Shown: piece after piece, positions 1-64,000 of the stretch
Layout: each line of letters begins with the position of its first letter
Numbering within the stretch: the stretch's first letter is position 1
Made by a program: the position numbers and the translations under genes
The notes under the pieces: model-generated
What the model saw: only the letters and a program-made list of their open reading frames with translations
What the model was told of the DNA's origin: nothing
Database searches by the model: none
Source of the DNA: Betaproteobacteria bacterium
GTDB taxonomy: Bacteria; Pseudomonadota; Gammaproteobacteria; Burkholderiales; SG8-41
Assembly (NCBI GenBank): GCA_900299145.1
Contig: OMIN01000081.1
Span: forward strand, 1-64,000
DNA: 64,000 nt
Reading direction: 5' to 3'

Positions 1-2
1 GC

Positions 3-338
3 TACATTGCCAAGAATGGCAAGGCCGATCTGGTCCAGGGTCTGATCTTTAGCGCAGGCCGGGAGGAGGCCTCCTTCGCCTCTGAAGTTAACAAACCAAT
101 GTTGTTTCTGGTCTCGGAGCAGGACGACTGCAGAACAACATCCCCTTCCAGCAATCAAAGGATCTACGAGCGCGTGCGCCAAGAGAGCAAGGCCGCAACA
201 GAGTTCGTCTTGATCAAATCCGCTCAGTCCGAAGCGCGCGACCCCTGCTCCAGCGGCTTCCACATGTATTTCGCCGCTGGCGAGGAAGTCGGTCGTGTCC
301 TGGACGATTTCCTGAGCCGGCATTCGCCCTCCCGGTGA
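3..338 (+). CDS. alpha/beta-hydrolase, C-terminal part (gene cut by window edge)
   Basis: The frame is open from the left edge of the window, so the 5' end of the gene is missing; about 111 residues are visible. The segment NKPMLFLVSEQDDC looks like the strand before the acidic residue of an alpha/beta-hydrolase catalytic triad. The later GFHMYFAAGEEVGRVLDDFL segment fits the region around the catalytic histidine and the last helix. This pattern is common in small secreted or cytoplasmic hydrolases of Burkholderiales. The nucleophile elbow lies outside the window, so substrate and activity cannot be judged. No terminator is evident downstream. Confidence 0.6.
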   Translation, partial: YIAKNGKADLVQGLIFSAGREEASFASEVNKPMLFLVSEQDDCRTTSPSSNQRIYERVRQESKAATEFVLIKSAQSEARDPCSSGFHMYFAAGEEVGRVLDDFLSRHSPSR

Positions 339-625
339 GCGTAACGCCCCAAGATTTTCCCGAACCGGATGCCGGGGTCAGAATAAAGTGGCACGTTTTT
401 GCTCCTAGCGTGCCCGAGGGCTTTCCGTGAGAAGTTGCGCCGACCGACTGCTCCACACAGACACCGGCCATTGAACCTCAGGCAGTCGTGCGGCTGCTCT
501 GGGTCGGTAGCGATGGCACATTGTCTGTCAGATCAAGGCACGTCCTATGAAATTTGCACCGTCATCGTCATTCCGACCAGTGCCAGAATGGAGATCGTGG
601 CATATAAATTGTGCGCCTTTGCCGC
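339..625. other. intergenic stretch with no recognised gene
   Basis: This gap separates the hydrolase fragment from the end of the leftward selenoprotein gene. The short frames here have no homology that I recognise. A GGCAC/TGC pair near 378-392 resembles a sigma-54 promoter, but its spacing is one base short. I see no RNA gene, clear terminator or AT19 copy. Confidence 0.4.
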
Positions 626-2362
626 CTACGCCTTCTTCCGCACCGCGGCCAACTTCGCATCCCATCCTCGCGGCAAATCAATCTTTTTGCCCGTCGGATA
701 GCCCAAAAACCCGTTGTGCGCGAACACATACATATTGTTGCGCAACGGGTCGCCGCTGACGGCAATCATGAAGTCTTCAGGCTTCCACACAATCGGCACC
801 CTGCGATTTTCGTCGTCGCTCTCGTAAAACACTTTGGGGATGCGGCCGTTGCGTACGTCATCTTTCAGATCCCACACGCCGCGAATGTTCCACACGCGCA
901 ACTGGCGCTCGAACTCCCACGCCGGCAGGCGCGCGTGATCAAAGAGATACTGTTTGACGTCGGCCTTGCTCCAACCCGCCTTGGCGATGGTCTCGGCGAG
1001 GATGGGGGTAATCACCACCAGCGGGCGCAGCATGCCCATGCCGTGGCTGGTGGTGAAGGTCAGTTGCCACATGTGATATTTCAACACCGAATCGGCGACG
1101 TAGGGCAGCAGCGTTTCCGGCGTGTCGCCCGACACTGACGAGAACGATCCGCCACCGGTGTATCGCGCAATCGTCACCGTGTTATCGCCCGCCTTGAACC
1201 CCATTTCCTCGGCGGTGTTGGGCCAACCGATGTCTTTCAGCACATCATCGTTTTCCGCCAGCACCACGCGCCAGGTGTTACCGAAGGTGGCCTTGTCGGT
1301 CTTGTGCGGCAAAAAGCCCGCGATGTTTCGGAGATACAGCCGCCAGAAGCGCCCGATGGAGGTATTGGCCTGAAAGCCGTCGCGTAGCGCGCCTTGCGTG
1401 TAGTTGAATCCGAGTTGCTTGATGATGGGGCCGTTGATGATGATGAGGTTTTCGCCGCCGGGCGTGTTGCCGCTGTGCTCAACGCCGTACTTCGGGTCGC
1501 ACATGCCTTCAATCGCCGCGACCAGCACCGGCATGTACTCAGGGCGGCAGCCCGCCATCACGCCGTTGACGGCCACGCTCCACACCGTTGCCGCGCGGCT
1601 GTCGGGCAGAATCACGCCCAGCACTTCGTTAGGGTCGCGGTCAGTGAATTTCAGAAACGCTTCGACCGCCTCGCGCGTCGGCGGCACGATGGGCAAGCCG
1701 TCGGACAACTCGTTATCGATGAAGTACTGATTGATTTCGGCGAACGTGCCCTTGCACACGATGTCGCGCGCGCCCGGCTCGCCGGATTTGCCTTTGACCG
1801 CGGGCTGCACGGTGAGGTTGTCGATCACCTGCTGCGCGGTGACTTCGATCACGTCGCGTTTCAGTTGTTCCGCGCTCTTGGTGCCGATGTGTCCGGGCAC
1901 CATCGCCAGCGGAATGCTGGGCATGCCCAGACCAATCGACGTCGCTCCGGCCTGCCGGATAAACCCCTCACAGGTCAGCGACGATGTCGGCAAGCCGAGT
2001 TCCTCGCACGCTGCACTGGCCCGCAACACGGCGGGCGTGCACGAACCTCAACAGGCCATGCCGCTGATCACGGCATCCACTTTCAGTTCTTTAAACTTGC
2101 GCGCGAACTCGGCGAGGTTTTCTTTTTCATCGCCGCCGTGCGAGCTGCCAAACTCGCGCCAGCTCACGAATTTGACCGCGGGAAACTGCGCCTTGATCGC
2201 TTCCTCCAGGTGTTCAAACACCTTGTCACCCTTGAAGAGGTAATCCCACACCTGCGCAATGGTGCGGCCATTCAAGGTTTCCAGTCGGCCCGCCAGCGGC
2301 TTGATGCCAGTTTGGCGCGGGCTGCGCGGCCAATACGCTTCAAAAGTTTGTTCGGGATTCAT
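626..2362 (-). CDS. UGSC-family selenoprotein (in-frame TGA read as selenocysteine)
   Basis: Two frames that look separate (2362-2048 and 2047-626) are in phase and divided only by TGA at 2048-2050. Read through, they give one 578-residue protein with the motif U-G-S-C at residues 105-108, preceded by DAVISGMAC and followed by TPAVLRASAACEELGLPT. This is the signature of the UGSC family, whose named position is selenocysteine or cysteine. A SECIS-like hairpin starts 7 nt after the TGA. The second region (residues about 215-578) carries DGLPIVPPTREAV and MAGCRPEYMPV, which I associate with the same family. The reaction is unknown; a redox role for Sec105/Cys108 is inference. ATG at 2362 follows an AT19 copy by 4 nt. 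It is the last gene of a leftward run with MmgE/PrpD, Bug and CoA-transferase genes. A conventional annotation would split it in two. Sec biosynthesis genes are not in the window. Confidence 0.85.
2013..2040 (-). promoter_or_regulatory. SECIS-like hairpin for the UGSC selenocysteine codon
   Basis: On the transcript the order after UGA is GGUUCGU, then GCAC-GCCCGC, loop CGUGUU, then GCGGGC-CA-GUGC. The inner 6-bp stem is perfect and the outer 4-bp stem closes it with a two-base bulge. G is the second base of the apical loop, about 19 nt after the UGA. Bacterial SECIS elements are described with a G among the first loop bases and a loop roughly 16-37 nt from the UGA, so position and shape fit. 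Folding was done by eye. Confidence 0.65.
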
Positions 2363-2366
2363 ATCG

Positions 2367-2382
2367 TAAGTATTTGAATTTA
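2367..2382 (-). repeat. AT19 repeat copy, CAAATACTTA core
   Basis: On the minus strand this reads TAAATTCAAATACTTA and ends 4 nt before the ATG of the UGSC gene. It lies between that gene and the secreted-protein gene upstream. It is one of about nineteen copies in the window. Confidence 0.7.
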
Positions 2383-2398
2383 AATAAGTTTTACATTA

Positions 2399-2872
2399 TC
2401 AATCATAGGCGCATTGAGCAGGCCGCGGTGCACCGGGGCCGCCTTTGGCAACCGAAGCACGGATGAGATCCAAACACCCTGGCGCCATGGACTTGGTGAG
2501 TAGTTCTTCGGCCGCGGGACAGGTTTGAGGCGTGCCCTTCACAACTTTGCCGCTGCGATACCGGCACGCCAGGCGCCCGGTACCGCCTGCATTGTCGGAC
2601 CAGACACGTACCGGATCGCCATTAACGATTTCAGTCAAAGCAATGACTTCCCACTTTGCCCGCCACGGCATGAACAACACCTGGCATCCGGTATAGCTTG
2701 CGTTGATGTCCTTGTTCCGGGGAAAAACGCGCAGCGTCTTGCCGTGTTGCGTCTCCTCCCCTGCGGCAGCCGGCGGCGCGGTCAAGTTGCAGTTGCGGCC
2801 AGCCGGGCGCGGTTCAGCGGCTTGCGGTGCGCCGGCCAGCAGGCCGAGAAGAAAAAGCGTGTAACGCATCAT
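2399..2872 (-). CDS. small secreted protein of unknown function
   Basis: About 157 residues. The N-terminus MMRYTLFLLGLLAGAPQAAE reads as a signal peptide ending near AAE, so the mature protein should be periplasmic. The rest has four or five scattered cysteines (CNLTAPP, YTGCQVLF, LACRYRSG, TCPAAEE, APGCLDL), which may form disulfides; I do not recognise the family. A longer start at ATG 2908 (MDFHL...) is possible and would begin 8 nt after the stop of the MmgE/PrpD gene. Neither start has a good ribosome-binding site. Tight spacing on both sides suggests co-transcription with the MmgE/PrpD and UGSC genes. Confidence 0.6.
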   Translation of the reverse strand: MMRYTLFLLGLLAGAPQAAEPRPAGRNCNLTAPPAAAGEETQHGKTLRVFPRNKDINASYTGCQVLFMPWRAKWEVIALTEIVNGDPVRVWSDNAGGTGRLACRYRSGKVVKGTPQTCPAAEELLTKSMAPGCLDLIRASVAKGGPGAPRPAQCAYD

Positions 2873-2916
2873 GATGATGAACCGTGAAGGGCTGAGGTGG
2901 AAATCCATGGCGTATC

Positions 2917-4356
2917 TCAAGCCAGCACCGCCATCAGGGGCTTGAGGTCCGGCAACTGCTCCAGCTTCATCACCAGATCAACCACCTGCATCGCGCGCGC
3001 TTTATCAAGCGGATGCAATGCCGCGCCCGCGCAATCCACAAACTTGCCGATCCGTGCATCGAGCGGCATGGGGTTGTCCGGGTGGCCAAGCGCGGTGTCG
3101 CAACTGGCGGTGTGGGTTTGCCCGCTGGTGGTGGTGATGGTAACGCGGCAAGGCTCCAGCGTGCGGCCGTTGTATTGCGCGTCGTATTGCCAGCGCACCT
3201 TGGGCATGGCGTGGGTGATCACGTCATCCGCCATCGCCGTCTGGTGGTAAATCGCCAGCGGAATCGTGCCATGCCGTATCAGCGCCGCGACCGCAAAGTG
3301 CATATTGCCGGCGAGGTCGATATGATTTTCCGGCACGCTGCCCAGTGCCACCGGTCGGCAGCGGTCGATGCTGACCTGGCCCAAATACAGCATCACTTCG
3401 CGGATGGTATCGAAGTTAAGTTGATGCTGCCGCATCAACTCATGCGCTGCCGTCAACGCCGTGTGCAGATGGCGAATGCACGGCCAGGGCTTTAACGAAA
3501 TGCGTTCAGTTTCGTAGTGTTTGCCCAGGCCTTGCAGCAGCGTATTGCGGTCGTAATCGCCGCGAAAGAACGCGTGATAAAACCCGTACGGCCCGTCAAA
3601 TACCTCTTTGTCGCCACGCAGGCCCGCCATCGAGAGTTCCGCTGCCACCACGCCGTTGCGGTACGTCAGCCCGTCGCGGATCGAGCGCACGCTGGAGCCT
3701 TTGTGATGCAGACTCGCCCATGTGCCGCTGACCTGCGGCAGGGTCAGTCCCAACGCATTCAGGTGCTGATCAGCACTGGCATTCAGGATTTTCGCCGCCG
3801 ACACCGTGGCGCCAAAGAGGCCGATCACTGGCGCGCGAAACCACGGGTGATCCCACATGCGCCCGCGCGTGGCGAGGCCCACACGGCTTGAAATATCATT
3901 GCCCAGCGCCACAGCCGTGATGATGGCCTGGCCCGCTTTTTTGTCCAACGCCCCGCCTTGGGCCTCACTCAAGGCGAGCGCGGGTGTGAGACTTGCTGAA
4001 GTGGGATGCATCACCGCGATATCGTGCGTGTCGTCGTAGTCAAATTGATGGATCGCCGCGCCGTTGCCCAACACCGCACTGGCGGCGGGAAGCCGCATGC
4101 CGCCGCTGCCTATCACCGTGCTGCTTGGCGCGCCGGCCCAGCCTGCCGCCACTTTACGCACACTCAACACATCGTCGCATGGTGTGCCGGCGAGTATGCA
4201 GCCCAGCGTGTCGAGGATCGACGCCTTGGCGGCTTGCACCACACTCGCGGGCAAATCCTCATAGCGGGTTTTCGCCAGATGCGTGGCGATGGCGAGCGCC
4301 GCGTCCGGCTCGCCGGCGCTATTGGATTGAACCTGATGCAGGTTGGCGCTCGTCAT
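2917..4356 (-). CDS. MmgE/PrpD family protein
   Basis: 479 residues from the ATG that opens MTSANLHQVQ; the frame extends further upstream, but family similarity begins with ATHLAKTRYEDLPASVV. The diagnostic core IHQFDYDDTHDIAVMHP (helix plus YDDTH) and the later HKGSSVRSIRDGLTYRNGV segment are typical of the fold shared by 2-methylcitrate dehydratase PrpD and cis-aconitate decarboxylase. Members act on small di- or tricarboxylates in the cytoplasm; the substrate here cannot be read. Its start is 23 nt from the stop of a Bug receptor gene, so receptor and enzyme are probably co-expressed. A second MmgE/PrpD gene lies at 28.9-30.4 kb, also next to a Bug gene. Confidence 0.85.
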   Translation of the reverse strand: MTSANLHQVQSNSAGEPDAALAIATHLAKTRYEDLPASVVQAAKASILDTLGCILAGTPCDDVLSVRKVAAGWAGAPSSTVIGSGGMRLPAASAVLGNGAAIHQFDYDDTHDIAVMHPTSASLTPALALSEAQGGALDKKAGQAIITAVALGNDISSRVGLATRGRMWDHPWFRAPVIGLFGATVSAAKILNASADQHLNALGLTLPQVSGTWASLHHKGSSVRSIRDGLTYRNGVVAAELSMAGLRGDKEVFDGPYGFYHAFFRGDYDRNTLLQGLGKHYETERISLKPWPCIRHLHTALTAAHELMRQHQLNFDTIREVMLYLGQVSIDRCRPVALGSVPENHIDLAGNMHFAVAALIRHGTIPLAIYHQTAMADDVITHAMPKVRWQYDAQYNGRTLEPCRVTITTTSGQTHTASCDTALGHPDNPMPLDARIGKFVDCAGAALHPLDKARAMQVVDLVMKLEQLPDLKPLMAVLA

Positions 4357-4378
4357 GATGTTGCCCGAATCCGCTTTC

Positions 4379-5356
4379 TCAATCGGCGCGCGCGCCGGAG
4401 AGTTTGACCACCTTCGCCCACTTGCCGACCGCGGCGCGCATGAAGGCCGCGAACTCTTCCGGCGTTGAAGCCATGGGATACGCACCGATGTCCGCCAGCG
4501 CTGGCGTGATCTCCTTCACCGCCTGCGTGATCTGTAAGTTCAGCCGTGTGATGATGTCGCGCGGCGTGCCGGTGGGTGCCAGCACGCCGTTCCACACGCT
4601 CGCCTCGTAATTGGGCACGCCGGCTTCGATCATCGTCGGCAGCGCGGGGAATTCGGCGACACGCTGGCGGGTGGCCGTGGCCAGCGCGCGCAGCCGCCCG
4701 GCCTTCGCATGTGACTTCACCTGCTCGGCATTGAAGATGAACAACACTTGCACGTGGCCGCCGAGGAAATCCGTGGTCGCCGGCCCCGCGCCTTTGTACG
4801 GCACGTGCACGAGGTTGATGCCGGCAATGGATTTGAACAACTCCGTCGCCAGATGCGAAGCGCTGCCGCTGCCTGACGAAGCGTAGCTCAACTCGCCCGG
4901 GCGCGCTTTCGCGAGGGCCACAAGCTCCTTCACGGTTTTCACCGGCAGCGACGCGTGCACGGCGAGAAAGCTCGGGATATCCGCCACCGGCGCAACTGCC
5001 ACGAAATCTTTCTGCAGATCGAACGGTAGCGTGTTAAAGAGACTCACGTTCACTGTCAGCGTGCTGGTGGCGTAGAGCAGTGTCAAGCCATCGGCAGGCG
5101 CCCGCGCCACGGTTTGCGCGGCGATGTTCGACGATGCGCCCGCGCGATTTTCCACCACAAACGATTGCCCCAGGTTATCCGTCAACTTGCGCGTGAGCAG
5201 CCGCGCGACGACATCGGTGCTGCCGCCGGGCGCGAAGCCCACCACCATGCGCACGGGTTTGGCAGGGTAGGTTTGCGCGTGGGCGCATGCCGCCGTAGCC
5301 GCACTGATGAATACAGCTCGCAGAAAGCGGTTTCGTATGTATTTGTTTTGATTCAC
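4379..5356 (-). CDS. Bug/TctC-type periplasmic solute receptor
   Basis: 325 residues from a GTG start. The family (tripartite tricarboxylate transporter receptors) consists of periplasmic Venus-flytrap proteins that bind small carboxylates or aromatics and normally hand them to TctAB. Visible hallmarks are YPAKPVRMVVGFAPGGSTD right after the signal peptide, ENRAGASSN, and VHVPYKGAGPATTDFLGG. The GTG start was chosen because the next residues NQNKYIRNRF give a charged n-region before a hydrophobic core ending AHA-QTYPA; an upstream TTG at 5380 is less convincing. Those first codons are an AT19 repeat. The gene sits between CoA-transferase and MmgE/PrpD genes in the same direction. Confidence 0.9.
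   Translation of the reverse strand: MNQNKYIRNRFLRAVFISAATAACAHAQTYPAKPVRMVVGFAPGGSTDVVARLLTRKLTDNLGQSFVVENRAGASSNIAAQTVARAPADGLTLLYATSTLTVNVSLFNTLPFDLQKDFVAVAPVADIPSFLAVHASLPVKTVKELVALAKARPGELSYASSGSGSASHLATELFKSIAGINLVHVPYKGAGPATTDFLGGHVQVLFIFNAEQVKSHAKAGRLRALATATRQRVAEFPALPTMIEAGVPNYEASVWNGVLAPTGTPRDIITRLNLQITQAVKEITPALADIGAYPMASTPEEFAAFMRAAVGKWAKVVKLSGARAD
5336..5353 (-). repeat. AT19 repeat copy inside the 5' end of a Bug gene
   Basis: The minus strand reads AATCAAAACAAATACATA, a variant with CATA instead of CTTA. It is read as codons for NQNKYI directly after the GTG start of the Bug gene and is followed by the hydrophobic signal-peptide core. Confidence 0.6.
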
Positions 5357-5380
5357 TATTTTTATAGCGCCTACGCGCAA

Positions 5381-6637
5381 TCAGCCCTGAGCCGCCGCCG
5401 CCAACGGCTCGCGAAAATCCGGATGCGCAATCGCCGTCAGCCGCTTTGCACGTTCACGCATCGACGCACCGCGTAAATCAGCAACGCCATATTCGGTGAC
5501 GATCAAGTCCACGTCGGCACGCGCCGTGGTTACGGGGGCGCCTTTTAGCGATGCCACAATGCGCGAATATTTGCCATCGGGTGTTGCCGACGCCATGGCG
5601 ATAATGGATCGCCCACCGGGCGACAATTGCGCACCGCGCACGTAATCAGCCTGCCCGCCGATGGCGCCGAGATAACGCCCCGCCGCGATTTCGGAATTGA
5701 GTTGCCCGGTGAGATCGACTTCAATCGCTGAATTCACGCTGTAAAAATTGTTCAGTTGCGCCATCACCAGCGGGCTGTGCGTGTGATCCGACGAACGCAT
5801 ATCGAGCAGCGCGTTGCCGTTGGCCCAATCCATCAGCCGCCGCCCGCCGAACAAGCCGCCAGTCACCGTGCGTCCCGCGTCCAGCCCCTTGTGCGCGTTG
5901 GTGATCACGCCCTTCTCGATGAGATCGACAATGCCGTCGCAAATCACGCCGCTGTGTACGCCCAACTCGCGGTGCGACATCAGCGCCTGACACACCGCCA
6001 CCGGCAGACTGCCGATGCCGATTTGAATGGTGGCGCGGTCGGGAATCACGCTCGCCACCTGTTGCGCCACCTGAATATCGATGGGCGCCGGCTCGCCATC
6101 CGGCATCAGCCACTCGTCGCAATCGGCAGTGGTCAGGTGATGCACGGCGTCGCACGGGATCAGCGCGTCCTGCGAGGTCACCGGCATGCGTTCATCGAGT
6201 TCACCGATAACACAGCGCGCCGCGCCCACCATCGCCCGCGCAAAATCCGCCATCACGCCCACCGAATAAAAGCCCGGCTTCGGATGCGGACGCACGCGCA
6301 CCAGCATCACGTCCACCTTGAGCGCGCGCGCGCGTATCAGGCCCGGCACTTTCGACACATGCGCGGGCACGATGTCGAGCACACCCGCCGCCGCGAGACG
6401 CCGGTTGTTGCCCGCGCCGTTCAGCGCCTTGAAATCAAAATGATCGGCGTGCGCGGGCAACAGCGTGTCGCTCGCGCTGATACCGACAAAAATCGTCACG
6501 CGCGGCAATTCGGCGCGCTGCGTCACCAGCTGCCGCGTCAATCCTGCCGGCTCACCGGTGCCTTGCAGCCAGGTGACGACATCACCGGCGCGCAGGACCT
6601 TGGAGAAATCGAATTGGGCGCAGGGGCGGGGATTCAT
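5381..6637 (-). CDS. acetyl-CoA hydrolase/transferase family (4-hydroxybutyrate CoA-transferase-like)
   Basis: 418 residues, close to the usual 420-440 of the family. Conserved elements include the CoA-binding GIGSLPVAV loop, HSGVICDGIVDLIEKGV, and SAIEVDLTGQ, where the glutamate is the expected thioester-forming residue. IVTEYGVADLRG near the end matches the C-terminal domain. It would transfer CoA between acyl-CoA and a free carboxylate in the cytoplasm, a sensible activation step for an acid captured by the neighbouring Bug receptors. It is the second gene of the leftward run, 65 nt after one Bug gene and 24 nt before another. An AT19 copy lies 18 nt before its ATG. Confidence 0.88.
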   Translation of the reverse strand: MNPRPCAQFDFSKVLRAGDVVTWLQGTGEPAGLTRQLVTQRAELPRVTIFVGISASDTLLPAHADHFDFKALNGAGNNRRLAAAGVLDIVPAHVSKVPGLIRARALKVDVMLVRVRPHPKPGFYSVGVMADFARAMVGAARCVIGELDERMPVTSQDALIPCDAVHHLTTADCDEWLMPDGEPAPIDIQVAQQVASVIPDRATIQIGIGSLPVAVCQALMSHRELGVHSGVICDGIVDLIEKGVITNAHKGLDAGRTVTGGLFGGRRLMDWANGNALLDMRSSDHTHSPLVMAQLNNFYSVNSAIEVDLTGQLNSEIAAGRYLGAIGGQADYVRGAQLSPGGRSIIAMASATPDGKYSRIVASLKGAPVTTARADVDLIVTEYGVADLRGASMRERAKRLTAIAHPDFREPLAAAAQG

Positions 6638-6655
6638 GGCTAAGCGGAAGTATCG

Positions 6656-6673
6656 TAAGTATTTGTTTTTATT
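6656..6673 (-). repeat. AT19 repeat copy, CAAATACTTA core
   Basis: An exact consensus match on the minus strand, AATAAAAACAAATACTTA, in the 65-nt gap between a Bug gene and the CoA-transferase gene. It ends 18 nt before the CoA-transferase ATG. Confidence 0.8.
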
Positions 6674-6702
6674 AAATATTCAGAAATGTCGTCACCGCAA
6701 CG

Positions 6703-7686
6703 TTACTGCACCATGCCCAGCTCACCCAGCACGTCCTTGAGTATGCCGTGTTGCCGGCGCAGTTCCTTGGCGAAATCGGCGCTGTTCAAATAACTTTCGA
6801 CCCACTGATTTTTTTCGACTGCCTGTTTCCAATCGTCCGATTTCACCAGACGCGCGAACAAGCCGTCCCAATACCGCACCTGATCCGCAGACAAACCGCG
6901 CGGGCCGATAAAGCCCCGCGGCACGTCGAATACCGCGTCGATACCCTGCTCCTTGAACGTCGGCACCTGCGCGGCGGCGCCTTTCAGCCGCGTGTTGGAA
7001 GCAATGCCGATGATGCGGACCTTGCCTGCCTGCATCAGCGGCATCACTGTCGCCGGGGTAGCGGCCATCACGTCGACGTGCCCGCCCGCCGCCGCGATCA
7101 CGCCGTCACTTGAGGCGTTAAACACCACGATTTTCAGCTTCTTGATATCCGCCTGCACGGTGCGCGCCACCAGCGCCGCGGTAATGTGAAACGAATTGCC
7201 GCGCGCGGCCGACAGCGCGATGCTTACCGATTCCGGGTCAGCCTTAAGTCTGGCGGTGAGATCACGCGCGGATTTCAGCGGTGAATTCGTCGCCACCACA
7301 AAGGCAATCGGCTCTGAAATCAGATTGGCAATGGGTGTAAATTCGAAGTAATTGAGCTTGATCTGGCCCTGGATATAAGCGGTGAGCGGCGTGCTGGTCT
7401 GCACCATCAGCTTGTGCGCGTCGCCGTTGTGCTGGGCGAGATAGTTCATCGCGATACCGTAATTGCCGCCGGGCTTGTTGCTGACGTTAATCGCCTGCTC
7501 CACCAGCTTGTTTGCCTGAAAAATCTGTTGCACCGTGCGCGCGGACGCGTCGACGCCGCTGCCGGGGCCCGTGGGCACCACGAACTCGACCACCTTGTCG
7601 GCTTTCCAGTCAGCGGCGCGGGCAGCGGCAAGGCACAAAACGAGCAGCGCCGCCGCTCGTAGCAGATGGCAAAAAATTATCGACAC
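6703..7686 (-). CDS. Bug/TctC-type receptor, divergent subfamily
   Basis: 327 residues from GTG. The signal peptide is HLLRAAALLVLCLAAARAAD. After it comes KVVEFVVPTGPGSGVDASAR in place of the usual YPxKPIRxIVPxxPGG, and then NYLAQHNGDAHKLMVQT. The receptor at 24537-25523 has the same NYLA-H-GDAH pattern, so the two form a subgroup apart from the other twelve receptors in the window. It is the first gene of the leftward catabolic run. The region upstream (7687-7910) is shared with a divergent Bug gene and carries a hairpin repeat. Confidence 0.85.
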   Translation of the reverse strand: MSIIFCHLLRAAALLVLCLAAARAADWKADKVVEFVVPTGPGSGVDASARTVQQIFQANKLVEQAINVSNKPGGNYGIAMNYLAQHNGDAHKLMVQTSTPLTAYIQGQIKLNYFEFTPIANLISEPIAFVVATNSPLKSARDLTARLKADPESVSIALSAARGNSFHITAALVARTVQADIKKLKIVVFNASSDGVIAAAGGHVDVMAATPATVMPLMQAGKVRIIGIASNTRLKGAAAQVPTFKEQGIDAVFDVPRGFIGPRGLSADQVRYWDGLFARLVKSDDWKQAVEKNQWVESYLNSADFAKELRRQHGILKDVLGELGMVQ

Positions 7687-7845
7687 GCCGGACTCCTGTG
7701 GATCGGGATGCGCAGTTTACATGGCCACCAGGGGGCGGTGTTGGCTGGGCTCATCCCTGTCCACTTTATGGCAGTAACACGGTATGATGCTGCGAGTTGA
7801 AATTACTATTGCCCGCGGCCCACGCCGGCGATCTACCAACACCGT

Positions 7846-7867
7846 CATTCCCGCGACGGCGGGAATG
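7846..7867. repeat. hairpin repeat, CATTCCCGC type
   Basis: CATTCCCGC and GCGGGAATG form a 9-bp stem around a 4-base loop. It belongs to the same general class as the ATTCCAGC hairpins at 41.8-44.6 kb. It lies between two divergent Bug genes. Confidence 0.6.
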
Positions 7868-7910
7868 AAAGGAAGATATTCATTGCTGTCTCATGTCGAT
7901 GGAGTGCAAC

Positions 7911-8882
7911 ATGCGCTTAAAGCACCTGCTGTTGAGTTTTCTCGCCGCTGAAACAACCTGCCTTGCCGCGGGCGCCACCATCGCCGCCGATTACCCCGCG
8001 CGCGCGATCCGCTGGATTGTGCCGTACGTGCCCGGCGGCACGACCGACATCATCGCGCGCATTATGGCGCAGCGTTTGAGCGAGCGCATGAAGCAGACCA
8101 TCATCGTCGATAACCGGCCCGGCGCCGGCAACAACATCGGCACTGAAATCGCCGTGAAATCCGCGCCCGACGGTTACACCTGGTTTTTCACCAACCCGGC
8201 CAACGGCATCAACGCCACGCTGTACACAAATCTGAGTTTCAATTTCCTGCGCGATATGGAGCCCATCGCTGGCCTGATCCGCGTGCCCAACGTGATGTCG
8301 ATCTGGCGCAATCTGCCGGTGAAATCCGTGCCGGAGTTCATTGCCTACGGCAAGGCCAATCCGGGCAAGCTGAACTTCTGCTCTGGCGGCGCTGGCACTT
8401 CGGTACATCTGTCGGGCGAGCTGTTTAAATCCATGACCGGCATCACCATGGTTCATGTGGCCTACAAAGGCTCGGCACCCTGCCTCATCGACATTATCGC
8501 CGGGCAAAACCACGTGATCTTCGACAACATGCCCGGCGTCATCGGCTACATCCGCAACGGCGACGTGCGCGCGCTGGCGGTCACCACCGAAAAGCGTTCG
8601 CCGCAGTTGCCCGATGTGCCCACCGTGGCGGAAACCGTGCCCGGCTTTGAAGCCAGCGCGTGGTTCGGCGTCGTCGCGCCCAAAGGCACGCCTGCAGCCA
8701 TCGTCAACCGCGTCAACCGCGAAGTGAACGAGACCCTTAAGGAACCAAAAGTGTGGGCGCGGCTGGCGGATTTGGGCGGCACATCAATTGCGGGAACACC
8801 GGCGGAGTTCTGGGCGCTGCACACCATGGAGACGGAGAAGTGGGCCAAGGTGGTTAAAGCTTCGGGGGCCAAAATTCAATAA
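7911..8882 (+). CDS. Bug/TctC-type periplasmic solute receptor
   Basis: 323 residues. ATG at 7911 is preferred over ATG at 7893 because GGAG lies 7 nt before it. The signal peptide is MRLKHLLLSFLAAETTCLAA with cleavage before DYPARAIRW. Core motifs are VPYVPGGTTDIIARIMAQ, DNRPGAGNNIG, VHVAYKGSAPCLIDIIAGQ and PTVAETVPGFEASAWFGVVAP. It is a single gene transcribed away from the leftward run. Its TAA stop is embedded in an AT19 copy. No adjacent enzyme suggests the ligand. Confidence 0.9.
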   Translation: MRLKHLLLSFLAAETTCLAAGATIAADYPARAIRWIVPYVPGGTTDIIARIMAQRLSERMKQTIIVDNRPGAGNNIGTEIAVKSAPDGYTWFFTNPANGINATLYTNLSFNFLRDMEPIAGLIRVPNVMSIWRNLPVKSVPEFIAYGKANPGKLNFCSGGAGTSVHLSGELFKSMTGITMVHVAYKGSAPCLIDIIAGQNHVIFDNMPGVIGYIRNGDVRALAVTTEKRSPQLPDVPTVAETVPGFEASAWFGVVAPKGTPAAIVNRVNREVNETLKEPKVWARLADLGGTSIAGTPAEFWALHTMETEKWAKVVKASGAKIQ

Positions 8883-8895
8883 AAACAAATAGTTA
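8878..8895 (+). repeat. AT19 repeat copy, CAAATAGTTA core
   Basis: AATAAAAACAAATAGTTA overlaps the TAA stop codon of the Bug gene and ends 4 nt before the GTG start of the next small gene. Confidence 0.8.
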
Positions 8896-8899
8896 GGTT

Positions 8900-9172
8900 G
8901 TGGCTACTTGGATAGTGACCATCGTGTTTTCGGGTTTAGCAGGCGTTTTTTGCGCCTGGCTATTGAGTTGTCGATTGGCGCGAATTTTTTCGGCGGTGTT
9001 TCCTTGGCTTGGGGTGCTTACTTGGCTTTTGTATGAGGAATATTTGATGCCTGGCGCCGAAGGCGGCGCATCAATGTGGCCAGTTGCTTTACTGTTTTTA
9101 GGTGGCGTCGCAGCAGGCGTAGGCTTTGCTGCTTGTATGGTCTGCCAAGGTTTTTTGAGACGACTTATGTAA
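8900..9172 (+). CDS. small hydrophobic membrane protein, unknown
   Basis: 90 residues from GTG with three likely membrane segments: IVTIVFSGLAGVFCAWLL, IFSAVFPWLGVLTWLL and WPVALLFLGGVAAGVGFAAC. I recognise no family. The strongly hydrophobic, ordered composition argues for a real gene over the opposite-strand frame, which is low-complexity. It starts 17 nt after the Bug stop, so it may be translated from the same transcript. No Shine-Dalgarno sequence is obvious; GTTAGG just upstream is weak. Confidence 0.45.
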   Translation: MATWIVTIVFSGLAGVFCAWLLSCRLARIFSAVFPWLGVLTWLLYEEYLMPGAEGGASMWPVALLFLGGVAAGVGFAACMVCQGFLRRLM

Positions 9173-9242
9173 TTGGGCGGTGAGGGCAGGCGGTTCGTGC
9201 TTATGCGGATCAGTGGAAGGCATGCATGCGTCCACCTGACCA

Positions 9243-10205
9243 CTACTTCGCCCGCAATCCCGCCTCCTTCGCAATTCGCGTAAACAGCACAATATCGCTC
9301 TGCAACGCCTTATCGAATTCTTCCGGCGTAGCAGTGTGTATGTTGAAATCGATGCCGCTCAGGCGCTCGCGCAGGTCGGGCGCATCGAGGGCGCGGTTCA
9401 CTTCCCGGTTAAGTTGCTGGACGATGGCACGCGGCGTGGTGGCGGGCGCGAAGAGGGCGTGCGAGCCGTCGTTGCCCCAGCCCGGCAGCACTTCTGCCGC
9501 AGTGGGCACGTCGGATAACGCAGCCGCGCGCTTTTGCGAGGTGATGGCGAGCGGCAGCAGCTGCCCGTTCCTGATAAGGCTCATTGCGGCGCCGATGCCG
9601 CTTACGCCGAACTGCACACGGCCAGCGGCGATTTCGATCAGGAATTCCGGCTGGCCCTTGAAGCCCACGTGTTTGGCCTGTATGCCCGCTGCCAGTCGAA
9701 AGCGTTCGGCGTTAATGTGCGTCGAACTGCCGGCGGCAGACGCCCCGAACAATATTTTGCCGGGGCGCGCCTGCGCGTAGGCAATGAGTTCTTTCACCGA
9801 TTTCACGCCAAGGCCCGGATACACCAGCAGCGCCGCCGTGTTGTAGCCGATTTGTGCCACGCCGCGCAGATCCTTGATCGCATCGTAAGGCAGGTTGTCA
9901 CGCGTGGCGGCGAGCACGGCGTAGCCCGGCCCCATTGCCATCAGCGTGTAACCGTCGGGCGTGGCTTTCACCACCTGCATGATGCCGAGTATGCCTGCTG
10001 CGCCCGGCCGGTTTTCAACAACCACCGGTTGTTTGAAGGTGTCGCTCAACTTCGGGCCGACGAGCCGCGCGAGGATATCCTGTGTGCTGCCAGGCGTTGA
10101 GGGAACGATGATGCGAATGGGCTTACTCGGGAAATTTTGCTGGGCGTGCACTGGCGCCGTCAACGCCAGCATTGCCGCCAGTAGCCACACGTGATTGGAC
10201 CGCAT
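9243..10205 (-). CDS. Bug/TctC-type periplasmic solute receptor
   Basis: 320 residues. The start at 10205 is set by GGAGGAG placed 4-5 nt before ATG; the frame runs further upstream without support. Signal peptide MRSNHVWLLAAMLALTAPVHA. Then QNFPSKPIRIIVPSTPGSTQDILARLVG, ENRPGAAGILG, KHVGFKGQPEFLIEIAAG and PTAAEVLPGWG. The STPGSTQD loop replaces the common PGGxxD and may alter ligand contacts. It is divergent from the large hydrolase gene at 10307, with about 100 nt between them holding both promoters. Confidence 0.9.
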   Translation of the reverse strand: MRSNHVWLLAAMLALTAPVHAQQNFPSKPIRIIVPSTPGSTQDILARLVGPKLSDTFKQPVVVENRPGAAGILGIMQVVKATPDGYTLMAMGPGYAVLAATRDNLPYDAIKDLRGVAQIGYNTAALLVYPGLGVKSVKELIAYAQARPGKILFGASAAGSSTHINAERFRLAAGIQAKHVGFKGQPEFLIEIAAGRVQFGVSGIGAAMSLIRNGQLLPLAITSQKRAAALSDVPTAAEVLPGWGNDGSHALFAPATTPRAIVQQLNREVNRALDAPDLRERLSGIDFNIHTATPEEFDKALQSDIVLFTRIAKEAGLRAK

Positions 10206-10306
10206 TCTTCTCCTCCGGGCCGCAGCCGATATGCGCATTATGCCGAATGGCCGGGGGATGAGGTTACAATCCCGGAACATCGCAGCCGCCCGCAAGGAAC
10301 TCACCC

Positions 10307-12193
10307 ATGCCCACTCGACTTGAGATTCATACCCGCGCCACTGTTCTCGATGGCAAACCGTTCGGCGCCAGCGGCGCTTACGAGAAAATTTCTGGGACGA
10401 TACACTTTGCGGTCGATCCCGAACACCCGCTGCACCGGCGTGTTACCGACTTGGCGTTGGCGCCGCGTAATGCGCAGGGGCAGGTTGAGTTTTCCGGCGA
10501 TTTTTATCTGCTAAAGCCCGTTGATATGAAAAAGGGCAACGGCAAACTGCTGCTGGATGTGCCCAATCGCGGCCGCAAGGTGGCGATCGAGATGTTCAAC
10601 AGTACGCCGCGCGTGCCCGATCCCACGACGGAGAAGGATTTTGGCAACGGCTTTTTGATGCGGCAGGGTTACGCAGTGGCATGGGTCGGCTGGCAGGTTG
10701 ACGTGCCGCGTCAGGACGGACTGATGGCGCTGGACGCGCCTCGTGCGCCTGGTATCAGCGGATTCGTGCGCTGCCGCTTGCGCCCGAACGAGGCGGCGGA
10801 ATCGCTGCCGCTGGCAGACCGGTATCACATCCCCAATGCGTGCTCTAATCTCGACGACCCGGACGCCTCGATCACCGTGCGCGAGCATGGCGGAGCGCCT
10901 GCTGTGACGCTGCCGCGCGAGGGTTGGCGCTTTACCGATGCCGGGCATGTGTCGGTGAAGGGCGGCTTCAAGCCCGGCGCGATTTACGATGTGGTGTACC
11001 GCTCGGCAAACCCGCTAGTGGTGGGCGCGAGTTTTCTGGCGGTGCGCGATACGGCGGCGTTTTTGCGCTGGGGTACGGCGGCGGAAGGTAATCCGTGCGA
11101 GGGCGGACTGAACGGCGCATACTTGTTTGGTGTGTCGCAAAGCGGGCGTTTTTTGCGTGAGATGCTGTATCTCGGCCTGGATGAGGACAAGCAAGGCCGC
11201 ATGGTGTTTGATGCGGTGTGGCCGCATGTGGCTGGCGGACGGCGTGGTGAATTCAATCTGCGCTTCGGCCAGCCGTCGCTCAATTCACAAGGCACGGTGG
11301 GCAGTTTGCCGCCGTTTAACGATGAGGGCCTGTACGCCAAATTGGTGGCACGAGGCAGGCAACCAAAGATTTTTGCCACCAACACTTCGGCCGAATACTG
11401 GCGCGGCGATGCATCGCTGATCCACACCGACGACAGCGGCATGAAGGACGCCGAGCCGGCCACTTTCGCGCGGACCTATTTGTTCGCCTGCACACAGCAC
11501 ACTTCGAGTTCTATTCCGCCGCCGCCCACCGACGCCAACACCGGCGCGCGCGGCGCGCACATGTTCAACATCGTCGATTACGGGCCGCTGTTGCGAGCGG
11601 CGCTGGTGAGTCTGGATGCGTGGGCAAGTAAAGGCACGGCGCCGCCGGCGAGTGCGTTTCCGCGCCTCGATAACGGCACAGCGGTGCTACCCGAACCGTT
11701 GGGCGGTTTCTACAAAAAGATTCCCGGCGCGACGTTTGCCGCGCGTTTTGTGCGGCCTTCGGTGCTGGATTTTGGCCCTGACATCGCCCGCGGTATCGCG
11801 GCCTATCCGGCGAAAACAGGCGAGCAATACAAGGCCTATGTGTCCGCCATCGACGCCGACGGTAACGAATTGGCGGGCATCGTGCCCGTGGAAGTAGCAG
11901 CGCCGCTTGCCACCTTCACCGGTTGGAATCCGCGCCATCCGGATCAAGGCGCGGCCGACGACCTGATGCAAATGCGCGGCTCGACGCTGGTGTTTGCTCG
12001 CACGCGCGCTGCGCGTGAACAAAGCGGTGATCCACGTTTGTCCATCGAAGAGCGCTACGCTTCAAAGGGGGCATATCTCGAGGCTGCGCGAACGGCAGCG
12101 CAAAAGCTGGTGGCCGCGCGCTGGGTGCTGGCAGACGATATCGAGCCGATACTCGAACGGGCCACGTTGCGGTGGGATTTTTTGGTGAAGTGA
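10307..12193 (+). CDS. alpha/beta-hydrolase domain-containing protein (Abhydrolase_10 type)
   Basis: 628 residues, the expected length for this large-hydrolase family. The nucleophile elbow GVSQSGRFLREMLYLG is clear, and LLLDVPNRGRKVAIEMFN, MRQGYAVAWVGWQVDVP and HMFNIVDYGP are conserved landmarks I associate with it. The opening TRLEIHTRATVLDGKPFGASGAYEKI is typical. There is no signal peptide. Substrate is unknown. The gene is divergently paired with a Bug receptor and is followed by tRNA-Pro on the opposite strand. Confidence 0.8.
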   Translation: MPTRLEIHTRATVLDGKPFGASGAYEKISGTIHFAVDPEHPLHRRVTDLALAPRNAQGQVEFSGDFYLLKPVDMKKGNGKLLLDVPNRGRKVAIEMFNSTPRVPDPTTEKDFGNGFLMRQGYAVAWVGWQVDVPRQDGLMALDAPRAPGISGFVRCRLRPNEAAESLPLADRYHIPNACSNLDDPDASITVREHGGAPAVTLPREGWRFTDAGHVSVKGGFKPGAIYDVVYRSANPLVVGASFLAVRDTAAFLRWGTAAEGNPCEGGLNGAYLFGVSQSGRFLREMLYLGLDEDKQGRMVFDAVWPHVAGGRRGEFNLRFGQPSLNSQGTVGSLPPFNDEGLYAKLVARGRQPKIFATNTSAEYWRGDASLIHTDDSGMKDAEPATFARTYLFACTQHTSSSIPPPPTDANTGARGAHMFNIVDYGPLLRAALVSLDAWASKGTAPPASAFPRLDNGTAVLPEPLGGFYKKIPGATFAARFVRPSVLDFGPDIARGIAAYPAKTGEQYKAYVSAIDADGNELAGIVPVEVAAPLATFTGWNPRHPDQGAADDLMQMRGSTLVFARTRAAREQSGDPRLSIEERYASKGAYLEAARTAAQKLVAARWVLADDIEPILERATLRWDFLVK

Positions 12194-12288
12194 GACCGGA
12201 AAGCCGGGTGGCCACCCTGCCAGATGGATGGACAGATGGCCAGTTTTCCGGGCGATGGCGCTGAGCCACGAACGCCATTGAAAAATTT

Positions 12289-12365
12289 TGGTCGGGGTGA
12301 GAGGGTTCGAACCTCCGACTCCTGCGTCCCGAACGCAGTACTCTACCAGGCTGAGCTACACCCCG
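12289..12365 (-). tRNA. tRNA-Pro (anticodon CGG)
   Basis: 77 nt on the minus strand. Acceptor stem CGGGGTG pairs with CACCCCG; discriminator A is followed by an encoded CCA. The anticodon arm CTGCG-TTCGGGA-CGCAG has CGG at positions 34-36. The T arm contains GGTTCGAACC. It reads Pro codon CCG, common in this GC-rich sequence. Confidence 0.95.
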
Positions 12366-12496
12366 AATCTACAACTTGAATTGAAAACGCGCCTACGTGC
12401 GCTTTCGCGCCACTCGCCGCCAGTATTACAACACGGGATCCACAGAAAAAAACACGCGGCCGCGCCGCGCTTGGTGGAATGCTGGAGGTGCTGTCT

Positions 12497-13465
12497 TCAA
12501 TAACTCCGCGTCACCGCGAAGTCGGTCAATTGTACCAGATATTCCCGCTGCCTGCTTGGCGCCAGCCCCGCCAGTGCCTCTGCGGCCCGATGCGCCTCCG
12601 CGCGGGCGCAATCGCGGGCGTAATCCAGCGCGCCGGTGTCGCGGATAGCCGCCAGCACGGCGGGTAACTCGTCGCGCCCGCCCGCCTCGATGGCCCGGCG
12701 CACCACCGCCGCCTGATCCGGGGTGCCGTGACGCATGGCGTGTATTAACGGCAGCGTGGGCTTGCCTTCCGCGAGGTCGTCGCCGACATTTTTGCCAATG
12801 ACGGCGTTCTCGCCGCTGTAGTCGAGCACATCGTCGATCAACTGGAACGCCGTGCCCAGATGCGCGCCATAGCGCGCCATAGCCTCCTCGGCGGCCCTGT
12901 CGGCCCCACCCAGCAGTGCGCCAATTCGGGTGGCCGCCTCGAACAGCTTGGCGGTCTTGCAGCGAATCACCTGCAAATACCCGGCTTCATCAATGTCGGG
13001 ATTGCGGCAGTTCATCAGCTGCAGGACCTCACCCTCGGCGATGACGTTGGTGGCCTCGGCGAGCACCTCGAGAATGCGCATATTGCCGGCTTCCACCATC
13101 ATCTGGAAGGCACGCGAGTAGACAAAATCGCCCACCAGCACGCTGGCGGCGTTTCCAAAAAGGGCATTTGCGGTGGCTCGCCCACGGCGCAAGCCGGATT
13201 CATCCACCACATCGTCGTGCAGCAGTGTGGCGGTGTGAATGAACTCAACCACTGCCGCCAGTCGATGATGCATTTCGCCGCGATAGCCGTGCGCGCCCGC
13301 CGCAAGCACCACCAGCGCGGGACGCAGGCGTTTGCCACCACCGCCGATGATGTATTCGGCCACTTGGCCGACCAAGGCGACGCTGGAATTCAGGCGAGAA
13401 CGGATAACGCGGTCTATCGCCTGCATGTCCGCGGCAATAAACTCGCGGATGGCTTCGATGGGCAC
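12497..13465 (-). CDS. ispB: octaprenyl/polyprenyl diphosphate synthase
   Basis: 322 residues from GTG. The two aspartate-rich motifs of trans-prenyltransferases are present, DDVVD at residues 84-88 and DDVLD near residue 215, together with GGGGKRLRP near 41-49. The enzyme extends farnesyl diphosphate with isopentenyl diphosphate to make the quinone side chain, in the cytoplasm. It is divergent from rplU-rpmA, the usual betaproteobacterial arrangement. The start codon is near 13465; the 250-nt gap to rplU contains the rplU promoter. Confidence 0.93.
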   Translation of the reverse strand: MPIEAIREFIAADMQAIDRVIRSRLNSSVALVGQVAEYIIGGGGKRLRPALVVLAAGAHGYRGEMHHRLAAVVEFIHTATLLHDDVVDESGLRRGRATANALFGNAASVLVGDFVYSRAFQMMVEAGNMRILEVLAEATNVIAEGEVLQLMNCRNPDIDEAGYLQVIRCKTAKLFEAATRIGALLGGADRAAEEAMARYGAHLGTAFQLIDDVLDYSGENAVIGKNVGDDLAEGKPTLPLIHAMRHGTPDQAAVVRRAIEAGGRDELPAVLAAIRDTGALDYARDCARAEAHRAAEALAGLAPSRQREYLVQLTDFAVTRSY

Positions 13466-13561
13466 GATGGGAGACCGCGAAAAACGTGAATAATACCGTA
13501 TCTGGCAGGCTTTTAGGCGGACGAATTGCCAGAGTTAAGTGGGGCGATTATCTAAAAAGGC

Positions 13562-13579
13562 AATAAAAACAGACACTTG
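13562..13579 (+). repeat. AT19-like repeat copy, divergent core
   Basis: AATAAAAACAGACACTTG matches the repeat except for two core positions. It lies 28 nt upstream of the -35 box of the rplU promoter, in the ispB/rplU divergent region. Confidence 0.55.
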
Positions 13580-13606
13580 AGTGTATTTGCGCGCATTTGA
13601 CCCACT

Positions 13607-13635
13607 TTGACATCGATGGCGCTTTTTCGTAGAAT
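13607..13635 (+). promoter_or_regulatory. sigma-70 promoter of rplU-rpmA
   Basis: TTGACA at 13607-13612 and TAGAAT at 13630-13635 are separated by exactly 17 nt, a near-consensus promoter. It lies about 80 nt upstream of the rplU ATG. Confidence 0.8.
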
Positions 13636-13714
13636 AGTGAGCTTTTCAAGATTTCCGCTGATTGGTGTGGGTCAGTCGCCCAGTCGGCACATCGGATTGA
13701 AACCGGGGTCTATC

Positions 13715-14026
13715 ATGTATGCAGTAGTGAAAACAGGCGGCAAACAGTACCGCGTCAGTGGCGGCCAAAAGGTCAAAGTAGAACAACTGCCGGCTGACGT
13801 GGGCGCGGAAATCACGCTGGATCAGGTGTTGGCGGTTGGCGAAGGCGAATCGGTCAAGCTGGGCAAGCCCCTGGTGGCGGGTGCGACGGTGACCGCCAAG
13901 GTGGTGGCACATGGCCGTGGCGATAAAGTACATATTTTCAAAATGCGCCGCCGCAAGCATTATCGCAAGCAGCAGGGCCACCGTCAGAATTACACCGAGC
14001 TTGAAATCACCGGCATCAACGGCTAA
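13715..14026 (+). CDS. rplU: 50S ribosomal protein L21
   Basis: 103 residues, the normal length. The start [20 protein letters not shown] and the end [20 protein letters not shown] are canonical L21. A longer frame begins at 13607, but its first codons overlap the promoter, so ATG at 13715 is used. It binds 23S rRNA in the large subunit. It is followed after 34 nt by rpmA in the same direction, the universal rplU-rpmA operon. Confidence 0.98.
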
Positions 14027-14060
14027 GCGATAATTACGCGATAAATTCCAGAGGCAAATC

Positions 14061-14318
14061 ATGGCACATAAAAAAGCAGGCGGCAGTTCCCGTAACGGGC
14101 GTGATTCCGAGTCGAAACGTCTGGGCGTCAAGGCCTTTGGCGGCGAGTTGATTCCGGCGGGCAGCATTATCGTGCGCCAACGCGGCACGCGCATGCACGC
14201 GGGTGACAACGTCGGCATGGGCCGCGACCACACGCTGTTTGCCAAGGTGACAGGGCGCGTGAACTTCGGTCAAAAAGGGCCGCAGAGCCACACGTTTGTC
14301 AGCGTGGTTCCGGCCTGA
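14061..14318 (+). CDS. rpmA: 50S ribosomal protein L27
   Basis: 85 residues beginning [20 protein letters not shown], the conserved L27 N-terminus that reaches the peptidyl-transferase centre. No N-terminal extension of the Firmicutes type is present. GAGG lies upstream of the ATG. The rplU-rpmA transcript ends at the hairpin 20 nt after the stop codon, so obgE probably has its own signal or depends on readthrough. Confidence 0.98.
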
Positions 14319-14339
14319 TCCCGCTTTCGCACCGGCAAC

Positions 14340-14367
14340 AAGCCCTGTCGCCGACAGGGCTTTTTTG
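14340..14367 (+). terminator. Rho-independent terminator after rpmA
   Basis: AAGCCCTGTC and GACAGGGCTT pair around a GCC loop and are followed by a T run. It lies 20 nt downstream of the rpmA stop codon and before obgE. Confidence 0.85.
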
Positions 14368-14409
14368 TTTCTGTGGTTTTTTTGCGGATTGCAGTAAGCT
14401 GACGACTCC

Positions 14410-15468
14410 ATGAAATTCATCGACGAATCCACCATCGAGGTTCACGCCGGCAAGGGCGGGGATGGCGTCGCCAGCTTCCGGCGCGAGAAGTTTATGCCGT
14501 TCGGCGGGCCGGACGGTGGCGACGGCGGGCGTGGCGGCAGCATTTATGCCGTCGCCGACAGCAACATCAATACGCTGATTGATTACCGCTATGCGCGCAT
14601 CCACCGCGCGAAGAACGGCGAAAAAGGCCGCGGCGCGGATTGCTACGGGCGCGGCGCCGATGACGTCGATCTGCGCATGCCGGTGGGAACCGTGATTACC
14701 GATATCGAAAGTGGTGACGTGCTGGCGGACTTGACCCATCACCGGCAGCGGGCGCTAATCGCCAAGGGCGGCAAGGGCGGCATCGGAAATTTGCATTTCA
14801 AATCAAGCACTAACAGAACGCCACGCCAATTCACGCGCGGCGACCCCGGCGAATCGCGAACGCTCAAACTCGAACTCAAAGTGCTGGCTGATGTGGGCCT
14901 GCTCGGCATGCCGAATGCCGGTAAATCGACGTTGATTCGCGCAGTGTCGGCGGCCAAACCCAAGGTGGCGGATTATCCGTTCACTACGCTGCAACCGAAT
15001 CTTGGCGTGGTACGCGCCAACATGAACCGCAGTTTTGTGATCGCGGATATTCCCGGCCTGATCGAAGGCGCGGCGGAAGGCGCGGGCTTGGGCCACCAGT
15101 TTTTGCGGCATCTTGCGCGCACGCGGCTGCTGCTGCATTTGATTGACATTGTCCCGCCGGATGAAAATGCCGATCCGGTGAAGGACGCGCGCGCCATCGT
15201 CAAGGAGTTACGCAAATACGATGAGGCGCTTTACCAAAAGCCGCGCTGGCTGGTGTTGAACAAAGCTGACCTGTTGGACGACGCGGCGCGCGACAAGCTC
15301 ACGAAAAGCATCGTGCGGCGGCTGCGCTGGAAGGGGGAGGTTTTCGTCATATCGGCGATTTCCGGCACGGGCTGCAACGAACTGACACAGGCGATCATGA
15401 ATTACCTGGATAGCCTGCCACGAGCCGCCACTGCGGCGGCAGATACCGCGCTGACCGCTGCGGTGTAA
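14410..15468 (+). CDS. obgE: Obg/CgtA GTPase
   Basis: 352 residues. The N-terminal glycine-rich OBG fold ([27 protein letters not shown]) is followed by the G domain with P-loop [14 protein letters not shown] near residues 165-178, switch [13 protein letters not shown]3 [11 protein letters not shown] and G4 LNKADL. It is an essential ribosome-associated GTPase in 50S maturation and stress signalling. The C-terminus ends soon after the G domain, as in shorter betaproteobacterial forms. proB starts 4 nt after its stop, implying co-transcription. Confidence 0.97.
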
Positions 15469-15472
15469 CCCA

Positions 15473-16618
15473 ATGCATGCAATGAATACCCAGGCGAGCA
15501 CCGTTTCCCCACTGAAAACCGCCCGGCGCTTCGTGGTCAAGGTCGGCTCCAGCCTCGTTACCAATCAGGGGCAAGGACTGGATCACGCCGCATTGGCGCT
15601 GTGGGCCGGACAAATCGCGCAACTGCGCAAAATGAATCGTGAAGTGGTGCTGGTCTCCAGCGGTGCAATTGCCGAGGGCATGCAGCGTCTGGGCTGGACC
15701 AAGCGCCCGCACGCAGTCAACGAATTGCAGGCCGCCGCCGCCGTCGGCCAGATGGGCCTGGCGCAAGCGTATGAAACCTGCTTTCGCCAACATAGTCTGC
15801 TCACTTCGCAGATATTGCTCACGCACGACGATCTGGCGGATCGCAAACGTTACTTGAACGCGCGCTCGGCGCTGCGCACGCTGCTGCAGTTGGGCGTGAT
15901 CCCGGTGATCAATGAAAACGACACCGTCGCCACCGATGAAATTAAAGTGGGCGACAACGACACACTGGGCTCGCTGGTCACCAATCTGGTGGAAGCCGAC
16001 GTGATGGTGATACTCACCGACCAAACGGGCCTCTTCAGCGCAGACCCTCGCCGCAACCCGGACGCGACACTCGTTACCGAAGCCGACGCCAGCGACCCCG
16101 CACTCGAGAAAATGGCCGGCGGCGCGGGCAGCAGTATCGGTAAGGGCGGCATGCTCACCAAAATCACTGCGGCGCAGCGCGCGGCACGCGGCGGCGCGCA
16201 TACGCAGATTGCTTCCGGCCACGAACCGGATGTGCTGGTGCGGCTTGCGCAGGGCGAACGCATCGGCACGCTGCTGCTGGCGAAATCCGCCACGCTCGCC
16301 GCGCGCAAGCAGTGGCTGGCCGACCACCTGCAAACCCGTGGACGGCTGATGCTGGATGCCGGCGCGGTGAAGGCATTGCAATCCGGCGGCAAAAGCCTGT
16401 TGCCGATCGGCGTGCATGAGGTTGCGGGCGAATTCGAACGCGGCGAAGTGGTGAGCTGTTATGACGAAGCGAGTCGCGAAATCGCGCGCGGCCTGGTCAA
16501 TTACAGCGCTTCTGAAACGCGCCGTATCTTGCGCACACCGTCGAGTGAAATTGAAGCGAAGCTCGGCTACGTTGGCGAGCCGGAACTGATACACCGCGAC
16601 GATTTGGTGGTGCTGTAG
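15473..16618 (+). CDS. proB: glutamate 5-kinase
   Basis: 381 residues with the amino-acid-kinase domain ([71 protein letters not shown]) followed by a C-terminal PUA domain from about residue 290 ([31 protein letters not shown]). It phosphorylates glutamate in the first step of proline synthesis. The start may be ATG 15473 or the in-frame ATG 15482. It follows obgE almost directly, the standard betaproteobacterial order. Confidence 0.97.
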
Positions 16619-16643
16619 CCAAGCGCGCAGCGTCGAATGGCGC

Positions 16644-17186
16644 TCAGGGCGCGCCCAAGACTGTATCGCCCCGTTTCAGAGCGGCGATAATACCCTTGAC
16701 GTTTCCCGCTTCGCGATTGCGCGTTTGCGTACACATAAAACTACGGTAAAGGGTGTTGTGATGCCCATTGACTTCGCGATACACGATGGGCCGCCAATTG
16801 CCGTCACGGGCACGGGACCATTGAGCGTTTGCGTGGCCAAACGCGTAGACACGCAGCTCGGCCGTTTCGCAGCGTATGCCCTCGAATGACACGTTGGTGG
16901 CGCCACCCCCCGTTTTAACCACCAACGTGTAGCGCACCACTTTGTCTTCGCCCACCGAGATGGAAGCTGCATCAATGTAAAACTGATTACTGGTGTTGGA
17001 GCCAAGATCAAACTTCAATAGATTATCGGGCTTGGGATACAGCGGCAACTGCATCTGCATTTCTGACCAAGGCTTTTTTTCCTGATCCAGATCGTAATCC
17101 CAATCTTTCCATTGCGCGGCGGCGGGACAGGTCAGCTGGACTGTCAGAGCTAACATGCACACACCGCTCAATGGGAAATTATTCAT
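16644..17186 (-). CDS. CNP1-like family secreted protein
   Basis: 180 residues. Signal peptide MNNFPLSGVCMLALTVQLTC with cleavage near AAA-QWKDWDYD. The mature part with WKDWDYDLDQEKKPW, FYIDAASISVGEDKVVRYTL and SFEGIRCETAELRVYAFG fits the CNP1-like family first described as a cryptic neisserial protein; function is unknown. It is convergent with proB. Its start codon overlaps an AT19 copy, and the DUF3501 gene ends 12 nt upstream. Confidence 0.8.
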   Translation of the reverse strand: MNNFPLSGVCMLALTVQLTCPAAAQWKDWDYDLDQEKKPWSEMQMQLPLYPKPDNLLKFDLGSNTSNQFYIDAASISVGEDKVVRYTLVVKTGGGATNVSFEGIRCETAELRVYAFGHANAQWSRARDGNWRPIVYREVNGHHNTLYRSFMCTQTRNREAGNVKGIIAALKRGDTVLGAP

Positions 17187-17202
17187 AATATCAGATACTT
17201 AT
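17184..17202 (+). repeat. AT19 repeat copy, CAGATACTTA core
   Basis: CATAATATCAGATACTTAT bridges the stop codon of the DUF3501 gene (TAA, 17199-17201 on the minus strand) and the start codon of the CNP1-like gene (17184-17186). It runs opposite to both genes. Confidence 0.7.
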
Positions 17203-17783
17203 GATAAATCGTCCAGCAGTGATTGCCGGGTTTCCGGCGCGACCGGATCCGCCGACACACGATAGGCCGGATGATCCACCCCCATCGCCAGCGGCGCGCC
17301 GGATTGAAGCGCCTGCCGCATGCGGCTGTCGACTTCAAAGCGCAGAAAATGCACGGCGGCGGTCTTCTCGTCGGTTGAACGGTCGAGGTCTTCGTCGGCA
17401 ACCGCATACATCGGCGCAAAACCGGCGACACGCGCCCACACGCGGTCTTCGATGCCGATCAGTTTGCCGAGCATGCGCTGGCGCTCGTCGACATCCGGGT
17501 ACTCGATCATCATTGTCGCCTTCCAGTTGCCGCCGTCGGGGATCAGCGGGTTGTAGGCATCAAGTTCGTTCTGGATACCGGATTCCTCGAAAATTTTTTC
17601 CACGCGCAGCATCTCCAGAATCTGGTAGCGCATGGTGAGTTCGTCTTCAAAAATCAGCGTCACGTGTGCGCCCAGATGCACGGTGCGATTTTTCTTGTGC
17701 GCGAGCACGCGCGCGCGAAAATCCGTGCGCACTTTAGCATACGCTTCGAGCGTCATTAAACTGTCGCGGGCAATTTTGGGCAT
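17199..17783 (-). CDS. DUF3501 family protein
   Basis: 194 residues from ATG 17783 (MPKIARDSLMTLEAYAKVR); a TTG 21 nt earlier is the only longer option. The stretch HLGAHVTLIFEDELTMRYQI and the following LRVEKIFEESGIQNELDAYN are characteristic of the family, whose function is not established. Its stop lies in an AT19 repeat. It sits downstream of the GlpC/HdrD-like Fe-S protein and rubrerythrin, all leftward. This trio is conserved in many proteobacteria, which suggests a shared redox or peroxide-related task. Confidence 0.85.
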   Translation of the reverse strand: MPKIARDSLMTLEAYAKVRTDFRARVLAHKKNRTVHLGAHVTLIFEDELTMRYQILEMLRVEKIFEESGIQNELDAYNPLIPDGGNWKATMMIEYPDVDERQRMLGKLIGIEDRVWARVAGFAPMYAVADEDLDRSTDEKTAAVHFLRFEVDSRMRQALQSGAPLAMGVDHPAYRVSADPVAPETRQSLLDDLS

Positions 17784-17804
17784 GGGGCTGGTTTCTATCG
17801 GCAA

Positions 17805-19163
17805 TCAAAGTCCATAAGCGATGCGCAACAACGTCACCGGATGCTGTTTGACCGCCGCCTTGGCGGCAGGGTTCTCGGGGTGATTTTCACGCATGCCTTG
17901 CTGAATGTGGCGGCCTGCAATGGCGCAATCGGAACTGATGTAATCCGGTTGCGGCTCGGCCATTTGCCTAAACACCGGGCGGCCAATTTTCATCGAGTTT
18001 TCGTAGTATTCACTCTTCACGCCCCAGGTACCGTCGTGTCCTGCACAACGCTCAATCGCCGTAACCTGCGTGCCCGGAATCTTTTCGAGCAATTCGCGCG
18101 TCTTCTGGCCGATGTTCTGCACGCGCAAATGGCACGGAATGTGGTACGACACCTTGCCGAGCGCCTGTTTGAAATCCGTTTTCAGCAAGCCGTCTTTTTG
18201 CCGCTGCACGAAATACTCAAACGGGTCATACATCGCCTCGGCCACCGCTTTCACGTCAGCGTCGTCCGGAAACATCAGCGGCAATTCCTGCTTGAACATC
18301 AACGCACACGAGGGCACGGCGGCAAGAATCGCGTAGCCTTCTCGCGCAAGCTTCGCCAGCACCGGAATGTTGATCGCCTTGTTATGAGCGACAGCTTCCA
18401 GATCACCCAGTTCCAGCTTGGGCATGCCGCAGCACACTTCCTTTTCGACGAGCTTCGCCGGTATTTCGTTGTGCGCGAGGATTTTCAGCAAATCGTGGCC
18501 GATGCCCGGCTCGTTATAGTTGATGTAGCACGTTGAATAGATGGCAACCTTGCCCGGCGTTTGTTTGCCGTCGACGACTTTGAAGCTCGCATCGGCGCGT
18601 GCCTTGTTGCGAAACTTCGCGCTGTCGTATTCGGGCAGTATGCGATCCTTGTGCACGCCGAGCACGCTGTCCATCATGCCGCGCAAGGTGCTGTCCTTGT
18701 TGGCAGCATTGACTACTTGCACCACCACCGGTATCGAAGCCAATTTGCCCAATGCATCAGTGCTCGACAGCAGCTTGTCGCGGAACCCGACCTCGCCCTT
18801 TTTGAACTTGACGGCCTTGGCGCGCAGCATCAAATGCGGAAAATCGACGTTCCAGTCGTGCGGCGGCACATACGGGCACTTGGACATGTAGCACATGTCG
18901 CACAGATAACACTGGTCGACCACCTTGTTGTAATCCGACTTCGCCACGCCGTCGACTTCCATGGTCGAACTCTCGTCGACCAGATCGAACAGTGTCGGGA
19001 AGGCCGTACACAGGCTCACGCAACGGCGGCAGCCATGGCAGATGTCGAACACACGCTCCATTTCGTTGTGTAGCGCGGCTTCGTCGTAAAACGCCGCAGA
19101 CTTCCAGTCCAGCGCATGCCGTGTCGGCTTTTCCAGACTGCCTTCTTTTACGCTGATGACCAT
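17805..19163 (-). CDS. (Fe-S)-binding protein, GlpC/heterodisulfide-reductase-D-like
   Basis: 452 residues. Two N-terminal ferredoxin motifs, CHGCRRCVSLC near residue 42 and CYLCDMCYMSKCP near residue 86, bind 4Fe-4S clusters. Two CCG-type domains follow, with EKEVCCGMPKLELG and PCHLRVQNIG/ERCAGHDGTWG. The second CCG is replaced by RCAG. No membrane segment is seen. Proteins of this class pass electrons between quinone, flavin or thiol partners; the partner here is probably the neighbouring rubrerythrin, judged only by adjacency. The DUF3501 start lies 21 nt after its stop codon. Confidence 0.85.
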   Translation of the reverse strand: MVISVKEGSLEKPTRHALDWKSAAFYDEAALHNEMERVFDICHGCRRCVSLCTAFPTLFDLVDESSTMEVDGVAKSDYNKVVDQCYLCDMCYMSKCPYVPPHDWNVDFPHLMLRAKAVKFKKGEVGFRDKLLSSTDALGKLASIPVVVQVVNAANKDSTLRGMMDSVLGVHKDRILPEYDSAKFRNKARADASFKVVDGKQTPGKVAIYSTCYINYNEPGIGHDLLKILAHNEIPAKLVEKEVCCGMPKLELGDLEAVAHNKAINIPVLAKLAREGYAILAAVPSCALMFKQELPLMFPDDADVKAVAEAMYDPFEYFVQRQKDGLLKTDFKQALGKVSYHIPCHLRVQNIGQKTRELLEKIPGTQVTAIERCAGHDGTWGVKSEYYENSMKIGRPVFRQMAEPQPDYISSDCAIAGRHIQQGMRENHPENPAAKAAVKQHPVTLLRIAYGL

Positions 19164-19248
19164 GGTGACGAACAGAAAAAGGTGAGCTGTGAAAAAAATG
19201 AGGGGCAGGCTTACGCCTCACCCCTCACGCTCTACGCCTCACGGCGAT

Positions 19249-19668
19249 TTAGTCGGCCAGTGCGTCCAGCGCCTTCTGGAAACGGTTGGCGTGCGAGCGC
19301 TCGGCTTTCGCCAGCGTCTCGAACCAGTCGGCGATTTCACCAAAGCCTTCTTCGCGCGCCGTTTTCGCCATGCCCGGATACATATCGGTGTATTCGTGCG
19401 TCTCGCCGGCAACGGCCGCCTTCAGGTTGTTGCGCGAACTGCCAATGGGCAGGCCGGTGGCCGGATCGCCCACCGTGGCCAGATGATCAAGGTGGCCATG
19501 CGCGTGGCCGGTTTCGCCCTCGGCGGTGGAGCGGAACAGCGCCGCGACGTCGTTTTGGCCTTCCACGTCGGCCTTGTTTGCGAAATACAGATAGCGGCGA
19601 TTCGCCTGCGATTCGCCGGCGAACGCGGCTTTCAGATTGCCTTCGGTCTTGGAACCCTTGAGTTGCAT
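19249..19668 (-). CDS. rubrerythrin family protein
   Basis: 139 residues from ATG 19668, with AAGGAG 7 nt before it. The diiron four-helix bundle is visible: [19 protein letters not shown], then [14 protein letters not shown], then [19 protein letters not shown] and [11 protein letters not shown], supplying the Glu/His ligands. No C-terminal rubredoxin domain (CxxC) follows, so electrons must come from a partner, plausibly the Fe-S protein encoded next. Likely role: peroxide reduction in the cytoplasm. The region 19669-19877 between it and rppH is gene-free. Confidence 0.9.
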
Positions 19669-19877
19669 GATGATCTCCTTGTTAACAAACGATGACTTCA
19701 ACCTTCAAACCCGTGCGCGGCATGACTGCAAGAGAATCCGTGGCACACGGAATTTAAATGGAAGGACGCAAATGACCCTGAATAACTGAAAAAAAATCCA
19801 ATCTGCTATGCCGGAATTTTGCGCCCGCGCGCTAGGTCGCGCAAATAGATTAATTCAATGGCAACGATAGTATATCG

Positions 19878-20444
19878 CTATTGTGCCTGACTTTCGCCAC
19901 GCACCGTGCCCGCACGGGCCGGGGCTGGCCGGCGCGTGCGCAAGCCGCGGCCGCGCGCGTCGCTGTGAATTTCCAGAAAGCGCACCAGTTCAGCCAGCGC
20001 TTTTTGATACACATCGCGCTTGAACTCCACCACCGCTTCGGTGGGCACCCAGTAATCGTTCCAGCGCCAAGCGTCGAATTCCGGCTTCTCGGTAGCGCGC
20101 AGGCACACATCACAGTCGCGCCCGACGAGTCTCAACAAAAACCAGATTTGTTTTTGGCCGCGATAATTGCCTCGCCACTCGCGGCGTATCCAGCGGTCGG
20201 GCACTTCATAGCGCAACCACTCGCGCGTACGCCCGAGTATTTTCACGTGCTGCTCGCGCAGCCCGACTTCTTCATGCAGTTCGCGGTACATGGCTGCCTC
20301 CGGCGATTCGCCCGGATTGATGCCGCCCTGCGGAAACTGCCACGAGTGCTCACGCACCCGCTTACCCCAAAAAACCTCGTTCTTTGCGTTGCAAAGAATA
20401 ATGCCTACATTGGGGCGGTACCCATCGCGGTCTATCACGATCAC
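19878..20444 (-). CDS. rppH: RNA 5'-pyrophosphohydrolase
   Basis: 188 residues. The opening [20 protein letters not shown] and the Nudix box [20 protein letters not shown] are diagnostic. It removes pyrophosphate from mRNA 5' ends to start decay. The C-terminal 30 residues are Arg/Ala-rich ([17 protein letters not shown]) and probably disordered. Start is GTG 20444; GTG two codons later is also possible. It lies in the conserved proB-CNP1-rppH neighbourhood, interrupted here by the rubrerythrin trio. Confidence 0.95.
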
Positions 20445-20608
20445 GACCCCACAGTATGTTCAGTTGGATCGATTCTTCCACATTTTCCGGGCAATTGAAA
20501 GCACGGATAAGCACCCGCGTTTGGGGGCATTTTTGCGGCAATTTACCTTCGCAGATGGTAGCGTTGGGTCAGGCTTCAAGAGCCGGTTCCGGCATGCCAG
20601 CATTGCCT

Positions 20609-21166
20609 CTACACTGGCAGAATCGCTTCCTTGCGGTCCGGCGGCAAATCACAGTCGAAGGAATTCACCATGACCGCGATGCTGGCGTAGTTGCCGAATA
20701 TCAGCGTAAGCTCGATCACACCCTGGCGGCCCAGTTGCTCCATCGCCAGTTGAAAGCCGCCACGACTCACGCGCTTGTTACGGAAAAATTCCTGCGCGAA
20801 TCGCACCACCGCGCTTTCGTCGTCCGCCATTTTTGGCAGTTCCTTGCGGTCACGCAGCGCGTCCACCAGCGCGTTGGGCACGCCCGCCGCACGCGCGCTG
20901 GCCGCATGCGCGTTCCACACGTATTGGCAGTCGTTCTCGCGTGCGGTTACCAGCATCGCCAGTTCCTGCACCTTTTTCGGCAGTGTGGATTCATTGCGCA
21001 GATACATGTTCAGCGCATTCATGATCTGATGCGCCTTGGGCACATGAATCATCACCGAGCTGGGTCCAAAACGCGGCACCGAACCGTAGCCCTTGATCAA
21101 TTCATCGAACGCTGCGCGTTGCTCATCGGGAATGCTATCCCGGCTTGCGAGGGGTAGTCTTGCCAT
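20609..21166 (-). CDS. carboxymuconolactone decarboxylase/AhpD-like protein
   Basis: 185 residues. The segment TARENDCQYVWNAHAASARA matches the CMD/AhpD core, with one Cys and a downstream His; the second Cys of the AhpD CxxC is absent (CQYV), as in many gamma-carboxymuconolactone-decarboxylase-like members of unknown substrate. Opening MARLPLASRDSIPDEQRAAF is typical. It would act in the cytoplasm. The ATG is at 21166 with GAGAT upstream. A Bug gene ends 72 nt upstream in the same direction, so co-transcription is possible. Confidence 0.85.
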   Translation of the reverse strand: MARLPLASRDSIPDEQRAAFDELIKGYGSVPRFGPSSVMIHVPKAHQIMNALNMYLRNESTLPKKVQELAMLVTARENDCQYVWNAHAASARAAGVPNALVDALRDRKELPKMADDESAVVRFAQEFFRNKRVSRGGFQLAMEQLGRQGVIELTLIFGNYASIAVMVNSFDCDLPPDRKEAILPV

Positions 21167-21238
21167 GGAAATCTCCTGTCGTATTACTGAGTTGAACGGC
21201 GTTAGCGCAACGCTACTGTAAACAGCAAAAACAGTAAA

Positions 21239-22279
21239 CTAAGATGGCCCGATTCCCGCAGATTTAGCCACCTTGCGCCACTTGGCGACGTCGGCAACGA
21301 TCAGTTTACTGAATTCATCCGGTGCGGAACTTGCCGGATCGCTCGCTTGTGCGGTAAACCATTTCACGCTGTCCGGTTCGCGCACGATCGCACCAACTTC
21401 CGCATTGAGTTTGCCCACAATGCCCGGCGGTACTCCCGCAGGCCCCATGAGGCCCCACCAGATACCTGCTTCGTAACCCGTCACACCCGCTTCGGCAACA
21501 GTCGGCGCTTCGGGCAGCGCCGCGGTGCGTTTTGCGCTGCTCACGCCCAGCAGTCGCAGCCTGCCGGAGCGCACATAAGGCAGCAAAGGCGGCAGCGTGT
21601 TAATCAGCACGGGCACATGGCCAGCGATAACGTCGGTGATCGCAGGTGCGCCGCCCTTGTACGGCACGATGACGATCTTGACGCCCGCCATCTGGTTAAA
21701 AAGCTCGCCTGCGAAATGGGTAAGCCCGCCCGCGCTCGACGACGCATATTGAATCTGGCCGGGTTTGGCTTTGGCTAGCGCGATCAAGTCCTTCAGCGAT
21801 TGCATGGGCGCCGCGGGGTAACTGGCGATCGCCACCGGCGCCGTGCCGATCAGCGACACCGGTGTGAATGAGGTCACAGGGTCGTATGGCAACTTGCGGT
21901 GCGTGGCGGGTGTCATGGTGTGGCTGGTCGAGGCCATCAGAAAGGTATAGCCGTCGGCCACCGCGGCGGCCGCGAGTTGCGTGCCGATGATGGCGTCGGC
22001 GCCCGCACGATTATCGATCACGACTTGCTGGCCCAGCCGCGCGGTGAGCTTTTGCCCGATGTAACGGCCCACGATGTCGTTGCTGCCCCCGGGCGGAAAC
22101 GGCACGATGAGCCGGATCGGTTTCGCCGGATACGAGTCTGCGGCGACACTCGCGGGCGCGTGGCTGCAAGCCACAATCACCGCGAGCGGCAGAGCCACGG
22201 ACTCGCGGCAATACAGCGCACCCAAATTGCGAACACAATCTCGAACTGAAACGCTAGCGGATACGACAGCGGATTTCAT
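21239..22279 (-). CDS. Bug/TctC-type periplasmic solute receptor
   Basis: 346 residues from ATG 22279, longer than its paralogues because the signal-peptide region is extended (MKSAVVSASVSVRDCVRNLG, then a hydrophobic stretch ending ASVAADSYPAKP). Core: PFPPGGSNDIVGRYIGQKL, DNRAGADAIIG, PYDPVTSFTPVSL, VPYKGGAPAITDVIAG, PTVAEAGVTGYEAGIWWG. An incomplete AT19 core, CAGATACTT, is found 9 nt before the ATG (22288-22296). It is divergent from the luciferase-like monooxygenase gene, with 170 nt between. Confidence 0.9.
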   Translation of the reverse strand: MKSAVVSASVSVRDCVRNLGALYCRESVALPLAVIVACSHAPASVAADSYPAKPIRLIVPFPPGGSNDIVGRYIGQKLTARLGQQVVIDNRAGADAIIGTQLAAAAVADGYTFLMASTSHTMTPATHRKLPYDPVTSFTPVSLIGTAPVAIASYPAAPMQSLKDLIALAKAKPGQIQYASSSAGGLTHFAGELFNQMAGVKIVIVPYKGGAPAITDVIAGHVPVLINTLPPLLPYVRSGRLRLLGVSSAKRTAALPEAPTVAEAGVTGYEAGIWWGLMGPAGVPPGIVGKLNAEVGAIVREPDSVKWFTAQASDPASSAPDEFSKLIVADVAKWRKVAKSAGIGPS

Positions 22280-22450
22280 AAACGCAAAGTATCTGCGCGG
22301 CGGGCGCCAATGGTCAACTGCGCGCCTGCCTTGCAGAGGCGCTGCGTGGCCGTGCTTGCCATGCCCGTGTGGTTGGAATAGATTGCCCTGCATCCGCCGC
22401 GCCCAGCCGCGCGCAGGCCACCCACAGAATCGCTTTGAGACCCTGAGATC

Positions 22451-23458
22451 ATGAAATTATCCGTCCTCGATCAATCCACCGCAGCCCAGGGCAAGACGCA
22501 GGACGTTGCCATTCGGGAAACCATTGCGCTGGCCCAGCATTGCGACATACTCGGATACAACCGCTATTGGGTGAGCGAGCACCACAATTCCGGCAATATC
22601 GTTGGCACAGCGCCCGAGGTGTTGATGGCGGCCATCGGCGCCACCACGACGCGCATACGCATCGGCAGTGCGGGCGTGATGCTGCCGCATTACTCGGCGT
22701 TCAAGGTCGCCGAACAGTTTCGCGTGCTCGAAGCCATTGCGCCGGGCCGCGTCGACTTGGGCGTGGGCCGCGCGCCGGGCTCCGACCGGCTCACCTCAAT
22801 GGCCTTGAATCCGCATCCTGACGACGTGCATGATCAGTTTCCGCGCCAGATTCAGGAACTGCAATGCTGGCTGTCTTGCTCGCCGTTGCCCGACGGTCAT
22901 CCGTTTGCGCGCGTGGTCGCACACCCGACCGGGCCGACGTTTCCGACGATGTGGGTATTGGGCAGTTCGGACTACGGCGCACAGCTTGCGGCATATCTCG
23001 GTATGCCGTATGCGTTTGCCTATTTTTTCAGCTACGCCTTCGATGTCGACCGCGCGCTGGCGCTGTATCGCGACAACTACAAACCGAGCGCGCTGCACCC
23101 CAAACCGCAATGCACGATTTGCGTGTTCGCGCTCGCCGCCGACACCGAAGCCGAAGCGCTGTTTCAGTTCAAATCGCGCGAGCGCGCCATGATCGAGCGC
23201 GAGTTCGGCATTCGCCGAACTCTGACTTCGCCGGAAGAGGCGGCGAAGCACGTATTGTCACCCCACGAGCAGGCGTTCTCGAAAAAACTGCTGGAGCACG
23301 CCATAGTCGGCTCGGCGGAGCAGGTCAAATCGCGGCTTGATGCTCTCGCCAGGCGGCTTGATCTGGAGGAACTGGTGATCGTGACCTGGACCTACGATCA
23401 GGCGCCGCGCATGCGATCCTACGAACTGCTGGCTGAAGCTTATGGCTTGAAAAAGTAG
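22451..23458 (+). CDS. luciferase-like flavin-dependent monooxygenase (LLM class)
   Basis: 335 residues. MKLSVLDQSTAAQGKTQDVA and YNRYWVSEHHNSGNIVGTAP match the bacterial-luciferase-like family often labelled MsnO8/YhbW type. The TIM-barrel pattern continues with RIRIGSAGVMLPHYSAFKVA and RVDLGVGRAPGSD. Such proteins use reduced FMN to oxygenate diverse substrates; the substrate here is unknown. A Bug receptor follows 20 nt downstream on the same strand with a strong ribosome-binding site, suggesting a two-gene transcript. Confidence 0.9.
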   Translation: MKLSVLDQSTAAQGKTQDVAIRETIALAQHCDILGYNRYWVSEHHNSGNIVGTAPEVLMAAIGATTTRIRIGSAGVMLPHYSAFKVAEQFRVLEAIAPGRVDLGVGRAPGSDRLTSMALNPHPDDVHDQFPRQIQELQCWLSCSPLPDGHPFARVVAHPTGPTFPTMWVLGSSDYGAQLAAYLGMPYAFAYFFSYAFDVDRALALYRDNYKPSALHPKPQCTICVFALAADTEAEALFQFKSRERAMIEREFGIRRTLTSPEEAAKHVLSPHEQAFSKKLLEHAIVGSAEQVKSRLDALARRLDLEELVIVTWTYDQAPRMRSYELLAEAYGLKK

Positions 23459-23478
23459 CAGGCGACAGGAGGGAGCGC

Positions 23479-24501
23479 ATGCCAAAAATACCTCATAAAA
23501 ACAAATACTTAAGATACATATTCTGGGTAATGGCCATTGTCTGGGCCGCGCCCGGCACTGGCGCTCAAGGCGCGGCCGTCTCGGCTGACGACGGCGCACG
23601 CGATTATCCCAACCGGCCGATACGATTCATCCTGCCCGGCGGCCCCGGCTCCAGCGCCGATGTATTCAGCCGCATACTCACCGCGAAAATGAGCGACGTC
23701 ATGGGCCAGCAGGTTGTCGTCGACAGCCGCCCCGGCGCGGGTGGCATGCTCGGCACCGATATCGCGGCCAAAGCGACGCCCGACGGTTACACCATAGCAC
23801 GCGGCAATTTGCCCGGCCTTGCCATTGCACCGCACGTCTACAAAAAAATGCCCTACGACGCGCTAAAGGATTTGCTGCCGGTGACGTTGACCGATGTCAG
23901 CCACAATCTGCTGGTGGTGCACCCTACGCTGCCGGTTAACACGATGAAGGATTTGATCGCGCTGCTGAAATCAAAGCCGGATCAACTGATCATGGCCTCG
24001 CCCGGCGTCGCTTCCGGCGGACATCTGGCGGGGCTTCTGTTCACCACCATGGCCGGTGTGCGCTCGCTGCACGTGCCGTACAAGGCCGCCGGTCCTTCGG
24101 TGGTGTCGGTGGTGTCGAACGAATCGCAGTGGACGTTCACCTCCATCGGCGCGCCGCTGCCGCACGTGCGCGCCGGGCGGCTGCGGGCATTGGCAGTGGG
24201 CAGCGAAAAACGCGCGATACCGTTTCCCGATGTACCCACGGCATCCGAAGCCGGCCTGCCGGGCTATTACGCCGCTGGCTGGGCAGGCGTGGTCGTGCCG
24301 CGCGGCACGCCGCCGGCGATTATCGCCAAACTCAATGCCGCCACTGTCAAAGCACTCAACGCGCCAGATCTGAAAGAACAATTCCTCACCCAGGGCGCCG
24401 AGCCCCTGCCCGGCACGCCGGAAGAATTTGCAAGGTTTATCAAGGCGGACTACGACCGGATCGCGAAACTGGCGCGGGTGGCGGGGTTGAAGGTGGATTA
24501 G
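23479..24501 (+). CDS. Bug/TctC-type periplasmic solute receptor
   Basis: 340 residues; GGAGG is 7 nt before ATG. The N-terminus MPKIPHKNKYLRYIFWVMAI contains KNKYL encoded by an AT19 repeat, followed by a hydrophobic core and cleavage near GTGAQG. Core motifs: YPNRPIRFILPGGPGSSADV, VYKKMPYDALKDLLPVTLTD, SLHVPYKAAGPSVVSVVSNE. These are nearly identical in layout to the receptor at 26892-27899, so the two are recent paralogues. It probably shares a transcript with the upstream luciferase-like gene. Confidence 0.92.
   Translation: MPKIPHKNKYLRYIFWVMAIVWAAPGTGAQGAAVSADDGARDYPNRPIRFILPGGPGSSADVFSRILTAKMSDVMGQQVVVDSRPGAGGMLGTDIAAKATPDGYTIARGNLPGLAIAPHVYKKMPYDALKDLLPVTLTDVSHNLLVVHPTLPVNTMKDLIALLKSKPDQLIMASPGVASGGHLAGLLFTTMAGVRSLHVPYKAAGPSVVSVVSNESQWTFTSIGAPLPHVRAGRLRALAVGSEKRAIPFPDVPTASEAGLPGYYAAGWAGVVVPRGTPPAIIAKLNAATVKALNAPDLKEQFLTQGAEPLPGTPEEFARFIKADYDRIAKLARVAGLKVD
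23495..23511 (+). repeat. AT19 repeat copy inside the 5' end of a Bug gene
   Basis: ATAAAAACAAATACTTA, a perfect core, is translated as HKNKYL (with flanking bases), residues 6-11 of the Bug receptor, within the n-region of its signal peptide. Confidence 0.8.
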
Positions 24502-24536
24502 GGTGTAGTAGCGATCAGGAGATTCGCATATCCCCG

Positions 24537-25523
24537 CTACTGCCTCGTCAATCCCAATTCCCCCAGCACCGCTCGCGTTTCCGCGTATTCTTTTTCAAGA
24601 TTCCTGCGCAGCGCCGCGCCCGTGACGAAAAAATCCGTCCAGTAGTAACGCTCCATTTCGGCTTTCCATTCCGCCGTTTCATTCACGCGCCGCAGCGCGT
24701 TTTCCCAGAAGGCTGCCTGTTCGGGCGCGACACCTTTAGGCGCGATGATGGCACGCCAACTGCCGTAGACTAGATCGATGCCCTGTTCCTTCCACGTCGG
24801 CACGTTCGCCATTTGCCCGGGCAGGCGCTGCGGCGCGCTCACACCGAGGATGCGCAGTTTCCCCGCTGCAGCGTGGGCTGCCGCATTGGCAGCGCCCGTT
24901 GACACAAACTCGATGTGATTGCCCAGCAACGACGTTACCGCTTCCGCCGAACCCTTGAACACCACCGGCTTCAGATCGCGAATGCCGGCGCCGATGGCTT
25001 TCATGAACAAACCCGCAGCGATATGGTGATGATTCCCCAGCGCCGAGGTAAAGCCAAAGGGCATGGCTTGCGCATCCTTGCGCAATTTGGCGGCAAACGC
25101 CTTGCCGGAGGTAAGCGCATTGCCCGCGTTGACCGCGAACACCATGTGATCGTTAAAAATCGTGGCCAGCGGTGTGAAGTCGGTGTAGTTCAGTTTGCTG
25201 GTGCCGGTGATGTGCCCGGCCAGCAGCGTGGGCGCGGAGATCAGCAGGTAATGTGCGTCCCCCGCGTGCGTGGCGAGATAGTTGTAAGCCAACTGGCCGC
25301 CCGCGCCGGCCTTGTGCACGACCGCAAGCGTGCTGTTTATCAGCTTCGCCGCTGGCAGCGTGCGTTCGATCTGGCGCGCCAACTTGTCATTGGTGCCGCC
25401 CGGCGCGCTGGGGACGACGATTTCGACGTTCTTTTGCGGCGTCCAGCTTTGCGCATGAACAAAAGGCGCCGCGTACAGGAGAACTAAGAAGAGGAATAAC
25501 AAGGGCTGGAGAAGGCTCATCAT
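24537..25523 (-). CDS. Bug/TctC-type receptor, divergent subfamily
   Basis: 328 residues starting MMSLLQPLLFLFLVLLYAAP with cleavage after VHA; AAGGA lies upstream of the ATG pair. Then WTPQKNVEIVVPSAPGGTND, HKAGAGGQLAYNYLATHAGD and KDAQAMPFGFTSALGNHHHI. The NYLATHAGDAH segment groups it with the receptor at 6703-7686. It is convergent with the Bug gene at 23479 and 51 nt downstream of another leftward Bug gene. Confidence 0.88.
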   Translation of the reverse strand: MMSLLQPLLFLFLVLLYAAPFVHAQSWTPQKNVEIVVPSAPGGTNDKLARQIERTLPAAKLINSTLAVVHKAGAGGQLAYNYLATHAGDAHYLLISAPTLLAGHITGTSKLNYTDFTPLATIFNDHMVFAVNAGNALTSGKAFAAKLRKDAQAMPFGFTSALGNHHHIAAGLFMKAIGAGIRDLKPVVFKGSAEAVTSLLGNHIEFVSTGAANAAAHAAAGKLRILGVSAPQRLPGQMANVPTWKEQGIDLVYGSWRAIIAPKGVAPEQAAFWENALRRVNETAEWKAEMERYYWTDFFVTGAALRRNLEKEYAETRAVLGELGLTRQ

Positions 25524-25574
25524 GCGGTGTCCTTCAAAACAGTTTGCGCTGGCGGTGGCGGGGGCTATGCCAGC

Positions 25575-26552
25575 TTATTCCGGCTTCACGCCCGCCGCGC
25601 TGAATACCTTGCGCCGGGTGGCAATGTCCGCGTGCACCATCTTGTCGAAGGCTACCGCGCCGATCCACTGCGGCGTTTCGCCCTGCTTGAGAATAGCGCT
25701 GTTGATTTCCGGCAGCGCGATGATGCGGCCGATTTCGTTCGATAACTGGTTGACGATGCGCCGTGGCGTGGCGGCGGCGACAAAGATGCCGTACCAACCG
25801 CTGTAGGAAAACTCGGGCAGGCCCCCTTCCGCCACGGTCGGCACGTTGGGCAGAACATGCGAACGTGCCGCGCCGGACACCGCGAGCGCGGTGACGCGAC
25901 CGCTGTTGATGAACGACAACGTCGAGGGGATGGGCGAAAACCCGAAGGGCAGGCGGCCGGCCGCGATGTCGTTCAGGTACTCCGGCGCGCCCTTGTACGG
26001 CACATGCGTCACGGTAATGCCCGCGGCCAATCGAAACAGTTCGGTGACGTAATGCGCGCCGCTGCCGATGCCCGCCGAGCCGTACTGCAATTGGCCGGGC
26101 TTGCTCTTCGCCAGCGCGATGAGTTCCTTGACGGATTTCACGCCGATGGCGGGCGCGGCCACCAGCACGGTCGAGCCGGTTGCCACCTGCGCCACGCCGG
26201 CGAAATCCTTCACCGAGTCGTAAGGCAGCTTCGCATACAGCGCCGCGCTCGCCGAAAAGCCGCTAGACGTGATCATCAGCGTCTGGCCGTCGGGCGTGGC
26301 GCGCGCGGCGATTTCACCCGCCACCACACCGCCCGCCGCGGGGCGATTTTCCACCGCCACCGGCTGGCCCCAGCTTTCATGGAGCTTGGGGCCGATAATG
26401 CGTGCGAGGATGTCGCTGGTGCTGCCCGCGCTGAAGGCGGCGACCAGGCGGATGGGGCGCGAGGGATAGGTCTGCGCGGATACCAGCGTGCTGCTCGCAG
26501 CAGCAGCGACCAGCAGACACAGGGTTGACGTTGTTCGTTTGCAGGGTGCCAT
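25575..26552 (-). CDS. Bug/TctC-type periplasmic solute receptor
   Basis: 325 residues from ATG 26552 (MAPCKRTTSTLCLLVAAAAS, cleavage after VSA). Core: YPSRPIRLVAAFSAGSTSDI (AGSTSD in place of PGGxxD, similar to the receptor at 9243-10205), ENRPAAGGVVAG, VPYKGAPEYLNDIAAGRLPF and PTVAEGGLPEFSYSGWYGIF. The frame extends 93 nt upstream, but that part has no signal-peptide logic. It is divergent from the Bug gene at 26892. Confidence 0.9.
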   Translation of the reverse strand: MAPCKRTTSTLCLLVAAAASSTLVSAQTYPSRPIRLVAAFSAGSTSDILARIIGPKLHESWGQPVAVENRPAAGGVVAGEIAARATPDGQTLMITSSGFSASAALYAKLPYDSVKDFAGVAQVATGSTVLVAAPAIGVKSVKELIALAKSKPGQLQYGSAGIGSGAHYVTELFRLAAGITVTHVPYKGAPEYLNDIAAGRLPFGFSPIPSTLSFINSGRVTALAVSGAARSHVLPNVPTVAEGGLPEFSYSGWYGIFVAAATPRRIVNQLSNEIGRIIALPEINSAILKQGETPQWIGAVAFDKMVHADIATRRKVFSAAGVKPE

Positions 26553-26891
26553 GGGTACCGGGTTGAAATGTTTTCGGCGTTTTCGTTGATTCCGCTGCAC
26601 ACTTCCCGAGTGCGGGCGGCAAGTCGCACGCGTATTGTGCCGCATGTCACCCTAACCGGGTGCAATGGAATAGCGCCCTGGCGGGTGAGCGACGGACGCA
26701 CTTGGTCCGCATCCGTTTATTGGCGCCGTATCGCAAATACAATTTACCCTCGCGAGGCACAGCCCTGCGGTTGGCGATGAGTCATCAGCGGCGGACAGGG
26801 CTTATCATCGGGCTCCCTATAAGCACCCGTGTCCCGTGCAGGCGTCGGGAACGGACCCATCGCAATCGCGCCAAGCGCAGAGAATAAAATA
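26553..26891. other. divergent intergenic region between two Bug genes
   Basis: 339 nt that must hold the promoters of both flanking receptors. I see no convincing -35/-10 pair, RNA gene or hairpin, and no coding frame worth calling. The weak match CGCAAATACAATTTA near 26727 resembles half an AT19 core but is not counted as a copy. Confidence 0.4.
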
Positions 26892-27899
26892 ATGAATAAA
26901 ATCAGATACTTAATAGTAACATGCTATTTGGCGCTGCTCGCCGCAGGCATAAGTGCGAACCCAGCACTGGCTGCCACTGCCGCCTCCGATTCTGCGCGCG
27001 ATTATCCCAACCGCCCCATCCGTTACATCCTGCCCAACGGCCCCGGCTCGAATGCCGATATTTTCAGCCGCCTGCTCGCGCAAAAGCTGAGCGACTACTT
27101 CGGCCAACAGGTGGTGGTCGACAGCCGTCCTGGCGCGGGCGGCATGCTGGGCATCGATATCGCCGCCAAGGCCGTGCCGGATGGTTACACCGTGGCGCGC
27201 GGCAATTCGCCGGGCCTAGCCATCGCGCCGCACGTCTACAAAAAAATGCCCTATGACGCGCTGGTCGATCTGGTGCCGGTGTCGCTGACGGACAACGGCC
27301 ACAACCTGCTGGCGGTGCATACCTCTGTTGCCGCCAACAACGTGCGCGAACTGATCGCGCTGATGAAGGCCAAGCCCGATGCGCTGGCCATGGCCTCACC
27401 CGGCGTGGGCTCGGCCGGGCATCTGGCCGGCGTGTTGTTCACCACGCTGGCGGGCGTGCGCTCGCTGCACGTGCCCTACAAAAGTGCCGGTGCGTCGATC
27501 ATCGCGGTGGTGGGCAACGAATCGCAATGGACCTTCGCCCCCATCGGCGCGCCACTGCCACACGTGCGCGCGGGCCGCCTGCGCGCGCTGGCGGTGGGCG
27601 GCGACAAGCGCGTGCCGCAGTTGCCCGAGGTTCCAACGGCCGCCGAGGCTGGCGTGACCGGCTATTACTCGACCAGCTGGGCCGGGCTGGTGGTGCCCAA
27701 GGGCACGCCACCCGCGATCATCGCCAAACTCAACACGGCGGTAGTGAAAGTGCTGGGCACGCCGGAAACCAAAGAACAGTTCCTTGCACAGGGCGGCGAA
27801 GCGGTGTCATCAACGCCGCAGGAATTCGCGCGGTTTATTCGTGCGGACTATGAGCGGATTGCGAAGGTGGCGCGAGTGGCGGGGTTGACGGCGGATTGA
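26892..27899 (+). CDS. Bug/TctC-type periplasmic solute receptor
   Basis: 335 residues. ATG 26892 is followed immediately by an AT19 repeat read as NKIRYL, giving n-region MNKIRYLIVTC and a hydrophobic core ending near NPALAATA. Core: YPNRPIRYILPNGPGSNADI, VYKKMPYDALVDLVPVSLTD, SLHVPYKSAGASIIAVVGNE. It is a close paralogue of the receptor at 23479-24501; the PNGPGSNAD loop differs from PGGPGSSAD there and may shift ligand preference. The frame is open further upstream, but no better start is seen. Confidence 0.92.
   Translation: MNKIRYLIVTCYLALLAAGISANPALAATAASDSARDYPNRPIRYILPNGPGSNADIFSRLLAQKLSDYFGQQVVVDSRPGAGGMLGIDIAAKAVPDGYTVARGNSPGLAIAPHVYKKMPYDALVDLVPVSLTDNGHNLLAVHTSVAANNVRELIALMKAKPDALAMASPGVGSAGHLAGVLFTTLAGVRSLHVPYKSAGASIIAVVGNESQWTFAPIGAPLPHVRAGRLRALAVGGDKRVPQLPEVPTAAEAGVTGYYSTSWAGLVVPKGTPPAIIAKLNTAVVKVLGTPETKEQFLAQGGEAVSSTPQEFARFIRADYERIAKVARVAGLTAD
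26895..26912 (+). repeat. AT19 repeat copy inside the 5' end of a Bug gene
   Basis: AATAAAATCAGATACTTA begins directly after the ATG of the Bug gene and encodes its residues 2-7. Core version CAGATACTTA. Confidence 0.8.
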
Positions 27900-27984
27900 G
27901 TTGGTGGGCTTTAGTAGTTGTTCGGCAAATGGATAACGGGTGCATGTCAGGATTGTATGCAATATTCAAGAGGCGTACGAAAAA

Positions 27985-28800
27985 TTACGTCGTCTTCGAG
28001 AGAACTGCCGCTCGGAAAACGTCGTTAAGTTGCCCCAGCACCGCCTCTTTGTCCCAAACGTCTGGCCGGCCTTGTCCCGAGAACGACGAGCCGTGACGTT
28101 CAAGCTCTTGCTCAATGAACTGGTTGATCTCAGGAACCTGATCGCCCATACCCAGCTCGCCAGTGTTTCGCTTCAGATCGAGTAGCCGGTCGACACTGGG
28201 CCTCAGTGATTCGGGCAAAACACTATCTAGCAAGCGCGCGAATTCTACGGGTGGAACACCCTTGCCTTGCTCTATGTAGCGAATCGCCAGCAACGGGCGG
28301 AGAACATAGAAATATTTCTTGAGTCGAACTTGCGGCGCGAACAAATACTCTCTTGCGTTACCTCGGGCCATGTGACTGTAGTGGTAGCACAAGGCAACGG
28401 AATTCATTACCTTTGGAGCCAAAGCCCGCAACGCGTCAGCAAATGATCCTGCCTCGATGTATCTGACCGGGCTATTCAGCCATTCCATCAATGCGCCGTT
28501 CGTGCGAGTCAGCAGATGCAACGCTTTCCTTATGTCCCAACCGCCACAATCGATTTCATCGGCAATTGGGTACTCGATTACATCCCGGCGGCGTTCAATA
28601 TCAAAAGACAGATACCAGTTAGGCTTGCGTACATATATAAAACGAACATCATAGTCGGAGTCCGGAGATGCGAAGCCCCACGCACGACTTCCCGATTCAC
28701 AGGCATAGAGAATGCGAACGTCGTGTTCGATTTCTGCTGCTCTGAGCCTTCGTAATATTTCCGCTCGAACAGAGCCGCCAACTATTTCTTCACCTAGCAT
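27985..28800 (-). CDS. nucleotidyltransferase, DNA polymerase beta superfamily (RlaP/YcgL-like)
   Basis: 271 residues from ATG 28800. YACESGSRAWGFASPDSDYD (residues 32-51) holds the Gly-Ser and paired-aspartate signature of polymerase-beta-type nucleotidyltransferases. The following VRFIYVRKPNWYLSF, WDIRKALHLLTRTNGALMEW and FYVLRPLLAIRYIEQG fit the predicted nucleotidyltransferase family found in phages and bacteria and linked to RNA repair in some genomes. The natural substrate is unknown. It lies alone between a Bug gene and an inverted repeat and has a more AT-rich codon choice than its neighbours, compatible with transfer. Confidence 0.8.
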   Translation of the reverse strand: MLGEEIVGGSVRAEILRRLRAAEIEHDVRILYACESGSRAWGFASPDSDYDVRFIYVRKPNWYLSFDIERRRDVIEYPIADEIDCGGWDIRKALHLLTRTNGALMEWLNSPVRYIEAGSFADALRALAPKVMNSVALCYHYSHMARGNAREYLFAPQVRLKKYFYVLRPLLAIRYIEQGKGVPPVEFARLLDSVLPESLRPSVDRLLDLKRNTGELGMGDQVPEINQFIEQELERHGSSFSGQGRPDVWDKEAVLGQLNDVFRAAVLSKTT

Positions 28801-28850
28801 CGAAAGGTTCGTCCACGTTTGACAGTGCCGCGTAACGCAGCGATTAGCAA

Positions 28851-28913
28851 GTAGGGTGCAATCCCACTGCGCCACATGCCAATTCAAACCGGTGCAATAG
28901 GATTGCACCCTAC
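28851..28913. repeat. inverted repeat GTAGGGTGCAATCC
   Basis: GTAGGGTGCAATCC at 28851-28864 and its exact complement at 28900-28913 flank about 35 nt. This is a small imperfect palindromic unit of the kind scattered between genes in many proteobacteria. It lies between the nucleotidyltransferase gene and the end of the MmgE/PrpD gene. Confidence 0.75.
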
Positions 28914-28918
28914 AACGT

Positions 28919-30394
28919 CTACGGCGCAAGCACCCGCACAATCTCAGTAACATCCCGCTGATGCTCCAGACCCCGCACCAGTTCAATCGCACGGTCAATG
29001 TTCTTCGCCGCAATCGGCTTCGCCGCAAACGACACGCAGTCGCGAAACTTGGCTTCGATCACATCCCAGCCCACGCGCTGTTTCGGATCGCCGGGCACGC
29101 TGTCGGGCTGGCTGGTCAGTAGCCGCCCGTCCTTGGTTTTGATTTCGACGGACACCATGCCGATGGAGCCACCAGAGCCGCCGCGCGCCATTTTCTGTTC
29201 GGGCGCGGGGCGGTAGCTCACCTTGTCGGCCATCGCCAGTGCCGCCGGATCGCGCAGGCCTTCGTCGGTGTAGTCGCGCAAGGTAACGTTGCCGCGCGCC
29301 ATCATTACGCCGGTGGTGAACGGGATGCTGTATTTGCCGTCGATGCTGACCTGTGGGCGGCGCTTTTTGTCGAGCGGTTCGCACAGCAGTTGTGTGCCGC
29401 CGGTGCCACCGACGATGGTGATGGATTCGACATCTTCGGGTTGGAGCTTGTGGGTGTTGCGCAGGATCAGCGTCGCCGCGTTGGTGGGGCGGGTGTAGGC
29501 GCAGGCGGGCCATACCTTGAAACCGTGGGTTTTTAGCAGCGGGAAGCGCGTGCCGAGTTCGCCGATCACGGCGTCCCAGTGCGGCGTGCCGGTGCGCACG
29601 TAGTTGTGAAACATGCCGTAGCGCCCTTCGAGAAATTCTTTGTCGCCGATGATGCCGCGCCGTGCCATCTCCGCGCCCGCAGTGGCTGCCTGACCCGAGA
29701 AGCCCGCCTGCATCGCGCGCATGTGGGTGGCCGCGCCCACCGCCATTTGGCGGCTGCCGCTCATCTGGTTGTAGCCGATGCCGAGCGCGTTTTCCATTCT
29801 ATCTTCGTCGAGGCCGAGCAGACGCCCCGCAGTAGCCGAGCCGGAGATGAAGCCGAACAGTTGCGTGGCGAACCAGCCTTCGGCCATGGTCCAGTCAGGG
29901 ATGTCGATGCCGAGCGACAGGCGGGTGTGGATGTCGGTGCCGGCGACGATGGCGGTGAGAAAATCCTTGCCGTTGATGTGCGTGCCTTGCAGGGCGAGCT
30001 TTTCCGCGATGGCGAAGCCCGGCGGGATGGTGGAAATGCTCACATGCCCGCCGTCGCTCACGTCGTCGTAATCGAGCATGTGGCCGAGGCTGCCGTTGAC
30101 CATGGCCGCCCACGGCGCGGGCGCCTTGCCGCCGAAACCCCAGAGGGTTGCTTCCGCCTTTCCGCCGAGATCGCGCACGTACTCGTGCACCAGCGTGGCT
30201 TCTTCATTGACGCCGCTGGCGCCGATGGCCACACCCAGCGTGTCGAGCACGCATTGCTTGGTGAGTTCGATCAGCTCGCCTGGTATGGCCTCGTAACGCA
30301 ACGTGGCGGCGTGGCGCGCGAGTTTGCGCGATGCGTCCTTGCCGGTGGTTGCCGATGCGGATGCGGATACAGCGGGTTTGAGCACGCTACTCAT
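28919..30394 (-). CDS. MmgE/PrpD family protein
   Basis: 491 residues from ATG 30394 (MSSVLKPAVSASASATTGKD); GGAG is 7 nt before it. HMLDYDDVSDGGHVSISTIP, FGFISGSATAGRLLGLDEDR and GFKVWPACAYTRPTNAATLI mark the PrpD-like fold. Compared with the paralogue at 2917-4356 the catalytic-region motif is YDDVSDGGHVS rather than YDDTHDIAVMHP, so a different substrate is likely. Upstream in the same direction is a Bug receptor whose gene ends 58 nt earlier; a double AT19 unit fills that gap. Confidence 0.88.
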   Translation of the reverse strand: MSSVLKPAVSASASATTGKDASRKLARHAATLRYEAIPGELIELTKQCVLDTLGVAIGASGVNEEATLVHEYVRDLGGKAEATLWGFGGKAPAPWAAMVNGSLGHMLDYDDVSDGGHVSISTIPPGFAIAEKLALQGTHINGKDFLTAIVAGTDIHTRLSLGIDIPDWTMAEGWFATQLFGFISGSATAGRLLGLDEDRMENALGIGYNQMSGSRQMAVGAATHMRAMQAGFSGQAATAGAEMARRGIIGDKEFLEGRYGMFHNYVRTGTPHWDAVIGELGTRFPLLKTHGFKVWPACAYTRPTNAATLILRNTHKLQPEDVESITIVGGTGGTQLLCEPLDKKRRPQVSIDGKYSIPFTTGVMMARGNVTLRDYTDEGLRDPAALAMADKVSYRPAPEQKMARGGSGGSIGMVSVEIKTKDGRLLTSQPDSVPGDPKQRVGWDVIEAKFRDCVSFAAKPIAAKNIDRAIELVRGLEHQRDVTEIVRVLAP

Positions 30395-30405
30395 GGGAAG
30401 CTCCA

Positions 30406-30437
30406 ATACAAAATAGTTATATAAAACAAATACTTAT
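30406..30437 (+). repeat. two adjacent AT19 units
   Basis: The first unit at 30406-30420 (ATACAAAATAGTTAT, partial) is followed directly by ATAAAACAAATACTTAT at 30421-30437. Each lacks one or two bases of the consensus. It sits between two leftward genes (Bug receptor, MmgE/PrpD) and points against them. This is the only tandem arrangement seen. Confidence 0.65.
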
Positions 30438-30452
30438 CTAATATTCGTTCTG

Positions 30453-31439
30453 CTATTCGATTTTGATACCCGAAGTCTTGATGAATTTGTCCCAAACTTC
30501 AACCTCGCGGGCAACGGCTTTCTGGAATTCCTCCGGTGTGTGGCGCGGTGCGGATTCCGCCGCATCGGCCGCGAGTTTTTCCTTCATCTCGGGCGAGTAC
30601 ATCACGTCCAGCACATCGCGGTTGATGATGCGCACAATAGGCGTGGGGGTCTTCGCCGGCGCGAACACGCCGTACCAACTGTTCAGCTCAAAACCCGGCA
30701 CGCCCGATTCCGCAATGGTTGGCAAGTCGGCGAAGGCAGCGGCGCGGCGCGCGCTGGTGACCGCCAGCGCGCGCAATTTGGCAGTGCGCACCAGGGGCGT
30801 GGCGGTCAACGAGTTGGTGATGGCCAGTTGCACGCGGCCACCGATTAAATCCACCATCGACTGCCCGCTGCCCTTGTAAGGGATGTGCGTCATCGGCACG
30901 CCGGCCATCGATTTAAACATCTCCATCCCCAGATGCACCACCGAGCCGGTGCCGCTGGAGGCATAAACCAGCGACTTCGTTTTTGCGAGGGCGATGAGTT
31001 CCTTGACCGAATTGACCGGCAATGCCGGCGTGACCACCAGCAGATACGGCAGTACCACCATGCGCACCACGGGCGTGAAGGCCCTGAGGATATCCACCTG
31101 CACGGTTTTCAGCAGCATGCCAGTGATGTTCTGCGCGCTCAGCGTGGTGAGCGTGTAACCATCGGGGGCGGCCTGTGCCGCGATATCCAGCGAAATCGCG
31201 CCCAGCGCGCCAGCGCGATTGTCGATCACCACGGAACGGTTCCAGCGCTCGCCGAGTTTCAGTGCCGCAATGCGCATGATCACATCCGAACCGCTACCCG
31301 GCGGCGCACCCACCAGCACGCGTACGGGCTTGACCGGGTACGGGCTCTGCGCGTGCGCAGGTGCGGCGCCAAAGACCACCGCAAGCGCCGCCAGCGCAAG
31401 CGTTGCCATCGACAATGCAAAAGCGGATCGTGCGCGCAT
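30453..31439 (-). CDS. Bug/TctC-type periplasmic solute receptor
   Basis: 328 residues. Signal peptide MRARSAFALSMATLALAALA, cleavage near AHA-QSPYPVKP. Core: VLVGAPPGSGSDVIMRIAAL, DNRAGALGAISLDIAAQ, THIPYKGSGQSMVDLIGG, PTIAESGVPGFELNSWYGVF. APPGSGSD in the first ligand loop differs from the common PGG form. It precedes the MmgE/PrpD gene in the same direction, so the pair may import and process one carboxylic acid. Confidence 0.9.
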   Translation of the reverse strand: MRARSAFALSMATLALAALAVVFGAAPAHAQSPYPVKPVRVLVGAPPGSGSDVIMRIAALKLGERWNRSVVIDNRAGALGAISLDIAAQAAPDGYTLTTLSAQNITGMLLKTVQVDILRAFTPVVRMVVLPYLLVVTPALPVNSVKELIALAKTKSLVYASSGTGSVVHLGMEMFKSMAGVPMTHIPYKGSGQSMVDLIGGRVQLAITNSLTATPLVRTAKLRALAVTSARRAAAFADLPTIAESGVPGFELNSWYGVFAPAKTPTPIVRIINRDVLDVMYSPEMKEKLAADAAESAPRHTPEEFQKAVAREVEVWDKFIKTSGIKIE

Positions 31440-31636
31440 GCGAGACCGTTTGTGCGTGGGGAAAATTGAGCATACTTAACGCAAACATACGGGTCAATCG
31501 CGCAATGCGAATGGCAAGACCGCAAGGCCGTCCGCTTTATGAAAAGCGCGTGCAGCAAAGCCGCCCCGGAGCGTAAAATCCACGGCTCATCCCGTACACC
31601 CCGTTACACGCGGCCTCACCCCCAAGAGCACACGCC

Positions 31637-32569
31637 ATGGATTCCAAGTTGAAAACGAAGCGCCTGCAGGAACTGATTCACCGCAAAGGCAAGGTGCTGG
31701 CGGTACTGCACACGCCCACCGCGCAAACCGCGCGCATCATGGAAAAGGCGGGCTGCGAAGCGGCCTTCGTCGGCACCAGTGGCGTGGTGGGCAACTACAC
31801 GGGCATGTCGGATGTCGGCACGGCAACCATGACCGAATGCGTGCAAATCGCCGGGTGGATCGCCAACAGCGTTGACTTCCCCATCATCATCGACGGCGAC
31901 ACCGGCCACGGCGGCATCATGGCCGTACGGCGGCTGGTGCGTGAGTCGATCCACGCGGGCATCTCGGGCATCCGCATCGACGATCAGCCGATTGAAGGCA
32001 AACGCAAAACCCAAACCGCGGGCATGGAAGTCGTGCCCATTGAGCAGGCCATCGCGCGCTATCGCGCGGCAGTGGACATGAAGAACGAACTGGATCCGAA
32101 TTTCGTGGTGATGGCGCAGTGCTACGCACGCGATGCGGCCAACAGCAATCTGGACGACACCATCACGCGGCTGAAAGCCTATCGTGAGGAAGCCGGCGTC
32201 GATTGGGTGCAGCTCGAATCACCGCATTCGCAGGACGAAATCCGCCGTGCACGTGCCGCGGTGACCTGCCCGCTCTCGTTCATGAAGGGCAAGCTCGGCC
32301 GCTACCTCACGCTCGAGGAGCATCTCGCCCTGGGCGTGACCATCGCGTGGTACCCCGGCTTTACGCACCACGTGCTGTGGGCGGCGATGTGGGAATTCAT
32401 GCAGGATTTCAATCAGCGGGGTATCGCCGCGTGGGATGATTTCGTCGAGCGCCACAAAGATAAACCTTACCCGCGCCCCGACGTCGGGCCTGAGGGAGAA
32501 GGCGCGGACAAGCAGCGGATGCTGGAAGAAAAGTATTTTTCGGCGGAGATGCTGGCTAAATACCGGTGA
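31637..32569 (+). CDS. isocitrate lyase/PEP mutase superfamily protein
   Basis: 310 residues, a TIM-barrel member of the superfamily. The N-terminal LAVLHTPTAQTARIMEKAGC and IIDGDTGHGGIMAVRRLVRE, with the metal-site DGDTGHG, are typical. The catalytic loop that normally reads KRCGH or KKCGH is KRKTQT here, so the usual active-site cysteine is missing and lyase activity of the isocitrate type is doubtful. Another reaction, such as hydrolysis, mutase or a decarboxylation, is possible. An amidohydrolase gene and a Bug gene follow on the same strand. Confidence 0.82.
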   Translation: MDSKLKTKRLQELIHRKGKVLAVLHTPTAQTARIMEKAGCEAAFVGTSGVVGNYTGMSDVGTATMTECVQIAGWIANSVDFPIIIDGDTGHGGIMAVRRLVRESIHAGISGIRIDDQPIEGKRKTQTAGMEVVPIEQAIARYRAAVDMKNELDPNFVVMAQCYARDAANSNLDDTITRLKAYREEAGVDWVQLESPHSQDEIRRARAAVTCPLSFMKGKLGRYLTLEEHLALGVTIAWYPGFTHHVLWAAMWEFMQDFNQRGIAAWDDFVERHKDKPYPRPDVGPEGEGADKQRMLEEKYFSAEMLAKYR

Positions 32570-32571
32570 AT

Positions 32572-32654
32572 GGTGAACAGTGAACGGTAAACAGCGGATC
32601 GTTGCATGCCGCGAACTGCTGTTCCTGTTTGCTGTTCACAGTTCACTGTTTACT
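32572..32654. repeat. imperfect inverted repeat, GTGAACAGTGAAC arms
   Basis: The left arm GGTGAACAGTGAACGGTAAA and the right arm containing GCTGTTCACAGTTCACTG are imperfect complements separated by about 35 nt. It fills the gap between the PEP-mutase-like gene and the amidohydrolase gene and could fold in RNA. It ends before the AAGGAG of the next gene. Confidence 0.55.
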
Positions 32655-32679
32655 TCTCAAAATTGAGCAAGGAGCACCC

Positions 32680-33831
32680 ATGGCCAAAAACGGCTTCAAA
32701 ATTTTCGATTCCGACACCCACGTCGGCCCGCTGATTAACGTGCTCGATCCGTTCATGACGGACGCCGAGAGGAAAAAACTCGAAGGCTGGTCGGAATTCA
32801 AGGCCATCAACAAAAAAGGCGACATCACCTATAACCGCGGGCAGCGGCGCTATCGACGCAAGCTCAGTACGGCGAAGGCGGAAACAGCGCCGGCGGGCTA
32901 TATGGCGGGTTTCACCGGTGTGGCGAAAAAACGCGAGGTGTCGCCGCTCGTCGATGCCGACGCGCACGAGCGCATCAAGGACATGGATTTCGAGGGCGTG
33001 GATGTGAATCTCACGCTGCCCTCGGGCTGGTGGGGCACGTGGACGTCGCACGAAGACATTGCACTCGAAGCCGGCATGTTCCGCGCCTATCACCGCTGGA
33101 TGGATGCCTACTGCGGCAAATATCCCGAACGTCTCGGCGGCGTCATTTGCGCCAGTGGGCGTGACGTGAAAAGCGCCGTGGAAGAAATCAAGCGCTGGGG
33201 CAAATCGCGCTGGGCGTGGGGTGTGCTGCCGTATGCGCCTTACGGCATGCCGCTGGATCATCCGGATTTCGAGCCGGTGTGGGCCGCCGCTGAAGAGCAT
33301 GATCTCGCCATTACGCTGCATACGTTTACCGTAATGCCGCCGTATGCGCCGGGCGGCACCGACAACTGGGAAAATCTTTTCCTGCAACGCTCCGCCGCGC
33401 ACCCGTGGTGCGGCATGCGCAACATGGCGTCGCTCATCGGCTCGGGCTTGATGGATCGCTACCCGAAACTGCGCATCGGCACGCTGGAGGCCGGCCACGG
33501 CTGGCTGCCGTTCTGGATGGCGCGCATTGATGAACACGCGCGCACCATCCGTTCGGAAATTCCGAATCTCAAAATGATGCCCAGCGAGTACGTGCTGTCC
33601 GGCCGTTATTTCCAGAGCATCGAAATTCCCGAAGGCTGCAAGCTGACCAGCGCGGTGATGGATATGGTCGGCGACGATGTGTTGATGTATGCCTCCGATT
33701 ACCCGCACGGCGAAAGTCATTTCCCGGAATCGGTCGATCTCTTTCTGGCGTGGGACATGTCGAATGCGCGCAAACAAAAGCTGCTGTGGGATAACGCGTG
33801 CAAGCTGTATGCGCGTAGTGGGCTGAAGTAG
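32680..33831 (+). CDS. amidohydrolase family protein (Amidohydrolase_2 type)
   Basis: 383 residues from ATG 32680 with AAGGAG 7 nt upstream. The first metal motif is FDSDTHVGP. Later GLMDRYPKLRIGTLEAGHGW and DDVLMYASDYPHGESHFPES supply the His/Asp region of the family; SDYPHGE is the usual SDYPH metal-acid box. Members decarboxylate or hydrolyse aromatic or cyclic acids in the cytoplasm. The substrate is unknown. It follows the PEP-mutase-like gene and precedes a Bug receptor on the same strand. Confidence 0.88.
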   Translation: MAKNGFKIFDSDTHVGPLINVLDPFMTDAERKKLEGWSEFKAINKKGDITYNRGQRRYRRKLSTAKAETAPAGYMAGFTGVAKKREVSPLVDADAHERIKDMDFEGVDVNLTLPSGWWGTWTSHEDIALEAGMFRAYHRWMDAYCGKYPERLGGVICASGRDVKSAVEEIKRWGKSRWAWGVLPYAPYGMPLDHPDFEPVWAAAEEHDLAITLHTFTVMPPYAPGGTDNWENLFLQRSAAHPWCGMRNMASLIGSGLMDRYPKLRIGTLEAGHGWLPFWMARIDEHARTIRSEIPNLKMMPSEYVLSGRYFQSIEIPEGCKLTSAVMDMVGDDVLMYASDYPHGESHFPESVDLFLAWDMSNARKQKLLWDNACKLYARSGLK

Positions 33832-33845
33832 CGTGCAGTCTTAAA

Positions 33846-34889
33846 TTGCGCGAACGCATTCTTGCTCCACTGGTTATTCCGGCGCATGCTGGAATAACGG
33901 GGATTATTTATAAGTATCTGTTTTTATTGATATTTTTTTGTTCCGGTTGGGTGGCATCTGCGTTCGCGCAGAGTAGTGGCAGCCCCGCAACCAACTACCC
34001 GGCAAAACCCGTGCGCGTGTACGTCGGCTTTGCGCCGGGGGGCGCCACCGACATTGTGGCGCGCATGTTTGCGCAAAAATTGAGCGAGAGCCTCGGCCGT
34101 TCGTTCGTTGTGGAGAATCGCCCCGGCGGTGGCGGCATCGCCGCCACCACGCTGGTGCTGAAATCGCCTGCCGACGGCTACGCGATACTTGCGATTTCAG
34201 GCACTTACACCATCACGCCCGCGATCACCAAAACACTGCCCTACGATTCGCTTAAGGATTTTGCGCAGATTTCGATGGTGAATCAGTCGCCGTTTCTTGT
34301 CGTGGTGCATCCCGCGCTGCCGGTAAAAGTCATGCGCGATCTGGTTGCGCTGGCGAAAGCCCAGCCCGGCAAACTCGACTACGGCTCGGCGGGCCAGGGC
34401 AGCAACGTGCATCTGTCAGTGGAACTCCTCGCCAACATGGCCGGCATCAAAATGACGCATGTGCCGTACAAAGGCACCGGGCAGGCGCTGATCGATTTGA
34501 TGGCCGGGCAAGTGCAACTCACGATCGCGAATATTTTGTCAGGCCTGCCCTACGCGCGCTCCGGGCGCATGCGCGGGTTGGCGGTGACCGGCGCGCGGCG
34601 CGTGAAAGCCGCACCGGAGATTCCCACTGTCAGCGAATCGGGCGTGCCGGGCTACGAGGTGGCAAGCTGGAACGGCTGGCTGGCGCACGCCGCAACACCG
34701 CCGGAAATCATCGCCAAACTCAACACCGAACTGGTCAAGGCTGCCCGCGCGCCCGATATCGGCGAGCGCATGGCGGGGGACGGCGGCGAGCCGCTGGGCA
34801 CCACGCCGGAGCAATTCCGCCAGCACCTGGCCGACGAAATTGCGCGCTGGCGCAAGGTGGTGCAGGTGGCGGGCATACGCGTGGAGTAA
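33846..34889 (+). CDS. Bug/TctC-type periplasmic solute receptor, start uncertain
   Basis: Up to 347 residues. From NYPAKPVRVYVGFAPGGATD onward it is an ordinary receptor (ENRPGGGGIA, MTHVPYKGTGQALIDLMAGQ, PTVSESGVPGYEVASWNGWL). There is no in-frame ATG before the signal peptide. The only open choices are TTG 33846, CTG or ATT codons around 33902, or an internal TTG. The region between is a hairpin repeat (33873-33898) and then an AT19 copy read as IYKYLFLLI, which merges into the hydrophobic core FFCSGWVASAFAQ. The natural start may have been replaced by these repeats, or a rare start is used. Confidence 0.8.
   Translation: MRERILAPLVIPAHAGITGIIYKYLFLLIFFCSGWVASAFAQSSGSPATNYPAKPVRVYVGFAPGGATDIVARMFAQKLSESLGRSFVVENRPGGGGIAATTLVLKSPADGYAILAISGTYTITPAITKTLPYDSLKDFAQISMVNQSPFLVVVHPALPVKVMRDLVALAKAQPGKLDYGSAGQGSNVHLSVELLANMAGIKMTHVPYKGTGQALIDLMAGQVQLTIANILSGLPYARSGRMRGLAVTGARRVKAAPEIPTVSESGVPGYEVASWNGWLAHAATPPEIIAKLNTELVKAARAPDIGERMAGDGGEPLGTTPEQFRQHLADEIARWRKVVQVAGIRVE
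33873..33898. repeat. hairpin repeat, GTTATTCC type
   Basis: GTTATTCCGGC and GCTGGAATAAC pair (one G-T) around GCAT. It is the same general class as the ATTCCAGC hairpins. It lies within the apparent 5' end of the Bug frame, 11 nt before an AT19 copy. Confidence 0.6.
33910..33928 (-). repeat. AT19 repeat copy inside the 5' end of a Bug gene
   Basis: The minus strand reads AATAAAAACAGATACTTAT, a full-length match with the CAGATACTTA core. The plus-strand gene reads through the opposite strand as YKYLFLLI and uses it as signal-peptide sequence. Confidence 0.8.
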
Positions 34890-35038
34890 GCACGGCGGGT
34901 TCGCGCCGATCCCGCTCTGATGCTGTCAACCGGTAGGGGTGCTCAGGCATTCTGTTATATTCGGTGCCCCCGTGGCGCGACGTGCGCACGGCTTTAAATT
35001 CCCCAAGATAGCTTACTTCCTTAATCCTCCCCAACCCC

Positions 35039-36205
35039 ATGATCGCTCCACGTATTTTCGTCGCCGTACTGCAACGTTGCACTTTAGCCGCCCTGTTGAT
35101 TTTTGCCGCACACGCCGGCGCACAGCCGCAACCCGCCGCCAAGCCCGCACCCGCGATCACGGTGGACGCGCGCGCCACCGCCACGGCGCAAGTCATGGCG
35201 GGCATACAGCCAGCGGCGGGCGACGCAGTCATCGACAGGCTGGTCGCCACCGAGGGCTGGAAGAATCACAAGACGGCGATGGAAGCGCAGTGGAAATCCG
35301 TCAGTACGCGCATCGGCGCCATTGAGAAATGGCGCGAACAGGAAGTCAAACTGAAAGACGTGGCGGGCCGCACGCTGCTCTATCCATTCAGCGGGCCGGA
35401 TTTCATCAACGCCTGGGCGCTGTATCCAAACCACGGCAAGTATGTGTTTTTCAGTCTGGAAAACCCCGGCCTGTTGCCGAACCTCGAAAAGATGGGGCCC
35501 AAGGAATTCGACGCCCTGCTGCGCGACGTGCGTAACGCATTTAACGAGATTATCCAGCGCAATTACTTCATCACGTCGTACATGGGCAAGCAGCTCACTA
35601 CGCCGCACCTCAAGGGCACGGTGCCGATCATGGCCACCATGATGGCGTTAAACAGCCTGCGTATTGCGAAGATCGAGCCGGTTGACCCGTTCCCCGAATT
35701 AACCAAGGCATTTGAAGAACCCAAGGCCAAGCGCCCGGGCAAAATCCTGCGCGGTGCGAAAATCACGTTCGTGTCCGCCGCCAACCGCGCGCACGAACTG
35801 ACCTACTACTCGCTGGACGCCACCGACAAGGCGCTGGTGCATTACCCCGAGTTCCTTGATCTCGTAGCCCGCAACAAGCCGGCCTCCGCGCTGGTGAAAT
35901 CCGCGTCGTATCTGCTGCACGACAACCAGTTCTCAAAAACCCGCGACATGATTCTCGCCACTGCGGACATTCTGGTGCAGGACGACACTGGCGTGCCCTA
36001 CCGTTACATCAAGCAGGCCAACTGGAACGTCAAACTTTTCGGCAAATACCACACGCCGATTCCGGCGATGCAATGGGGTCTGCAAACCGACCTGCGGCAG
36101 GCCTTTACCGACCCGGAAGTCGCCGCGCGCGGGCCACTGCCGTTCCCCTTCGGCTATCACTGGAAGGGCGCGGAGTCGGGGTTGATCCTCGCCACGCGGC
36201 CGTAA
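35039..36205 (+). CDS. secreted protein of unknown function
   Basis: 388 residues. Signal peptide MIAPRIFVAVLQRCTLAALL, cleavage near AGA-QPQPAAKP. A Pro/Ala linker is followed by a single large domain with TLLYPFSGPDFINAWALYPN, KYVFFSLENPGLLPNLEKMG, GKILRGAKITFVSAANRAHE and PRYIKQANWN-like YRYIKQANWNVKLFGKYHTP. I recall similar unannotated secreted proteins with a YPFSGPDF motif, but I cannot name the family. An alpha/beta-hydrolase gene starts 14 nt after its stop, so the two are probably co-expressed. Confidence 0.75.
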   Translation: MIAPRIFVAVLQRCTLAALLIFAAHAGAQPQPAAKPAPAITVDARATATAQVMAGIQPAAGDAVIDRLVATEGWKNHKTAMEAQWKSVSTRIGAIEKWREQEVKLKDVAGRTLLYPFSGPDFINAWALYPNHGKYVFFSLENPGLLPNLEKMGPKEFDALLRDVRNAFNEIIQRNYFITSYMGKQLTTPHLKGTVPIMATMMALNSLRIAKIEPVDPFPELTKAFEEPKAKRPGKILRGAKITFVSAANRAHELTYYSLDATDKALVHYPEFLDLVARNKPASALVKSASYLLHDNQFSKTRDMILATADILVQDDTGVPYRYIKQANWNVKLFGKYHTPIPAMQWGLQTDLRQAFTDPEVAARGPLPFPFGYHWKGAESGLILATRP

Positions 36206-36218
36206 CATCGCCGCTCCC

Positions 36219-37019
36219 GTGCCCCCGGCCATCCAGCGCCGTCGCTTTCAAACCAGCGACCGCGTTTTTCTTTCCACGATTGATTGCGGCCCTGCGGACG
36301 CCAAACTCACGCTGGCGTTTGTCCCTGGCTGGTGCATGCCGGCGTGGCTGTTTAATCCGCAGATTAACGCGTTAGGTCAACACCATCGCGTGATCGCGCT
36401 CGATCCGCGCGGGCAAGGTGAATCTGATGTGCCGGGTCACGGTTACAATTTCGAACGCCGCTCGCGTGACATTCACGAGTTGCTCGCGCCACATCGCAAT
36501 GTGCTGCTCATTGGCTGGTCACTCGGTGCGCTGGAGGTGCTCGAATATTCGCATCGTTTTGGCGAAGACAAGCTCGCCGGCCTGGTGCTGGTCGATAGCT
36601 CTGTTGGCGAGTTGCCCGTGCCGCCACCCGAAGGCCATTTCCTCGACGATCTGCGCACCGATCGCGACAAGGAACTCCACGACTTCGTGCACGCCATGTA
36701 CGCGAAACCGAGGCCGGAAAGCGAACAGGCCACGCTACTGCACGACGTCAAGCGCATGTCGCTCGACAACAGTATCGCGCTGCTGTCATCCGGCATTCCG
36801 CGTGAACACTGGAAGGAATGCGCATACGCTTTCACGAAGCGATTGCTTTATGCCGTTACGCCGCAGTTTGAAGCCCAGGCCGGCAACTTGCAGAAAAACC
36901 GGCCCGGCACACGCGTGGAATTATTTCGTGATGCCGGGCATGCGTTATTCGTTGACGAGCCCGAGCGCTTCAACGCGCTCGTTCTGGAATTTGCCTCGAC
37001 GCTGGCTACTCCAGCCTGA
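36219..37019 (+). CDS. alpha/beta-hydrolase
   Basis: 266 residues, the usual size. Oxyanion region FVPGWCMPAWLF, Asp-Pro-Arg-Gly-Gln-Gly strand ALDPRGQGESD, nucleophile elbow IGWSLGALEVLEY (Ser in GWSLG) and C-terminal FRDAGHALFVDEPERF with the catalytic His are all present. No signal peptide. GTG or ATG start near 36219. It is the second gene of a rightward pair with the secreted protein; a shared terminator lies between it and the convergent hydrolase downstream. Confidence 0.88.
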   Translation: MPPAIQRRRFQTSDRVFLSTIDCGPADAKLTLAFVPGWCMPAWLFNPQINALGQHHRVIALDPRGQGESDVPGHGYNFERRSRDIHELLAPHRNVLLIGWSLGALEVLEYSHRFGEDKLAGLVLVDSSVGELPVPPPEGHFLDDLRTDRDKELHDFVHAMYAKPRPESEQATLLHDVKRMSLDNSIALLSSGIPREHWKECAYAFTKRLLYAVTPQFEAQAGNLQKNRPGTRVELFRDAGHALFVDEPERFNALVLEFASTLATPA

Positions 37020-37026
37020 GACACGG

Positions 37027-37057
37027 AAAAATCGCCAGTGCAAGACTGGCGATTTTT
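37027..37057. terminator. bidirectional Rho-independent terminator
   Basis: AAAAATCGCCAGT and ACTGGCGATTTTT form a 13-bp stem around GCAAG. A-run before and T-run after make it usable from both sides, for the convergent hydrolase genes at 36219 (+) and 37083 (-). An AT19 copy starts directly at its right edge. Confidence 0.85.
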
Positions 37058-37075
37058 AATAAAAACAGATACTTG
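37058..37075 (+). repeat. AT19 repeat copy, CAGATACTTG core
   Basis: AATAAAAACAGATACTTG directly abuts the terminator between two convergent genes and ends 8 nt before the stop of the leftward one. No start codon is near, so this copy cannot act on translation initiation. Confidence 0.75.
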
Positions 37076-37082
37076 TGATCGA

Positions 37083-38312
37083 TCAAAAGTAAGCCTGCCC
37101 ACGCTTAATCGGCGGCGCCCAGTCGCAATTGCCCCACGGCCCGTCACCGTTTTCCTTCACATACGCGATGCGCCCCTTCCTGGAAAGCTTCAGCTTCTTG
37201 CTGAACAGTGCCTGCAGCCAGTCGAGGACATACTCGTGGCAATCCAGTCCGCCAAAGTTCGGCAGCCCCCACAGCGGGTGATACTGGTTTTCGATTACCC
37301 ACATTTCTTTCGGCACTTTCAGATCATCGAACGCTTCCACCGCGTCTTCGAGAGGGCATAACGGATCGAATTCGCCCGTCACCAAAAGCGTCGGGCATTT
37401 GATTTTGCCGAGATAGCCGCGCACGGTCATCGGCTTGGCGACTTCTTCATCGAATTTTTGTTCGTCGTCGTAGCCCGCCATGTACATGAACATTTGCTTG
37501 AAGCGCGGCGAGCTCTGCGTGAAGATGGTGTTGTTCGGATTAAAGCACGCAACCGAACTCACCACGGCTGCAGCGCGATGATCGTAACTCGAAAGCCGGA
37601 GTGACCAATAACTGCCCATGCTGATGCCGTAGATGGCGATTTTGTTCTTATCGACCTCCTTGCGCTTTTGCAGATAGCTGATGACCGCCGCGCCCGCGCG
37701 TTCGTAATTCAAACCCACCGAGCGGATTTTCTGCAGATTCGAATTGCCCTGACCGGGGCCATCCATCGCCAGCACGTGGAAGCCGCGCGCCAGCGCAATG
37801 TTGTGGCTCACCTTGGGAAACACTTCCTTGGTCTGATCCATGCCCGGCACATAGATCACACACGGCGCCTTTTGCCTGCCCGGCAGCAAATGCAGCAGAC
37901 AGGAAATCGTGGTGCCATTGTCGAACGGCACTTCCACACGCTCCACCGGATATTCGGCAAGCCTCGAGCGGCGATCCACCATCTCCGAAAGCTTCTTGTA
38001 GAGATACTTTTTGACCGGATGATTGTCGAAAAAAATCGGATGCTGCGCCATGCGATAGGCCTCGACCGCGTGATCGTAATGCGCCACCGCAGTCGCCTTG
38101 GCCCCCCGGGCTTCGGCACGTTTCGCCAGTGCCTCGTGGCGCTCACCCGCCTCGCGCCACACCTTGGGCAGCATGCGGTAGTTGCGTGCGCGCTTGCCCG
38201 AGGGCACTTCGATGTCATCGCGCTCGAAGTTTTGCACGCGGCCGCGCATATTCAGCGCCAAATCCAGCATCCATTGCTGGTTGTCGCGCTCGGTTCTCAA
38301 TTTGCGAATCAT
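37083..38312 (-). CDS. alpha/beta-hydrolase, dienelactone-hydrolase-like with N-terminal helical cap
   Basis: 409 residues from ATG 38312, preceded by GGAGGAAATCACC. The first 140 residues are helical and charged; the hydrolase domain follows with APCVIYVPGMDQTKEVFP, MDGPGQGNSN, nucleophile elbow YGISMGSYWSLRLS, TLLVTGEFDPLCPLEDAVEA and NQYHPLWG. This two-part layout resembles the family of 2,6-dihydroxypseudooxynicotine hydrolase and FrsA, which cleave C-C or ester bonds. The substrate is unknown. It stands alone, convergent with the preceding hydrolase and divergent from a Bug gene. Confidence 0.85.
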   Translation of the reverse strand: MIRKLRTERDNQQWMLDLALNMRGRVQNFERDDIEVPSGKRARNYRMLPKVWREAGERHEALAKRAEARGAKATAVAHYDHAVEAYRMAQHPIFFDNHPVKKYLYKKLSEMVDRRSRLAEYPVERVEVPFDNGTTISCLLHLLPGRQKAPCVIYVPGMDQTKEVFPKVSHNIALARGFHVLAMDGPGQGNSNLQKIRSVGLNYERAGAAVISYLQKRKEVDKNKIAIYGISMGSYWSLRLSSYDHRAAAVVSSVACFNPNNTIFTQSSPRFKQMFMYMAGYDDEQKFDEEVAKPMTVRGYLGKIKCPTLLVTGEFDPLCPLEDAVEAFDDLKVPKEMWVIENQYHPLWGLPNFGGLDCHEYVLDWLQALFSKKLKLSRKGRIAYVKENGDGPWGNCDWAPPIKRGQAYF

Positions 38313-38422
38313 GGTGATTTCCTCCAGGCTTTTTATGATTTCTGGACGAATCATTCTACACGCGTCATCACGGGGGATTGTAGGTAAAATGCCAGTCAGT
38401 CCCCTACCCTTGGAGAGCATCG

Positions 38423-39394
38423 GTGAAGTTGCGTATCTGTCTTGCCACCCTGACCTCTATGTTCGCATTGGGCGCGCTGACCACGCAGGCGCAGGAATAC
38501 CCCGCCAAGACCGTGCGGCTCATCGTGCCGTGGGCTGCGGGAGGCTCGACGGATTCTGTCGGGCGCATTCTGGGCCAAAAGCTTGCCGAGCAAACAGGCC
38601 AGCAATGGATCGTCGATAATCGCGGCGGTGCCACGGGTACCATCGGTCACGCGCTGGCGTCCAAGTCGCCGTCCGACGGTTACACACTGTTGCTGGGCAC
38701 CAACAGCACGTTTGCCATCGCGCCGCACCTCTACAAGAACATTCAGTACAACAATGAAACGGCATTCGCGCCGATTTCGCTGGTGGCGGTGAACCCGCAG
38801 ATTCTCACTTCGCACGCCTCACTGCCGGTCAGAAATGCACGCGAACTGATCGCGCTGGCGAAGGCACAGCCGGGGCAAATCGCTTTTTCCAGCGCGGGCG
38901 TGGGAGCGACCAGCCACATGGCCACGGAGCTTTTCATGAACATGGCCGGCATCAAGATGAGTCATGTGCCCTACAAAGGCGGCGGTCCGTCGTTCCAGGC
39001 GCTGTTGAGCGGCGAAACGGCGCTGTCTTTCGTGGATGCCATCACTGTCGCGCCGCATGCAAAAACCGGCCGCGTGCGCGCACTTGCCACCAGCACGCTA
39101 AAGCGCACACCACTCATGCCGGAGATACCCACGGTGCATGAATCCGGCCTGCCCAATTTTGAATCGGTCACGTCCTTCGGCCTCTTCGCGCCGGCGGGTA
39201 CCCCACGTGACATACTCGCCAGGGTGAACCGCGAGACCGTACGTGCACTGGGCGCCACCGATGTACGTGAGAAACTCAAGGCACAGGGCGTCGACCCGGT
39301 GGGCAGCACGCCCGAGGAGTTGACGGCGCATCAGAAGCAGGAAACCGCCAAGTGGGGCAAGGTGATCCGCGAGCAGGGTATCAAATTCGAATAG
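38423..39394 (+). CDS. Bug/TctC-type periplasmic solute receptor
   Basis: 323 residues from GTG 38423; GGAGAG lies about 7 nt upstream. Signal peptide MKLRICLATLTSMFALGALT, cleavage after TQA. Core: YPAKTVRLIVPWAAGGSTDS (AAGGSTD), DNRGGATGTIGHALASK, MSHVPYKGGGPSFQALLSGE, PTVHESGLPNFESVTSFGLF. It is followed 46 nt later by a class I aminotransferase and then an Old Yellow Enzyme gene on the same strand, so the ligand might be an amino or keto acid; this is a guess from order alone. Confidence 0.9.
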   Translation: MKLRICLATLTSMFALGALTTQAQEYPAKTVRLIVPWAAGGSTDSVGRILGQKLAEQTGQQWIVDNRGGATGTIGHALASKSPSDGYTLLLGTNSTFAIAPHLYKNIQYNNETAFAPISLVAVNPQILTSHASLPVRNARELIALAKAQPGQIAFSSAGVGATSHMATELFMNMAGIKMSHVPYKGGGPSFQALLSGETALSFVDAITVAPHAKTGRVRALATSTLKRTPLMPEIPTVHESGLPNFESVTSFGLFAPAGTPRDILARVNRETVRALGATDVREKLKAQGVDPVGSTPEELTAHQKQETAKWGKVIREQGIKFE

Positions 39395-39440
39395 TAGCCG
39401 GTGTTTTCCGGCGCATAACCATTCTAAACAGGGAATCGAA

Positions 39441-40640
39441 ATGGGCTTTTACGCAGAGCGGCTCGGCCGCATCAAGCTGTCTCCCAGCACCGCCGCCACC
39501 ATGCGCGCACGTGAACTGCGCGCGCAGGGCAAGGACATCATCGCGCTCACCATCGGCCAGCCGGATTTCAACACGCCGGAGCACGTGAAAAAGGGGGTGA
39601 TGGCAGCACTCGCACGCAACGAAACCAAATACCCCCCCATCGATGGCATCCCGGAATTGCGTGAGGCGGCGGCACGCAAGTTCCAGCGCGAGAACGCTTT
39701 GAAGTACGAGCCCGATCAGGTGATGGTCGGCACCGGCAGCAAGCAGATTATTTTTAACGCGATGCTCGCCACCATCGGGCCTGGCGACGAAGCCATCATC
39801 CCCGCGCCGTACTGGATTTCGTATCTGGACATGGTGCTGGTGGCCGACGGCACGCCGGTGGAAGTGCCGTGCACCGCCGAGTCGGGCTTCAAAATCACGC
39901 CCGCACAGCTCGAAGCCGCGATTACGCCGCGCACCAAGTGGCTGTTTATCAACTCACCCAACAATCCCACCGGGGCGGTTTACTCGCGCGCCGAACTGCG
40001 CGGGCTGGCCGATGTGCTATTGAAGCACCCGCAGGTGTGGATACTGACGGATGACGTGTACGAGCATCTGCGGTTTGACGGCCTTGAATTTGCCACCATC
40101 GCGCAGGTGGAGCCCAGGCTCTATGACCGCACGCTGACGGTGAACGGTGTTTCCAAGGCGTATGCGATGACAGGCTTCCGGCTGGGATATGCCGCGGGCC
40201 CGAAGGAACTCATCAAGAATATCGTCAAGCTGCAGTCGCAAAGCACCGCAGGGGTGAGTTCAATCAGCCAGTGGGCGGCGGTCGAAGCGCTCAATGGTCC
40301 GCAGGAATTCATACCCCAGTACGCCGCAGAGTACCAGGCACGGCGTGACCGCGTGCTGGAAATGTTCAAGGACATTCCCGGTCTGCAACCAAACTACCCT
40401 GAAGGCGCGTTTTATCTCTTCGTGCGCTGCGGTGATTTGTTCGGCAAGAAAACGCCCGCGGGCAAGGTGCTGACCAACGAAGCGGATGTGGTGCTGTACC
40501 TGATGGACAACGGCGTGGCCGTGGTGCTGGGTGCGGCGTATGGCATGTCACCCTATTTCAGAATGTCCATTGCCACAGAGCTGGAACGGCTGGAAGAAGC
40601 GTGCCGGCGCATGCAGAAAGCGGTCGCCGAATTGAAGTAA
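39441..40640 (+). CDS. class I/II pyridoxal-phosphate aminotransferase
   Basis: 399 residues. PLP-fold motifs: LTIGQPDFNTPEHV, FINSPNNPTGAVYSRAEL (NNPTG loop), the Schiff-base lysine in VNGVSKAYAMTGFRLGY, and FRMSIATELERLEEAC with the substrate-carboxylate arginine. It is most like aspartate/aromatic aminotransferases of the AspC-like I-gamma group. It would transfer an amino group to a 2-oxo acid in the cytoplasm. AGGGAA precedes the ATG. The Old Yellow Enzyme gene starts 8 nt after its stop. Confidence 0.92.
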   Translation: MGFYAERLGRIKLSPSTAATMRARELRAQGKDIIALTIGQPDFNTPEHVKKGVMAALARNETKYPPIDGIPELREAAARKFQRENALKYEPDQVMVGTGSKQIIFNAMLATIGPGDEAIIPAPYWISYLDMVLVADGTPVEVPCTAESGFKITPAQLEAAITPRTKWLFINSPNNPTGAVYSRAELRGLADVLLKHPQVWILTDDVYEHLRFDGLEFATIAQVEPRLYDRTLTVNGVSKAYAMTGFRLGYAAGPKELIKNIVKLQSQSTAGVSSISQWAAVEALNGPQEFIPQYAAEYQARRDRVLEMFKDIPGLQPNYPEGAFYLFVRCGDLFGKKTPAGKVLTNEADVVLYLMDNGVAVVLGAAYGMSPYFRMSIATELERLEEACRRMQKAVAELK

Positions 40641-40648
40641 CCGATGTA

Positions 40649-41791
40649 ATGACGCAACCGCTACTCTTCACACCGATCAAGGTTGCTGGCGTTACCGCGC
40701 GTAACCGCATTGTTGTCTCGCCGATGTGCCAATACTCGTCCGACGAGGGCGGGCCGAACGACTGGCATCTGGTGCATCTGGGAAAGTTCGCTTTGGGCGG
40801 CGCCGCCATTGTGTTTTGCGAAGAAACCGCCGTGGAAATGCGCGCACGCAAAACCCATGGTTGTGCGGGCATCTACAATGGCAAGCATGTGCCCATGTAC
40901 CGGCGCATCACTGAATTTATCAATAAAAACAATAGCTTGCCTGCGATGCAAATCGGTCACTCGGGGCGTAAAGCTGCTTGCGGCCCGCCGTGGACCAACT
41001 TCAAGCCGCTGACAGAAAGCGACGCGCAAGATGGCCGTGCGCCGTGGCAGGGTGTCGCGCCCAGTGCCATCAAACACCGCGAAGACGCCGCGGTGCCGCA
41101 TGAGCTGTCGACGTCAGAGATCAAGGAAGTTATCAACGCCTGGCGCGAGGCCGCGCTGCGCACGCTGGATGCCGGCTTTGAGATGGTCGAAATTCACGGT
41201 GCACATGGCTACCTGATTCATCAGTTTCTGTCGCCGCTGGCAAACAGACGCACCGATGCCTACGGCGGCGATCTGCAAGGACGCATGCGTTTCGCGCTCG
41301 AGCTCACCGAAGCCGTGCGTGCCGCGTGGCCGAAGGAAAAGCCGCTGTGGTTTCGCGTCTCGGCGGTCGATGCTGCGAATGGCAGTGAGGACGGCGCGTG
41401 GGCCATGGACGACACCGTGGCGCTCGCGCGTGAACTCAAGGCGCGCGGCGTCGATGTGATTTCGTGTTCTTCGGGCGGCATCAACGGGCCACTGAACATG
41501 GCCATCGTGCCGCGCACGCCGGGCTACCAGGTACCGTACGCCGAACGCGTGCGGCACGAAGCCGGAATCGCAACCTGCGCAGTGGGCCTCATCACCGAAG
41601 CAGATCACGCCGAAGCCATTTTGCAAAAGGGACAAGCCGATTTCATCGCCATGGCGCGCGAGTTTCTCTATAACCCGAATTGGCCCGTGCATGCGGCCAA
41701 GCAACTTGGCGTGACGGAGTACCTGGATTTGTTGCCGGACGAGTACGCGTGGTGGCTGAAGCGGCGGGAGAAGATACGGGAAATATCGTGA
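40649..41791 (+). CDS. NADH:flavin oxidoreductase, Old Yellow Enzyme family (YqjM-like)
   Basis: 380 residues from ATG 40649. FMN-barrel motifs: FTPIKVAGVTARNRIVVSPM with CQYSSDEG (the redox-tuning Cys of the YqjM group), MQIGHSGRKA, EIHGAHGYLIHQFLSPLANR with the substrate-binding His pair, and DFIAMAREFLYNP. It reduces activated C=C bonds with NAD(P)H. It is co-directional with the aminotransferase. A stretch at 40922-40939 looks like an AT19 copy but is internal coding sequence (NKNNSL). Confidence 0.92.
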   Translation: MTQPLLFTPIKVAGVTARNRIVVSPMCQYSSDEGGPNDWHLVHLGKFALGGAAIVFCEETAVEMRARKTHGCAGIYNGKHVPMYRRITEFINKNNSLPAMQIGHSGRKAACGPPWTNFKPLTESDAQDGRAPWQGVAPSAIKHREDAAVPHELSTSEIKEVINAWREAALRTLDAGFEMVEIHGAHGYLIHQFLSPLANRRTDAYGGDLQGRMRFALELTEAVRAAWPKEKPLWFRVSAVDAANGSEDGAWAMDDTVALARELKARGVDVISCSSGGINGPLNMAIVPRTPGYQVPYAERVRHEAGIATCAVGLITEADHAEAILQKGQADFIAMAREFLYNPNWPVHAAKQLGVTEYLDLLPDEYAWWLKRREKIREIS

Positions 41792-41798
41792 AATATAC

Positions 41799-41817
41799 AA
41801 TTAAAACAAATAGTTAT
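41799..41817 (+). repeat. AT19 repeat copy, CAAATAGTTA core
   Basis: AATTAAAACAAATAGTTAT starts 7 nt after the Old Yellow Enzyme stop codon, and a hairpin repeat follows 31 nt later. Confidence 0.75.
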
Positions 41818-41848
41818 CCAAAGCCCCCCCAATCATTCCCTCGCCGTC

Positions 41849-41868
41849 GTTCCGGCGAAGGCCGGAAC
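41849..41868. repeat. hairpin repeat, GTTCCGGC type
   Basis: GTTCCGGC-GAAG-GCCGGAAC, an 8-bp perfect stem. It lies 10 nt before the GIY-YIG gene start. Five hairpins of this class occur within 2.8 kb here. Confidence 0.65.
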
Positions 41869-41877
41869 CCATCAACG

Positions 41878-42153
41878 ATGCAGTCCTGTGTATACATTCT
41901 GGCAAGCAAGCGAAACGGCACGCTATACATTGGCGTAACGTCTGATCTTGTAAAGCGAGTGTGGGAACACAAAAACGATTTCGTTGATGGGTTTACCAAA
42001 CAACATGGCGTGCATATGCTGGTTTGGTATGAGGTGCACGAATCGATGGGGTCGGCCATTTCGCGTGAGAAGGCGTGGCAGCGTGCATGGAAATTGGAGT
42101 TGATCGAGAAATCGAATCCAGGGCGGGATGATTTGTACGAACAACTGATTTGA
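41878..42153 (+). CDS. small GIY-YIG nuclease-like protein
   Basis: 91 residues. YILASKRNGTLYIGVTSDL is the GIY-YIG core (here VYI/YIG), followed by the Arg and the EHKNDFVDGFTKQHGVHMLV region and a downstream Glu in ISREKAWQRAWKLELIEKSN. It belongs to the small stand-alone GIY-YIG family (UPF0213/YhbQ-like), whose members are often duplicated and dispersed among proteobacteria with no known target. It is flanked on both sides by hairpin repeats, a frequent setting for this family. ATG at 41878. Confidence 0.9.
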   Translation: MQSCVYILASKRNGTLYIGVTSDLVKRVWEHKNDFVDGFTKQHGVHMLVWYEVHESMGSAISREKAWQRAWKLELIEKSNPGRDDLYEQLI

Positions 42154-42175
42154 TTTAACACTTGTTACGAACTGG

Positions 42176-42195
42176 ATTCCAGCTTTCGCTGGAAT
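42176..42195. repeat. hairpin repeat, ATTCCAGC type
   Basis: ATTCCAGC-TTTC-GCTGGAAT, 8-bp perfect stem, flanked by GG and GACG. It lies 22 nt after the GIY-YIG stop. Confidence 0.7.
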
Positions 42196-42255
42196 GACGA
42201 AGTGGTTGTTCGATGGCATCTGCAAAATGCACGATGGCTGCAGACGATCATCGTC

Positions 42256-42275
42256 GTCCCAGCGAAAGCTGGGAC
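42256..42275. repeat. hairpin repeat, GTCCCAGC type
   Basis: GTCCCAGC-GAAA-GCTGGGAC, 8-bp perfect stem with a GAAA loop, 49 nt before the hydantoinase A gene. The arms differ from the 42176 copy by compensatory changes that keep the stem. Confidence 0.7.
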
Positions 42276-42324
42276 CCAGGTCGTAATTCGCGATAGCCGT
42301 ATAGTTTTTTGAAACGGGAACAAA

Positions 42325-44445
42325 GTGCCAAAACAAGCAAGCAAAGCCACCATCCGCATCGCCGTAGACATCGGCGGCACTTTCACCGACGGCCTTGCCG
42401 TGCTCACCCCCGGCGGCCGCATCTGGGTCGCCAAAACGCTGACCACGCCGCGCGACCCCGGCGAGGCCGTGACCACGGTGATCGCCGATTTGCTGCGGCA
42501 GGTGACTCAGGCCAATGCCACCGCGGACGTGACCGCAAACGTAACTGAGGTCGTGCACGGCACCACGCTGGTGACCAACACGCTGATTGAACGCAAGGGC
42601 GCGAAGACGGGGCTGATCGTCACACAAGGCACGCGCGACGTGCTCACCATCGGTCGCGAAATTCGCTATGAACTTTACGACCTGAATCTCGAACTGCCCA
42701 AACCGCTGGTGGCGGAAGACAAGCGCCTTGAAGCCGGCGAGCGCATGGATGTCGAGGGTAACGTGGTGCAGGCATTGGCGCCCATCGAAATGGACCGGCT
42801 GATGGCGGCGCTCGGCAAGCTTGATATTGACGCGGTGGGCGTGTGTTTCCTGCATGCGTATGTGAATGACGCGCACGAAAAACAGGTGGAAGCCGCAATA
42901 CGCGCACGCTTTCCGAAACTTGCGGTGTCGATTTCGTCGAACATCGCGCGCGAAATCCGCGAGTTCGAGCGCATGTCCACCGTCGCGGCCAATGCCTACG
43001 TGCAGCCGCTGGTGGCGGATTATCTGGACAAGCTGGATACGTGTGTGCACAATCTCGCCCCCAAAGCGCCGCTGCGCATCATGATTTCCAGCGGTGGTTT
43101 TACGTCGGGCGCTGCGGCGGCGCAAACGCCGATTCAGTTGCTCGAGTCCGGCCCGGCGGGCGGCGTGCTGTCGGCGATGAACACCGCGCGCAACGCAGGC
43201 ATCGATCAGATACTCGCCTTCGACATGGGCGGCACCACGGCCAAGGCCTGCGTGGCGGTGGGAGGCGAACCGCTGATTTCGCACAGCTTCGAATGCGCGC
43301 GCGTGTCACGTTTCAAGCGAGGCAGTGGCCTGCCGATTTTGATTCCTAGCATTGATCTCATCGAAATCGGTGCGGGCGGCGGCTCGATTGCGCATGTGAA
43401 CGATCTGGGCTTGCTCAACGTCGGCCCCGAAAGCTCCGGCGCCGATCCCGGCCCGGCGTGTTACGCGCAAGGCGGTGCTGATGCGACGGTGACCGATGCC
43501 GATCTCGCGCTGGGGTATCTCAACGCGGACAACTTTCTCGGCGGCGAGATGAAGTTGCGTCGTGATTTGACCGACGCCGCGCTCGGCAAACTCGCCTCGA
43601 AACTCAAGCTCACCCACACCGAAGTCGCCTGGGGCATTTGCAACATCGTCAATGAAAACATGGCGGCCGCCGCGCGAATTCATATCGCGGAAAAGGGCCA
43701 TGACCCGCGCGACTTTACGATGGTGGCGACCGGCGGCGCGGGGCCGGTGCACGTGGTCGAAGTCGCGCGCAAACTCAATATTCCACGCGTGCTGGCGACC
43801 ATCGCCGCGGGCGCGGGCTCGTGCCTCGGGCTGCTTGCAGCGCCCGCCCGTGTGGATCGCGCATGGTCGCAGCCGTGCCTGCTGAAAGACATCCAGTGGA
43901 AGCAGGTTGCACGCGCCTACGAGGGCATGCGCAGCGACGCTGAGGATGAGTTGAAATCCGCCGGCGCGAATCTGCCGTCGATTAAATGGTACATCGGCGC
44001 GGAAATGCGTTATGCCGGGCAGGGGCACAATGTGTCGGTGAGCCTGCCATGGCGCGCGATCAACGATGGCATGTCCGCCGCGTTGTTGAAGGCGTTCGAG
44101 GCGAACTACACCAAGCTCTATGGCCATCTGGTGCCGGGGGCCGCGCCGCAGGTAATTACCTGGCGGCTGACCGGCCGGTCACAAGTGAAAAGCCATACGT
44201 TTACGTGGGGCGACAGTCGTGTGTCGGCGAAAACCGCGTTGCGCGGCAAGCGCGAGATTTACCTGCCGCTCAGGAAAAAATTCGGTGCAGCGCCGGTGTA
44301 TGACCGCTATTCGTTAAAGCCCGGCACGCGCCTGACCGGCCCGTTGATCCTGGAAGAACGCGAATCAACGCTGGTCGTGCCCGTGCGGGCGGATGTGCGC
44401 ATCCTGCGGGATTACACAGTAGAAGTGATGATCAGAGAGTTTTGA
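42325..44445 (+). CDS. hydantoinase/oxoprolinase family protein, A (ATPase) subunit
   Basis: 706 residues from GTG. The actin-like ATPase signatures are RIAVDIGGTFTDGLAV near residue 11, HGTTLVTNTLIERKGA, ILAFDMGGTTAKACV, EIGAGGGSIAHVN, GADPGPACYAQGG and VATGGAGPVHVVEVARKL. With the B subunit it forms an ATP-dependent amidohydrolase or carboxylase (N-methylhydantoinase, acetone or acetophenone carboxylase and relatives); the substrate cannot be read. The length is normal. The B gene starts 224 nt downstream, separated by two hairpin repeats and an AT19 copy, an unusually long gap for this pair. Confidence 0.92.
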   Translation: MPKQASKATIRIAVDIGGTFTDGLAVLTPGGRIWVAKTLTTPRDPGEAVTTVIADLLRQVTQANATADVTANVTEVVHGTTLVTNTLIERKGAKTGLIVTQGTRDVLTIGREIRYELYDLNLELPKPLVAEDKRLEAGERMDVEGNVVQALAPIEMDRLMAALGKLDIDAVGVCFLHAYVNDAHEKQVEAAIRARFPKLAVSISSNIAREIREFERMSTVAANAYVQPLVADYLDKLDTCVHNLAPKAPLRIMISSGGFTSGAAAAQTPIQLLESGPAGGVLSAMNTARNAGIDQILAFDMGGTTAKACVAVGGEPLISHSFECARVSRFKRGSGLPILIPSIDLIEIGAGGGSIAHVNDLGLLNVGPESSGADPGPACYAQGGADATVTDADLALGYLNADNFLGGEMKLRRDLTDAALGKLASKLKLTHTEVAWGICNIVNENMAAAARIHIAEKGHDPRDFTMVATGGAGPVHVVEVARKLNIPRVLATIAAGAGSCLGLLAAPARVDRAWSQPCLLKDIQWKQVARAYEGMRSDAEDELKSAGANLPSIKWYIGAEMRYAGQGHNVSVSLPWRAINDGMSAALLKAFEANYTKLYGHLVPGAAPQVITWRLTGRSQVKSHTFTWGDSRVSAKTALRGKREIYLPLRKKFGAAPVYDRYSLKPGTRLTGPLILEERESTLVVPVRADVRILRDYTVEVMIREF

Positions 44446-44492
44446 CAAATCGGCATCGACTGATCATGAAATGCGTCAATCGCCAACACGTC

Positions 44493-44514
44493 GTTCCAGC
44501 GAAAGCGCGAACCC
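44493..44514. repeat. decayed hairpin repeat
   Basis: GTTCCAGC-GAAA-GCGCGAAC keeps only part of the stem. It is about 50 nt after the hydantoinase A stop. Confidence 0.45.
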
Positions 44515-44572
44515 AGTTTGTTTGCACATGCGAAGCATCTGACTTGCGCCTGCGGCGCAGGTTACGTACTGG

Positions 44573-44592
44573 ATTCCAGCCTGCGCTGGAAT
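44573..44592. repeat. hairpin repeat, ATTCCAGC type
   Basis: ATTCCAGC-CTGC-GCTGGAAT, 8-bp perfect stem, with the flanks GG/GACG shared with the 42176 copy. It lies between the hydantoinase A and B genes. Confidence 0.7.
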
Positions 44593-44652
44593 GACGGCCT
44601 TGGGTAAGGTTAGCGCGGCGCGACAGGCTGGATATGCGGAATTAAAATATTT

Positions 44653-44671
44653 AATAAAATCAAATACTTAT
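44653..44671 (+). repeat. AT19 repeat copy overlapping the hydantoinase B start
   Basis: AATAAAATCAAATACTTAT; its last two bases are the A and T of the ATG start codon at 44670. No Shine-Dalgarno sequence lies upstream, so the repeat occupies the ribosome-binding position. Confidence 0.75.
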
Positions 44672-46220
44672 GAAACTAGACCCCATCACTCTTGAAATCC
44701 AGTGGAAGCGCCTGGTGTCGATGGTCGACGAAGCGTCCGCCGCGTTCGTGCGCACCTCGTTTTCGGTGCTGGTGCGCGAGGCCAACGACTTCGCCGTGGT
44801 GTTGACCGATGCGCAAGGCCGCTCGATCGCGCAGTCGATTTTGTCGATTCCGTCGTTCATCGGCACGCTGCCCGCCACCGTCAAACATTTTCTGCAAAAG
44901 TTTCCGCCGAAGACGCTCAAACCCGGCGACGTGATGATTACCAACGATCCGTGGATGGGCACCGGCCACATCCACGATGTCAACGTCGCGATGCCGATTT
45001 TCCACAAAGGCAAAATTATCGCGTATGCGGCGGTGGTGAGTCACATGCCCGATATCGGCGGGCGCATTCGCAATGCCGGCATCCGCGACATTTACGAAGA
45101 GGGATTGCAGATTCCGCGCATGAAGCTGATCAGTGCGGGAAAGCCCGACCAAAACCTGCTCGACGTGATCGCGCAAAACGTGCGTGTGCCGGAGCAAACG
45201 TTGGGCGACATCTGGGCGCAGGTGGCGGCGTGCAAGATGCTCGAAGAACGGTTAAAGCCGTTGCTGAAGGAAATCAACCTCGATCAATTGGGCAACGAAA
45301 TCCGCCGCCGCTCGGAAGCGGCGATGAAAAAGGCCATTCGCGAAGTGCCCGACGGCGTGTATCACGGGCACACTCAGCACGACGGCTTTGAAGAGCCGAT
45401 CATCATCAACGCAACGGTCACGGTCAAAGGCGACAAGCTGTCGATTGACTACACCGGCTCCAGCGCGCAAGTGCCGCGCGCGGTGAACGTGGTGCCGATT
45501 TACACTTTTGCGTATTCGGCCTTCGCGGTGAAAGCGCTGCTGTGCCCCGACGTGCCCAACAACGAAGGCAGCTTCACGCCGATCACCACCAGCGCGCCGC
45601 TGGGCTCAATTTTCAATCCAACTTACCCGGCGGCCAGCGGCGGTCGCGGCATGATCGGGCACATGATGGTGCCGGCGATTCTGATGGCGCTTGCCGATGT
45701 ACTGCCCGAGCGCGCGATTGCCGAAGGTTCCAGCAATTCGTCGATCACCGTCACCGGTGAGCATCGCGGCCGGCCGTACGCGGCGGTGAATTTCATGAAT
45801 GCGGGTCAGGGTGCAACGCAATACCGCGACGGCTTCACCATGCTGTCGTTCCCGTCGAACCTGTCGAACACGCCAATTGAAGTGTTTGAGCAAATGGCGC
45901 CGTTGCGGGTTGTCGAACGCGCCATTCGTCGAGGGAGCGGCGGCGCAGGTAAGCATAAGGGGGGTGACGGCTTGCGCTTCGAAGTCGAAGTCGCGGCCGA
46001 CACGCCAATGATGGCCTCGATGATCATGACGCGTTACAAAACCGCGCCGCAGGGGATTGCCGGCGGTACGCCGGGGAAAGTGGGCGGACTCTATTTGAAC
46101 GGCAAGGCGATCAATCCGGCCGATCATTGGGTGCTGAACAAAGGGGATCGGGTGGTGATGGAGACGGCGGGGGGTGGGGGATTTGGGTGCGCGGCTGGAC
46201 ACCCTATTTTACAGTCGTGA
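44670..46220 (+). CDS. hydantoinase/oxoprolinase family protein, B subunit, with altered C-terminus
   Basis: 516 residues. MKLDPITLEIQWKRLVSMVD, ITNDPWMGTGHIHDVNVAMP, IDYTGSSAQVPRAVNVVPIY and RGSGGAGKHKGGDGLRFEVE are standard HyuB motifs. Family members usually end some 20-50 residues after the Gly-rich GGGGFGDP stretch. Here the reading turns from METAGGGGFG into CAAGHPILQS and stops, directly before an AT-richer gene. The core is intact, so activity may survive. The likely cause is replacement of the 3' end by the inserted segment. Start overlaps an AT19 copy. Confidence 0.88.
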   Translation: MKLDPITLEIQWKRLVSMVDEASAAFVRTSFSVLVREANDFAVVLTDAQGRSIAQSILSIPSFIGTLPATVKHFLQKFPPKTLKPGDVMITNDPWMGTGHIHDVNVAMPIFHKGKIIAYAAVVSHMPDIGGRIRNAGIRDIYEEGLQIPRMKLISAGKPDQNLLDVIAQNVRVPEQTLGDIWAQVAACKMLEERLKPLLKEINLDQLGNEIRRRSEAAMKKAIREVPDGVYHGHTQHDGFEEPIIINATVTVKGDKLSIDYTGSSAQVPRAVNVVPIYTFAYSAFAVKALLCPDVPNNEGSFTPITTSAPLGSIFNPTYPAASGGRGMIGHMMVPAILMALADVLPERAIAEGSSNSSITVTGEHRGRPYAAVNFMNAGQGATQYRDGFTMLSFPSNLSNTPIEVFEQMAPLRVVERAIRRGSGGAGKHKGGDGLRFEVEVAADTPMMASMIMTRYKTAPQGIAGGTPGKVGGLYLNGKAINPADHWVLNKGDRVVMETAGGGGFGCAAGHPILQS

Positions 46221-46236
46221 AAGTAGGTTCAGCCTC

Positions 46237-46719
46237 ATGCAACCCCTCACTACAATTGCTGTGATACTTGGAGTCTTACTTTCAATTGTAATTGCTGGGG
46301 TTACTGGCCTACTATTTCGCGTGTGGCCTACGTCATTCCCTGATAGTGATCTTGTAGTCACACCGCGCGTAATTGAAAATCTCAGAGCTCTACGCGGCGA
46401 ACCAAAATTTGGGCCAGATCCAAAGCGGTTTTATCCTGGCGCTACTAACGAAGTTACGCGCAAAACTGTAGAAGAAGGCGTGAATCTCGTTTTAGACTAT
46501 TTAATTGTTGGGCTTCCGAAGGCGCCAAAAAAATCCTTTGTACTCACTACATTTAAACTATCTTTACCTGCATTCGAGCGCTATGACTCCGAAGAAATGG
46601 ATCAAACACTCTATTACTTCACTGAAGCAATGCGAATAGTGGGCATGCAAGGCTCGAATGAGCTACTTAATGTTTGGCGCTATGGATTTCCCTATGGTTG
46701 GGTACTCAAACGCACCTAG
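46237..46719 (+). CDS. membrane-anchored DUF4844-like protein
   Basis: 160 residues from ATG 46237. One N-terminal membrane segment (LTTIAVILGVLLSIVIAGVT) is followed by a soluble domain with PKRFYPGATNEVTRKTVEEG, KKSFVLTTFKLSLPAFERYD and GSNELLNVWRYGFPYG, which resembles DUF4844. Base use is visibly more AT-rich than the neighbours (TTA, AAA, ACT codons frequent), suggesting foreign origin. It sits exactly where the hydantoinase B tail is lost and is followed by a long inverted repeat. Function unknown. Confidence 0.65.
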   Translation: MQPLTTIAVILGVLLSIVIAGVTGLLFRVWPTSFPDSDLVVTPRVIENLRALRGEPKFGPDPKRFYPGATNEVTRKTVEEGVNLVLDYLIVGLPKAPKKSFVLTTFKLSLPAFERYDSEEMDQTLYYFTEAMRIVGMQGSNELLNVWRYGFPYGWVLKRT

Positions 46720-46724
46720 CCAGC

Positions 46725-46801
46725 GTAGCCCGTAAGAAGCGGAGCGTATTACGGGACAACGACAGCAAATCCTGTAATACGCTGCGCTCCTTACAGGCTA
46801 C
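46725..46801. repeat. long inverted repeat, GTAGCCCGTAAG arms
   Basis: GTAGCCCGTAAGAAGCGGAG (start of the left arm, 46725-46755) and a right arm 46771-46801 ending CTCCTTACAGGCTAC are imperfect complements about 31 nt long with a 15-nt loop. It lies directly after the DUF4844-like gene and may mark the border of the foreign segment. Confidence 0.75.
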
Positions 46802-46847
46802 GAATATCAATAGCTACGCATAAGCCCAATCGCGGCGTGCCGTTATG

Positions 46848-46982
46848 CTATGGCTTCTTTCCCACCGGCTTCGCCGGCTCCATAGCCTGTGAAGGCTGCG
46901 CACCTGTCGGCGCGAAGTAGGCGCTACTCAACGCGCGCGTAGCGCACCACGGCATTTCCTGCACGATCGTTTCTTCGCGCAC
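46848..46982 (-). pseudogene. remnant of a methyltransferase gene 3' end
   Basis: About 44 codons ending PTGAQPSQAMEPAKPVGKKP are nearly identical to the C-terminus encoded at 48995-49120 (same tail with ASKKP). The upstream part of that gene is absent: the frame continues into unrelated sequence overlapping the start region of a rightward Bug gene. This is a leftover 3' fragment of a duplicated or translocated copy, not a gene. Confidence 0.75.
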
Positions 46983-47006
46983 TTGGCTAACCACAGCAAG
47001 CGTAGA

Positions 47007-47984
47007 ATGCCAGCCATGCACCTCCTGCCCTGTTTCTCCGCCAGTTTGTTGTGGTTGATTTCCACAATGCCGGTATTTGCGCAACAAATCTACCCCTCAC
47101 GCCCAATCCGCCTCATCGTCAGTTGGGCGCCGGGCGGCGCGTCTGACCTGATCGCGCGCGTGGTGGGCGAAAAGCTCGGCGAGCAGTTGGGTCAGCAGTT
47201 CATGATCGACAACCGCGCAGGCGCCAGTGGCGCCATCGGTACGCAACTCGCGGCAAAAAGCGTGCCCGATGGCCACACCCTGCTGTTTGGCGGAGTGACG
47301 GAACTCGTGCTCAATCCGCAGATCGTGAAAGTGCCGTACGACCCGATGCGCGATTTCAGCACGGTGAGCCCTGCGGCGTTCGGCTACTACGTGATGGTGG
47401 TGCATCCCGCGCTGCCGGCCAAGTCGGTGTGGGAATTGATCGTGCTGGCGAAGTCGCGCCCCGGCGAAATAAACTATGCCTCGGGCGGCAGCGGCAGCAA
47501 TCTGGCGCTGGTCGCGGAGTTGTTCAAGGTCAAGGCCGGCATCCAGGTGGCGCACGTGCCGTACAAGGGTGGCGGCCCAGCGAGCGTGGCGGTAATGGCG
47601 GGCGAATCGCAGATGATGTTTGCCGCCACCGCGACAGTGATACCTTACGTTGAAGCCAAACGGCTGGCCGCACTAGCGATCACCGGCTTGAAGCGTTCGC
47701 CGCTGTTGCCGAACGTGCCGACGTTCGAGGAATCGGGCATGCGTGACATGGACGTGGGCATGTGGTTCGGCGTGCTGGCGCCGGCGGCGACGCAAAAAGA
47801 CATAGTGGCGCGTCTCAACAGCGAAGTGGTCAAGATGGCCGCAGAACCCGCCTATGGCAAGGCAATCGTCAAGCTGGGCTTTGAACCGCTGTCGAGCACG
47901 CCGGATAAATTCTCCGCCTTTATGCGCACCGAACTCGAGACATGGGGCAAGGTTATCAAGGCCGCTGGCATCAAGGGTGGTTGA
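47007..47984 (+). CDS. Bug/TctC-type periplasmic solute receptor
   Basis: About 325 residues; ATG 47007 or 47016 both give a signal peptide (MHLLPCFSASLLWLISTMPV, cleavage after FA). Core: YPSRPIRLIVSWAPGGASDL, DNRAGASGAIGTQLAAK, VKVPYDPMRDFSTVSPAAFG, VAHVPYKGGGPASVAVMAGE. It is followed by an enoyl-CoA hydratase gene after 156 nt on the same strand. Its upstream region is the methyltransferase remnant, so its promoter is probably recent or lies within that fragment. Confidence 0.9.
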   Translation: MPAMHLLPCFSASLLWLISTMPVFAQQIYPSRPIRLIVSWAPGGASDLIARVVGEKLGEQLGQQFMIDNRAGASGAIGTQLAAKSVPDGHTLLFGGVTELVLNPQIVKVPYDPMRDFSTVSPAAFGYYVMVVHPALPAKSVWELIVLAKSRPGEINYASGGSGSNLALVAELFKVKAGIQVAHVPYKGGGPASVAVMAGESQMMFAATATVIPYVEAKRLAALAITGLKRSPLLPNVPTFEESGMRDMDVGMWFGVLAPAATQKDIVARLNSEVVKMAAEPAYGKAIVKLGFEPLSSTPDKFSAFMRTELETWGKVIKAAGIKGG

Positions 47985-48140
47985 CGCGGCAGTACCAGAG
48001 ATTTCGTTCCAGGAGACTTTTTATGCAAATGATTGCCGCGAGGGGTTCCTTGCTCTCGATTACGCCGGAGAAGTAGTGACCAACGCACACGCTGCACGCA
48101 ATTTTCCTGTTCGTGTCTCAGTCACCCACGCAAAAACGCC

Positions 48141-48947
48141 ATGACCCAAATCACCCTGTCAGCATCCGTTGGTGATGCCGTTCTTTACACCATTGAGGAT
48201 CGCGTCGGTTACATCACGCTGAACCGTCCCGAAGCACGCAACGCGATGAACGATGCGGTGCGCCAGGGGCTGGTGGAGGCCTTCGCCGACGCATCGCTTA
48301 ACCCGGATGTATGGGTGGTAATCGTCTCCGGCGCGGGCGACAAAGCGTTTTGTGCCGGCGGTGATCTCAAGAGCAACGATCAGGCCGGGCGTTCGGGCCG
48401 GCGCCATGTCGCACCCATGACCGGGCCGGAACGCAATGTGTTCGAGGTGGTGCTCGAAACCATGAAGCCGGTGATCGCCGCGATCAATGGCCACGCCTAT
48501 GGCGGCGGACTGGAACTGACGCTGGCGTGCGACATCCGTATTGCGGCCGACCACGCGCGGCTGTGCCTGCCCGAAGCCAAACGCGGCATGGGCGCGAATT
48601 TCGCCTCGGTGGTGCTGCCGCGTATCGTGCCGCGCGGCATTGCGCTGAACATGCTTTACACGGCCGAGCCAATCACCGTGCAGGAAGCGCTGCACTGGGG
48701 GTTGGTGAACAAGGCCGTCCCCGGCGCGGAGCTTAAGTCAGCTGTGGAAAGCTACGCGCGGGCGCTGCTCAAGAACGCGCCGGTGACTCTGCGCCGTTAC
48801 AAGCGCATGGCGGTGAAGGGCTGGGAGCTTCCGGTGCCGACCGCTTTGCGGCTGGACGATGGCGCGAACCCGTATTTAAGCGAGGACCGCATCGAAGGCG
48901 TGCGCGCGTTCGTGGAAAAACGCGAGCCGCGCTGGCAGGCGAAATAG
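48141..48947 (+). CDS. enoyl-CoA hydratase/isomerase family protein
   Basis: 268 residues from ATG 48141. Crotonase motifs: RVGYITLNRPEARNAMND, GAGDKAFCAGGDLKSND (oxyanion hole), MKPVIAAINGHAYGGGLELT and CDIRIAADHARLCLPEAKRG. The two glutamates of classical hydratases can be placed at the ends of the HAYGGGLELT helix and EAKRGM, but their exact match is uncertain. It hydrates or isomerises an acyl-CoA in the cytoplasm. An upstream extension to 48033 has no support. Confidence 0.9.
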   Translation: MTQITLSASVGDAVLYTIEDRVGYITLNRPEARNAMNDAVRQGLVEAFADASLNPDVWVVIVSGAGDKAFCAGGDLKSNDQAGRSGRRHVAPMTGPERNVFEVVLETMKPVIAAINGHAYGGGLELTLACDIRIAADHARLCLPEAKRGMGANFASVVLPRIVPRGIALNMLYTAEPITVQEALHWGLVNKAVPGAELKSAVESYARALLKNAPVTLRRYKRMAVKGWELPVPTALRLDDGANPYLSEDRIEGVRAFVEKREPRWQAK

Positions 48948-48994
48948 TCGCTCACCGCGGACGCCGGGCGCAGGCAGCGCGGCGGTGCACAACG

Positions 48995-49915
48995 CTACGG
49001 CTTTTTACTTGCCGGCTTCGCCGGCTCCATAGCCTGTGAAGGCTGCGCACCTGTCGGCGCGAAGTAGGTGCTACTCACCGCGCGCGTAGCGCGCCACGGC
49101 ACCTCGGTAGTAAAGGTTTCCTCTTTGACGATGCGTTGCAGGCGCACGGTGCCGGTGATGGTGTTGCCGTCGACCTTACCTGTGAAGGTGTGGGTGACGA
49201 AACCGGCGTTGCCGACGGTCATGGCAAGGGTGAATTCGATGTCCGCGCCGTTCAGGTTCATTTTGTCGAGCACGCCGCGGCGGCTGCCGACGCGTACCAC
49301 GCCCTCGGCTTTTTGCAGTTGCTGCTCAAGCACGGCGGCGTAGCTGTATTTGGCGCCTTCGACCGGCAGCTCCCAGTTCCAGTAGCCTTCGACGCGCGCG
49401 GGCACCACTCACAGGTGCACCGCCGTGCTGTCGTGCGTATCCACCTTGTCCGGTTTCCAGCTGTCGCCCATGCCCCAGATCGGCGTCAGCACGCGCGTGC
49501 CGGGCTTGGCCTCGGCGAGGATTTTGGTGCGCAGCATGCGTTGCATTTCCGGCCACATCCACATGGTTATCACCGTGGCGCCGCTGATGTCAGTGTCGAA
49601 CACATCACGCTGGTAAAACTGCACTCGGTCGGCGAGGCCGGATTTTTTTGCTTCGGCGTTGGATTGCACGACGAGTTTTTCGTCGATGTCGACACCCCAG
49701 CCCTTGAGTTTGGCATTGGCGCGCGCAGCGGTGAGCACGATGCGCCCGTCGCCGGAGCCCAGATCGATCACCACATCGTCGTCTTTCAGATCGGCCAGCT
49801 TGACCATGCGATCGACGTTTTCCTGTGCGCTGCCAACGAAAATGGAAAAGCGCTCCTGCGCGTTTGCAAGGCCGGTGCACGCCAGAAAAAAGCAGGTCAA
49901 TAACAGTCGGTTCAT
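48995..49915 (-). pseudogene. SAM-dependent methyltransferase gene interrupted by in-frame TGA
   Basis: From ATG 49915 the frame encodes a signal-peptide-like N-terminus (MNRLLLTCFFLACTGLANAQ) and a class I methyltransferase domain (DDVVIDLGSGDGRIVLTAAR, then MWMWPEMQRMLRTKI). TGA at 49409-49411 (codon 169) interrupts it after STAVHL; the same frame continues with VVPARVEGYWNWELPVEGAK for 137 codons to 48995. Relatives have Trp here (LWVVPA), so TGG to TGA is the simplest explanation. No SECIS-like hairpin is evident, so selenocysteine is unlikely. It may be a recent pseudogene, or the first 168 codons may still give a protein. Its tail is duplicated at 46848-46982. Confidence 0.75.
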
Positions 49916-50020
49916 GGATTTCCGTTCGGGCTCAATCAGTTTGGTTGGGGCAAGCGCCGCGCATTGTAATGCGCGGCCGCCACGCTCGCCAGCGTCTGGC
50001 CACATGCTTGCGGCATTACT

Positions 50021-50038
50021 ATAAGTATCTGATTTAAT
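50021..50038 (-). repeat. AT19 repeat copy, CAGATACTTAT core
   Basis: The minus strand reads ATTAAATCAGATACTTAT, about 105 nt upstream of the methyltransferase start and 124 nt upstream of the divergent Bug gene. Confidence 0.7.
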
Positions 50039-50161
50039 GTATAAATTTACGACGATATGCCATAATCCCTTGCCGCCGGTGCGCTGTTGTACACGGCTTG
50101 TCGCTCGCAGCTATGTTGCTGCCGGCAACCCGGCGTTTTTTCCAGGCCCGAAATTCATACA

Positions 50162-51115
50162 ATGCCATTCAACCCGCTCATCTTGTCTGCCTTGTTGTTT
50201 GTCGCTGGCGCAGCGGCGGCGCAAACGTTCCCTGCCAAGGCAATCCGCATGATTTCACCCTATCCACCCGGCGGTGGCACCGATGCCTCGGCGCGCATCG
50301 TCGCGCAGGCGCTGGGCGAACAAATGGGCCAGCAGGTCGTTGTCGACAGCCGCGGCGGCGCCAGCGGACGCATCGGCGTCGAGCTCGCCGCCAAGGCGCC
50401 GCCTGATGGCTACACCATCGTCGTCGGCAATGTTGCACCGATGGCGATATTGCCGGGTGCGGGCGCAAAGCTCGCCTACAACGTGGCGCGCGATTTTCAG
50501 CCGTTAAGCCTGATGGCGACTTCGGATTACGTACTGACCGTGCACCCTTCGCTGCCCGCGAAAACCATCAAGGAACTGCTGGCGCTAGCCAAAGCCAAGC
50601 CCGGAGAGTTGACCTATGCATCCAGCGGACTGCTTGGCGGGCCGCATCTGGGCGGCGAGCTGATTAACCTGCTGGCGAACGTGAAGGTGGTGCACATCCC
50701 CTACAAAGGCAACGGCCCGGCGGCCATTGCCATCATGACGGGCGAGGCCACCATGATGTTCGGCAGCGGTCCGTCGGTGGTGCCGCACGTGCAAACCGGC
50801 AAGCTGCGCGTGCTGGCTACCACGGGCCCCAAGCGCACCATGTCGCATCTGCCGGCGATGAACGAGCTGCTGCCGGGTTATGAGGTTACGCAGTGGTACG
50901 GCCTGCTCGCGCCAGCGGGCGTGCCGCGCGATATCGTCGACCGGCTCCACCGCGAAATCGTACGCGCGGTGGCGAACCCGAAGGTGTCCCAGCTACTGAC
51001 CAACCTCGGCACGCAACCCACGACCAACACGCCGGACGAATTCGCCGCATTTATCAAATCCGAAACGGAGAAGTGGGGTCGCGTGATCCGCAACGCAAAG
51101 ATACCGGTGGATTGA
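50162..51115 (+). CDS. Bug/TctC-type periplasmic solute receptor
   Basis: 317 residues from ATG 50162 (MPFNPLILSALLFVAGAAAA, cleavage before QTFPAKA). Core: IRMISPYPPGGGTDASARIV, DSRGGASGRIGVELAAK, VVHIPYKGNGPAAIAIMTGE, MNELLPGYEVTQWYGLLAP. It is convergent with a leftward hydrolase gene whose stop is 7 nt away, and divergent from the interrupted methyltransferase. No adjacent enzyme points to a ligand. Confidence 0.9.
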   Translation: MPFNPLILSALLFVAGAAAAQTFPAKAIRMISPYPPGGGTDASARIVAQALGEQMGQQVVVDSRGGASGRIGVELAAKAPPDGYTIVVGNVAPMAILPGAGAKLAYNVARDFQPLSLMATSDYVLTVHPSLPAKTIKELLALAKAKPGELTYASSGLLGGPHLGGELINLLANVKVVHIPYKGNGPAAIAIMTGEATMMFGSGPSVVPHVQTGKLRVLATTGPKRTMSHLPAMNELLPGYEVTQWYGLLAPAGVPRDIVDRLHREIVRAVANPKVSQLLTNLGTQPTTNTPDEFAAFIKSETEKWGRVIRNAKIPVD

Positions 51116-51121
51116 TAACCG

Positions 51122-52363
51122 TTACTGAGCCGCTGCGACGGTTTGAGTCACCTCCAGCCGCCGCGCAATCCACGGCAACACGACTTTCGTGAACACGTCG
51201 CGGCTGGGCCAGCTTTGCGAGCGGCCCATGTGCCCGCCGGCGGGGTTGACCCACGCGTCTTTCGGGTCGCCATGCTTCATCATCAGATATAAATCGGCGA
51301 TAGGTTGCTGCGTGTCGCGCTCGCCATTGACCACGATCATCGGTGCGGCGGGCTTGTCGAGAAAGCCGCGTGTCAGCAGTGAAAGTTTCGGGCCATAGGC
51401 GAGATATTCCTCCTCGGTCTTCGCGCCATAAATGGACGCGCGCGCGGGGAAAATATCGAACAGATATTCGCGCGTGGTGAAGGATTTTTTCTGCCACTCC
51501 GGCTGGAAGAACCCGTGGATGCCCACGCCGTGCACCACCGCGCCGCGAATGCGATCCTTTTCGGTGTAGGCCATCAGCGCGGCCCAATAGCCGCTCCAGC
51601 TTCGGCCCTGCACCACAATGCGTTTGCTGTCGATGTCCTGCCGGGTTTGCAGCCAGTCGAGCGCGGCGGAGAAAATCCGCTCCGAGCCGATATCCACCAG
51701 GATCGGCGATTGGCCGGTGCCGGGCATGTCGATGGCGAACACGCCAATGCCGAGTTTGATGAAGTCGTCGACGCGCGCAATCACATCTTCCTTGCGTGAA
51801 TCGAGCCCGTTGATGCCGAACACCAGCGGCACGGGCTTGGCACTTTTCGGTAAGCGTAAGTAAGCCGTGACCTGCTTGCCCTCGAACGGAAACTGCACGG
51901 TCTGGATGGGCGGATCCAGCAGTTTGCCGTAGGCCTGAAACGCGTCGAGTGCACGCTCATAGGCCTTTTGCTTGCCGGGAGAGAGTTTCTCGCTGGGCCA
52001 GCGGCCGGTACTGAAGTTGTGCCACGCCTGGTAATACGCCTCTCTTACACGTTCCGCCTGTTGCGGCGATGCACCCTCGTGCGCCTTGGCCACTTTCATG
52101 TAACGCTCACCGTTCGCAATCCACGCGGCGGCCCAGGTTTCGCGTTCGAGGTCATGCAATTGCGCAATGGCCGCGCGCGCGTCTTCGGGTTTGATGCCTG
52201 CGATGGGCGGCAGATTACGGTCGGCGCGGCGTTGAGTTTCGGCCTTGAGCTCGTCCAGCGTCAACGGCCCCCAGATTTGCGCGGCGGCGGGCAGTACGCA
52301 ACTCAAAACGGCAGCGGCCAACGCACGCGGCAGCCAGCTCAAAGCAGAACGGGAAAATCGCAT
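51122..52363 (-). CDS. secreted alpha/beta-hydrolase (FrsA/DLH-like)
   Basis: 413 residues from ATG 52363; GAGGAGG is 5 nt upstream. Signal peptide MRFSRSALSWLPRALAAAVL, cleavage near AAA-QIWGPLT. A helical cap (residues about 30-150) precedes the hydrolase domain: LVFGINGLDSRKEDVIARVD, AIDMPGTGQSPI, nucleophile elbow VQGRSWSGYWAALMAY, MIVVNGERDTQQPIADLYLM and NPAGGHMGRSQSW with the His. The layout parallels the cytoplasmic hydrolase at 37083-38312, but this one is exported. Substrate unknown. Confidence 0.85.
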   Translation of the reverse strand: MRFSRSALSWLPRALAAAVLSCVLPAAAQIWGPLTLDELKAETQRRADRNLPPIAGIKPEDARAAIAQLHDLERETWAAAWIANGERYMKVAKAHEGASPQQAERVREAYYQAWHNFSTGRWPSEKLSPGKQKAYERALDAFQAYGKLLDPPIQTVQFPFEGKQVTAYLRLPKSAKPVPLVFGINGLDSRKEDVIARVDDFIKLGIGVFAIDMPGTGQSPILVDIGSERIFSAALDWLQTRQDIDSKRIVVQGRSWSGYWAALMAYTEKDRIRGAVVHGVGIHGFFQPEWQKKSFTTREYLFDIFPARASIYGAKTEEEYLAYGPKLSLLTRGFLDKPAAPMIVVNGERDTQQPIADLYLMMKHGDPKDAWVNPAGGHMGRSQSWPSRDVFTKVVLPWIARRLEVTQTVAAAQ

Positions 52364-52504
52364 GTTGCCTCCTCGCAATGCGTGGATGTTCTCGGGAAAG
52401 CGTATGCTATGATTAATCCGGAATTTGTTTCAACTTTGGATCTTCAACCCCAACTACGTCCTTAACATTCGACCGACCGAATTCAACGACGGGAGTAAAC
52501 CACC

Positions 52505-53095
52505 ATGACCGCATTCTTTTCATCGTTGGGCCGCACTGTGCTGGCGGGTTTTGTGCTGGTGCTTGTGCTGATCGCCGCCACTGGCACACTCGGGCGCATG
52601 GGCGAGCATGCGTGGTGGGCGTTTGTGATGCGCTGGCTGCACATTATGTCGGGCATTCTGTGGGTGGGGCTGCTCTACTACTTTAATTTTGTACAGACGC
52701 CGTCGATGCCGAAAATTCCCGATGAGCAAAAGCCCGCCGTCGGCAAGGTGATCGCGCCCACGGCGCTTTTCTGGTTTCGCTGGGCAGCGCTGGCGACTGT
52801 CGTTCTGGGCTTGATGCTTGCCGGCATGAAGGGCAAGGGCTATGTGGTGAACGCGCTGACGTTTACGCCGGGCACGGTGGCCATCGGCATCGGCATGTGG
52901 CTCGCGCTGATCATGGCGTTCAACGGGGGGTTCATCATTTGGCCGAATCAGAAAAAGGCGCTCGGCATCGTCACTGTGTCGCCCGAAGAAAAAGCCGCTG
53001 CCGCGAAACTCGCCGGGCTGGTGTCGCGCGTGAACACCATGCTGTCGGTGCCGATGCTGTTCTGTATGGTGGCGCAGCAGAATGGCGGGTTATAA
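52505..53095 (+). CDS. PuuD-like urate-hydroxylase N-terminal-domain membrane protein
   Basis: 196 residues with four or five membrane helices. MRWLHIMSGILWVGLLYYFN with FVQTPSMPKIP is the hallmark of the membrane domain of urate hydroxylase PuuD; here the domain stands alone and lacks the cytochrome-c part, a form common in betaproteobacteria next to sodB. A His in the first helix pair (RWLHI) may ligate heme. A role in urate oxidation is not proven for the short form. GGGAG lies before the ATG. Confidence 0.8.
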   Translation: MTAFFSSLGRTVLAGFVLVLVLIAATGTLGRMGEHAWWAFVMRWLHIMSGILWVGLLYYFNFVQTPSMPKIPDEQKPAVGKVIAPTALFWFRWAALATVVLGLMLAGMKGKGYVVNALTFTPGTVAIGIGMWLALIMAFNGGFIIWPNQKKALGIVTVSPEEKAAAAKLAGLVSRVNTMLSVPMLFCMVAQQNGGL

Positions 53096-53113
53096 ATCGA
53101 CTTATAAAAAGTC

Positions 53114-53132
53114 AATAAAAACAAATAGTTAT
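53114..53132 (+). repeat. AT19 repeat copy, CAAATAGTTAT core
   Basis: AATAAAAACAAATAGTTAT, full length, 18 nt after the stop of the PuuD-like gene and about 150 nt before sodB. Confidence 0.85.
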
Positions 53133-53280
53133 ATCCATCAATCCCTCTTCCACCCGCGCGCATTAAAGATTTCCGCCGCGCGCGCACCTTGCACTACAAT
53201 GCACGCCGGACGGGAAGCGTCAACGACAACCCGGCTGCCTTATTATCAACTGGTCTTTCAACAAGTCTTACGGAGACATC

Positions 53281-53868
53281 ATGGAACACAAACTGCCCGA
53301 GCTGCCGTATGCGCTGGACGCGCTGGCGCCTCACATTTCTAAAGAGACGCTGGAGTTTCACTACGGCAAGCATCACCAGACCTACATCACCAACCTGAAC
53401 GGCCTGATCAAGGGCACCGAGTTCGAGAACATGAGCCTTGAGGATATCGTCAAGAAATCCTCCGGCGGCATGTTCAACAACGCAGCCCAGGTGTGGAACC
53501 ACACCTTCTACTGGATGGGCCTGGCGCCTGCTGGCAAAGGCGGCGGCGGTGAACCCAAAGGCGCGCTCGCTGATGCCATCAATAAAAAGTGGGGTTCGGT
53601 CGCCAAGTTCAAGGAAGAGTTCGCCAAAGTTGCCATCGGCACCTTCGGCTCCGGCTGGGGCTGGCTGGTGAAAAAAGCGGACGGCTCGCTCGATCTCGCT
53701 TCAACCACCGGCGCGGGCACGCCGCTTACCGGTGCCGACAAGCCGCTCCTGACCTGCGACGTGTGGGAACACGCCTACTACATCGACTACCGCAACCTGC
53801 GACCGAAGTATGTGGAGTCGTTCTGGAATATCGTGAACTGGGATGCCGTGGCTAAGAACTTCGCCTGA
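53281..53868 (+). CDS. sodB: superoxide dismutase, Fe type
   Basis: 195 residues, normal length. Metal ligands are visible: His in [12 protein letters not shown], His in [14 protein letters not shown], and Asp/His in [45 protein letters not shown] and the Fe-type signatures fit SodB. It converts superoxide to peroxide and oxygen in the cytoplasm. GGAG is 6 nt before the ATG. A strong terminator follows. With rubrerythrin elsewhere in the window it points to an oxygen-exposed lifestyle. Confidence 0.97.
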
Positions 53869-53885
53869 TATCCCGTGCTGCCGAT

Positions 53886-53913
53886 AAAAAAGCCCGGCTG
53901 TGCCGGGTTTTTT
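53886..53913 (+). terminator. Rho-independent terminator after sodB
   Basis: AAAAAAGCCCGGC and GCCGGGTTTTTT pair around TGT, 17 nt after the sodB stop. The A-run before the stem could make it work for the leftward small gene as well. Confidence 0.88.
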
Positions 53914-53931
53914 CGTTGCAACGCCGATGCT

Positions 53932-54135
53932 TCAATGACGCGAGTTGGCGCGGCTTTTTGCGGCTGAACTGGTAGCTTTGCTTTTTGCGGCACCGCTGGT
54001 GGCGCGGCTCTTGGCCGCTGAGCTGGTTGCGCGGCTTTTGCTCGCACCGCTGCTGGCCGCGCTGGCGATGTCAATAAACGGAACGCTCAACGCAATGGCT
54101 ACGCTGGCGGCAACGAGTGATTTCAGTGTTGTCAT
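53932..54135 (-). CDS. small exported basic Ala/Ser/Lys repeat protein
   Basis: 67 residues from ATG 54135, with GAGGAGGAATC upstream. A signal peptide MTTLKSLVAASVAIALSVPF ends near ASAA. The remaining 35 or so residues are almost only Ala, Ser, Lys, Arg and Thr in units such as SAAKSRATS, repeated four times with slight changes. The mature peptide would be short, strongly positive and unfolded. Histone-H1-like tails look similar but are cytoplasmic. I do not recognise a family. It is convergent with sodB. Confidence 0.6.
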   Translation of the reverse strand: MTTLKSLVAASVAIALSVPFIDIASAASSGASKSRATSSAAKSRATSGAAKSKATSSAAKSRANSRH

Positions 54136-54160
54136 GATTCCTCCTCTCACTTTTAACGGC

Positions 54161-54180
54161 AACAAAAACAAAAAGTTAAA
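54161..54180 (+). repeat. weak AT19-like sequence
   Basis: AACAAAAACAAAAAGTTAAA keeps the A-rich half and GTTA but loses the middle T. It lies between the small repeat-protein start and the DUF192 gene. It is not included in the count of nineteen. Confidence 0.35.
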
Positions 54181-54200
54181 TCCATTCGGCGTGGCGCCTC

Positions 54201-54671
54201 CTAGCGGGGTGCGGGCGCTTTCTCTAGCCCTTCAATCTTCGACCCGGCCTTGATGCCGCGCTTGGCAAACCAGCCCAGATTCATTTCCAGCGCGTAGCGC
54301 ACGGGTTTCACCGCCGGATGCGTGTCCAGGGTGTGCGGCTTCATGTCTTCAATATTGGTGATGATGCCGTCACTGTCGATGAACGCCACCGACAGCGGAA
54401 TGAACGTGTTCTTCATCCACATCGCGTGCTGGCCCACGGTGGTAAACACGAAAAGCATGCCTTTGTGTTCCGGCATCATGCGCCGGTGCATCAGGCCCTG
54501 CATGCGCTCCGGGTCGTTGGCGGCGACTTCAGCGGTGAGCTTGTTGCCGCTGATGCTCAGAGTGATTTCCGGCATCTGCGCGCGCGAATGAAGTGCAAAG
54601 GCTGCGAGCGCGGTAATCAACAAGGGGCGAATAAACGAACGGAGGCGAGTTTCAGTGTCGATTTTTTTCAT
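54201..54671 (-). CDS. DUF192 family secreted protein
   Basis: 156 residues. Signal peptide near LRSFIRPLLITALAAFALHS, cleavage after RA. DPERMQGLMHRRMMPEHKGM, FVFTTVGQHAMWMKNTFIPL and DMKPHTLDTHPAVKPVRYAL are the conserved DUF192 stretches. Function is unknown; members are often periplasmic single-domain proteins. The upstream region contains an AT19 copy and the sigma-54 promoter of the divergent nitrate reductase gene. Confidence 0.88.
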   Translation of the reverse strand: MKKIDTETRLRSFIRPLLITALAAFALHSRAQMPEITLSISGNKLTAEVAANDPERMQGLMHRRMMPEHKGMLFVFTTVGQHAMWMKNTFIPLSVAFIDSDGIITNIEDMKPHTLDTHPAVKPVRYALEMNLGWFAKRGIKAGSKIEGLEKAPAPR

Positions 54672-54796
54672 GGTGCTGATTGAACGCTAACCCTCGCCCG
54701 CACGTTGACCGCCCCCCGCCCGCTGTGCGCACCAACTGCAAACCCCATTTTGTTGCTGTGCACCAAAGCAGAGCAAGACCATCCCTGCAACATATA

Positions 54797-54815
54797 TAAC
54801 TATTTGTTTTATATG
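54797..54815 (-). repeat. AT19 repeat copy, CAAATAGTTAT core
   Basis: The minus strand reads ATATAAAACAAATAGTTAT in the divergent region between DUF192 and the nitrate reductase gene, ending 14 nt before the sigma-54 -24 box. Confidence 0.75.
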
Positions 54816-54828
54816 GATAATTTTTAGT

Positions 54829-54844
54829 GGCACGGTGATTGCTC
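54829..54844 (+). promoter_or_regulatory. sigma-54 promoter of the nitrate reductase operon
   Basis: TGGCACGGTGATTGCT matches the sigma-54 consensus TGGCACG-N4-TTGC exactly, with ten bases between GG and GC. Transcription should start about 12 nt after the GC, so ATG 54835 is excluded and ATG 54880 is the likely start. TGCACCAA half-sites around 54727-54766 may be activator sites (NtrC is the obvious candidate for nitrogen genes). Confidence 0.85.
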
Positions 54845-54879
54845 AAAGCATGGGTGTCATTCATGCGCGAAGGTGCACC

Positions 54880-57060
54880 ATGCTGTTCGGACGCCACACC
54901 AAGAACCCCATCAAAATCGCCGACAAGGGCGTGGTGGACTGGAAGTATACCACCTGTGGCTATTGCTCGACCGGCTGTTCGATTGAGGTCGGGCTGAACG
55001 CTCAGGGCAAACCCGTGGCTGCGCGCGGCGTGGGTGACGCGCCGGTCAATCAGGGCAAGCTTTGCATCAAAGGCATTTTTGAGCACGAGTTGTTCAACTC
55101 CGCCAACCGCGGCAGCAATCCTTTGCTGCGCGACAAAACCATCGACGCCTATGCACCGGTGTCTTGGGACGCGGCGCTGGATCGCACCGCCGCCGAGTTC
55201 AAGCGCATTCAGGAAAAATACGGCCGCGATGCGCTGGCCGTGGTGTCCACCGGGCAAATTCTCACTGAGGAGTTTTACACGCTGGGCAAGCTGACGCGCG
55301 GCGTGCTCGGCACCAACAACTACGACGGCAATACCACGTTGTGCATGGCCTCGGCGGTGTCGGGCTACAAGCGCTCCTTCGGTTCCGATGGCCCGCCCGG
55401 ATGCTACGACGACTTCGAGCACACCGAATGTCTGATGGCGTTCGGCTCCAATTTGCCGGAGCAACACCCGATTATTTTCTGGCGTCTGAAAATGGCGCTG
55501 GAGAAACGCAAGTTTCCGGTGATCGTGGTCGATCCGCGCGTCACCATGTTCGCGCAAATGGCGGATATTCATCTGCCGGTCAAGCCGGGCACGGATTTGG
55601 TGCTGCTCAACAGCCTCGCGCATGTCATTCTGCGTGAAAACCTTGCCGACCACGCATACATCACCGCGCACACCAGCGGCTACGAAGAATTCGCCGCCCT
55701 GGTGGGGCAGTACGACCCCACCACTGCCGCGCGCATTTGCGGCATCGACGAAGACACCATCCGCAACGTCGCGCGGCTATACGCCAAAGCAAATGCGGCA
55801 ATGTCGATCTGGACCATGGGCATCAACCAAAGCACGCACGGTTCCGATGGCGTGGCGGCGATCAACAACCTGAATCTCATCACCGGCAACATCGGCAAGC
55901 CCGGCGGCACCAGTTTGTCGATCACCGGCCAGTGCAACGCCATGGGCACGCGCGAATGGTCGTCGTGCTCCGGCCTGCCGGGTTATCGCGCGCTGGAAAA
56001 AGAAAAAGATCGCGAAACCATCGGCAAATTCTGGGGAGTTGATCCTGAATTTTTCCCCAAGCAACGCGGGATGTTCATGACCGATATTTTCCCCGCCATC
56101 GAAACCGGGCAGATCAAGGCGCTGTGGCTGATCGCCACCAACCCGCTGACCTCCATGCCCAATACGCCGCGTATCCGCAAGACGCTGCAAAAGCTGGAGT
56201 TCATGGTGGTGCAGGATGCTTACGCCGACGTGGAAAGCACGCAATACGCGCATGTCTACCTGCCTGCCGCGCTATGGGGCGAAAAAGAAGGTGTGTTCAC
56301 CAACACCGAACGGCGTGTCAATCTGGTGCGCAAGGTGACGGAACCCCATGGCGACGCGAAAGCGGACTTGTGGATATTCAACGAGTTGGCCCAGCGATTC
56401 GACCAAGGGCGCAAAATGCGATTTCCGCCCACACCCGCCGGTGTGTTCGAGGAAATGCGCGCGCTGTCCAAGGGCCGCATGCTCGATTACTCGGGCATGG
56501 ATCACGACAAAATCGAAACGCAGCGCGGTTTGCAATGGCCGTGCACCGAAGGCGCGGAAAAAGGCAACCCCCGCCTCTACACCGACGGCGTGTTTCAGCA
56601 CCCGGACGGCAAGGCCAAGCTGCTGGCGATGCCGTTTATCGACAACAACGAAAAGCCCAGTGACGATTACCCGTTCTGGCTCAACAGCGGGCGCGTGGTT
56701 GAGCATTTCCACACGCGCACGCGCACCGGAAAGATCGGCAACGTCAACAAGTTCAGCCCCACGCCGTACATGGAAATGAACCCGGACGCTGCACGGCGTT
56801 TGAACATCCCGCACATGAGCTATGCGCGGCTGATTTCACGCCGCGGCGACGCGGTGGTGATGGTACAGCACACACAGCGCGTGCCACCCGACATGGTGTT
56901 CATCCCGTTTCATTTTCACGAGTGCGTAAACCGCCTGACGCTGGGCCTGCTGGATCCGTATTCACGCCAGCCCGCATTCAAGCAGTGTTCGGTGAAGATC
57001 GAACCGGCACCCGATCAGCGGGCGGCTGCGGCTGCGAATGCGGCAGCGAGGAGCTTTTGA
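54880..57060 (+). CDS. molybdenum nitrate reductase, catalytic subunit (assimilatory type)
   Basis: 726 residues from ATG 54880. The N-terminal 4Fe-4S site is Cys26, Cys29, Cys33 and Cys62. The molybdenum-ligand Cys155 lies in NTTLCMASAVSGYKRSFGSD, as in nitrate reductases of the Nas/Nap group. The bis-MGD domains follow (ITGQCNAMGTREWSSCSGLP, FWLNSGRVVEHFHTRTRTGK). No Tat signal, no flavin domain and no C-terminal 2Fe-2S extension are seen, so it is probably cytoplasmic and must be fed by a partner. The next gene, 1 nt later, encodes a DmsB/DmsC-like fusion. Then come cobA, nirB and nirD, which fixes nitrate assimilation as the role. Formate dehydrogenase is a less likely alternative. Confidence 0.85.
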   Translation: MLFGRHTKNPIKIADKGVVDWKYTTCGYCSTGCSIEVGLNAQGKPVAARGVGDAPVNQGKLCIKGIFEHELFNSANRGSNPLLRDKTIDAYAPVSWDAALDRTAAEFKRIQEKYGRDALAVVSTGQILTEEFYTLGKLTRGVLGTNNYDGNTTLCMASAVSGYKRSFGSDGPPGCYDDFEHTECLMAFGSNLPEQHPIIFWRLKMALEKRKFPVIVVDPRVTMFAQMADIHLPVKPGTDLVLLNSLAHVILRENLADHAYITAHTSGYEEFAALVGQYDPTTAARICGIDEDTIRNVARLYAKANAAMSIWTMGINQSTHGSDGVAAINNLNLITGNIGKPGGTSLSITGQCNAMGTREWSSCSGLPGYRALEKEKDRETIGKFWGVDPEFFPKQRGMFMTDIFPAIETGQIKALWLIATNPLTSMPNTPRIRKTLQKLEFMVVQDAYADVESTQYAHVYLPAALWGEKEGVFTNTERRVNLVRKVTEPHGDAKADLWIFNELAQRFDQGRKMRFPPTPAGVFEEMRALSKGRMLDYSGMDHDKIETQRGLQWPCTEGAEKGNPRLYTDGVFQHPDGKAKLLAMPFIDNNEKPSDDYPFWLNSGRVVEHFHTRTRTGKIGNVNKFSPTPYMEMNPDAARRLNIPHMSYARLISRRGDAVVMVQHTQRVPPDMVFIPFHFHECVNRLTLGLLDPYSRQPAFKQCSVKIEPAPDQRAAAAANAAARSF

Positions 57061-57061
57061 C

Positions 57062-59035
57062 ATGCTGAATATTCAAGTCGACAGCCAAGGCGCGGCCTTT
57101 CTCGCCCCGCCCGGCGGAGGCACCCCCAATTCTGGCGCGTGCGGCACGGAAGGGTGTTCCAGCAGCTCGTGTGGCGCGGGCGCGGGGCACGCCTTCAAGA
57201 CACGACCAAATGAACCGGCCTACACCGCGCTGCGCAAATCGAATGGCGCTCAATTCAATCAGTGGGGCAAGGCCATTGATTTATCCGAGGAAAACGCCGC
57301 GTTGACGGGCAAGAGCTTGCGTATTAATGGCGCTGAGGCGATCAGCTCCAACCCGGAGCGTTACAAGCAGCACGGCTTTCACTTCACCGCTGACAACTGC
57401 ATCGGTTGTCACGCTTGCGAGGCGGCTTGCAGCGAGAAAAATGATTTACCCGCGCATATCAGTTTCCGTTCCGTGGGTTATGTCGAAGGAGGCACTTATC
57501 CGGATTTCCGCCGTGTGAATATTTCGATGGCGTGCAATCATTGTGACGATCCGGTGTGCCTGAAGGGGTGCCCAACGCGCGCGTATACCAAGTTCGCCGA
57601 ATATGGCGCGGTCTTGCAAGACCCGGACATTTGCTTTGGTTGTGGTTACTGCACTTGGGTGTGTCCGTACAACGCGCCGCAGCTCGATCCCGTCAAAGGG
57701 CAGGTGTCCAAATGCAATATGTGCGTGGACAGGCTCGAAGTCGGGCTGAAACCTGCTTGCGTGTCGGCGTGCCTCGGTGGTGCGCTCGAGTTTGGCGTGA
57801 TCGAAACGCCGCCGGAAAACCGCGTGCAAACCAAGCTGGCGATACCCGGCTTTCCCACGCCGGAAATCACGCACCCGAACATCCGATTTCAGCAGGTCCG
57901 GGAGTTACCGCGCGAAATGCGCCGCACCGACACCATGCCGCTGGTGTACGTCAAAAAAGACGAAGGCGGCAAGGTGGCGTACAAGCCGCAGGTTGCTGAC
58001 AAGCCGTTGAAGCGTGAGTGGAATCTAAAAAAGCTGCGTTCACGCGAAGACCCGTTGGTGCTGTTTACCCTGATTACCCAGGCGGTGATTGGCGCATTTC
58101 TGTTGCTGTTTCTGGCTCCGTTGGCCGGTATTGAAGTGTTGTCGTACCAGGCGCATCCGGTGACCCACGCGGCTTTGTTGTTCGGCCTGCTGGCAATGGA
58201 AACCTTTGCACTGGCGTTGTCGACTTCGCACCTGGGCAAGCCGCACCGTTTTTATCGTGCATTCAATAACTTGCGTTATTCTCCTGTGAGCCGCGAGGTG
58301 GCGGGCGTAGCGGTGTTCTTCAACGCCATGGGCACGTACACGCTGCTGACAGTGTTTCCGCAGCTATTCACTCGGGCATTGCCTGCGTTGTGGGTGGCTG
58401 GGCTGCAATCACTGGCGGGCTGGGTGGCGGTGGTGGCAGGGCCGTTGGCGCTTTATGTGATGACCCGCATCTATCGCATCAAGGCGCGGCCCTTCTGGAA
58501 TCACTGGCAAGTCGCCACGTCGTTCTATGGCTCGATGCTTACACTGGGCGCGCTGGTGGTGGGCGTGGTCTATGCGGCGGTGCTGACAGCGCAGGGCGCT
58601 TCAATTGCAGGCTTGATGAGTGTGCTGGCGTGCGTCATGGCGGCGGGCCTGGCGCTGGAAGGCATTGGGCTGATGGCGCATGCGCGCGATCTCACGCACG
58701 CGGGCGGTGAAGGCTCGGCTTCGCATCTCACTCAACGCACAACCTTTGGCAATACGTATCGGCTACGCAATGGCGGGTTGTTATCAAGCCTTGCACTGGT
58801 CACCGCGCTGGGTATGTTTCAGCTCGATGGCGTGGCCGGGTTGGCGATTTGGTTGGCTACGGCGGCTCTCATCATCGCTACAGCCGCCATTGGCCGCGCC
58901 CTGTTCTACGTGCTGGTGATACCCACCACCATGCCGGGCGCATTCTTCTGGCGCAACAAAGGCTTTGAAGAGCATGCGCGTGAAACCGGGTTGGCGAACA
59001 TGCCGCAAGTCGGTGTGCTCCCCAACGCGCATTAA
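57062..59035 (+). CDS. DmsB-DmsC-like fusion: Fe-S electron carrier joined to membrane quinol-oxidising anchor
   Basis: 657 residues. The N-terminus has CGTEGCSSSSCG (residues 27-38). Four ferredoxin-type motifs follow, CIGCHACEAAC at 113-123, CNHCDDPVCLKGCP, CFGCGYCTWVCP and CNMCVDRLEVGLKPACVSAC, like DmsB. From about residue 330 the chain becomes hydrophobic with about eight membrane helices (LFTLITQAVIGAFLLLFLAP, FGLLAMETFALALSTSHLGK and so on), like DmsC. In DMSO reductase these are separate proteins; here one chain could take electrons from quinol directly to the nitrate reductase. ATG 57062 is 1 nt after the reductase stop, so translation is probably coupled. It replaces the usual NADH- or ferredoxin-dependent donor. 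Confidence 0.85.
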   Translation: MLNIQVDSQGAAFLAPPGGGTPNSGACGTEGCSSSSCGAGAGHAFKTRPNEPAYTALRKSNGAQFNQWGKAIDLSEENAALTGKSLRINGAEAISSNPERYKQHGFHFTADNCIGCHACEAACSEKNDLPAHISFRSVGYVEGGTYPDFRRVNISMACNHCDDPVCLKGCPTRAYTKFAEYGAVLQDPDICFGCGYCTWVCPYNAPQLDPVKGQVSKCNMCVDRLEVGLKPACVSACLGGALEFGVIETPPENRVQTKLAIPGFPTPEITHPNIRFQQVRELPREMRRTDTMPLVYVKKDEGGKVAYKPQVADKPLKREWNLKKLRSREDPLVLFTLITQAVIGAFLLLFLAPLAGIEVLSYQAHPVTHAALLFGLLAMETFALALSTSHLGKPHRFYRAFNNLRYSPVSREVAGVAVFFNAMGTYTLLTVFPQLFTRALPALWVAGLQSLAGWVAVVAGPLALYVMTRIYRIKARPFWNHWQVATSFYGSMLTLGALVVGVVYAAVLTAQGASIAGLMSVLACVMAAGLALEGIGLMAHARDLTHAGGEGSASHLTQRTTFGNTYRLRNGGLLSSLALVTALGMFQLDGVAGLAIWLATAALIIATAAIGRALFYVLVIPTTMPGAFFWRNKGFEEHARETGLANMPQVGVLPNAH

Positions 59036-59054
59036 GTTGAAGGAGGTGGATGCC

Positions 59055-59819
59055 ATGAACGGCAAAGTCTGGCTGATCGGCGCAGGGCCCGGTGACGTGG
59101 AGCTGCTCACGCTTAAAGCGGTGCGCGCGCTGGGCGAAGCCGACGTGGTGCTGATCGATGACCTGGTGAATCGTGAGGTGCTGCAATTCGCCAAGGTCAA
59201 TGCGCGCGTAATTAAAGTCGGCAAGCGCGGCGGTTGCCGCTCGACGCCACAGGCGTTTATTGAACGCAGAATGGTGCAACTCGCATGCGAAGGCCTGACG
59301 GTGGCCCGGGTGAAAGGTGGCGATCCGTATGTGTTCGGGCGCGGCGGCGAAGAAGTCGAAACCCTGACGCGCGCCGGCATTGTGGTGGAAGTGGTGAATG
59401 GCATCACCGCCGGGCTGGGTGTGCCCGCCGCGCTGGGCATACCAGTGACGCATCGCGGCCTCAGCAAGGGCGTGACGTTTGTGACCGGTCACACGGCATT
59501 TGAGGCTTCAGACACTGTTGGGCTGAACTGGAAAGCACTCGCCGATGGTGGCACAACGTTGGTGATTTACATGGGTTTGAGCAATCTTGGCGCCATCGTA
59601 AGCGCACTACTCAAGGCTGGCATGAAGGCTTCCATGCCGATAGCGGTGGTGCAAGAGGGCACACTGCCCACGCAACGAAGTGTGGTTGGCCGTCTGGATC
59701 AAATTGCCGGGGCAGTTGCTCGCGCGGCGTTAGCCAGTCCGGCATTGGTGGTGGTGGGTGAGGTTGTGCGGTTTGCCCACAGCATTGCATTGCAGGATAC
59801 CGAGAGGAAATCAGCATGA
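59055..59819 (+). CDS. cobA: uroporphyrinogen-III C-methyltransferase
   Basis: 254 residues from ATG 59055, with AAGGAGGTGG upstream. VWLIGAGPGDVELLTLKAVR, DDLVNREVLQFAK, VARVKGGDPYVFGRGGEEVE and GIPVTHRGLSKGVTFVTGH are the SUMT motifs. It makes precorrin-2 from uroporphyrinogen III with two SAM, the first step to siroheme, which nirB needs. It is the single-domain form, not the fused CysG. Its stop overlaps the nirB start (ATGA), implying coupled translation. Confidence 0.95.
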   Translation: MNGKVWLIGAGPGDVELLTLKAVRALGEADVVLIDDLVNREVLQFAKVNARVIKVGKRGGCRSTPQAFIERRMVQLACEGLTVARVKGGDPYVFGRGGEEVETLTRAGIVVEVVNGITAGLGVPAALGIPVTHRGLSKGVTFVTGHTAFEASDTVGLNWKALADGGTTLVIYMGLSNLGAIVSALLKAGMKASMPIAVVQEGTLPTQRSVVGRLDQIAGAVARAALASPALVVVGEVVRFAHSIALQDTERKSA

Positions 59820-62395
59820 AGCCCGAAAAAATTGTCGTCATCGGCAATGGCATGATCGGCCAGCGCTTTCTGGAGCAACTGGTGAGCCGTGCCGAAGCGC
59901 ATCCCGTCGACATTACCGTGTTCTGCGCCGAGCCGCGCCCGGCATATGACCGCGTGCAGCTCACCAGCTTTTTCTCCGGCAAATCGCCCGCCGAACTCAA
60001 TCTGGTGCCGGAAGGTTTTTTCGAGCGGCACGGCATTGCGCTGCGCCTGAACGACAAGGCGGTGGCCATCGACCGTGAACGCAAGGTGGTACGCTCGGCG
60101 CGCGGGCAGGAATTGCGCTACGACAAGCTGGTGCTTGCCACCGGTTCGTATCCGTTTGTGCCGAAAGTGCCAGGTACTGAGTGGCAGGATTGTTTTGTAT
60201 ATCGCGCCATCGAAGACCTTGAAGCCATACGCGCTGCTGCGGGCAACGCCAAGGTGGGCACGGTGATCGGTGGAGGCCTGCTGGGGCTGGAAGCAGCGAA
60301 GGCGCTGCAGGACCTCGGGCTCAAGACGCATGTGGTGGAATTCGCGCCGCGGTTGATGGCCGTGCAGCTCGATGATTCGGGCGGCAGACTGCTGCGTCAC
60401 AAGATTGAAGCGCTGGGCGTGTCGGTACATACGTCGAAAGTCACCAAGGAAATCGTCAAAGGTGAAACCTGCCGTCACAAACTGCTGTTTGCCGATGGCA
60501 GTTCGCTGGAAACCGACATCGTGGTGTTTTCCGCCGGCATCCGTCCACGTGATCAATTGGCAAAGGCGGCGCGGCTTTCCGTCGGCGAGCGCGGCGGCAT
60601 TACGGTGAACGATCATTGCCAGACCAATGACTCCAATATTTACGCGCTGGGCGAATGTGCCCTGTGGAGCGGGCGCTTGTATGGGCTCGTGGCGCCAGGC
60701 TACCAAATGGCTGAAGTTGCCGCGCGCCATATTACTGGTGAGACAGACGCGCGCTTTCCCGGTGCGGACATGAGTACCAAGTTGAAGTTGCTGGGTGTCG
60801 ATGTGGCGTCCATCGGTGACGCGCATGGCGCGGCGCCGGATGCATTGAACTATGTGTTTACCGACGAAGCTTCCGGCATTTACAAGAAGTTGGTGGTATC
60901 GGGTGACCGCAAGCGCCTGCTCGGTGCGGTGCTGGTGGGCGAGGCCAATGACTACGGCAGCCTGCTGCAACTGACATTGAACGCCATTGAGCTGCCGGAA
61001 CACCCGGAGGATTTGATTCTGCCGGCGCGTGAGGGTGGCGCGAGCAAAGGCCTGGGTGTCGATGCGTTGCCTGACTCTGCGCTGATCTGCTCGTGCAACA
61101 ACGTCTCCAAGAGCGCACTGTGCAATGCCGTTACGGATGGTGCCACCAGTCTGGCGGCGCTCAAGAAATGCACAAGGGCGGCGACCACTTGCGGCGGTTG
61201 CGGCCCGCTGGTGAAGCAGATACTGGACGCCACGTTGAAGAAGCAGGGGGTGGAGGTAAAGAATTATCTGTGCGAGCACTTCGATTACTCGCGGCAGGAG
61301 TTGTTTCATCTGACGCGAATCGGCGGCCTGAAAACTTTCGATCAGATCATTTCCAAACACGGCCGCGGGCGGGGCTGCGATATTTGCAAGCCCGCCGTAG
61401 CCGGCATACTGGCGGCCTGCTGGAATGAATTCGTGTTAAAGCCCAAGCACGCGCCGTTGCAGGACACCAACGACTATTACCTTGCCAATATGCAGAAGGA
61501 TGGCACGTATTCGATCGTGCCGCGTGTGCCCGGCGGCGAGATACTGCCGGAGAAGCTGATCGTGCTCGGCGAAGTGGCGAAGAAATTCGGCTTATATACC
61601 AAAATCACAGGGGCTCAACGCATTGATCTCTTTGGCGCCCGCGTGGAGCAACTGCCGCTGATCTGGAAGGATTTGGTCGATGCCGGTTTTGAATCAGGGC
61701 ATGCATACGGCAAAGCGCTGCGCACGGTGAAGTCGTGCGTAGGCAGTACCTGGTGCCGCTATGGCGTGCAGGACTCGGTGACGATGGCAGTGCATATCGA
61801 GAACCGTTACCGCGGTTTGCGCGCACCGCACAAACTCAAAATGGCGGTGTCGGGCTGCACCCGCGAATGCGCGGAAGCGCAAGGCAAGGACGTGGGCATT
61901 ATCGCCACGGAAAAAGGCTGGAACCTTTATGTGTGCGGCAATGGTGGCATCAAGCCGCGCCACGCCGACCTGCTGGCAAAAGACATCGACGATGCCACAC
62001 TGGTGAAGTTTATCGACCGCTTTTTGATGTTCTACATTCGCACCGGTGACCGGCTGCAACGCACGGCGACGTGGCTCGATAACCTAGAAGGCGGCATCGA
62101 CTATGTGCGCAAGGTGGTGTGTGAGGATTCGTTGAGCATTGGCGCTGAGCTGGAAGCCGATATGCAGCGCTTCGTCGATACCTACGAATGTGAATGGAAG
62201 AAGGCGATCAGCGATCCCGAGACCCTGAAGCGCTTCCGCCATTTCGTGAATAGCACAGCACCAGACCACAACATAGTGTTTGCTGTCGAGCGCGGGCAAA
62301 TCCGGCCGGCGAGAAGCGACGAAAAGCACAAACCAGACGAAGCGTACAACAGCAGCAAAGCCGACCATGAGCCCGCGCTGGAGCCGGCGTCATGA
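59816..62395 (+). CDS. nirB: nitrite reductase [NAD(P)H], large subunit
   Basis: 859 residues. Order of domains: FAD/NAD(P)-binding pair (VVIGNGMIGQRFLEQLVSRA; TVIGGGLLGLEAAKALQDLG), a BFD-type 2Fe-2S region CSCNNVSK near residue 425 with CGGCGP, then a ferredoxin-like half and the siroheme/4Fe-4S site Cys641, Cys647, Cys680 and Cys684 (SCVGSTWC, SGCTREC). It reduces nitrite to ammonium in the cytoplasm with NADH. The C-terminal 60 residues after DPETLKRFRHFVNS are long and charged. It overlaps cobA upstream and nirD downstream by 4 nt. Confidence 0.95.
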   Translation: MKPEKIVVIGNGMIGQRFLEQLVSRAEAHPVDITVFCAEPRPAYDRVQLTSFFSGKSPAELNLVPEGFFERHGIALRLNDKAVAIDRERKVVRSARGQELRYDKLVLATGSYPFVPKVPGTEWQDCFVYRAIEDLEAIRAAAGNAKVGTVIGGGLLGLEAAKALQDLGLKTHVVEFAPRLMAVQLDDSGGRLLRHKIEALGVSVHTSKVTKEIVKGETCRHKLLFADGSSLETDIVVFSAGIRPRDQLAKAARLSVGERGGITVNDHCQTNDSNIYALGECALWSGRLYGLVAPGYQMAEVAARHITGETDARFPGADMSTKLKLLGVDVASIGDAHGAAPDALNYVFTDEASGIYKKLVVSGDRKRLLGAVLVGEANDYGSLLQLTLNAIELPEHPEDLILPAREGGASKGLGVDALPDSALICSCNNVSKSALCNAVTDGATSLAALKKCTRAATTCGGCGPLVKQILDATLKKQGVEVKNYLCEHFDYSRQELFHLTRIGGLKTFDQIISKHGRGRGCDICKPAVAGILAACWNEFVLKPKHAPLQDTNDYYLANMQKDGTYSIVPRVPGGEILPEKLIVLGEVAKKFGLYTKITGAQRIDLFGARVEQLPLIWKDLVDAGFESGHAYGKALRTVKSCVGSTWCRYGVQDSVTMAVHIENRYRGLRAPHKLKMAVSGCTRECAEAQGKDVGIIATEKGWNLYVCGNGGIKPRHADLLAKDIDDATLVKFIDRFLMFYIRTGDRLQRTATWLDNLEGGIDYVRKVVCEDSLSIGAELEADMQRFVDTYECEWKKAISDPETLKRFRHFVNSTAPDHNIVFAVERGQIRPARSDEKHKPDEAYNSSKADHEPALEPAS

Positions 62396-62754
62396 CTGCG
62401 CGCCCGAATCTTAGGCTCGGCGAGTGGGTGGCGGTGTGCAGACTTGATGACATCGTGCCTGACACCGGCGTATGCGCGCTGGTAAACGGCGTGCAAGTGG
62501 CGGTGTTTAGGCTGAGCGGTGATGGTGAGGACGGCGGCAGCGTGCACGCCATTGCCAACTTTGATCCGTTCGCAAAGGCAAACGTGTTGTCACGAGGCAT
62601 TGTCGGTGATCTGAAAGGGGAATTGGTGGTGGCCTCGCCCGTCTATAAGCAGCATTTCAATCTCGTTACGGGCCAATGTCTCGAAGAGCCCGGCGTTCGC
62701 GTCGCGGCATTTCAGGCGTGCGTGCAGGCGGGCACCGTTTTTGTGATCACATAA
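62392..62754 (+). CDS. nirD: nitrite reductase, small subunit
   Basis: 120 residues. The Rieske-like fold GEWVAVCRLDDIVPDTGVCA, NFDPFAKANVLSRGIVGDLK and ASPVYKQHFNLVTGQCLEEP matches NirD, which lacks the Cys/His cluster ligands, as here. Its start overlaps the nirB stop (ATGA). It is the last gene of the sigma-54-driven operon that begins at 54880; no hairpin terminator is seen, but an AT19 copy follows the stop. Confidence 0.93.
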   Translation: MTARPNLRLGEWVAVCRLDDIVPDTGVCALVNGVQVAVFRLSGDGEDGGSVHAIANFDPFAKANVLSRGIVGDLKGELVVASPVYKQHFNLVTGQCLEEPGVRVAAFQACVQAGTVFVIT

Positions 62755-62759
62755 AACAC

Positions 62760-62778
62760 AAATAAAACAGATACTTAA
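62760..62778 (+). repeat. AT19 repeat copy, CAGATACTTA core
   Basis: AAATAAAACAGATACTTAA starts 5 nt after the nirD stop codon. One A is missing compared with the consensus. Confidence 0.75.
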
Positions 62779-62965
62779 AAAAAGTATGTGCATCGGTATG
62801 CCCCCCCATTTAATGCGACCGAATAGTCGTGCATGCCGCTCACGGCGATCTACCAGCCGAACATGAAACGGGGACTACCTCTTCCAGGTGCGTGAGCTCC
62901 GATCTCCTTGCGCGACCGCACCAGATTGAGCGCTCTGATGTAGCGAAGCATGTGTTTGCATCCCA

Positions 62966-62988
62966 CTATTGGTGCATTGCACCAATAG
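62966..62988. promoter_or_regulatory. GGTGC inverted repeat, possible NtrC-type activator site
   Basis: CTATTGGTGC-ATT-GCACCAATAG, a perfect 10-bp inverted repeat, lies about 70-90 nt before the sigma-54 promoter, where enhancer-binding activators sit. The halves resemble NtrC half-sites (TGCACCA, TGGTGCA), but their order is outward facing, so the assignment is tentative. Confidence 0.5.
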
Positions 62989-63024
62989 TAACTGAATCAA
63001 AACCGGTGCTCTCGATAAATATTC

Positions 63025-63042
63025 ATTAAAACAAATACTTAT
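63025..63042 (+). repeat. AT19 repeat copy, CAAATACTTAT core
   Basis: ATTAAAACAAATACTTAT lies 15 nt before the -24 element of the transporter promoter, parallel to it. Confidence 0.75.
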
Positions 63043-63056
63043 ATTTTATTTTCTCC

Positions 63057-63073
63057 TTGGCACTGTTATTGCA
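63057..63073 (+). promoter_or_regulatory. sigma-54 promoter of the nitrate transporter operon
   Basis: TTGGCACTGTTATTGCA has GG at 63059-63060 and GC at 63071-63072, exactly ten bases apart, with TTGGCAC and TTGCA both consensus. The expected start of transcription is about 45 nt upstream of the ATG. Confidence 0.88.
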
Positions 63074-63128
63074 ATGCAATTGGCAGGACGCCACTCAGCG
63101 ACGCCTCAACCCAATCAAGGAGCGATAA

Positions 63129-64000
63129 ATGAGCACGAAGTTACCCGCCGATCCCCACACAACTGCGGCCACGCGTGATGGCCGCCGGCGGTTCCTTAAA
63201 ACCACCGCCGCCTTGGGGGGTGCATCGATCATGTCGCTGGTGGCGCCCGGCGTGCGTCAGGCGGCATGGGCGCAAGGCTCGGATGCACCGGAAAAAAAGG
63301 AGGTGCGTATCGGCTTCATCGCGCTCACCGATTGCGCCTCCGTGGTGATGGCGGCCGTGAACAAGTTCGACGAAAAATACGGTATCAAGATCATCCCGAC
63401 CAAGGAAGCCTCGTGGGCCAGCGTGCGCGACAAGCTGGTCAATGGCGAACTCGATGCCGCGCATGTGCTGTACGGCCTCGTATACGGTGTGCATATGGGC
63501 ACCGGCAGCGCGCGCAAGGACATGGCAATCCTGATGACGCTCAACACCAACGGGCAGGCGATTACGCTGTCGAAAAAGCTCGCTGACAAGGGCGCGGTGG
63601 ATGGCGCTTCAGTGGCCAAACTGATCGCCACGGAAAAGCGCGAATACACGTTTGCACAAACTTTCCCGACGGGGACGCACGCGATGTGGCTGTACTACTG
63701 GCTGGCGGCACACGACATTAATCCGATGAAAGACGTGAAAATCATTACAGTGCCGCCGCCGCAAATGGTGGCCAACATGCGCATCGGCAACATGGACGGC
63801 TATTGCGTGGGCGAGCCGTGGGGCCACCGTGCCATCGCCGACGGTATTGGCATTACCGGCATTACCACGCAGGACATCTGGAAGGACCACCCGGAAAAGG
63901 TGCTGGGCTGCACCGATGAATTCACCAAAAAATACCCCAACACCTGCCGCGCCATGACGGCGGCCATCATTGACGCCGGGCGCTGGATTGATTCGTCACT
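63129..64000 (+). CDS. nitrate ABC transporter substrate-binding protein (NrtA/CmpA-like), partial
   Basis: Open to the right edge; about 290 residues visible. AAGGAG is 7 nt before ATG 63129. A twin-arginine signal is present (RRRFLKTTAALGGASIMSLV, cleavage near AWA-QGSD), so export as a folded protein is likely. The mature part, VRIGFIALTDCASVVMAAVN, KEASWASVRDKLVNGELDAA, TFPTGTHAMWLYYWLAAHDI and NMDGYCVGEPWGHRAIADGI, fits the NrtA family that binds nitrate or bicarbonate. Placement beside nirBD and behind a sigma-54 promoter argues for nitrate. The permease and ATPase genes would lie beyond the window. Confidence 0.88.
   Translation, partial: MSTKLPADPHTTAATRDGRRRFLKTTAALGGASIMSLVAPGVRQAAWAQGSDAPEKKEVRIGFIALTDCASVVMAAVNKFDEKYGIKIIPTKEASWASVRDKLVNGELDAAHVLYGLVYGVHMGTGSARKDMAILMTLNTNGQAITLSKKLADKGAVDGASVAKLIATEKREYTFAQTFPTGTHAMWLYYWLAAHDINPMKDVKIITVPPPQMVANMRIGNMDGYCVGEPWGHRAIADGIGITGITTQDIWKDHPEKVLGCTDEFTKKYPNTCRAMTAAIIDAGRWIDSS

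Follow-up and report, generated by a model that had tools for sequence, protein, structure and literature searches.

A UGSC-family selenoprotein gene fused to a second conserved domain, and its remote relation to the selenocysteine domain of GrdB and PrdB

On the minus strand of the window (the whole stretch of 64,000 nucleotides analysed here), two open reading frames lie in phase and are joined by a TGA. Are these two genes, or one gene in which the TGA is read as selenocysteine (Sec), and what might the product of a joined gene do? A reading made before any database search, the sequence-only reading, proposed one selenoprotein of the UGSC family that standard gene calling would split. The proposal is followed here through the coding of the TGA, the two domains of the protein, their genomic neighbours and the possible function.

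One frame with a selenocysteine codon

When positions 626-2362 are translated with TGA as a residue, one 578-residue frame is obtained with a single recoded codon, U105, in the motif MACUGSCTPAV. Under the standard code the same stretch yields two ORFs of 104 aa (2048-2362) and 467 aa (626-2029), and the gene is split as had been proposed. The Pfam UGSC model (PF24696) runs through the TGA with 96.5 bits against a cut-off of 25, which bears out the family assignment, and either half of the ORF alone scores about 31 bits. The narrower UGSC model of NCBI, NF041046, gives 47.1 bits, below its cut-off of 125, so the protein is a fused, divergent member. In a scan of named genomes the nearest named relative belongs to a Betaproteobacteria MAG, and locus L062 is 90% identical to the window protein over residues 1-574. 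A PDB sequence search with the window protein gave no match at E 1, a search of phage records gave none, and a PHROGs search returned nothing relevant. By its frame and profile match, the window gene adds one more member to a selenoprotein family already known. The features are collected in Table 1.

Table 1. Features on the minus strand of the window, with positions counted from its first letter.
Feature	Positions	Strand	Remarks
Predicted UGSC/C-domain fusion selenoprotein gene	626..2362	minus	578 residues, from ATG (2362) to TAG (628-626)
TGA codon 105, predicted to be read as selenocysteine	2048..2050	minus	based on frame, paralogues and relatives
UGSC domain (PF24696), residues 11-184	1811..2332	minus	profile match; remote homologue of the GrdB/PrdB Sec domain by profile comparison
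C-terminal domain (C-domain), residues 195-578 and stop	626..1780	minus	without Pfam family or clear solved fold
SECIS-like hairpin core	2012..2041	minus	begins at the 7th nt past the TGA
Hairpin lower stem	2037-2041 with 2012-2016	minus	5 bp
Hairpin upper stem	2031-2036 with 2019-2024	minus	6 bp
Hairpin loop CGUGUU	2025-2030	minus	G at loop position 2; CA bulge in core
Upstream ORF, putative gene	2399..2908	minus	no Pfam/NCBIfam family at E 1e-5
MmgE/PrpD family gene, upstream neighbour	2917..4485	minus	library match
TctC/Bug solute-binding protein gene, upstream neighbour	4379..5380	minus	library match
Acetyl-CoA hydrolase/transferase family gene, upstream neighbour	5381..6637	minus	library match
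tRNA-Pro (cgg)	12289-12365	minus	sole tRNA found in the window (ARAGORN)

The source genome (G000; 5.5 Mb, 99.69% complete, 1.36% contamination) contains the selenocysteine machinery that the sequence-only reading had expected. The genes selA (568.6 bits), selB (442.7 bits) and selD (422.6 bits) all exceed their curated cut-offs, as does a tRNA-Sec (74.5 bits) with anticodon tca (UCA in the RNA; ARAGORN). Among 14 control genomes, only 1 to 5 rise above the cut-offs in the same searches. On contig C110 the order is selA, selB, a flavoprotein gene and tRNA-Sec, with a UGSC paralogue adjoining. The selD gene (C129:8959-9888, locus L153) itself has an in-frame TGA, and therefore the selenium-donor enzyme is probably also a selenoprotein; a PrdB-like gene (C134:28779-29363, locus L148) carries an in-frame TGA in U-P-N-C, scores 97.5 bits to the PrdB model (cut-off 300) and is another probable selenoprotein.

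A PF24696 search finds UGSC loci with one in-frame TGA in 19 of 19 cases in this genome, surrounded by UGSC, UGAC, UGTC, UGGC and, once, UGSS. The UGSS copy C110:32769 (C110:32694-33305) is without the second Cys, and its hairpin is less typical (z -0.68). The scan of named genomes confirmed at least 565 related stretches; in the best 79 of them the codon at the site is TGA in 76, spread over several phyla, TGC in 2 (Novosphingobium flavum and Nocardioides sediminis) and unreadable in frame in 1. The last, a Dehalococcoidia relative (L127:45-1578), has many stops in the assumed frame and is perhaps a frameshifted or degraded copy. A plasmid search matched 24 records, and in the 6 regions examined the site codon is TGC in Natrinema and Haloterrigena, TGT in Halalkalicoccus and Variovorax and TGA in Acidovorax sp. 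T1; around the site, Neorhizobium shows HCSTC, a divergent motif. The Variovorax Cys form is one unbroken 545-residue frame. At the position of residue 105, where the sequence-only reading had proposed to look for Sec or Cys, the relatives have either TGA or codons for Cys, and this exchange is the pattern expected of a selenoprotein.

A TGA at the same site in 19/19 own loci and 76/79 relatives is far above chance. A frameshift, a sequencing error or a recent mutation of TGT or TGC is rejected on the TGA of the own loci and the codons of the relatives; a genome without Sec machinery and with such a mutation, the outcome that would have told against the proposal, is contradicted by the sel genes and the relatives' TGA. 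Genome-wide reassignment of TGA was also considered and set aside, because selA and selB are free of stops and a second TGA ends 10 of the 19 UGSC frames. Because the sel set is present, every own locus has the TGA and relatives have TGA or Cys codons there, the TGA is read as a Sec codon: its insertion in the window gene is close to certain as a prediction made from DNA, and the 578-residue selenoprotein proposed earlier stands.

The two-stem hairpin described for the region 7 nt downstream of the TGA, with G second in its loop, is found with the geometry given in Table 1, and the minimum-energy fold adds two outer pairs to the core. Taken alone, its stability is modest, with z -1.50 against dinucleotide shuffles (14 of 200 fold as well) and z -1.31 against synonymous recoding. 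Across the copies, 18 of 19 own hairpins are more stable than the mean of their synonymous nulls (mean z -1.61; 14 below -1), as are 68 of 78 in relatives (mean z -1.17; 48 below -1), the two Cys copies among these 78 having z -0.43 and +0.19. In an alignment of 72 sequences, 69 of them distinct, unpaired positions are rare in the upper stem; the pair that closes it is GC in 53 sequences, AU in 9 and GU in 2, and is missing in 5. Pairing in the lower stem is poorer, and 43 of 69 sequences do not form pair 13-36. Pairing fills 84.8% of the cells, against 22.9-54.8% with slid partners, and is matched by 5 of 500 shuffles; the covariation score is matched by 7 of 500. Double-change pairs (383/500 shuffles) and further pair types (344/500) do not stand above the shuffles in this alignment. 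Part of the conservation in this region belongs to the protein level, because the sequences share a protein motif. Among the TGA relatives, G occurs in the columns of loop positions 1-2 in 76/76, and in 6/76 the upper stem is reduced to 3 or 4 of its 6 pairs in the register of the window hairpin. The hairpin evidence for selection at the RNA level is convincing for the set of copies and modest for the hairpin of the window gene alone. A very divergent fused Sec copy of the same genome (C44:49003-50769) folds worse than its synonymous null (z +1.64), and its SECIS is doubtful or different.

The opposite reading, in which the TGA is a genuine stop, an error of sequencing or a mutation of recent date and the halves are separate proteins or dead, is hardly credible: standard calling does yield two ORFs and the window hairpin alone is only moderately stable, but a TGA in 76/79 relatives across several phyla, a complete sel machinery, the Cys in the unbroken Variovorax frame and hairpins more stable than synonymous nulls all speak against it.

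The UGSC domain and the C-domain

A profile of the 19 own UGSC domains aligns in hhalign with the GrdB family at E 5.6e-9 over 77 columns, the GrdB profile consisting of 3 sequences from Geosporobacter, and with PrdB at E 2.6e-6 over 80 columns, the PrdB profile consisting of 2 sequences, one from Geosporobacter and one the source genome's own PrdB-like gene. The ten split-form domains alone reach E 2.5e-9 against GrdB. As controls, 13 other neighbour families give E 0.0051-0.7 with the UGSC profile, and reversed GrdB and PrdB profiles give 0.024 and 0.12. Single UGSC members compared with the GrdB, GrdF, GrdH and PrdB models reach 1.8e-7 at best, each model being matched at E 0.01 by between 1 and 5 of the 19 members, and the copy on contig C84 is matched by the PrdB model at E 3.7e-5. 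The alignment of UGSC, GrdB and PrdB takes in the UGxCT motif with the strand before it, the helix and strand that come after, and an IPHP-type segment. The window protein scores 18.6 bits against PrdB and 12.1 bits against GrdF, below the cut-offs of TIGR04483 (300) and NF040794 (800). Judged by these profile comparisons, the UGSC domain shares remote homology with the GrdB/PrdB selenocysteine domain and lies outside those families. This link was not found in the portions of the literature searched, and may exist outside them.

The likeness to GrdB, the selenoprotein B of glycine, betaine and sarcosine reductases, consists of UGxCT following a β-strand and of the downstream IPHP-type segment, whereas the GrdB model spans 431 positions and a large N-terminal part of it lies outside the alignment with UGSC. 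The D-proline reductase selenoprotein PrdB is alike in the 80 aligned columns; a difference is that none of the four annotated upstream neighbours of the window gene is PrdA-like.

In the whole-protein model (mean pLDDT 80.2, built from 9 sequences), strand 97-103 precedes residue 105 and helix 108-121 follows it. No PDB entry matches the full-length model in Foldseek at E 0.001 or better. Structure comparison of residues ~31-190 returns Rossmann-like folds, the 50 matches listed having Z 8.8-11.6, rmsd 2.9-4.0 and 118-149 aligned residues; PurE accounts for 27 of these 50, and thioredoxin is absent among them. The predicted model suggests that the UGSC domain is a parallel α/β, Rossmann-like domain and does not support the thioredoxin-like (Trx-like) fold given as likely in 2008 (PMC2398784). 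In PDB sequence searches, the UGSC profile finds an unrelated best match at E 0.12 and the GrdB profile finds none at 0.1.

The C-domain is conserved in a MAGC-x-PE segment and at many other residues. None of the 39 C-domain members scanned matches Pfam at E 0.01, and a PDB sequence search with the C-domain profile gives an unrelated best match at E 0.089. The C-domain model, built from 39 sequences, is confident (pLDDT 89.8, pTM 0.89); with it, Foldseek finds nothing at E 0.001 or better, and the best structure comparison has Z 5.2. A relation to class I fumarase subunits was considered and is too weak (Foldseek E 1.2e-3, Z 4.7 or less). The C-domain is without a clear solved fold in the lists searched, and a new fold is not thereby proven. 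Compared with 16 reading frames of grd/prd neighbourhoods, it shows no homology (best hhalign E 0.012); kinship with GrdE or PrdA is unsupported, and because of this result so is a role as a pyruvoyl-type activating subunit.

An adjacent C-domain gene on the same strand accompanies 8 of the 10 split UGSC genes of the genome. In three haloarchaeal plasmids a UGSC gene is followed by an adjacent C-domain-type gene, and the Haloterrigena partner matches the C-domain profile at E 2e-52. Trees of the UGSC domains (18 of the 19 own copies) and of the C-domains (10 separate genes and 9 fused) agree in grouping two fused copies, C79 and C110:21521, with split forms and away from fusions of the type seen in the window gene. 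Such repeated fusion or fission of the same parts argues that UGSC and C-domain would act as one unit.

Other arrangements occur as well. Contig C114 has two C-domain genes beside one UGSC gene, and contigs C145 and C78 carry C-domain genes but no UGSC match; the C-domain may also function together with a partner from another locus. The Cys-form UGSC and C-domain genes of the haloarchaeal plasmid loci L156, L158 and L161 have hydrolase, lyase, dehydrogenase and transporter genes near them.

Genomic neighbours and copy number

The product of the flavoprotein gene between selB and tRNA-Sec is a pyridine nucleotide-disulphide oxidoreductase of 303 residues that contains a CxxC motif. It scores 231.4 bits against the thioredoxin reductase model, below the cut-off of 343.45, and is for this reason classed as thioredoxin reductase-like (TrxR-like) rather than as a standard TrxB. 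Its cluster occurs 20 times in the loci of the best 79 relatives, and 8 of these occurrences lie within 300 bp of UGSC on the same strand, against 4.7% expected from the bases available (binomial p 1.9e-6, with related loci not independent); the other 71 of the 79 loci, some of them short, are without such a flavoprotein within 300 bp. Both Cys relatives have the flavoprotein, in L135 at 161 bp on the same strand and in L093 at 995 bp on the opposite strand. Another 5 loci carry it on the downstream side of a second C-domain-like gene, which it follows directly in L082, L085, L088 and L109; in L083 one gene intervenes. In Haloterrigena, with the Cys form, the gene immediately after those for UGSC and C-domain encodes a CxxC flavoprotein of 32% identity, and in Variovorax a CxxC flavoprotein lies two genes upstream of the fused Cys form; the other 4 of the 6 plasmid regions examined have no recognisable one. 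From this recurrence, the CxxC flavoprotein is the likely electron donor of UGSC proteins.

The neighbours of the window gene itself (MmgE/PrpD, TctC and CoA-transferase type) fit organic-acid metabolism. Neighbour clusters were built with a simple gene caller, and most labels (Bug, SDR, CaiB) were read from sequence, some being library-checked. TctC genes number 22 in 107 kb within 3 kb of the 19 own UGSC loci versus 29 in 163 kb beyond (2.05 vs 1.78 per 10 kb), and in relatives the densities are 0.87 vs 0.77 per 10 kb. The TctC linkage is rejected as a clue to the substrate: since TctC genes are not enriched near UGSC and are very common in the genome, transporter neighbours say little about it. 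With at least 150 TctC/Bug solute-binding genes (707 first-look candidates), the genome has undergone a very large expansion of this group.

The 19 UGSC loci of the source genome comprise 10 split and 9 fused forms. Within the same family, all 35 other genomes searched have UGSC matches, with 2 to 58 stretches per genome (median 18), counted as matching stretches, as lower bounds for genomes G013 and G018 and in full for G014; outside the family, matches occur in 3 of 24 genomes of the order. Among the matches listed, each UGSC stretch carries one TGA. Genome G014 (98% complete, 2% contamination) has 58 stretches in its full list; 54 contain a TGA, and 51 of these reach a length of 400 bases or more. 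One nearly full-length match in it (G014:C76:16708-17226) is without a stop and is possibly a Cys or other variant. The largest selenoproteomes given in the sources consulted in part contain 63 selenoproteins in a Methylomirabilota MAG (Deng et al. 2026, cited in PMC13188914), 57 in an Olavius symbiont (PMC13188914), 46 in Desulfosediminicola (PMC12013277) and 39 in Syntrophobacter (PMC5029168, PMC9312934). Because these published maxima of 39-63 refer to whole selenoproteomes, one family alone, with the roughly 50 UGSC copies of G014, comes near the record, with strain mixing in the MAG being possible.

A quick tree was made of 83 fused proteins from a set centred on the window protein; it places 4 of the 9 own fused copies, including the window gene, nearest to a copy of another organism; the other 5 group together on long branches.

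Possible function and relation to known systems

The window protein resembles the UGSC family (PF24696/NF041046) in its domain, the U-G-S-C motif, the in-frame TGA and the SECIS-like hairpin, and differs in scoring below the NF041046 cut-off and in its extra 384-residue C-terminal domain. In the Global Ocean Sampling data, a 2008 paper described a UGSC protein fused to a conserved uncharacterised domain, 'Unknown_1', and its function is unexplained in the portion consulted (PMC2398784). The C-domain is taken to be Unknown_1, equated by architecture and description rather than through the published alignment, and the GrdB/PrdB relation of UGSC is not given in that portion. The architecture has been known since 2008; added here are the relation to GrdB and PrdB, the flavoprotein neighbour, the pairing of two parts as a unit and the number of copies.

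A redox role of the window protein is very probable. Enzymes of the GrdB/PrdB type use Sec itself for the attack. A 2026 review consulted in part describes how glycine is bound by GrdB with release of ammonia, and how the ring of D-proline is cleaved reductively by its reductase (PMC13188914). With somewhat more confidence than doubt, we read the UGSC proteins as NAD(P)H-driven, substrate-specific two-domain reductases that would use a Sec/Cys pair in the manner of GrdB and PrdB. A search of the genome for GrdA gave no match, and the controls of that search gave none either.

From the Sec coding, remote domain homology, domain pairing and recurrent flavoprotein neighbour seen in the sequences, we infer an electron path, a reductive chemistry, a role of the C-domain and a diversity of substrates. 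SelB, tRNA-Sec and the in-frame hairpin would insert Sec105 by UGA read-through. On the Rossmann-like UGSC domain, where a helix begins, Sec105 and Cys108 would act as a redox pair, and the C-domain, often encoded by a separate adjacent gene, would hold and activate the substrate. Attack on or reduction of the substrate by Sec would leave a Sec-Cys selenenylsulfide, which the TrxR-like CxxC flavoprotein would reset with NAD(P)H. The paralogues would differ in substrate.

The UxxC motif, the TrxR-like neighbour and the Trx-like fold proposed in 2008 (PMC2398784) would also suit a selenoprotein that is a thioredoxin-like, general thiol-disulfide oxidoreductase or peroxidase in protein repair or detoxification. 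This is unlikely, because residues 31-190 of the model are Rossmann-like with no thioredoxin among the 50 matches listed, the domain is homologous to GrdB/PrdB, and 19 divergent loci with a conserved second domain better fit substrate-specific enzymes. Quite improbable is a selenoprotein whose Sec/Cys pair binds metal or has a non-redox or regulatory role: the recurrent CxxC flavoprotein neighbour and the exchange of Sec and Cys with their spacing kept argue against it, even though a metal-binding role has been proposed for Sec in other families, according to the parts of the review consulted (PMC13188914), and the GrdB relation is remote.

The substrate-specific reductase reading can be extended, as a tentative possibility that we hold with more doubt than confidence, to an unrecognised superfamily of GrdB/PrdB-like selenium-dependent reductases. 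UGSC and C-domain together would constitute it, with a catalytic C-domain of unsolved fold, a dedicated flavoprotein donor and, within a single bacterial family, a radiation to dozens of copies per genome that are substrate-specific. Judging by the nearest named relative, the Betaproteobacteria MAG, this family is probably betaproteobacterial.

As far as the 2026 review was consulted, UGSC proteins are still among the largely uncharacterised selenoproteins, and the groups named as rich in selenoproteins are mainly anaerobic (PMC13188914). A family with 2-58 UGSC stretches per genome would extend those groups. Standard annotation cuts such UGSC genes in two. In conclusion, the GrdB/PrdB link, the two-domain or two-gene unit and the candidate electron donor make the function of UGSC testable, and the radiation of such a superfamily, if true, would make organic-acid metabolism in that bacterial family heavily selenium-dependent.
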